IMG/VR virus record: IMGVR_UViG_3300049477_000009
Span: 1-26,191 of that record
Length of the DNA: 26,191 nucleotides
Source of the DNA: a virus
Strand: one strand, 5' to 3'
The notes beneath the pieces are model-generated. The model had not been told where the DNA came from. It saw nothing but the letters and a program-made list of their open reading frames with translations, and made no database searches. A program made the position numbers and the translations under genes. Positions 1-26,191 of the stretch are shown here, in pieces (position 1 is the stretch's first letter; each line of letters opens with the position of its first letter).

Positions 1-2
1 TT

Positions 3-236
3 AATCATGCGGACAAATGCGACCTTGGCTGCGACTACCCACCGTGGTCAGTGGGTACACTGAACTACGCCATTACCGATCTCTGCGTCAAGTATCTAGA
101 GCGCAACACGCTTTCGTACGAACACTTGAGTGCAGTCGTGGGCGTACTGGAGTGTGCGAAGCAAGAGTTCTACCGCCGCATGGCGGTGCCCTACGAAGAT
201 AAGAAGAAAGAGGAGAACGGCGATGTCTACTACTGA
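3..236 (+). CDS. Small conserved phage protein, 5' end cut by window edge
   Basis: The frame is open from the left edge, with no stop between position 3 and the TAA ending at 236. The true start probably lies outside the window. A GTG at 51 is the only internal start candidate upstream of the conserved part. The product has the signature of a small conserved phage family as I remember it: a G-x-LNYAIT segment near the start, an LECAKQEFYRR segment, and the C-terminal PYEDKK-x-EENGDVY. The function of this family is unknown. The last 14 bases overlap the next gene, whose Shine-Dalgarno (AGGAG, 210-214) lies inside this gene, so the two are probably translated together. Family recognition is from memory of the motif pattern, not from a search. 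Confidence 0.72.
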   Translation, partial: NHADKCDLGCDYPPWSVGTLNYAITDLCVKYLERNTLSYEHLSAVVGVLECAKQEFYRRMAVPYEDKKKEENGDVYY

Positions 237-651
237 GCTACCGTGGTATCTGGCCGGGCCGATGACCGGCATTCCACAGTTCAACTTCCCTGCCTTCGAG
301 GCGATGGCCGCGGGTCTGCGTGCTGACGGCATTAAGGTCCAGAGTCCTGCCGAAATGGATGACCCGGAGACCCGTAAGATGGCGCTCTCCTCCCCTGACG
401 GTGCTCCGGGTACCGGCTCCGCCAACGGGGAAACGTGGGGGGACTTCTTGGCTAGGGATGTGAAGCTCGTAGCCGATGGAGTAAAGGGCGTCCTCGTAAT
501 GGACGGGTGGGAGAAATCCCGTGGAGCACGACTGGAGACGTTCGTGGCGTACTTGACCGGGAAGCCGATCCGGTGGGCCGTTGACCTGTCCCCCGTATCA
601 ATGACACTACTAGCCGACGCGTGGGTCGGGATCAACAAGGACGCAGCATAA
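223..651 (+). CDS. DUF4406 protein (nucleoside 2-deoxyribosyltransferase-like)
   Basis: 142 residues starting at ATG 223, with AGGAG seven to eight bases upstream. The N-terminus carries YLAGPMTG at residues 9-16, followed by FNFPAF, the hallmark of DUF4406. This domain is related to nucleoside 2-deoxyribosyltransferases, which swap bases on deoxyribose. A second conserved block, GWEKSRGARLE at residues 95-105, matches the region where the related enzymes carry their catalytic acid. The TAA stop shares its last base with the ATG of the next gene. Its closeness to the dATP/dGTP diphosphohydrolase suggests a role in nucleotide pools, but catalytic activity of DUF4406 proteins is not established. 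Fold assignment is fairly sure; substrate is unknown. Confidence 0.82.
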   Translation: MSTTELPWYLAGPMTGIPQFNFPAFEAMAAGLRADGIKVQSPAEMDDPETRKMALSSPDGAPGTGSANGETWGDFLARDVKLVADGVKGVLVMDGWEKSRGARLETFVAYLTGKPIRWAVDLSPVSMTLLADAWVGINKDAA

Positions 652-980
652 TGAAGGTTGGTATCACGTTCGATGAACGACGCGGCACGGTGTACGCACT
701 AGGCAAGTACAACTTCTACACGCGGGAAGTGCCGGTAGACGACGCGGTTGCTAAGCAACTGTCAGTGGTGGCGGACCTAGCGGAAGCTAGTCAGCGCATC
801 CTGTCCAGTCTCTACAACTCGTACGGTAAGTTCGTCCTCCCTGAGGACTTGGAGAAGCTCTCATGTCTAGTCGCCGAACTTCAAACGCCCGAAGCAAAGT
901 CCGCAAAGCCGCCCAAGCAGAAGGCTTCCGGTCTGGATTCGAGTCCGCCGTTGCAGCGCAGCTTCGTGAAGACGGAGTAA
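651..980 (+). CDS. Hypothetical phage protein overlapping the endonuclease gene
   Basis: 109 residues from ATG 651, which overlaps the preceding TAA by one base (TAATG), so translation is probably coupled. I do not recognise the family. The N-terminal half (residues 1-75) is an ordinary mix with a beta-like start and helical centre. The C-terminal 35 residues are rich in Lys, Pro, Ser and Ala and look disordered. That tail (863-980) is exactly the stretch that overlaps the start of the endonuclease gene in another frame, which would explain its low complexity. No catalytic motif or membrane segment is visible. Confidence 0.65.
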   Translation: MKVGITFDERRGTVYALGKYNFYTREVPVDDAVAKQLSVVADLAEASQRILSSLYNSYGKFVLPEDLEKLSCLVAELQTPEAKSAKPPKQKASGLDSSPPLQRSFVKTE

Positions 981-1279
981 GCTACGAGTACGAGACAGAG
1001 ACGTTTACTTACGAGGTCCAAGAGACCCGGAAGTACACGCCGGACTTCAAGATCGGGGAGGTACGAATAGAATGCAAGGGAAGACTGACAGCGGACGACC
1101 GGAAGAAACTACTGCTGATGAAATCGCAGCATCCGTCGCTAGATTTAAGGCTGGTATTTATGTACCCAAACAACAAGCTGACGTCACGCTCGAAGACACG
1201 CTACTGGGAGTGGGCGGAGAAGAATCATTTCCCGTGGTCGGGGCCTACTGTCCCGAGAGAGTGGGTATCGGGGACATAG
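863..1279 (+). CDS. T7-type endonuclease I (Holliday junction resolvase)
   Basis: 138 residues, close to the 149 of T7 gp3. The family cuts branched DNA such as Holliday junctions, and in T7 it also helps degrade host DNA. The FRSGFE segment with E27, TPDF with D61, and IECKG with E70 and K72 reproduce the E...D...ExK metal-dependent nuclease core of this family. The C-terminal part has the NKL-x-S-x-SKT and W-x-EWAEK pattern usual for the family. The start at 863 is supported by GGAG at 851-854. The gene starts inside the preceding gene, a 118-base overlap in another frame. It probably resolves branched replication intermediates before packaging. Confidence 0.88.
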   Translation: MSSRRTSNARSKVRKAAQAEGFRSGFESAVAAQLREDGVSYEYETETFTYEVQETRKYTPDFKIGEVRIECKGRLTADDRKKLLLMKSQHPSLDLRLVFMYPNNKLTSRSKTRYWEWAEKNHFPWSGPTVPREWVSGT

Positions 1280-1614
1280 CCAGCACGGCTAAGGGAAGCG
1301 GTGCTCGCTACAACAGCATGAAGACGAAGTGGAGTCTCATGCCTCTTGACCTGTTGAAGGAGGTATGTGACGTATGGGAGTATGGCGCAAACAAGTACGC
1401 GGCATGGAACTGGGCAAAAGGAATGCCGTGGTCTGTTCCGTACGAATGCATCGTCCGGCACCTTTTTCGCTGGTACTGGCATGGCGAGCGCAACGATCCA
1501 GAGAGCGGGAAATCACATCTCGCCCACATCGTCTGCAACGTCATGATGCTGATGCACTATGACCGGGCGTACCCGGAGGGCGACGACCGCCCCAAGGAGT
1601 TCATCATTGAGTAA
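1261..1614 (+). CDS. dATP/dGTP diphosphohydrolase domain protein (DUF5664, MazZ-like)
   Basis: 117 residues from a GTG at 1261. The domain begins GARYN (14-18), then WSLMPLDLL, WEYGANKY (39-46), NWAKGMPW (50-57), RHLFR (66-70), NDPESGKSHLAH (78-89) and VCN (91-93). This is the MazG-like all-alpha fold called DUF5664 or dATP/dGTP diphosphohydrolase. Some members (MazZ) strip dATP or dGTP, as in phages that replace adenine by 2-aminoadenine. No purZ or datZ partner is in this window, so the physiological substrate is open. Start choice is uncertain. An in-frame ATG at 1072 with GGGGAGG upstream would give 180 residues but overlap the endonuclease by 208 bases. I prefer 1261 because it directly precedes the conserved domain and overlaps the endonuclease by only 19 bases. 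Confidence 0.78.
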   Translation: MGIGDIASTAKGSGARYNSMKTKWSLMPLDLLKEVCDVWEYGANKYAAWNWAKGMPWSVPYECIVRHLFRWYWHGERNDPESGKSHLAHIVCNVMMLMHYDRAYPEGDDRPKEFIIE

Positions 1615-2350
1615 ACGACACTTGATTATCCCCGACACGCAGGTGCGTCCGGGGGAATCCTACCGCCACCTTGACTGGGCGCGGAAGGCTATCCTCCATT
1701 ACAAGCCTGACGTCATCATCCACCTTGGGGACCACTGGGATATGCCTAGCCTGTCTAGCTATGACCGGGCAGGGTCCAAGACTATGGAGGGTAAGCGGTA
1801 CTCTAACGACGTACTGGTAGGGAACGAAGCATTCGAAAGACTCAACCACCGTATCACTACGGCGCGTTACCGCCCCCGTAAGGTGATCCTGAGAGGGAAC
1901 CACGAGAACCGGATAGAGCGTGCTATCGAGTCGGATGCGAAGTTGGACGGAGCACTGTCCATGAAGCACCTTGACACACTGGATTGGGAGTGCTACCCAT
2001 TCCTAGAGAGGGTATGGATCGATGGCATCATCTACTCGCATTACTTTCAACAGCAGAACAGTCCCCATGCAATCGGAGGCTCAGTTGACAACAGACTCAA
2101 TCGAATTGGGGATAGTTTCGTTCAGGGTCACCAGCAAGGGTTCCTGTACGGGAACCGTGTATATCCGACCGGGCGCACCCGGCACGGACTGGTTGCCGGT
2201 TCGTTCTATCTACACGACGAGAGTTACAAGGGACGGCAAGGGAACGATCACTGGCGTGGTATCGTCGTTCTTAACGCGGTGTCGCGCGGCGATTATGGGG
2301 TGATGCCTCTCGACATGAAGTACCTACAGAGAGAGTATGGACGCAAGTGA
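1607..2350 (+). CDS. Calcineurin-like metallophosphoesterase
   Basis: 247 residues. The start is a TTG at 1607, chosen because AAGGAG (1594-1599) sits seven bases upstream; there is no good ATG near the conserved N-terminus. The two-metal phosphoesterase motifs are clear: PDTQ (9-12, in place of the more usual DxH), LGDHWD (40-45), and RGNHENR (96-102), with later histidines in SHYFQQ and QGHQQG. The family hydrolyses phosphodiesters or phosphomonoesters, and phage members may act on DNA ends, nucleotides or proteins. The gene overlaps the upstream one by eight bases and the downstream one by 14. There is no signal peptide, so it should act in the cytoplasm. Substrate is not predictable. Confidence 0.85.
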   Translation: MSKRHLIIPDTQVRPGESYRHLDWARKAILHYKPDVIIHLGDHWDMPSLSSYDRAGSKTMEGKRYSNDVLVGNEAFERLNHRITTARYRPRKVILRGNHENRIERAIESDAKLDGALSMKHLDTLDWECYPFLERVWIDGIIYSHYFQQQNSPHAIGGSVDNRLNRIGDSFVQGHQQGFLYGNRVYPTGRTRHGLVAGSFYLHDESYKGRQGNDHWRGIVVLNAVSRGDYGVMPLDMKYLQREYGRK

Positions 2351-2834
2351 CCTGCTAGATTCCGATCAGCGCATCATGGCAGCGACCACGGTGCGCGACG
2401 GTGTCCTGTCCTTCAACTTCGGAGACGGGCAGCCCCCTCTCCGAGGTACGTTGGACGGGGTGCTGAATAGTAAACAGATCATACAGTGGTGCAACGCTGT
2501 AAGGAGTACGTATCGTGCGAGGCAAGACAGCAAAGAGAATCAGGCGGCTAGCCCGGCACCTGTTGTTCAAGAGGCACATGGCCAAGTCCATGCCGCTCCC
2601 GCAGTCAGCAGCGGAGGCGGACTTCCAGTTGAAGAAGGTGTCGAAGGAGTTAAAGCGGCGATGGTTGCAGGAATCGAATCCTCACTCGCTCACTTGGGTC
2701 GACGAGAAGTGGCGCTACTTGAGGAGCGCGGTGACCACGTCCTCGCTCTAGAGAGACTGGACGTAGAGTTAGCCTCACTGGCAGAGACTACTCGGTACTA
2801 CCAGAAGTTGAAGGAGGCTGTATGCGAAACGTAA
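2337..2834 (+). CDS. Hypothetical protein with C-terminal coiled coil
   Basis: 165 residues from ATG 2337, preceded by a weak AGAGAG. It overlaps the phosphoesterase by 14 bases and the sulfotransferase-like gene by 13. Three parts can be seen: a folded-looking N-terminal segment (about 1-60), a low-complexity Ala, Val, Gly and Pro stretch (about 68-105), and a charged helical C-terminus (about 110-163) likely to form a coiled coil. I do not recognise the family. The low-complexity stretch coincides with a nested ORF in another frame that has its own strong ribosome binding site (see 2515-2751). One of the two frames may therefore be constrained by the other. Confidence 0.6.
   Translation: MDASDLLDSDQRIMAATTVRDGVLSFNFGDGQPPLRGTLDGVLNSKQIIQWCNAVRSTYRARQDSKENQAASPAPVVQEAHGQVHAAPAVSSGGGLPVEEGVEGVKAAMVAGIESSLAHLGRREVALLEERGDHVLALERLDVELASLAETTRYYQKLKEAVCET
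2515..2751 (+). CDS. Candidate overprinted small basic protein nested in the 2337-2834 gene
   Basis: 78 residues from GTG 2515 in a different frame, lying entirely inside 2337-2834. AAGGAG at 2501-2506 is eight bases upstream of the GTG, the best-placed Shine-Dalgarno in this part of the operon. The product is strongly basic. It opens MRGKTAKRIRRLAR, a pattern I have seen at the start of small phage proteins, and ends in W-rich, helical-looking sequence. The host frame is low complexity over much of the same bases, as expected if this inner frame is the constrained one. It may still be a chance ORF. Conservation of this frame in relatives would decide. Confidence 0.5.
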   Translation: MRGKTAKRIRRLARHLLFKRHMAKSMPLPQSAAEADFQLKKVSKELKRRWLQESNPHSLTWVDEKWRYLRSAVTTSSL

Positions 2835-3325
2835 TCCTATCCCTGCCCCGCTGTGGTAGCGCGTGGCTTGCCGCCTACTTCGGCTACCTCCACGACCCGC
2901 TGATGAACATGACATGGGACAGTGTCAAGAACTACAGCATCGTGGATACGGGGGCGGCTACAGACCCAGAGCAGGCGTTCTTACAGTATGGTGCAGACCG
3001 CACCGTGGTGCTTACCCGTAACGTGGACCGGGTGGTGGCCTCTCTTCGCAGGCTAGACTTCCCCGTAGGCCGAGAGTTAGTTGAGGCGTGGGACGCCCGT
3101 CTTAGGGAGTGCGCTAGAAAGTACGGGCTGCCCTTGTTTGACTACGGGGACCTGTTCGGCAGACACGGCTACATGGAGGAGGCCGCGCGATTAGCGGACA
3201 GACTTGGCGAGGACTGGGACTCAGTTCGGTGGACCAACCAGAGGGAGGTCAACGTGCAGCACAACATTACGGAGTACAGCCGACCCGGCTATGACCAGTA
3301 CTTGCGGTGGCTCCGTGCATCCTAG
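2822..3325 (+). CDS. Sulfotransferase-like P-loop protein
   Basis: 167 residues from ATG 2822 with AAGGAGG five bases upstream. Two motifs match PAPS-dependent sulfotransferases. An N-terminal ILSLPRCGSAWL (5-16) resembles the 5'-phosphosulfate loop (R/K-x-G-[ST]-x-W-L). R66-N67...S74, just after a strand reading TVVLT, matches the 3'-phosphate binding motif including the R-to-S spacing of eight. Family members move sulfate from PAPS to sugars, lipids or proteins. At 167 residues it is shorter than most (about 250-300), so it may be a minimal form or have lost activity. It sits in the plus-strand operon, not among structural genes. A role in modifying host envelope or nucleotide derivatives is only speculation. 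Confidence 0.6.
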   Translation: MRNVILSLPRCGSAWLAAYFGYLHDPLMNMTWDSVKNYSIVDTGAATDPEQAFLQYGADRTVVLTRNVDRVVASLRRLDFPVGRELVEAWDARLRECARKYGLPLFDYGDLFGRHGYMEEAARLADRLGEDWDSVRWTNQREVNVQHNITEYSRPGYDQYLRWLRAS

Positions 3326-3506
3326 GTTCGCGGAGCGCATAGCCAAGCAGCTCTATATACGCAAGTGGAAGATGGGGTGGAAGCCCCCGGCCCTTGCCAA
3401 GTGGCTGCAGGAGCGGTTCCCAACCATGACTACCGAAGATGGGCAGCAGGTGAAGGACAACATCCCACCGGGGTTCCACGGCACGCAGCCTCCCACAAAA
3501 GCATAG
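3315..3506 (+). CDS. Small hypothetical protein, last gene of the plus-strand operon
   Basis: 63 residues from a GTG at 3315 that overlaps the preceding gene by 11 bases. No strong Shine-Dalgarno is visible, so expression probably depends on translation of the upstream gene. An internal ATG at 3372 is possible, but the intervening residues look like genuine helical protein. The product is basic and Trp-rich (KWKMGW, AKWLQERFP), with a Pro-rich tail. A small helical nucleic-acid-binding fold is conceivable, but no family is recognised. Eleven bases after its stop begins the large palindrome taken as the operon terminator. Confidence 0.55.
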   Translation: MHPRFAERIAKQLYIRKWKMGWKPPALAKWLQERFPTMTTEDGQQVKDNIPPGFHGTQPPTKA

Positions 3507-3516
3507 GCAAAGAAAT

Positions 3517-3548
3517 ACCCCCTACCTTATACGTATAAGGTAGGGGGT
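3517..3548. terminator. Perfect 32-bp palindrome at convergent junction; probable bidirectional terminator
   Basis: The left arm is ACCCCCTACCTTATAC (3517-3532) and the right arm is its exact reverse complement (3533-3548). As RNA it would form a stem of about 14 bp with a four-base loop, identical from either strand. It lies in the 54-base gap between the last plus-strand gene (stop at 3506) and the last minus-strand gene (stop at 3561-3563), where a shared terminator is expected. Pyrimidine-rich DNA follows on the plus side (TTGCTTGT), and TTTCTTTG follows when read from the minus strand; neither is a strong U-tract. Its central 16 bp recur exactly at 15481-15496. Confidence 0.75.
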
Positions 3549-3560
3549 TGCTTGTATCTG

Positions 3561-4004
3561 CTAGCAGCCGTAGCCTTTAGTCCACGAGTCGTCGTACAGT
3601 GTGCGTTCCCAGTTGTGATGTACGATCCGAGCTACCTTCTCGCTCTGGCAGTCGCTGACTGCACTACCGTAGAAGGCCCACAGTACGTAGTGGACAGTCT
3701 CGTGTACTACCACGGTACGAGTCCATACTGGGTCTAGGGTCGGGTTAATCAGGATGTACGGCTCTCCATCGTACACGAGTCCGTAGAGTTCCCACCCCGG
3801 AGGAGCAAGGTCCAGAACGGCCTTAGTTAGTATAACCACCGGCTTGTCAATCTTCCGGCAGTTCACCCTGTCGTACCCCAGCCCTTTGAGCTGTGAGCAT
3901 AGATAGTTCCACTCCTCTTTAGTCACGCCGTTAGACGGCGGCGTGGCAGTGACCGACGCAGTCGAGAAGACGCAGAGCAGAACGACAACAAGGGCTTTCC
4001 ACAC
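3561..4004 (-). CDS. Exported HExxH putative zinc metalloprotease
   Basis: 147 residues. Residues 1-20 form a classic signal peptide: Lys at position 3, a hydrophobic core, and VTA before a likely signal peptidase I cut. The Cys at 11 is not in a lipobox. HETVH at 101-105 is an HExxH zinc motif within a hydrophobic VVV-x-x-x-x-H helix, and E122 about 17 residues later could be the third ligand (gluzincin type). Cys36, 49, 119 and 147 could form disulfides, in keeping with export to the periplasm. It is the last late gene, 11 bases after the SPFH gene and downstream of holin and endolysin. It could cleave envelope proteins at lysis or in superinfection control; this is inference. Confidence 0.68.
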   Translation of the reverse strand: MWKALVVVLLCVFSTASVTATPPSNGVTKEEWNYLCSQLKGLGYDRVNCRKIDKPVVILTKAVLDLAPPGWELYGLVYDGEPYILINPTLDPVWTRTVVVHETVHYVLWAFYGSAVSDCQSEKVARIVHHNWERTLYDDSWTKGYGC

Positions 4005-4015
4005 GGTCGTGATTC

Positions 4016-4528
4016 CTAGCTAGAGTGTAGACGATAGGTACGGGCCAGAGTCAGGTCGGACAACTGGACCTTTTGGATTTCAATGCCAAAGCGCCACGCC
4101 TGCTTCCTGCAGGCCTTCGTAAGTACATCCGAGAAGTCCTCGTGTTGTACTTCTTCCCAAGTGTGGGAGGCTACTAGCGCACCAATGGCTCCATAACTGG
4201 AGTCAATGCACGCATCATCTACTCCCTCAACTTCCAGTAACGCCTTGCGCACGTCCCGTATCTGGGCCGTCACAACACCCGCTACAACCACAGCCTTCCC
4301 ATCCTTAGTAGTCAAGGACTGGGACCCGAGATTGATCGTCCTCGGTACGACGTTATCGGCCATCACCCTGTCCACTTGGAACGGTATGATCCAGTGGAAT
4401 CCCGGTTCTAGGTCCCGTACGGGCCTGCCAAACCGCAGGACTACTCCCCGCTCAAACTCGTCAATGACTACGAAGGGCACGAAGAACGATGCCCACTGCA
4501 ACAGTACATCAATGAGTTTGTCGAACAT
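4016..4528 (-). CDS. SPFH/Band 7 (stomatin/HflC-like) membrane protein
   Basis: 170 residues. An N-terminal hydrophobic segment (about 5-22) is followed by the signature start of the SPFH domain: V-x-DEFERGVVLRFGR (about 21-35), then L-x-PGFHWIIPF and a VVPRTINL-x-x-QSLTTKDGKAV strand pattern. Bacterial members (HflK, HflC, QmcA) form membrane-associated rings and, in HflKC, regulate FtsH. This protein is much shorter than those (usually 250-400) and stops shortly after the SPFH domain, lacking the long C-terminal helices. Its ATG shares a base with the holin stop (TAATG), placing it in the lysis operon. A role in controlling host membrane proteases or holin timing is possible but unproven. 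Confidence 0.83.
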   Translation of the reverse strand: MFDKLIDVLLQWASFFVPFVVIDEFERGVVLRFGRPVRDLEPGFHWIIPFQVDRVMADNVVPRTINLGSQSLTTKDGKAVVVAGVVTAQIRDVRKALLEVEGVDDACIDSSYGAIGALVASHTWEEVQHEDFSDVLTKACRKQAWRFGIEIQKVQLSDLTLARTYRLHSS

Positions 4529-4941
4529 TAGGTATCACTCTGACTACGACGCCAGTAGCGAATACCCACCGTTGCGAAGAACAACGTCACTAACATCAAC
4601 TGGTACCACGTGGGGGTACCGGCTAGGGCAGCGAAGCCACTGGCCACGTACTTGTCCAGCCCCGGAACGAACGCCATCACCGCAGGGATCGATACCACGA
4701 TCAGGGTGTACTCGTCCTTCCATGAGTTCTCGGCCTGCCGAGCAAACTCCATCTCCCAGTTCATATCGGCTGTCAGCCCTGCCTTGACTAGCTCGATCTT
4801 GCGCTGATGCATAGCTTCGGCATACTCTGCCTTCTGCTTGCGCTCCTCATGCTTGACCTGCTGTCTCGCCTTTAAGTAGTCTACTATCGGCGCAGCGATC
4901 CCACTGGCAAGCCCACTAATCACGCTTACAATTCCGGCCAT
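4528..4941 (-). CDS. Holin, 3TM type (GTA_holin_3TM-like)
   Basis: 137 residues from ATG at 4941. This start is chosen because GGAGGAGG lies just upstream and the open frame further 5' merely antiparallels the endolysin reading. The layout is an N-terminal hydrophobic/amphipathic segment (2-20), a long charged helix (about 22-75) with the typical N-SWKDEY at its end, then two membrane segments (about 79-98 and 108-128) ending in RYWRR. This matches the 3TM holin family used by many podoviruses. The holin opens the inner membrane at the programmed time, releasing the endolysin. It overlaps the endolysin gene by 16 bases and shares a base with the SPFH gene. Confidence 0.77.
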   Translation of the reverse strand: MAGIVSVISGLASGIAAPIVDYLKARQQVKHEERKQKAEYAEAMHQRKIELVKAGLTADMNWEMEFARQAENSWKDEYTLIVVSIPAVMAFVPGLDKYVASGFAALAGTPTWYQLMLVTLFFATVGIRYWRRSQSDT

Positions 4942-5357
4942 TTGTCCTCCTCCATCATACGGGACAGGCGCACTGCCCGCGTCTTGACTTGTCGTGCCCA
5001 CAGGGACAGCAGCATGTTCTCTGCCGCTTCCTTGTACCGTCCTTCCTTGACCATCGCCAAGGTGCGGACGAAGCCGAGCAGGCGTGGAACTCCCATGTTG
5101 AAGGCCATGTCCAGTAGCACGGCGTACCGTACCTCTGACAGGTCCTTCGCCCACGGTAGTGCCGTATCCAACTCCCGCTTGTGCTCTGCGATGTCCCATT
5201 CTAGAAGTGCATCTATGATGTGCTCCGGGAGCTTCCCTCCCCTGCGGTCATCGATCAGATGGCCCACCCCTATGGTCAAGTACCCCAGAGAGTCCTTGTA
5301 GGCGTGAGCTACCCGGCCCTCATGGTGGGCGAGAAGCTTCTTAATCCCCCCAGTCAT
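4926..5357 (-). CDS. Endolysin, T4-type lysozyme (GH24 muramidase)
   Basis: 143 residues, near the 164 of T4 lysozyme. The catalytic triad spacing is exact: E13, D22 and T28 in the segment HEGRVAHAYKDSLGYLTIGVGH correspond to E11, D20 and T26 of T4 lysozyme. The later LLDMAFNMGVPRLLGF segment is the usual family helix. It hydrolyses the MurNAc-GlcNAc bond of peptidoglycan. There is no signal peptide or SAR segment, so it must be released by the adjacent holin. The gene overlaps the upstream virion-protein gene by 17 bases and the holin by 16. Confidence 0.93.
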   Translation of the reverse strand: MTGGIKKLLAHHEGRVAHAYKDSLGYLTIGVGHLIDDRRGGKLPEHIIDALLEWDIAEHKRELDTALPWAKDLSEVRYAVLLDMAFNMGVPRLLGFVRTLAMVKEGRYKEAAENMLLSLWARQVKTRAVRLSRMMEEDKWPEL

Positions 5358-7302
5358 CCCACTCCCCTACGTTCTGGTACTGGCTCGCCAGTTCCCCACG
5401 AATCATAGCCTCGGACAGTGCCTTACCTGACATGCCAGAAGTGATGGGGTCAGTCGATAGGCCAGCAAATTCCCTGAGCATTTCCTTGTGGGACGTAGCA
5501 TCCCGCTTGAGCGCCTTGTTCAAGAGCTTCTCGGCCAGCCGCACGCGGAAGCCTGCCTGTGCAATCTCGTGGCCAACGGCGTGACGGACGAGACCCGCGA
5601 GAGCCACGTTCACAAATCCGATAGGCTCGCCCACCTTTGTATGCTCCGCTGTGCGAGCTGCGTGCTGCATCGTCACTAGGTCCTTGTCGTTCAGACCCAT
5701 AGACTTAATCAGCTCCGGGTTCTCCTTGCGGAACCTCCGGATGTTGTTCGCAACGGCGCGGTAGTGGCCCTGCGTAGGCTCCGGATTGTCGAGGAGCGGC
5801 TTCATCAGGTCGTACATTACCGACCCGTGAACCGCCATCTTCACCCGAGGAGAGTCTTTCGTCAACATCATGATGCTGTCATAGATGCGACTAGACTGCT
5901 TGCTCCCGAGCATCGAGCTGGTACCGATGATGGTACTGGCCAGCTTCTGTGGAGTCATGGCCGGGTCCGTGATGATATCCCGGACAGCCTTGTGCTCGTT
6001 CCAGTTCTCCTTGTACGCCCCATACAGGTCCTGCGCGTTCCGCCATGCTTCCCAAGGAGCATCAATGCCCTTGGCGGCGTCGGCCTTGAACTGAGCGTCG
6101 AGCATCTCATCCAGACGAGACCCGATCCGGGACACGGCAGCTCCATCGCTCGTGCCGCGCAAGTCCTTAGCCCGCTTGATGAGCTTCTCTCGGACGGCCT
6201 GTAGCTCCTTGAGTTCTTGCCTCTTGATGAGTATGCCTTTGGGGGCCTGTCTCGGGAGGAGAGTGTTCTTGCCGAGCTTCGTGGTTATCTGGGTGTTGAG
6301 GCCCATGAGGTCCTGCAGGGAGGCCTGCACGGAGGACGACCGGATGTCGAACCCGTCCCCAGACAACTCCTCAGCTAACTGCCGAGCAGTACCCTTAGCC
6401 CAAGATACATCCGTGAAGTGCTGCTGATTACGGAAATCGTTCCACGCCTGATTCACCTTGCGCTTCTCGGCAAGTTTGGCAGCATTCAGCTCCCGCCCAA
6501 CCTCGCCGAATCCTGCGCCGCGAGTATCTGCGGACTCACCCTCAGCTACCCGACGGACAGACTCGTGGATGCGGTCCCTACGCAGCTCGATGCCTAGTTT
6601 CTTGGCATTAGCCTGCAGGTCTGCAGCCACCTTGTCAATGCTCGCCTGCTGCGCCGCACGCTCAACTTGGTTGGCGTGGACGGTACCGAGAGTACTCTTG
6701 GCCCACGTCTCCTTGAGTCCTGCCTTTACGCCCGACTTGATTCCTGCCTGTACCCCGGCCTTGACCGATCCCGGCCCGAACAGGAGCAGGCCTGCATTGG
6801 CTGTGGTCTCTAGTGCCGTGGCGACGAGGGGGTTACCCCGAGCCATGGTCATCGACGTGTCCTTCACGACCTCGTCGACCTTCTCCATAGCCGGAGCAAC
6901 GGTCTCGAACAGGGCCTTGCCGTAGTCCGACTTCGGGGACCACGTAAGGAAGTCCGACACGCTCTTAACGACGTCCGATGCCTTGCCCGCCCCCACGAAG
7001 GGGAGCGAGGCGAGACCCACGAGGCCGCCAACGGACGCACCGACCGCGCCTGTAGCAAGTGTAGCAGCGGCGTCTGCCGCCCCGACTGCGACCTTGCCCT
7101 TGCGGCTCATAGGGTCGAACTCAATCTGCGGCTTGTAGTCGGCGGGCTGTTCTACCGGAGCCTCGGCAGGGGCAGCCTGCGCCTGCTGGGATTCCGCCCA
7201 GAGACGCTGTGCCTGCGCGATAACGGTAGCATCGTCGGCTCCGTCCGGTCCTTCTACCGAGATGGTAGTACCGTCTGGAGCTTGGACGTCATAGATTGCC
7301 AT
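5341..7302 (-). CDS. Large virion protein, probable internal/ejection protein
   Basis: 653 residues. The N-terminus (MAIYDVQAPDGTTISVEGPD) followed by a short helical segment is a pattern often found in podovirus internal virion proteins. An Ala/Gly/Val-rich hydrophobic region (about 70-110) and another around 165-195 could insert into membrane during DNA ejection. The remaining 400 residues are Lys/Arg-rich and helical. It lies immediately upstream of the endolysin, and its ATG shares a base with the stop of the preceding virion gene. I infer an ejection role from size, composition and position; there is no definitive motif, and no transglycosylase signature was seen. Confidence 0.62.
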   Translation of the reverse strand: MAIYDVQAPDGTTISVEGPDGADDATVIAQAQRLWAESQQAQAAPAEAPVEQPADYKPQIEFDPMSRKGKVAVGAADAAATLATGAVGASVGGLVGLASLPFVGAGKASDVVKSVSDFLTWSPKSDYGKALFETVAPAMEKVDEVVKDTSMTMARGNPLVATALETTANAGLLLFGPGSVKAGVQAGIKSGVKAGLKETWAKSTLGTVHANQVERAAQQASIDKVAADLQANAKKLGIELRRDRIHESVRRVAEGESADTRGAGFGEVGRELNAAKLAEKRKVNQAWNDFRNQQHFTDVSWAKGTARQLAEELSGDGFDIRSSSVQASLQDLMGLNTQITTKLGKNTLLPRQAPKGILIKRQELKELQAVREKLIKRAKDLRGTSDGAAVSRIGSRLDEMLDAQFKADAAKGIDAPWEAWRNAQDLYGAYKENWNEHKAVRDIITDPAMTPQKLASTIIGTSSMLGSKQSSRIYDSIMMLTKDSPRVKMAVHGSVMYDLMKPLLDNPEPTQGHYRAVANNIRRFRKENPELIKSMGLNDKDLVTMQHAARTAEHTKVGEPIGFVNVALAGLVRHAVGHEIAQAGFRVRLAEKLLNKALKRDATSHKEMLREFAGLSTDPITSGMSGKALSEAMIRGELASQYQNVGEWDDWGD

Positions 7303-8762
7303 TAGTTCTGTCCCGGTCGTTTAACGATCTTCCACGCCCCCTGCTGTGCTTTGGGCTGGACGGCAAACCTACCAAACCTCTGTTCGAAGTCGGCTCGCCG
7401 CTGATCGAAGATAGCCCGGCTCTCCGGTGCCCAGATACGGTCATGCATTTCAGGGGTAAGCTGAGACTTGGCGATATCGTAGTGACGGAAGGATTCCTCC
7501 ACCCGGTCGTACAGAGTCTGTCGCAGCTTGTTCGGATCAGCAAGACCCTCGCCTGCAAGCTTGAGTGCGTTCTTGAAGTCGTTGTCAGAGTAGCGGTTGT
7601 TGCCCGGCTCCTTGGCACGCATGATCGCATACGTGATATTGAGCAGGTTGGTCCTAGCACGGATCGCGTCGGTACCAGTCTTACGCAGGCGCTCCGGAAC
7701 GTACTTGCCCATGACGGCATCGACGTCCCCCTTGTACTCCTTGTACAGTTCGTTCTGACCAGTACGGGCGTCCACCGTCTTGCGCTTGCCCGTCTCCTTG
7801 TCGTGTCCCTCGACCTCTACCTCGACGGCCCCCGGCGCAACGCCGAACACCTTGCCGACGTTGTTGATGGTGGACGTTACGTTGTCAGCCAACTCTGTGG
7901 CGCGTGACGCTACTCCGCCACCCCACCCCAAGATATCAACCTGACCGTCGCGGGTAGCTGCCCCCACGATGATATCGTCGAGCTTCTCTACGCCGTCCAT
8001 CATCTGTGTGGAGGCTGTCTGTATCTGCCGGTAGCCTTCGGCTGCCGTCGGCGTGAGCATCGACTCCCCGCCACCACCACCGCCCCCAGTAGGAACGGGC
8101 GGAGCGTGCGTGGTGTACTCCCCCGCCCGGTAGACGATGTTCCCATCGGCATCCACGGCGTTGAAGTCATCATCCATGCGCAGGTCACGGGCGTCCGTTA
8201 CATCTCTCGACCCAACGGGCCAGACGGTAGCTTGGCGCTTGAGGCCCCAACTGAACCGCTCGGCCTTGGCGGCCTCGGGGGCCATCTCTACTTCGATTTC
8301 CCCGAGCTTATCTTCCCGTCCGAGCTTCCTGAGCTGGAGGTCCTGTACCTCGCGTGCGGCCTTGGCCTGCTCGAACTGCTGCATGGCCATCGAGCCGATC
8401 TCCGGGAGACCGTTGCGGAAGGCAGCCTCGGCCAAGAACTTCTGGTAGACCAGAGCCTTGTCCTTCTCCTTCGCTTCCGGATTCTGGGCGAGCCACTGGT
8501 TCATCGACTCTCCGGCCACCTTGGCCGTGTCGATCCTACGCGACTCCTGATCCGACGGCTTGTAGCCACGATTCCCTAGGGCGGCAGCGAACAACGCCCC
8601 GGCCTGAGCGGTACCGGCAGCGGGGCCACGATAGCCGAGGTTGTCAGCAAGCTGCACGCCGGTCTGTTGCCGACGAAGCAGGTCCTGGTCTCTCAGCCCT
8701 TGGTCTGTAATGTCAAGGCCGAACTGCGAGAGCAATCCGGGATACATCTGGTCGTTAGGCAT
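7302..8762 (-). CDS. Virion protein, probable internal/ejection protein
   Basis: 486 residues. The N-terminal third is helical with Gln- and Ala-rich stretches. A run of seven glycines near residues 228-234 looks like a flexible linker, dividing the protein into an N-terminal region and a largely helical C-terminal region. No enzymatic motif is visible. It sits between two other large putative internal proteins (5341-7302 and 8766-10265). Such trios are typical of podovirus ejection proteins (compare T7 gp14-gp15-gp16), though the sequences are not recognisably those. The start ATG at 8762 is three bases from the upstream stop. Confidence 0.6.
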   Translation of the reverse strand: MPNDQMYPGLLSQFGLDITDQGLRDQDLLRRQQTGVQLADNLGYRGPAAGTAQAGALFAAALGNRGYKPSDQESRRIDTAKVAGESMNQWLAQNPEAKEKDKALVYQKFLAEAAFRNGLPEIGSMAMQQFEQAKAAREVQDLQLRKLGREDKLGEIEVEMAPEAAKAERFSWGLKRQATVWPVGSRDVTDARDLRMDDDFNAVDADGNIVYRAGEYTTHAPPVPTGGGGGGGESMLTPTAAEGYRQIQTASTQMMDGVEKLDDIIVGAATRDGQVDILGWGGGVASRATELADNVTSTINNVGKVFGVAPGAVEVEVEGHDKETGKRKTVDARTGQNELYKEYKGDVDAVMGKYVPERLRKTGTDAIRARTNLLNITYAIMRAKEPGNNRYSDNDFKNALKLAGEGLADPNKLRQTLYDRVEESFRHYDIAKSQLTPEMHDRIWAPESRAIFDQRRADFEQRFGRFAVQPKAQQGAWKIVKRPGQN

Positions 8763-8765
8763 TAC

Positions 8766-10265
8766 TTAAAATCCCGGAAAGCTGAACTGCGGGACTGAGG
8801 CGTAGGCCTGCTGGAGCTGCGCAGCGGAGAGTCCAACATTGGGCTGACCGCCGAACATGCCAGCAAACCCGCTCGGGTTAGCCGCCATGGCATTGCCGAA
8901 GCCCTGCAAAGCGGCGCCAATCCCATTGGGCTGGAAGCTATTAGCCGCCGACGCCTGTGCTGCCGCCGCGCCCATACCGGACTGGTGTCCGAGATTGGCG
9001 TTGCCCTGCAACTGGTTGTACATGTTGATCTGGTTGCCGTGCAGGCCCATGCCGGTGTTAAGCGCGCTTTGCTCAATCCCGGAACCGAAGCCAAACAGCG
9101 ACGTGGCATTAGCCATACGCTGCTGTGCCCGACTGTTAACGACGTCCTGCGCAGTCATCCCGGCATTATAGCCTGCCCCACCAAACTGGGCCTGCTGGCT
9201 CAGGAGGTTAGCCTGAGACCCGAGGGCATCCCCGAACATCCCATACATCTGGCCCTGCTGGCCGATGGCCCCCAACTGCTGCCCCATGGCCCCGAGCTGG
9301 CCGTTGAACAGGTTGCCACTCAAACCGAGCCACCCCTGTCCCTGCGCACCGGCAGTCTGTAGACCGCCCATGCCGGCCTGCATCATGTTTGCGCCCATGC
9401 CCTGCTGCTGTAGAGCAGCCTGCTGGTCCCTGCCGTAGAGGGCCTCACTCAGGTTCATGGCGTCGAGCTGACGAGTCGTATCCGCCTGACCGAGGCCCGT
9501 CGCAAAGGCCTGAATGTCTCGGCCCCCACCCGTGCTGCCCATGCGGCCCATGGCGTGCTGCTTAGTAAGCATCGCGTTCTGTGCGCGCTCTTCGTACGGG
9601 GCAGCCTGCTGACGCAGCAGATTAAGCCGGTCGTTGAACACACCCTGATAGCTCTGCGGGGTAGTCCCGAGCAGATTGCTACCCTGATTGTACATGTCCT
9701 GCGCCATGTTCCCGGCACCGAGGCCCTGCAGGGCCTGCTGCATACCGAAGAGGTTGGCGTTGCCGCCCATTCCGGCAAACTGGGCACCCACGCCGCCCGC
9801 CTGCGCTCCGATAGCGCCAGACTGATTGCCCAATCCATTGAAGGCCCCGCCGAGCATCCCGTAGCCTGCACCAAGGCCAGCACTCTGGCCGCCAAGACTA
9901 GCCATCAGTTGCTGGTACTGGTTAGTTCCCGCAGGGTTAAACTGGGACGCCGAGAGGGCGTCGCCAAACATACCGGGCATCTGCCCGAGTGCGTCCTGCG
10001 CAAGACCCCGACCCGCCGCTCCGTAGGGACCCCCGCCGAGATACTGGTTCGCCAGTGCCCCATACTGATTAGCATAGGCCTGCTGCTCAGGCGACAGGTC
10101 CATCTTAATAGTCGATGGACGGCCCTTCTTGCCCTTCGTATAGTCGACCGTGCCGTACGCCGATTGGACGTCCCACGGATTGTACTTGGGAGCCTTGGGT
10201 TTGCCGCCAAGCAAGCCACCGGCAATAGAGCCTACTGCTCCGATACCTGCTGCCATTAGTGCCAT
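8766..10265 (-). CDS. Gly/Gln/Met/Ala-rich virion protein, probable ejection protein
   Basis: 499 residues with extreme composition. Beyond about residue 70 it is mostly Gly, Gln, Ala, Met, Asn and Leu, with recurrent short phrases such as GLGxQxG, QQGQMYGMFGDALG and MFGDALSA-x-QF. The N-terminus (MALMAAGIGAVGSIAGGLLGGKPKAP) is a hydrophobic, glycine-zipper-like segment that could span a membrane; a second ATG at codon 4 is an alternative start. The makeup resembles podovirus internal proteins that must unfold to leave the capsid and form a channel across the envelope. There are no charged catalytic motifs. Function is inferred from composition and position among virion genes. Confidence 0.62.
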   Translation of the reverse strand: MALMAAGIGAVGSIAGGLLGGKPKAPKYNPWDVQSAYGTVDYTKGKKGRPSTIKMDLSPEQQAYANQYGALANQYLGGGPYGAAGRGLAQDALGQMPGMFGDALSASQFNPAGTNQYQQLMASLGGQSAGLGAGYGMLGGAFNGLGNQSGAIGAQAGGVGAQFAGMGGNANLFGMQQALQGLGAGNMAQDMYNQGSNLLGTTPQSYQGVFNDRLNLLRQQAAPYEERAQNAMLTKQHAMGRMGSTGGGRDIQAFATGLGQADTTRQLDAMNLSEALYGRDQQAALQQQGMGANMMQAGMGGLQTAGAQGQGWLGLSGNLFNGQLGAMGQQLGAIGQQGQMYGMFGDALGSQANLLSQQAQFGGAGYNAGMTAQDVVNSRAQQRMANATSLFGFGSGIEQSALNTGMGLHGNQINMYNQLQGNANLGHQSGMGAAAAQASAANSFQPNGIGAALQGFGNAMAANPSGFAGMFGGQPNVGLSAAQLQQAYASVPQFSFPGF

Positions 10266-10266
10266 G

Positions 10267-10506
10267 TTACTTGCCTGCTATCTTTCGTTCAATGCGGTCG
10301 AGTTGCTCTTTGATGGCAACGGTTCGTTCATCTACCCGGACAGAGATTTCCTTGTCCTTCTCTATGTAGATGTCGTGCTTCTCCGTGACTGTCTGCACTT
10401 CTTTGATGTCTCGGGAGAGGTTGACGTAGCCAGTGACTACGGTAGCCACAGCCACACCTGCGGCCCCCAGCCCCTTGAGTGTTCCGAATAGGAAGTCGCT
10501 ATTCAT
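10267..10506 (-). CDS. Small membrane-anchored coiled-coil protein
   Basis: 79 residues. One predicted membrane segment (about 8-30, Gly/Ala/Val-rich) is followed by a charged helix from residue 32 to the end with heptad-like hydrophobic spacing (IKEVQTVTEKHDIYIEKD, then IKEQLDRIERKI). N-terminal anchor plus coiled coil is the layout of inner-membrane spanins and some phage accessory holin-like proteins. However, this gene sits among tail and internal virion genes, not with the endolysin, so the role is open. Its ATG shares a base with the stop of the upstream gene. Confidence 0.62.
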   Translation of the reverse strand: MNSDFLFGTLKGLGAAGVAVATVVTGYVNLSRDIKEVQTVTEKHDIYIEKDKEISVRVDERTVAIKEQLDRIERKIAGK

Positions 10507-11018
10507 TAGAGGTATACCTCGGCCTGTAAGGCGAAGGTATTAGACGCAATGGCAGTAGCGGTTCCAGTAAGACCAATCTCGTACGTGCCAGTAACAGTGT
10601 TACCTACTCCCGCACTGGACAAGTCCTCTAGTGTCCACGAGCGATTAGTCCCGAGATTCAGCCACGTGCTAAGAGCTGAGCCAGTCATAGAACCCGTGTC
10701 GCCTGTAACGGTAACCCGTATGTCGTAGTCCGCCGCAGACCCAGCAGGTAGCCACGTAAAGGAACTGGACCCACCGTTTCCGGACCCTGTCACTGTTCCA
10801 TCATTGTTGAAGTTGAGAGTGGCGTAAGCGTCAGCGGGATTCAACTCCGAGTCCGCAGCCGAAGCAGGCTCGCAGTTAAGGGCTACCCACGCAGCCTTCC
10901 ACGCCCCAGCCACTCCAATCGATACCCGCACGACTTTCTTCCACGCGCCACCTACCCCTACGGATAGGTTGGCCACGTTCTTCCACGCGCCGCCCACACC
11001 TATGTTGATGCCTGCCAT
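10506..11018 (-). CDS. Putative tail/fibre protein with GVGGAWK repeats
   Basis: 170 residues. The N-terminus contains three copies of a 14-residue repeat with GAWK at 10-13, 24-27 and 38-41 (consensus: aliphatic-G-V-G/A-G-A-W-K). The rest (about 50-170) is Gly/Ser/Thr-rich beta sequence without charge clusters, like distal parts of phage fibres. VGGAW-type repeats occur near the attachment ends of some phage tail proteins. The gene lies directly downstream of the fibre gene at 11022-11960. A minor fibre or fibre-tip role is inferred. Confidence 0.58.
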   Translation of the reverse strand: MAGINIGVGGAWKNVANLSVGVGGAWKKVVRVSIGVAGAWKAAWVALNCEPASAADSELNPADAYATLNFNNDGTVTGSGNGGSSSFTWLPAGSAADYDIRVTVTGDTGSMTGSALSTWLNLGTNRSWTLEDLSSAGVGNTVTGTYEIGLTGTATAIASNTFALQAEVYL

Positions 11019-11021
11019 AAG

Positions 11022-11960
11022 TTATGCCGCGTACTGAATCCACAGGTCACCGGCAGCCGGAGTACCGGAGGCCGCTGCTGTGCTGACTGTAATAGCGCCA
11101 CTCGTCTGAGTAGCTGAGGCGAAGTGGGGGAATGCACCGGCACCCGAATAGATCGGAACCGCCGAGTAGGTCCACACACCGGAAATCGTCTCTGCAGACG
11201 CTAGGCGCGGGAACACCGTGCCGTTCGCAATCTGGGTCTCTGCGATGGAGAGGGACGCCTGATGCGCCGTCACCGTAGCAGCAGGAACCGTCACGCCAGT
11301 GGAGAACGTCCACGTACCACTGATGGTCTCGTTGGCTGCGACTCGGGCCAGCACCGTGCTGTCCGTGATCTGCGACTCAAGGATGGTCAGACTGGCCTGA
11401 TGCTGCGTGACGGAGGACGCCCCCACTCGGGCGGCTGGGATCGTACCCGACGTCAGGTTCGTTGCACTCAGGTTGCCGAGGTCCACCGTGCAGACCAGCG
11501 AGGTCCCACTGATAGACATTTGCGAACCAGCACCGAGGTAGTTCACCTGCCCTGCGCTGTCATCCCAGAACAGAATGTAGTCAGCGTTGGGGTCGGAGAA
11601 TCCGGCAAGGTCCCGAAGGAGACCGCCGTTCTGGTCCAATACAGCGGAGACGCCAGCAGCCGTTACGGCACGAGCCGTGTCAGTTCCCGTGACTGCCTCA
11701 GCCGTGGTGGCAAGCTCTACCACGCCTTTGGCCGTATCGGTAGCAGCCGGAAGGTTAGCCACTGCCACGAGGGCGGAGGCATCTAGGCCGCAGTATCCAC
11801 TAGCTACGCCCTTGTCAGCCGCGTCCTCTTTCGAGGAGATGGCCGTGGCGATCTCTGCAAACTCTGCATCGATCTCTGATCCCTTAATGCGCTTGGCTGC
11901 GTCGCCCGTCGAGAGCGCATCCTTGGGGGTGTAGCTTACGTTCTGGGTGTAGTCAGTCAT
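11022..11960 (-). CDS. Tail fibre protein
   Basis: 312 residues. The N-terminal segment (TPKDALSTGDAAKRIKGSEIDAEF-AEIATAI-SK, about 11-44) is a common virion-attachment start of podovirus and siphovirus fibres. A middle region like prophage fibre repeats (TDTAKGVVELAT, about 74-85) follows. Two copies of a 46-residue repeat then occur, with HQAS at 187-190 and 233-236, and ETISG-x-WT at 211 and 257. The C-terminus is Gly/Ala/Thr-rich. Fibres bind host surface receptors. The product is short compared with T7 gp17 (553), so receptor binding may be shared with other genes here. Its ATG shares a base with the stop of the nozzle-like gene. Confidence 0.74.
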   Translation of the reverse strand: MTDYTQNVSYTPKDALSTGDAAKRIKGSEIDAEFAEIATAISSKEDAADKGVASGYCGLDASALVAVANLPAATDTAKGVVELATTAEAVTGTDTARAVTAAGVSAVLDQNGGLLRDLAGFSDPNADYILFWDDSAGQVNYLGAGSQMSISGTSLVCTVDLGNLSATNLTSGTIPAARVGASSVTQHQASLTILESQITDSTVLARVAANETISGTWTFSTGVTVPAATVTAHQASLSIAETQIANGTVFPRLASAETISGVWTYSAVPIYSGAGAFPHFASATQTSGAITVSTAAASGTPAAGDLWIQYAA

Positions 11961-13516
11961 TAGGAGAGTCGTCCAATCTTGGAGAAGAGCGTGAGCTTCT
12001 GGATAGAGAGCGAGGAGTTGTTTATCAAACAGGAGATTCCGAGTTGGATATACTGCCCCGTGCCGCTTGCCGGAACTCGGCCCTCACGTAGCATTACGCC
12101 GCCACCAAACTCTGAGAGTCCCCACTCGGCGAGTCCCCACTCACCTCCCGACGATGTGCCAGTGAAGTTCTTGGACATGGTACGGAAGGTACTGGAGAAG
12201 TCGAACGCCCACTTGAAGTTGACGTCGATGGTCGAGTCGGAGAAGAACACACCCTCGTACCGCTTAGGTATCAAGGTGAACCCCTGCTGCGTCAGGTCGA
12301 TCCAGCCCGAGTTGTACTCGAAGGAGTAGGTTGAGGTATCGTCCAGTGCGCCAGTATACTGGCCCAGTTCTCCTACGCTGCCCTTGCGGCTCATGAGGAG
12401 AACGCCGCTACGGCGGACGATCATTGCGGTCGGCACTAGGGTCCACGTTCCGGTACACCGGGCGGAGCCATCGTCTAGCTTGCCGCGGGTATCGAAGGAG
12501 AACGCAATGCCCGATTCCTCAGTACCCGTCGAGGGCAGGGAAAGGAGGAAAACCCTGTCCCTTGGCGAGTACGAGGATCGGAGTAGGGTGAGGTCGGCTG
12601 ACGCGACGTAGGTCCCAAGGAAGTCCTGCACGTTCAGCGAGAGGTTGCTGAGTGGGTTGGACTTCTCTTGGATCACGCGGCCCAAACTCTGCAGGCCGTT
12701 CGCTGAGAGGAACCAAAGGTCCCCGTCGACTTCCTGCACGGAGTCGCGGGCTATGCAGCCCGTACCTCGGACGATATCGACCACGTACATCTGGGTTGGG
12801 TCGACGCCTAAGACGCTACCCGTACCGTCAGCATACATGACGATGTTGTTCTTGCCGAAGATCACGAGCATACCGTTGTAGGCAGCCATCGCCGTGATCT
12901 GGTCGTTGCCCGGCCACACGTTCCAGAGGTCGATCACTCCGGAGTCTGCTGACGTCCAGTCCGTACCATCCAGAAGGGCGGAGTAATCGAGGGTGTGACC
13001 ATCCGTGTTGCTGATCCACAGGCGACCAAACGCGGACAGGCCAACTCCGCCCGTGGGGGCGTTGACGTCGGCTACCGCTGTGAAGTTACCCGTGCCTGTG
13101 TAGTAGCAGGGGGCTTCGCCCGCCATGACGCCATAGATGCTATTGTTGAAGTTGAGGAACTGCCAGTTGCCGCCAGTGAAAGTGAGGGCACCAGTGACGG
13201 CGGTCCACGAGGCACCGTCGTTCGTGCTCTTGTACAGCGCCGTGGCTGTGGAGCAGACAAGCTCAGTGGTGGCATCAGACTTTACGAACTCCTCGGCCTG
13301 CACGATGGTAGCGCCGATAGCAGATGTGGTAACAGAGTTCCACCCATTGCGGGCTGCAACACGACCACTGTCATCGATGACGGCATTGAGAAGGACCGTA
13401 GCCCACTCGGGGCCAAGGGTCGATCCCGACTGCTGTTTGTTCAATCCCTTGAAGCCGGGAGTCACTAGCGGAATATGCAGTAACTCGGCTCCGCCATGTC
13501 GTCTCGGCTGCGGCAT
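11960..13516 (-). CDS. Tail nozzle-like protein (tail tubular B / stabilization protein type)
   Basis: 518 residues of mainly beta sequence without signal peptide or transmembrane helix. The early part has FKGLNKQQSGSTLGPEWATVLLNAVIDDSGRV, typical of podovirus nozzle or stabilization proteins (a statement that the product describes the start of a beta-propeller). Repeated strands with W and F at the turns follow, and the last 60 residues form a beta sandwich-like end. Such proteins plug the bottom of the short tail, below the adaptor. It follows the adaptor gene directly, matching the usual gene order adaptor-nozzle. The exact family (T7 gp12 or P22 gp10 type) is not settled from sequence alone. 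Confidence 0.72.
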   Translation of the reverse strand: MPQPRRHGGAELLHIPLVTPGFKGLNKQQSGSTLGPEWATVLLNAVIDDSGRVAARNGWNSVTTSAIGATIVQAEEFVKSDATTELVCSTATALYKSTNDGASWTAVTGALTFTGGNWQFLNFNNSIYGVMAGEAPCYYTGTGNFTAVADVNAPTGGVGLSAFGRLWISNTDGHTLDYSALLDGTDWTSADSGVIDLWNVWPGNDQITAMAAYNGMLVIFGKNNIVMYADGTGSVLGVDPTQMYVVDIVRGTGCIARDSVQEVDGDLWFLSANGLQSLGRVIQEKSNPLSNLSLNVQDFLGTYVASADLTLLRSSYSPRDRVFLLSLPSTGTEESGIAFSFDTRGKLDDGSARCTGTWTLVPTAMIVRRSGVLLMSRKGSVGELGQYTGALDDTSTYSFEYNSGWIDLTQQGFTLIPKRYEGVFFSDSTIDVNFKWAFDFSSTFRTMSKNFTGTSSGGEWGLAEWGLSEFGGGVMLREGRVPASGTGQYIQLGISCLINNSSLSIQKLTLFSKIGRLS

Positions 13517-13517
13517 A

Positions 13518-14255
13518 TTAGTCTCGGTAGAACTCGAACTTGTTGGTGCGACCGCTGTTCATCTGGTCAGCCTCCTTCGCAGCAGCAAGGGCCTTATAGT
13601 ACCGCTGTTCTGCCACGTTACCCGGCTCGCCCAGTTCTTCGCCGCGCTCATTGAGAGCAAGGTATAGGGCACCGAGAACGAGGGGACGCTCCGGGGCCAG
13701 TACCGTGGTGGAGACGGTGGAAGACTCGGACGAGATCACGGCTTCCGGGGTGTGGAAGCGAATCTCAAAGATGCCCGTAGAGGCGTCGGGGGTCGGCCAC
13801 AGGGCCAGACGGAATCCGTCCCCGTCCTGCCGCAAGGCAAAGACCGTGGGCTGGATAGCCTCCTGTGAGGTATCCGACTTGTATAGGTCTACGTACTTCT
13901 CCCACGAGACTTGGGGAATCTTCGTGCTCTGCGTGGCAGAGACGGAGTCGTACCAGTACGCAGCAGGCGTACCTTCTACCTGCCGCACGAGGGACTTGGC
14001 CGTGGTCGGGGTGTACCCGTTCGTAACGCCACCACCGTCCGCTATCGTCGCGGACAGATCGTATTCTTCCTGTGAGGCAACCGCAGCAACCTGCACGTCG
14101 TAGTCCATGTTGGACCAGTCATGCGCGTCCAGAACCTCAGCGTGGACCTCGGCGAGGAAGTCCACGATCAGGATGGTATAGTCCGCAGTGAAGTCCGTGA
14201 CCTCATCCTCCCGCAGTCTGCGGAGAACGCGGTTGACTAGTTGGAGGAGAGTCAT
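13518..14255 (-). CDS. Head-tail adaptor (tail tubular A-like)
   Basis: 245 residues. It opens MTLLQLVNRVLRRLREDEV-x-DF, followed by helices with FLAEVHAEVLDAHDW, the pattern of podovirus adaptor proteins that dock below the portal. A central beta domain (about 55-165) and a C-terminal helical region (about 190-235, ALYLALNERGEE...YYKALAAAKEAD) complete the usual layout. T7 gp11 is 196 residues, so the size is compatible. Neighbours are the nozzle-like gene downstream and a tiny membrane protein upstream whose stop lies six bases before this ATG. No clear Shine-Dalgarno is present, so coupling to the upstream gene is likely. Confidence 0.74.
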   Translation of the reverse strand: MTLLQLVNRVLRRLREDEVTDFTADYTILIVDFLAEVHAEVLDAHDWSNMDYDVQVAAVASQEEYDLSATIADGGGVTNGYTPTTAKSLVRQVEGTPAAYWYDSVSATQSTKIPQVSWEKYVDLYKSDTSQEAIQPTVFALRQDGDGFRLALWPTPDASTGIFEIRFHTPEAVISSESSTVSTTVLAPERPLVLGALYLALNERGEELGEPGNVAEQRYYKALAAAKEADQMNSGRTNKFEFYRD

Positions 14256-14261
14256 GGGAGG

Positions 14262-14414
14262 TTAGACCTTGTCGACGTCGAGGCCCGGCCTGCCGCCACC
14301 ACCGCCGCCCGGACCCTTGTACGGGGGCTGCTGTTTGTCGGCCTTGCGTCGGCGGTATACCGAGACGCCCAGTACCAGTACTAAGACCAGACCAACGAAT
14401 ACTACTACTTCCAT
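14262..14414 (-). CDS. 50-residue single-pass membrane protein
   Basis: A short gene from ATG 14414 to TAA 14262-14264, with AGGAG seven bases upstream. The product has an N-terminal hydrophobic segment (residues 2-20, beginning EVVVFVGLVLVLVLGV) and then a basic stop-transfer YRRRK (20-24). A soluble tail follows with PPYKGPGGGGGGRPG (30-44) and an acidic end. An in-frame stop excludes the ATG five bases upstream. It fills the 173-base space between the collagen-like gene and the adaptor gene, and is shorter than usual ORF cut-offs. Function is unknown; small membrane proteins in this position could be lysis or ejection accessories. Confidence 0.66.
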   Translation of the reverse strand: MEVVVFVGLVLVLVLGVSVYRRRKADKQQPPYKGPGGGGGGRPGLDVDKV

Positions 14415-14428
14415 ATCATGCTCCTAAC

Positions 14429-15043
14429 TTATGCAATCTTTTCGACGACTAACGTCATGCCAGCCATACAGGTGGTCACCGCTGTCGTCTCGGACCGAAA
14501 ACGCAGTTGCGCTGTTCCGGTGTTACTAGTCGTGATCAGCAGTCCGTTACCTACGACTGGGTAGGTCGAGGTGCCCGGCATACCTGAGGAAACACCAACG
14601 CTCGCATCGTCCGCTATACTGTGTCCACCTGACAGGGTGCCAGTGTTGGCAAGTTGGTGGTGGAACTGTACGTTAATGGACGTCACGGCGCTGGACAGAT
14701 CGAACTGGAACCCGCAGCCGGTAGTTGCCGCGGTAGGGGCCACTCGGCCCATAAACCAGATGCGGTACTTGCTGTTCGCCTCGTAGGTGAATACTAGTCC
14801 GGTCAGTGGGACCGGGGTCGTGTTCGCTCCCGTGGCTTGGTCACTCGCCAACGTGGCTACGAGTGTGTAGCTATAGCCCGGACCGGCAGGACCGGTGGGA
14901 CCAGTTGCACCGGTCGTGCCCGTAGACCCCGTATTGCCGGTCGGTCCAGTCGGACCGGTGGGTCCGGTGGGCCCAGCCGGGCCAGTAGGCCCCGTCGGCC
15001 CTGCGGCACCTGCCGAGCCTACAGCCGCGTACCGTCTGTGCAT
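14429..15043 (-). CDS. Collagen-like virion protein with C-terminal beta domain
   Basis: 204 residues. Residues 9-56 hold 16 uninterrupted G-x-y triplets, mostly GPT and GPA, which should form a trimeric collagen-like rod. The C-terminal 145 residues ([16 protein letters not shown]... to VEKIA) are beta-rich with Thr, Gly and Ser, as in trimeric head or tail knob domains. Phage collagen-like proteins are known as fibres or capsid decorations. The N-terminal piece (MHRRYAAV) is short, so virion attachment may lie there or be mediated by a partner. It lies between the ParB-like gene and the small membrane protein, in the capsid-to-tail transition. Confidence 0.8.
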
Positions 15044-15046
15044 CGG

Positions 15047-15475
15047 CTACTCCGGCCAATAGGGGGTTAGGGTGGTGGGATAGGTCTTGGATTCGGGGAG
15101 CGTGGCAAAGCTGAAAGCTAGCCCATCGCTGCGCAACCGTGCCCGGCCATCACGGAAGAAAGACTGGACTTCGCCCAAGGTGGCCAGTAGGACACCATTC
15201 ACTCCAGTGGGTGTTGCGCCAGTGACGATGGCAGGAACTTCCTTCCATCCTATCTCGACGAGCGCCTTGAGGCGATTGAGACCAGCAGCCATCCACATGT
15301 CGTGGGGCGGACGGTTCTCAATGAACAGTGGATTGACGAGACCGTTCGCACGGATATCCTCAACCAACGCAGGAAACCACGAGTTGTCGTCCGAGAGGGA
15401 CTTGACTGGGGGTCTCCAGTTAATCAGGTGTACCGGCACGTGCCGACAGAAGTAGACAGGGTACGGTAATTTCAT
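15047..15475 (-). CDS. ParB/Srx-fold nuclease-like domain protein
   Basis: 142 residues. A ParB box I-like stretch (LVEDIRANGLVNPLFIE, 37-53) is followed by M-x-AGLNRLKAL with G65, R68 and A71 in the ParB box II pattern GxxRxxA, and by the W-x-EVPAIV strand. This fold binds CTP or ATP and occurs in plasmid ParB, sulfiredoxin and many phage proteins. No HTH or C-terminal dimer domain is evident, so it is a lone N-terminal domain, shorter than true ParB (about 280 or more). Its Shine-Dalgarno (AAGG) lies inside the palindrome at 15479-15498, five bases from the ATG. Function in the structural module is unknown. Confidence 0.75.
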   Translation of the reverse strand: MKLPYPVYFCRHVPVHLINWRPPVKSLSDDNSWFPALVEDIRANGLVNPLFIENRPPHDMWMAAGLNRLKALVEIGWKEVPAIVTGATPTGVNGVLLATLGEVQSFFRDGRARLRSDGLAFSFATLPESKTYPTTLTPYWPE

Positions 15476-15478
15476 GTA

Positions 15479-15498
15479 AGCCTTATACGTATAAGGCT
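15479..15498. promoter_or_regulatory. 20-bp palindrome with 16-bp core shared with 3525-3540
   Basis: AGCCTTATACGTATAAGGCT is a perfect palindrome immediately before the ParB-like gene (three bases from its ATG). The core CCTTATACGTATAAGG (15481-15496) is identical to the centre of the terminator palindrome at 3517-3548. The flanking bases differ but pair in both places (T-A steps there, G-C here). In the minus-strand RNA it would form a hairpin that hides the AAGG Shine-Dalgarno of the ParB-like gene. It could be a second terminator hairpin, an RNA control element, or a protein-binding site; sequence alone does not decide. Confidence 0.6.
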
Positions 15499-15499
15499 A

Positions 15500-15515
15500 G
15501 CCCCCCGAAGGGGGC
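15500..15515. terminator. GC-rich UUCG-tetraloop hairpin downstream of the capsid genes
   Basis: On the minus strand, GCCCCC-TTCG-GGGGGC forms a six-pair GC stem closed by a C(UUCG)G loop, an unusually stable arrangement. It lies 14 bases after the stop of the capsid decoration gene and 25 bases before the ParB-like gene. This is the position used by the T7 terminator after the capsid gene to reduce downstream transcription. The T-tract, however (TTTTTT at 15521-15526), follows the hairpin on the plus strand; on the minus strand an A-tract precedes it. Strong termination is therefore predicted for plus-direction RNA and is less sure for late transcripts. Confidence 0.6.
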
Positions 15516-15528
15516 GTCCCTTTTTTGG

Positions 15529-15894
15529 TTAAGGCCAGACGTTCGTGGCGCGCTTGAGCACAACGCCGTAGAACGTGGGGTTCGCAGCAAACGAAGTGTC
15601 CGCATCCGTGCCTTCAACATTGAAGGTCGTGACCGTCACAACGCCCGCAGCAGTAACCGCCGCCGTCACGATCTGCGCGTTGTTGTCAACGCCAGCCGTG
15701 ATAAGAACGAAGTCACCCAGAGAAGCTCCCGGAACCGAGACGTCGCACTGACCCGCAACCTGCGCAGCCAGAGTGTCGTCATCGCCCGCAAAGCTGAACG
15801 GAATAACCTCTGAGAACAACGACTGGAACTGATGCCTGCCCGAGGCTCGCGCCTTGTTAGAGGTATCAGTGATAGCCGTGATGTTAGTCGACAT
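15529..15894 (-). CDS. Head decoration / capsid-associated protein
   Basis: 121 residues directly downstream of the major capsid gene. It starts MSTNITAITDTSNKARASGRHQF and continues as an alternating beta sequence rich in Ala, Val, Thr and Gly, without enzymatic motifs, signal peptide or membrane segment. Small beta proteins in this place are commonly capsid decoration proteins or head-stabilising factors. The ribosome site TAGGAAACA with ATG nearby resembles that of the scaffold gene, suggesting high expression. A GC-rich hairpin lies between it and the capsid gene. The role is inferred from position, size and composition. Confidence 0.66.
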   Translation of the reverse strand: MSTNITAITDTSNKARASGRHQFQSLFSEVIPFSFAGDDDTLAAQVAGQCDVSVPGASLGDFVLITAGVDNNAQIVTAAVTAAGVVTVTTFNVEGTDADTSFAANPTFYGVVLKRATNVWP

Positions 15895-15916
15895 ATGTGT
15901 TTCCTAGTGTAAGGGG

Positions 15917-15938
15917 GTCCCCTCCCGGAGGAGGGGAC
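15917..15938 (-). promoter_or_regulatory. Intergenic hairpin between capsid and decoration genes
   Basis: On the minus strand, GTCCCCTCC-TCCG-GGAGGGGAC forms a nine-pair stem with a C(UCCG)G loop of the stable UNCG class. It fills the 50-base gap between the major capsid stop and the decoration start. Only CCCCCTTACAC follows it, so it lacks a U-tract and is unlikely to be a strong intrinsic terminator. A role in mRNA stability, RNase processing or partial attenuation, setting capsid-to-decoration ratios, is more likely. Confidence 0.55.
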
Positions 15939-15944
15939 GTTAAG

Positions 15945-16937
15945 TTACGCCGGGACGACGATAGCGATACCAGCCTCAGGACGCAGAACGCCCTTGCCGA
16001 TCAAGAGGTCAGCCGTGAACAGGTCCGAGAGGTACTCCTGCTTGTACTGGCTCTGCGAACGGGGGCGCATCTGCTCGATCAGCACGAGGGCATCCTTCTG
16101 GAACAGAAGGGCCGCGCGCTGGTCGACAGCCGCACCGCCGTCAGCCACGGTCGGGCAGTTGGTCGACACATACAGCTCGACGCCGTACAGGTTACCAATG
16201 CGACCGTTCTTGATGGCGTCACCCGAACCGACGAACGCCTGCTCCGTGAACCGGCTGATGCCGAGGAGGTTACGCTTTTCCACCGGGGGGATGACGAGGA
16301 CGCGACCGACGCTAGACACGTCGTTGTCGTCCATCTTCTGCAGCATGATACGGAGACCTTCGTCCGTGATCGTAGCCGCGTTACCAGCGTTGGCATTCGC
16401 CGCAGCCGACCACGCAACCAGAGCACCAGCGTTGGGGGTACCGATCACAGCCTTGCTGTAGGCCGTACCTTCCACCGTCGGGGACGCATCCGCACCCGCA
16501 AGCTTCGCGCCTTCGGCGTGGAGCAGCGAGTCGACCTTCTTCGCCAGAGCGTAGCCAGCGTCGTCCGTGTAGAAGCGACGGAGGGCATCCGAGGCCTGCA
16601 CGCCAACGATGTCTTCGATCAGACGGCTGTACTCCCAGTGCTGGTCGATGTAGAAAGCCTTCGTGCTTTCCTGATTCGAGATCAGCGTGACCATCGTCTC
16701 CGCAGCCTTCTGCGAAGCAGCGCCACGGACCGGCTTCGGGATGTGGATCGTGTCGCCCTTCTTGCCCACGAAGTTCATCGTGTTGACAAGCTGCGGCATG
16801 ACCAGATTCGCCTTGTACGTGGCGATAATCTCGTCCGACCAGAGTTCCGGAACGAATGCACTGTTAGACCGAGTGCGCGAGGCTGCCGTCACTTCCGTGA
16901 GGGTGATATGTGCGGTTGAACCGCCAAGACCTGCCAT
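15945..16937 (-). CDS. Major capsid protein (T7-like, HK97 fold)
   Basis: 330 residues, close to 345 for T7 gp10A. The sequence has the usual landmarks of podovirus capsid proteins: F-VPELWSDEIIATYKANLVMPQLVNT near 28-53, GDTIHIPKP at about 61-69, a helical stretch ALAKKVDSLLHAEGAKL, and the C-terminal P-domain-like part ending GIAIVVPA. It forms the icosahedral shell around the scaffold. It follows the scaffold gene by 25 bases, with AAAGG nine bases before the ATG. No programmed frameshift extension (T7 10B type) is obvious before the stop, as the next 50 bases hold a hairpin. Confidence 0.9.
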   Translation of the reverse strand: MAGLGGSTAHITLTEVTAASRTRSNSAFVPELWSDEIIATYKANLVMPQLVNTMNFVGKKGDTIHIPKPVRGAASQKAAETMVTLISNQESTKAFYIDQHWEYSRLIEDIVGVQASDALRRFYTDDAGYALAKKVDSLLHAEGAKLAGADASPTVEGTAYSKAVIGTPNAGALVAWSAAANANAGNAATITDEGLRIMLQKMDDNDVSSVGRVLVIPPVEKRNLLGISRFTEQAFVGSGDAIKNGRIGNLYGVELYVSTNCPTVADGGAAVDQRAALLFQKDALVLIEQMRPRSQSQYKQEYLSDLFTADLLIGKGVLRPEAGIAIVVPA

Positions 16938-16962
16938 GATAAATTACCTTTGAGTGTGTGTG

Positions 16963-17757
16963 TTAGTCAACAACACGACCCTCAGCGTAGGCTTGCTGAA
17001 TCGAATCACCGTGCGCGTTTAGCCATCGTTCCGCTTCCGCATTGCCGCGCTTGGCCGCAATACGCTTCTCCATCAGGGCGCTACGTGAGTAACGCTCGAC
17101 CGTCTCGGGAACGCCAGCGCCCGCAGACTCAAGCCCTGCGGCTTGGACCTTCTGCTTTCGCTCACGCTTCTTCTCTTCCGTTACAACCTTCTTCTGAGTG
17201 TCGTAGTAGGTGCCGAACAATTCGTCGGCTGCATCGATGTTTCCCTGATCCGCTGCCTGTGCCAAGCGCACCCGGTACGGGCGCTCCTTGATCCAGTTCA
17301 GCATCGCCGGGTCCTTGACGTCGTCCTGCCAAGTCGGATACCGGGTGGTAAACGCGGCCATGGCCTTCTCGACCTTGCCGTTGTACAGTTCTCGTTCAAG
17401 CTGCTCGATGCGTTCGTTAGACTCTTCCTTGACAACTTTACGGATGACCTCATCCGGGTTCTCGTAGATTTCGTCTACCGTAATGGGCTTCTTACTTGTG
17501 GCCTCTGCCCGTGTATCTGACGTAGGTGATTTGAGGGCGAGGAGTTCGTCAACGCTGCGGCGCAACGCACCGAGGTCCTGTGCCTGTCTGCTATTGAGCT
17601 TCTCTAGCTCGCTGTAGCTCTGGGCCACTTCCTCGACTGTCTTGCCTTTGAAGCGTTCGGGGATTGCCGCACCTTCCTGTCGCTGTTCGCTCTGGTCGGA
17701 TGCGTCCTCGATCTCGCTGTCGATCTCGTCCTTCACATAGTCACTATACTTAGCCAT
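16963..17757 (-). CDS. Capsid scaffolding protein
   Basis: 264 residues, highly charged (Glu, Lys, Asp, Arg) and almost entirely helical, with no hydrophobic core. This is normal for podovirus scaffolds that guide procapsid assembly and are then expelled. The N-terminus is acidic (DEIDSEIEDASDQSEQRQE). A possible heptad stretch runs at about 40-75, and the C-terminal 60 residues are basic, as expected for the capsid-binding end. Position directly before the major capsid gene supports this. AGGAAA eight bases before the ATG gives a strong ribosome site. Confidence 0.83.
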   Translation of the reverse strand: MAKYSDYVKDEIDSEIEDASDQSEQRQEGAAIPERFKGKTVEEVAQSYSELEKLNSRQAQDLGALRRSVDELLALKSPTSDTRAEATSKKPITVDEIYENPDEVIRKVVKEESNERIEQLERELYNGKVEKAMAAFTTRYPTWQDDVKDPAMLNWIKERPYRVRLAQAADQGNIDAADELFGTYYDTQKKVVTEEKKRERKQKVQAAGLESAGAGVPETVERYSRSALMEKRIAAKRGNAEAERWLNAHGDSIQQAYAEGRVVD

Positions 17758-17842
17758 TTATGTTTCCTAATCCTAATGTGGGTACACTCAAAGTGTGTAT
17801 TGTCCCTATTCTGCGGTGCCGGATGGCGCATTCTCCGCAGTA

Positions 17843-18064
17843 CTACTTGCCCTTTGACGCACGACTGTGGACCTTAGCCCACCTGTCGTACGCGCTAGGG
17901 AATCCAGAATCCAGCCCCATCTTGGGATCGAACGCCGCCGTCTGCACTTCTAGTGTAGCGGGTTGGGCGCACGTCTCACAGAGGGTTGGATTGTGCCTGT
18001 CGTCCACGCTACGGAGAGAGTCCGTCTCGTGTCCGTTCTTGCATCTGTAGACGTAGAACGGCAT
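17843..18064 (-). CDS. FmdB-type small zinc-ribbon protein
   Basis: 73 residues. YRCKNGHE (6-13) with C8 and H12, and LCETC (28-32) with C29 and C32, form a putative zinc ribbon like FmdB-family proteins. Many podovirus genomes carry one between portal and scaffold genes. It may bind nucleic acid or structure a small head factor; the function is unknown. Its ATG shares a base with the stop of the preceding gene. A basic tail (SRASKGK) ends the protein. Confidence 0.77.
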   Translation of the reverse strand: MPFYVYRCKNGHETDSLRSVDDRHNPTLCETCAQPATLEVQTAAFDPKMGLDSGFPSAYDRWAKVHSRASKGK

Positions 18065-18312
18065 TACTCTTCATCCTCGTCCGCGCTTGCCTTCCTGATG
18101 GACGTAGTAGTATCCTGCAGGTTAATCAAGCGAGCGAGTTGTTCGGCCTGGCCTCGCAGGTAAGCAACCGTCTCAAAGTTCTTGGCCTCAAGGGCCTCGG
18201 CCTGAAACTGGTAAATCTGCTTACGAGCCTCGTCAACTAGGTGCCGCCACCCGGCACTCCCGAACATATCATCCAAGTCATCAAAGTATCGAATATCTTC
18301 TTGGGTCAGCAT
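18064..18312 (-). CDS. Small hypothetical head-module protein
   Basis: 82 residues from ATG 18312. An in-frame GTG at 18330 would read through the AAAGGAGG that serves this ATG, so I choose the ATG. The product is helical and acidic at both ends. It contains GW-x-x-L and YLRG-x-AEQLARL, a pattern common in short phage proteins that sit next to portal genes. The stop overlaps the ATG of the zinc-ribbon gene by one base. A chaperone or head-completion role is possible but cannot be shown from sequence. Confidence 0.68.
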   Translation of the reverse strand: MLTQEDIRYFDDLDDMFGSAGWRHLVDEARKQIYQFQAEALEAKNFETVAYLRGQAEQLARLINLQDTTTSIRKASADEDEE

Positions 18313-18331
18313 GGGGCCTCCTTTAGACACC

Positions 18332-20254
18332 TTACTTAGCCGTAGTTTGCTTACGTGCCTTCACCATCTCGATCTGGTTCCTCTGGGCTGCAATGTCGTT
18401 CTGGCGCTCTGCCATGTGCGCCTTACGTGCGCCAATCGCTGCGTTCGCTGCCTGAATGTCGACCTTGTCATCCTCCAAGTCTGCCAGTACCATCTCCCTA
18501 TTGGCCTTCGCCATAGATAGCTTCGCGCTTGCTTCGGCTTCTGCAGCCTTGGCATTCTCCACTCGGAGCTGCGCCTCCATCAGAGCCATCTGGATTTCCT
18601 TCATCTTCTTCTGCTCAGCCTCCTGCTCAGGAGTAGGCGGCTGGTTCATCGCCTCGATGGCCTTCTTGAGTTCGGCCTTCTCTGAGGAAGCCGTGTTCGA
18701 GAAGATGGCCTTGAGGATCAGACCGTGTGCAGGAGACTCGGGAGGGGTGAAGCCTAGCAACTGCGTGAGTTGCGCCATCTCCACTTCCTTAGCCATGATC
18801 CCCATGCTGGCCTTCACAAGGAACTTCATGTCCTTGGGATACCGCTCGGGGTCGAACTGCATGTAGCGCCACGTTGACCTTCGGATCAACGGGCCGAGGA
18901 ACTGGCGTTCGATGTTCTGCATGGTCCGCTTGGAACGCTTGAGCATCCCGGACTGCATCATCGACATGCCACCAGCAGTCTCATTCCTGCTGTTGATGCC
19001 GAGCGGGGTGGCCGAGTCCATAGACCCGGTGCCCTGCTGCACCATTCGTTCCATGTCTCCCGACTGCTGGAAGGTCAGAGCGAGGCCTGCGGCGTTGAAG
19101 CCGATAGGCTCGATGACTTCCGACGGGCGACCACGGGTGAAGAACACCTTGCCGGGACGCACGCGCATGTCAGGATTACGAGGCATACGCCCCATGTCTG
19201 CCCCAAGCATAGGAGCAGTCATCAGTGCGAGGGCATCAATGCGTGCCCTAACCTCTGAGTCGAGGGCCTTCTGCGGGTTGTAGCCCTTCTCGGCTACGCC
19301 TCTACCCCAGAACTCACCCGGCACGGTGTCGTGCTGGTAGGCCACAATCGGGCGGTCCTTCATGGTGAAGGGGGAGGCAGTCGCACGAAGCACGAGGGCT
19401 TCGTTGGCTACGGTGACGATGGACTCAACCAGCTCGTCCCCCTCCTTGTCCTCAGCACCGTCGACCCATCGGGCCGGGACCATGCCGTAGAACTCGGTGA
19501 CTAGAACACCCTCATCCTGCGAATCTACCGTCGAGGACGACCCAGTACCAGTGGAGTCGCCGCGCCTACCATTGAATCCTTTGATCTCACCCTTGGCGTA
19601 GACTCCTGCATCCTGCTTCGCCTTGATGGTGTGCAGGGGCTTGATGAACTCGTGGGCGCAGAACAGCGCCTCATCGATGGACGTCGCTGACGGATCGATG
19701 ACGAATTCATCGGGGCGGACGGGGTAGACAGCTACAAGGACTCGATCATCATTGACCGGCTTGCCGTCCTCACCCATCTGCTTGACGTCTTCAAGGTGGA
19801 CGTTGATCTTGGCAATGCCCGTACCGTAGATCGCACCGAGCAGGAACACCTGCGCGATGGAGTCCGGGACCTGTGCCAGTTCGAAATCCTCAAGGAGTTG
19901 GTCGCGGTATACAACCGCGTCGTCCTTCTGCTCGTCGGCGATATCGTCGGAGATATCGAACCACGCCGTGCGGGAGAACACACTCTCCTCGATCTCAGCA
20001 ACGGCCATTTCGATGGCCTGTTGGAGAGCGGGGGCGATCAGACGCGAGCGTTCGGAGTTGTTCGACGCATCTTCCGCGGCCCAGAACCCCCGCCAAAGGC
20101 GGGTATACTCGCTCCAACGAGCGCCGTACTTCTGGTCGCGGACATCCCGTCCCCGCTTGACCTTGTTGACTACGTAGCCAAGAAGGGCGGCCTTGGGAGT
20201 GGTGGCAGCCTTGTCAGACTCCGACCCACTGTTGAAGCTGCCATTGTTATCCAA
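18332..20254 (-). CDS. Portal protein (head-tail connector)
   Basis: 640 residues starting at a TTG, positions 20252-20254, chosen because AGGA is eight bases upstream and no ATG occurs before the conserved N-terminus. The stem and clip regions include SRLIAPALQQAIEMAVAEIEESVF, an early helix-strand core typical of podovirus portals, and PIVAYQHDTVPGEFWGRGVAEK. A long C-terminal coiled coil (about 540-635), rich in Ala, Glu, Lys and Gln, likely forms the barrel or crown. Portals form a dodecamer ring for DNA entry and exit. It follows the terminase gene by two bases, the normal pairing. Confidence 0.88.
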   Translation of the reverse strand: MDNNGSFNSGSESDKAATTPKAALLGYVVNKVKRGRDVRDQKYGARWSEYTRLWRGFWAAEDASNNSERSRLIAPALQQAIEMAVAEIEESVFSRTAWFDISDDIADEQKDDAVVYRDQLLEDFELAQVPDSIAQVFLLGAIYGTGIAKINVHLEDVKQMGEDGKPVNDDRVLVAVYPVRPDEFVIDPSATSIDEALFCAHEFIKPLHTIKAKQDAGVYAKGEIKGFNGRRGDSTGTGSSSTVDSQDEGVLVTEFYGMVPARWVDGAEDKEGDELVESIVTVANEALVLRATASPFTMKDRPIVAYQHDTVPGEFWGRGVAEKGYNPQKALDSEVRARIDALALMTAPMLGADMGRMPRNPDMRVRPGKVFFTRGRPSEVIEPIGFNAAGLALTFQQSGDMERMVQQGTGSMDSATPLGINSRNETAGGMSMMQSGMLKRSKRTMQNIERQFLGPLIRRSTWRYMQFDPERYPKDMKFLVKASMGIMAKEVEMAQLTQLLGFTPPESPAHGLILKAIFSNTASSEKAELKKAIEAMNQPPTPEQEAEQKKMKEIQMALMEAQLRVENAKAAEAEASAKLSMAKANREMVLADLEDDKVDIQAANAAIGARKAHMAERQNDIAAQRNQIEMVKARKQTTAK

Positions 20255-20256
20255 GA

Positions 20257-21531
20257 CTAGTATCCTGCGTAAGCGTCAAGTGGCTTCCAGTTATCAATCT
20301 GATCCGGCCCGTCAAACCACGGATCAGCGAGCTGATCGATGTAGGCTAGTGCGTCGAGCAAGTCGTCGTGCGACCGAGGGCTGGGGAAGTCTTCTGCCTG
20401 TTCGATGAACTTGGCGTTCCACGACCCCCGCAGGAGCTGGATTCTTCCCTTCTCGGCACGACCCTGCAGCGCCCAAGCGATGCGGTCCGTCTTTCTCTGG
20501 TTACCGTGTGTTAGGTCTTCGACCGTGAAATGCACCCCAAGGCGCATCATCTCATCATTCAAGTAGGGCATGACCGCATTCCGGGCCATACCTCGTTCTA
20601 TCCCGATTCTACTGGGACGATGGTCCCTGTACGACTTCACGATCCGAAGCGCCGTCTCTCGCGTGTCCCACTGGCCACTGATGATATCCGTGACACACCA
20701 TCCCCCTTGGTGGTTGACCACGATAGCAATGGCGTGGTCGTCGAGCCGGGAGAGCTTGCGGCCCCCCTCCGAGGACTCGAAACCTGCCAAGTCGCAGGCC
20801 ACATAGTAGTCACCCGGAGAGGGGATGTTGTCTACAATCGGGAACATGCCCCGTGTGAGGACGATGCCCGATCCACCCTCGAAGGAGGCTTCGTACTCCT
20901 GCTTGAACCGGTCGGTGGCCATGCGGCCCCGCGCTGCCTCGATCTCCCGTATGGGGAGGAAGGGGTTCGTTGCAGAGGCGAAGTGCCACGACTTCCACTC
21001 AGGGTCGTCACCGAGGCCCCTCTGGTACAGCTCGTAGAAGTGGTTCTTGCCGTCGGGGGTACCGATGAACAAGGCCCCGCCCTCTGTCCGAGTAAGGGCC
21101 GGGCTGATAATCAGCTCCCAGACCTCTTCCTTCATGAACGCATACTCGTCCATGACGACGTAGGACAGGCCCACACCACGCAGGGAATCCGGACGGTCGG
21201 ACCCCTTGATGCTGATACGGCGGCCGTTAATCAGCAGCAGCTCGCCCGTGTTCTCCCACTTGTTAGCAATCAGTTCGTGCCCTAGCTCCTTGAGGAGCGG
21301 CCACAGAATCTTCTTGCCTTGATCGAACGTCGGGGCTACGTAATAGACTTCCTCAAGAGAGAGGTCGACCACCACACCATCGCTGCGTACCTTCGAGGTT
21401 TTCGCGGCCTCGATAAACAGGGTGATGGCGGCAAGGTACGACTTGCCAAACCGTCGCCCGGCAGCCACCACTTTGAAGCGAGTGGTATCGTAGAAGATTT
21501 CCGCTTGCTTCGCGTGGAGACTTACTTTCAT
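20257..21531 (-). CDS. Terminase large subunit
   Basis: 424 residues from ATG 21531; an in-frame GTG at 21561 is possible but lies before the conserved start (MKVSLHAKQAEIF). The ATPase shows Walker A AGRRFGKS (24-31), Walker B YVVMDE (124-129) with catalytic E129, and a coupling motif IGTPDG (156-161). The nuclease has D247 (VACDLAG), E312 (IGIERG) and D389-D393 (HDDLLD). It cuts concatemers and pumps DNA into the procapsid through the portal. Small terminase was not found nearby and may lie outside the window. Walker and nuclease motifs make this call firm. Confidence 0.94.
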   Translation of the reverse strand: MKVSLHAKQAEIFYDTTRFKVVAAGRRFGKSYLAAITLFIEAAKTSKVRSDGVVVDLSLEEVYYVAPTFDQGKKILWPLLKELGHELIANKWENTGELLLINGRRISIKGSDRPDSLRGVGLSYVVMDEYAFMKEEVWELIISPALTRTEGGALFIGTPDGKNHFYELYQRGLGDDPEWKSWHFASATNPFLPIREIEAARGRMATDRFKQEYEASFEGGSGIVLTRGMFPIVDNIPSPGDYYVACDLAGFESSEGGRKLSRLDDHAIAIVVNHQGGWCVTDIISGQWDTRETALRIVKSYRDHRPSRIGIERGMARNAVMPYLNDEMMRLGVHFTVEDLTHGNQRKTDRIAWALQGRAEKGRIQLLRGSWNAKFIEQAEDFPSPRSHDDLLDALAYIDQLADPWFDGPDQIDNWKPLDAYAGY

Positions 21532-21533
21532 AG

Positions 21534-21902
21534 TTAGGGAGCTTCCGCCACGGGTATCCACCCGGTATCGTCGTACCGACCCTCGTCTTCATCTGGCCCG
21601 TCGAGCACGTATACGGGAGTATAATGCACCCACGCAGTCAGGCCCGTGGTCGACCCGAGGACAAATATCCACCGGAACCCATCGTCATCGTAGGTGTTCT
21701 GCTTACCTTCCACCCATGTAACGTACTCGACCGGAATATAATCGACCCATCTGCGCAGGCCGGTTATATCGGATAGTGGATATACCACCATCTGTTGCGG
21801 GTCTTGATCGCCGTAGACACCGGCTGTGGCATCGTCCCACGTCCCGGCGTCCCACGTATTAGCGTCCCAAGTCCCAACGCCCCATACGGTTCCAAGTGCC
21901 AT
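21534..21902 (-). CDS. Short protein with TWDA-type repeats
   Basis: 122 residues. It opens with W-rich repeats: GTVWGVGTWDANTWDAGTWDD has TW spaced at five residues. A later stretch has W, Y and aromatic residues in beta-like alternation (WVDYIPVEYVTWV, WIFVLG, WVHYTPVYV). I do not know this family. Repeats of this sort occur in small virion proteins near tail genes. It lies between the repeat-rich appendage gene and terminase, with gaps of two or three bases on both sides, and has no obvious Shine-Dalgarno. Its last bases sit just before the chosen terminase start. Confidence 0.55.
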   Translation of the reverse strand: MALGTVWGVGTWDANTWDAGTWDDATAGVYGDQDPQQMVVYPLSDITGLRRWVDYIPVEYVTWVEGKQNTYDDDGFRWIFVLGSTTGLTAWVHYTPVYVLDGPDEDEGRYDDTGWIPVAEAP

Positions 21903-21905
21903 GTA

Positions 21906-23672
21906 TTACGGCCCCCACGGATTCGCGGCGCCGTCACCGAGGACGGTCGTACCGGCAATCTTCTTGAGGTTGGCGTCGACGTGTCCTGCCGCTGTGAACG
22001 TCAGGCTGTCGGTCTTCGCCTTGATGGCTGCCGTATCAACCTTAACGGCGGAGACCGCGGCATCCAGAGTCGTGCCGGTGTCTACGAGGATAGCTGCCGT
22101 GTCGACCTTCACCGCCGCCACTGCTGCATCCAGCGTGGTGCCGGTATCCACCAGAATGGCTGCCGAATCCGACTTGACGGCCGCCACGTCGGCGCTGACG
22201 CTGGCGCCTGCCGGGGCCCCGAGGCGGGCAAACGCATCGCCGGTCTGTGGCGTGTTGCCGGTGTAGGTGGTGAGCGTACCCACCGTCGTCACTGTCGGGA
22301 CCGTCACGCCCGTGAGCGTCAGGCCCGTGCCGTCGACCATCGCCTCGAGGTTGTCCGCCGCTGTTGCGTCACCGCTGATTCGGGTAGCGTCTGCAAGGAC
22401 GTACTCACCGAAGCTGCCTGCAGCAACGTGACCAGACCGCAGCTCATCCCAGACCGCGTCGGCCACAGCCGCCACTGTCGCGGCATCGAGGCCGCCCGGA
22501 TGTACGATGTACTCCGAGTCCGTAGAAGGAGTCGTCGTCCACGCGAGGTTCGTAGTGGCCACCTTCGTGGTACCGTTGTAGTCGGTGATCTGCCGCGTCT
22601 GGCCTGCGCCAGTGCCCGAACGAATCGTGACGTACTGGTAGTTGTAGAGGTCGTTCGTGGCACTCGACCCTGTCGCATCGAACGTGATGCTAGAGGCGGC
22701 ACCAGCCTGCGCTGTGCCAACGTGCAACTGCCCGCTCTGCATGAGCGCGCCGTAGCTAGCCTCGGTCGTGTGACCGGCCAGTAGCTCATCCCACACGGCG
22801 TCTGCAACCTCAGCCGCAGTCGGAGCGGAAGCACCGGGGATCGAGCCGAACGGCACGATGACGAACACGCTGTCGCTCGACGGGTTGGTCGCCCACGTCG
22901 AGACGGTGGCGACCTTGGTGCTACCGACGTAATCGGAGATGATGCGGCCCTGGCCGACGCCCGTGCCGGAGACGATGAAGATCGCCTGATTGTTGTAGAA
23001 GTCGTCGACCGCGGAGGCGCTGCCGTCGAGCGTGATCGTGGTGCCCGCGCCCGCGGCGGCCGTGGCCGAGCGGATGATCGCAAGCCGCGCGCCGAACGAA
23101 CCGGCCGCGACGTGACCGGATGCAGCTTCGTCCCACACCTGATCCGCTACGGCATTGACTCCGGACGTGGTGAGAGAAACGCCCCCGCTTGAGGTGCTGA
23201 TTTCTCCAGCTCCAGCGCCGCTCTTAACCGTAACCTTCGGGTAGCCGTTCGTGTCTACCGCAGCAATGGTCTGCCCGAGCCACTGCGCGTTGTCCACTTG
23301 CAGAAGGTCCGTCCCCATCAGCGAATCATAGACATTCGCCGGAAGGATCGTGAACTCGTGGAACACCGGGCAGTGGTCCGTGACGTAGTTGATCGACAGC
23401 ATCGCGCGGCCGACGTAGTTGGTCTGCGCGGCCGTGAGTTCCAGGTCGTAGAACCCAGCGTCGTCGCCCGTCACATGCACGAAGTCGTTGTTGCCGCCGC
23501 TGCCCGTGGCGTTAGCATCAATGACGATCGTAGGCACGTCCGCGGTGTCGACCATGAAGGTCAACTTCTCGTTCGTTGCCGTGAGCGCAACCTCCGGGGT
23601 GATTCCATCGGTTTTGTCGAGGAACGGCCCAACCGTCAGGCGGACTGCTGAGTTCTGCTTTAGATAGCGCAT
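21906..23672 (-). CDS. Repeat-domain appendage/tail protein
   Basis: 588 residues. The N-terminal 110 residues (MRYLKQNSAVRLTVGPFLDKTDG...) form a beta domain often seen at the start of phage appendage proteins. Next come VWDE-containing repeats at 179, 293 and 407, exactly 114 residues apart. The first two units share a helix followed by a beta domain; the third is cut after its helix. A further run has AVK-DTAAILVDTGTTLDAA at 22-residue spacing (498, 520 and 542). Such modular layouts are typical of fibre or baseplate-adjacent proteins that vary by duplication. Role is inferred from architecture and from the tailspike and LamG neighbours. Confidence 0.63.
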   Translation of the reverse strand: MRYLKQNSAVRLTVGPFLDKTDGITPEVALTATNEKLTFMVDTADVPTIVIDANATGSGGNNDFVHVTGDDAGFYDLELTAAQTNYVGRAMLSINYVTDHCPVFHEFTILPANVYDSLMGTDLLQVDNAQWLGQTIAAVDTNGYPKVTVKSGAGAGEISTSSGGVSLTTSGVNAVADQVWDEAASGHVAAGSFGARLAIIRSATAAAGAGTTITLDGSASAVDDFYNNQAIFIVSGTGVGQGRIISDYVGSTKVATVSTWATNPSSDSVFVIVPFGSIPGASAPTAAEVADAVWDELLAGHTTEASYGALMQSGQLHVGTAQAGAASSITFDATGSSATNDLYNYQYVTIRSGTGAGQTRQITDYNGTTKVATTNLAWTTTPSTDSEYIVHPGGLDAATVAAVADAVWDELRSGHVAAGSFGEYVLADATRISGDATAADNLEAMVDGTGLTLTGVTVPTVTTVGTLTTYTGNTPQTGDAFARLGAPAGASVSADVAAVKSDSAAILVDTGTTLDAAVAAVKVDTAAILVDTGTTLDAAVSAVKVDTAAIKAKTDSLTFTAAGHVDANLKKIAGTTVLGDGAANPWGP

Positions 23673-23675
23673 GGG

Positions 23676-24434
23676 TTAGGACCGCCTCTGGCGATATTGA
23701 TTCATAATGACGGGCAAGGAGCCCTCTGAATAGTTGGCGTAGTCGGTGATGAAGGCGTTGTTCTGCAACGGAGCGCCGTAGACGTCCGAAATCAGGAAGT
23801 GGTCAGAGTAAAGCGGATCAGATTCGGCTGAGCTGTGATAACCGACCTGCAAATTAGCGAACGCGGAAGCCGGCAGATACGTCGTTGAAAGAGCAAGGCC
23901 CGTGGCCTCTACCGCCTCAACCAACGACAGTGATCCGCCGCCTGCGTCGGTGTAAATCTCAATCGCCATCTTGTTGTTTGGAATGTCCCAACGCCCGACG
24001 AGGAAATACCACGTCCCGGCAGAGAGCGCGGCAGTGGAACTGGCGAGCGCGTGCCCGTTCGCTGCGTTGCCACAATGCATTGAGACTTTCGCGCCCGTTA
24101 GTCCCTGGAGGCCGATGCGGTCGGCGGACGCTGAACCGTAGCAGCGAATGCCAAACGTGGTCGCGTTGTTCATCGACCCGGACGGCACTTGCGCCCACAT
24201 CGCCATCGACCCGGCTGAACTTCCGGGCGTCGCGGCGCTCGGCCAGATGCTCGATGCGTCAAAGGTTACGTTTGTCGCTGTGCTTGCCGGAGAGCTGTAT
24301 CCGTAGCTCCCCGTTTTGGCGGCGCTCCCCGAGAACGTCCCCGCCGTGTTCGTCCCGGTCGTGTCCCCAGAGGAGTAGTCCGTACCGCTCAGGTTTGCGC
24401 TGTTTTCGGCATCGTAGAAGAATTTAAGGGCCAT
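23676..24434 (-). CDS. LamG/concanavalin-like carbohydrate-binding virion protein
   Basis: 252 residues from ATG 24434, with GAGAGAG a few bases upstream; earlier in-frame codons run into the tailspike gene. The protein starts MALKFFYDAENSANLSGTDY, a beta-sandwich-like opening. In the middle, GTWYFLVGRWD followed by KMAIEIYTDAGG is the strand-turn-strand pattern of LamG/concanavalin A-like domains, which often bind sugars. Ser/Thr/Gly-rich beta sequence covers the rest. It probably recognises cell-surface glycans as part of the adsorption apparatus. It overlaps the end of the tailspike gene by 11 bases. Confidence 0.67.
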   Translation of the reverse strand: MALKFFYDAENSANLSGTDYSSGDTTGTNTAGTFSGSAAKTGSYGYSSPASTATNVTFDASSIWPSAATPGSSAGSMAMWAQVPSGSMNNATTFGIRCYGSASADRIGLQGLTGAKVSMHCGNAANGHALASSTAALSAGTWYFLVGRWDIPNNKMAIEIYTDAGGGSLSLVEAVEATGLALSTTYLPASAFANLQVGYHSSAESDPLYSDHFLISDVYGAPLQNNAFITDYANYSEGSLPVIMNQYRQRRS

Positions 24435-26191
24435 CAGACTCTCTCTCGTACGCGCCCTGGTCGGCACGGACGCCCTGCGGTCGCGCAACGTCCAGAATAT
24501 CGGTTGCCGGGTAGTAGCTGTTGGTGACGACGTCCACCGAGGCGCTGCCCGCCGTCAGTCGGTAATCCTCCCCGGCAACGCTGACAAACCCCATCGACGC
24601 CGCGGTGCCAGTCCTGTTCTGGTACGTCGTAGCCGTTCCGGCAGAAACCGTCGAGGCGTCTGCCAAAATGTTGTTGGCGACGACCGACCCGCTATTGACG
24701 TTCCCAACACTGATGCCGTTACTTGGCGTGTCTACGACCGTGTTGTTGTAGATCAAAGCCTGGAACGTGATTGACCCGGAGCCAGCACCCACTGCTATTC
24801 CGCGTCCCGTGCGGGTCGCGTCGAGAGGAACAGTTGCGATGTCGACAACTACGTTGTTGTAAACCTCTGCCGTCCAAGGCCCGAAAGGAAGCGACGAAGG
24901 AACTTGATCAGTGAAAACTTGAATGCCGCGCCAGTAATTTCCGTTCACGACGTTGTTGTAGACCGAGGCGCAGCCGGTCAACTGCAATATGCCGCCGCAC
25001 TCGAACGGACTGGTTGACCCTTGCAGACTGCCGTTGTTCACGACATTGTCATGGATCAGGTTTGTTCCGCCCATCCACGACTTCGTATTGATGCAGTCCC
25101 ACCCCGTATTCTCAACGAGGTTGTGCCGCACGATGATGTTGCGTAACGGAATGCCACCGTCAGCCTTGGCAGTTCCCGCGGGCGTGTTGTCGTACCAGTT
25201 CGGGCCGATGTACATGCCCTCACCTTCGACGTTGCGAATCCGCATGTGCTCAAAGGTAAGGCTTTCGCGCCACTTCTTCGGCGTTCCGTAAGGTCCGACC
25301 GGGTCGTTGTTGGTGCTTACGCAATTATCGCGATACGTCCAATAGACCTTATCGTTCACCGACAAACCGATGCCGTTTGAAGATTTGGTGGTGGTGGAGC
25401 TGGTGGTGTACCCGCCATCGATCTCCACGTAGCTCACTGTCAGGAACGAGGAGACATTGGTGGCGGTATCGCCCACCCGCAGCCACGCAGATGGCGCGTC
25501 TTTCGTCGCGCCGATCGTCGTTGCGTACATGATCTTGATGCCGCAGTTGTCTGTGCCGCCCGTAGAATATCCGTCCACGTTGACGTATCGGCAGTTATTC
25601 AGTTGAACCACAAAACCACTAGACGATACCGTCGCGGAACGGAAGATCGCTACACCACCAGCCGCCGGGCGAATTGTGATTCGATTGTTGGCCGCCCCTA
25701 GCAGGTTCTTGAATTCAGTTTTTCCGTGGGTTCCCCCTTCTAACTCAATCACATCGTTTGACGTCGGCTTGCGCGTTACGCCACCGCTCGTCACCCAGTT
25801 AGCGCCGTTGAATCCTGCAGTCAGCGCACCGTCATACACCCTGCTTGCCGTGCTCGCCGCGATCGTATAGGTCGCAGTCCCAGCGATGGCTTTGTTCGTT
25901 GTCACATACCCTGACGCGCTCGCGCCGGCCAGGGCGCGCAGCCGGTAGTAGTAGGTCGTGCCGGGTGTGCGCCCTGTGTGCTGGTACGTCGTGGCTGTGC
26001 CGACGAACGTGATGGCGTTCCAGCCTCCAGTTCCGGTCAGCGACCAGTCGAGGTCGTAGTCGTCCGGCGTTGTGCCGTTCGGCCCTGGCGCCCACGACAA
26101 GTCGATCTGCGTGGACGAAACTGCGGTCGCAGTGAAGCTAACGGGCGTGTCAGGGGTCTGCGGCACGACGTCCACCAGAGCCGCGCTTGAT
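24424..26191 (-). CDS. Tailspike-like protein: FN3 plus parallel beta-helix, 5' end beyond right edge
   Basis: At least 588 residues. The frame is open to the right edge of the window, so the gene is partial; the GTG at 26175 is only the first start-like codon. After it comes an FN3 domain (about 5-100): PDTPVSFTATAVSSTQIDLSW and TTYYYRLRALAGASASG. Then (about 130-540) a right-handed beta-helix appears, with many short turns such as NNVVN, NNTVVD, NNILAD, YNNVV and a GIKIM strand. This is the fold of polysaccharide-degrading tailspikes and pectate lyase-like proteins. Catalytic residues cannot be assigned. It likely binds or degrades host surface glycans. Confidence 0.8.
   Translation of the reverse strand, partial: SSAALVDVVPQTPDTPVSFTATAVSSTQIDLSWAPGPNGTTPDDYDLDWSLTGTGGWNAITFVGTATTYQHTGRTPGTTYYYRLRALAGASASGYVTTNKAIAGTATYTIAASTASRVYDGALTAGFNGANWVTSGGVTRKPTSNDVIELEGGTHGKTEFKNLLGAANNRITIRPAAGGVAIFRSATVSSSGFVVQLNNCRYVNVDGYSTGGTDNCGIKIMYATTIGATKDAPSAWLRVGDTATNVSSFLTVSYVEIDGGYTTSSTTTKSSNGIGLSVNDKVYWTYRDNCVSTNNDPVGPYGTPKKWRESLTFEHMRIRNVEGEGMYIGPNWYDNTPAGTAKADGGIPLRNIIVRHNLVENTGWDCINTKSWMGGTNLIHDNVVNNGSLQGSTSPFECGGILQLTGCASVYNNVVNGNYWRGIQVFTDQVPSSLPFGPWTAEVYNNVVVDIATVPLDATRTGRGIAVGAGSGSITFQALIYNNTVVDTPSNGISVGNVNSGSVVANNILADASTVSAGTATTYQNRTGTAASMGFVSVAGEDYRLTAGSASVDVVTNSYYPATDILDVARPQGVRADQGAYERESDGP

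Follow-up and report, generated by a model that had tools for sequence, protein, structure and literature searches.

Two intergenic hairpins of a Saffermanviridae-like podovirus share a 16-bp palindromic tip that most likely belongs to transcription-ending or mRNA-hairpin machinery

Why should one phage carry an identical palindrome both at the point where its two gene blocks converge and directly before the gene of a ParB-like protein, and is it a site for that protein, an operator or a terminator stem? The window, by which we mean the whole 26,191-bp virus sequence analysed here, is probably a genome fragment, and the phage is a Saffermanviridae-like podovirus. Its plus strand gene block, which ends at 3506, converges on a minus strand late block, which ends at 3561 and holds the genes for tail, capsid, scaffold, portal and terminase; the record lacks most of the genome's early half. 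The capsid proteins of Pf-WMP3, Pf-WMP4, A-4L and TR020 (Saffermanviridae) are distant homologues of the one in the window, and in all four the convergent arrangement is annotated as it is here. The closest relative found is L111, which comes from a contig of 32,295 bp and has a capsid 90% and a terminase 87% identical to those of the window. Gene-by-gene scans with three genes near the junction (2822-3325, 3561-4004 and 5341-7302) detected no relatives in viral contigs, although such single-sequence scans overlook some relatives, the L111 homologue of 5341-7302 (66% identity) having been missed. Separately, we observed that the late block encodes an SPFH/Band 7 domain protein (4016-4528), unexpected in a small podovirus, and that a minus strand gene at 14429-15043, with 9-bp periodic DNA repeats at 14861-15031, encodes a collagen-like Gly-X-Y repeat protein which matches phage tail fibre families.

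The palindrome, CCTTATACGTATAAGG, is 16 bp long and occurs as exact copies at 3525-3540 and 15481-15496, just as the original prediction had stated. Both copies are intergenic and identical even in the loop, their flanks differ, and each is the core of a longer perfect palindrome:

3517-3548, no strand assigned: site 1, perfect 32-bp palindrome ACCCCCTACCTTATACGTATAAGGTAGGGGGT with core copy 1 as its tip, a putative bidirectional terminator
15479-15498, minus strand: site 2, perfect 20-bp palindrome AGCCTTATACGTATAAGGCT with core copy 2, its 3' arm containing UAAGG

These are the two longest perfect palindromes of the window. Palindromes of at least 20 bp averaged 0.03 per window across 300 first-order Markov simulations, and none of the simulated windows contained either a 32-bp palindrome or two palindromes with a common 14-bp core; given two palindromes, the chance that their inner 16 bp are identical is about 1e-5 per pair. 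The window holds no third match to the core at up to three mismatches (0.03 expected) and no further occurrence of the half-site CCTTATAC. A 16-mer repeat would by itself be unremarkable, because a second exact one, ATGAGCCGCAAGGGCA, is present in coding DNA at 7095-7110 and 12379-12394, probably by chance; it is the palindromy that is remarkable. The sequence feature is thus real and not a product of chance. Pairing extends beyond the core by eight pairs at site 1 and by only two at site 2. The differing flanks, which stay paired, had been taken as compensating changes under selection; the pairing is present in both copies, but at site 2 it is weak evidence for selection, since chance alone gives two extra pairs with a probability of about 1/16, and at least two were also seen in 3 of 27 unrelated collection loci with the 16-mer (two of these three being one sequence).

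The palindrome of site 1 is centred between the converging stops, starting 10 nt past the plus strand stop at 3506 and 12 nt past the minus strand stop at 3561, which closes the following gene:

3561-4004, minus strand: final gene of the late block, with a HETVH motif and no family match

It is predicted to fold into a 14-pair GC-containing stem-loop, more stable than shuffled sequences on both strands (z of -5.4 on the plus and -5.0 on the minus strand), and is followed by tails, TTGCTTGT on the plus and ATTTCTTT on the minus strand, which are T-rich with short and interrupted T-tracts. A stable GC-containing stem-loop in a post-stop position is what an intrinsic terminator has, and judged from its sequence site 1 looks like a weak bidirectional terminator of this kind between the converging early and late blocks. 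Hairpins of unrelated sequence occupy the junction in Pf-WMP3, Pf-WMP4, A-4L, TR020 and one further contig, L118. In L118, homologues of genes from both sides of the junction converge as they do here, over a span of about 550 bp, and an assembly chimera at this point of the window was accordingly rejected. The L111 contig stops 16 bp past its last gene (20600-20616), approximately where a junction hairpin would lie, and the assembly may have been interrupted by one.

Site 2 stands in a different setting, among the head genes and their hairpins, all on the minus strand and listed here in the direction of transcription:

15945-16937, minus strand: major capsid protein (phrog_267, 2.9e-56; 90% identical in L111)
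15917-15938, minus strand: hairpin GUCCCCUCC/GGAGGGGAC, immediately following the capsid gene
15529-15894, minus strand: gene after the capsid, probably head decoration, from its position and weak post-capsid homologues in relatives
15500-15515, minus strand: GC-rich hairpin, GCCCCC-UUCG-GGGGGC when read as minus strand RNA, immediately upstream of site 2
15047-15475, minus strand: accessory protein of 142 aa whose sole domain match is ParB N-terminal-like (residues 11-90)

The AT-rich palindrome of site 2 comes between the GC-rich UUCG hairpin, which the original prediction did not mention, and the ATG of the ParB-like gene, and is thus the latter of a tandem pair of hairpins that follow the capsid and decoration genes. 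Gene 15529-15894 gave no family match; its weak homologues immediately follow the capsid gene in L015, L020, L033 and others, so its product is probably a head decoration protein. Post-capsid hairpins (stem of at least 6, within 80 nt) were found at 30 of 78 related loci, compared with 4% of shuffles and none of 80 coding controls, and they differ in sequence from 15917-15938. In L111 a similar GC-rich UUCG hairpin follows a 69-aa post-capsid gene, and the equivalent place has neither the AT-rich palindrome nor the ParB-like gene; an L111 palindrome, CTTTGTACGTACAAAG (19098-19113), was rejected as an equivalent site as it lies inside an open reading frame. On the minus strand the 3' arm of site 2 carries UAAGG, the Shine-Dalgarno-like sequence of the next gene, and since this is predicted to be paired (probability about 1.0) the hairpin may damp initiation of the ParB-like gene. 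For want of a U-tract on this strand, where TACATG follows the stem, site 2 does not qualify there as a canonical terminator.

The core was absent from 43 related records searched whole (32 at up to two mismatches in the 16-mer, 11 likewise in the inner 14-mer), and six of the longer ones contained no pair of hairpins with 12 bases in common. No relative keeping both sites was found. Outside the relatives, the 16-mer was present in seven viral contigs, which their flanks sort into two sequence families, and in 20 genome contigs of scattered taxa, the random expectation being roughly 60 in the 257-Gb genome collection; most of these matches lie within long stop-free frames without paired flanks. 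A widespread viral or host motif was therefore rejected, since the 16-mer is rare and scattered and falls mostly within open frames. No known RNA family was matched at gathering threshold.

Taken together, we consider it probable that both copies are the tips of RNA hairpins, one belonging to a junction terminator and the other to tandem post-head hairpins. The palindrome thus most likely belongs to transcription-ending or mRNA-hairpin machinery rather than to a partition-protein site. Site 1 would part the converging early and late blocks as a bidirectional intrinsic terminator, and the tandem hairpins of site 2 would set the abundant mRNA of the head genes apart from the accessory gene downstream, through partial termination or 3'-end protection, with pairing of UAAGG before the ATG damping translation of that gene. 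The identical 16-bp tip would reflect a short palindrome having been copied recently in this lineage. The shared terminator stem offered in the original prediction is supported at site 1 and partly at site 2. Several points count against the RNA-hairpin reading: terminator stems need no identical 16-bp tip including the loop, the T-tracts are short and interrupted at site 1 and missing on the minus strand at site 2, and no relative keeps both sites. It had also been proposed that different palindromes at the same places in relatives, with no shared core, would make a specific site unlikely and leave generic stems; this is largely what the relatives present, but the identity of all 16 bp, loop included, exceeds what generic stems need and may reflect selection on the sequence or recent copying. 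The parts are ordinary (a junction terminator, post-capsid hairpins and a start-site hairpin), and the one element for which they do not account is the common 16-bp tip.

The same tip could instead be a DNA operator at which a dimeric regulator, of the phage or its host, acts in both places, for example by blocking or terminating transcription, much as at mycobacteriophage stoperators; we regard this as unlikely, if worth keeping in view. The 16-bp identity including the centre, the dyad symmetry, the intergenic position of both copies, their differing flanks and the improbability of sharing the tip by chance all speak for it. On the other side, there are just two copies, with no degenerate ones at up to three mismatches in 26 kb, the core is absent from the related records including L111, no candidate binding protein was identified, and the promoter scan gave no sigma-70 match and no promoter-like site overlapping either copy. 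An operator for a phage factor, which had been suggested originally, is possible, its one piece of positive evidence being the 16-bp identity. Its regulator would be encoded in genome sequence outside the record, and because most of the early half is missing and the identity of the copies extends to the loop, we retain a lineage-specific operator as a tentative reading; recent copying of the tip accounts for the observations just as well. That one phage protein recognises the core at both hairpins and so controls both junction read-through and the accessory gene's expression seems to us distinctly unlikely.

We find it very unlikely that the tip was left by a small palindrome, mobile or recombining, that also marks the insertion point of the ParB-like gene: in its favour, L111 lacks both the palindrome and that gene at the same place, but the other side of the gene has no second copy, the homology ends at 16 bp, and no such element was found in the viral or genome collections. 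It is still harder to believe that two unrelated hairpins share their tip by chance, for although the window does contain the other exact 16-mer repeat (7095, 12379), the identity of the inner 16 bp has a chance of about 1e-5 for two given palindromes and 0 of 300 simulated windows reproduced even a common 14-bp core. Bacterial parS is a 16-bp palindrome centred on ACGT, and the core resembles it in length, palindromy and centre and differs in its arms, agreeing by eye at 8 of 16 positions with the consensus and so not fitting it. The ParB N-terminal domain match of the 142-aa protein scores 25.1 bits in Pfam, below the 26.3 cut-off, no relatives of the protein were detected in phage records or viral contigs, and its single-sequence structure prediction (mean pLDDT 43) is too poor to inform. 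We give next to no credence to the proposal that the palindrome is a parS-like site of this neighbour, which its position beside the gene, the ParB N-terminal-like domain and the ACGT-centred 16-bp palindrome had suggested, since no helix-turn-helix (parS-binding) domain was matched, half of the parS positions differ and 12 kb separates site 1 from the gene.

The RNA-hairpin reading gives a simple picture of how an uncultured Saffermanviridae-like phage may insulate its converging blocks as well as its head genes. Were the tip a protein site instead, this would imply a so far undescribed regulator with a late role in infection by phages of this kind. The T7 late terminator T-phi stands after gene 10, and like it the site 2 hairpins follow a capsid gene in a T7-like podovirus, although they lack a coding-strand U-tract and a decoration-like gene intervenes. 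The start-associated sequences of Cluster K mycobacteriophages are reportedly short repeats, partly with an inverted repeat, before start codons; site 2 is likewise a short repeated sequence close to a start codon, whereas here just one of the two copies precedes a gene. Mycobacteriophage stoperators (PMC9283540) are also short sites repeated within a phage genome, but they are many, asymmetric and bound by a known repressor, while the window has two palindromes and no known protein. A further parallel concerns the junction: in Pseudomonas phage tf a rho-independent bidirectional terminator was predicted between converging blocks (PMC3517423). The hairpins of tf, Pf-WMP3, Pf-WMP4, A-4L and TR020 have other sequences and, in those examined, no 16-bp tip common to a second hairpin, but all of them, like site 1, stand between two converging phage gene blocks.
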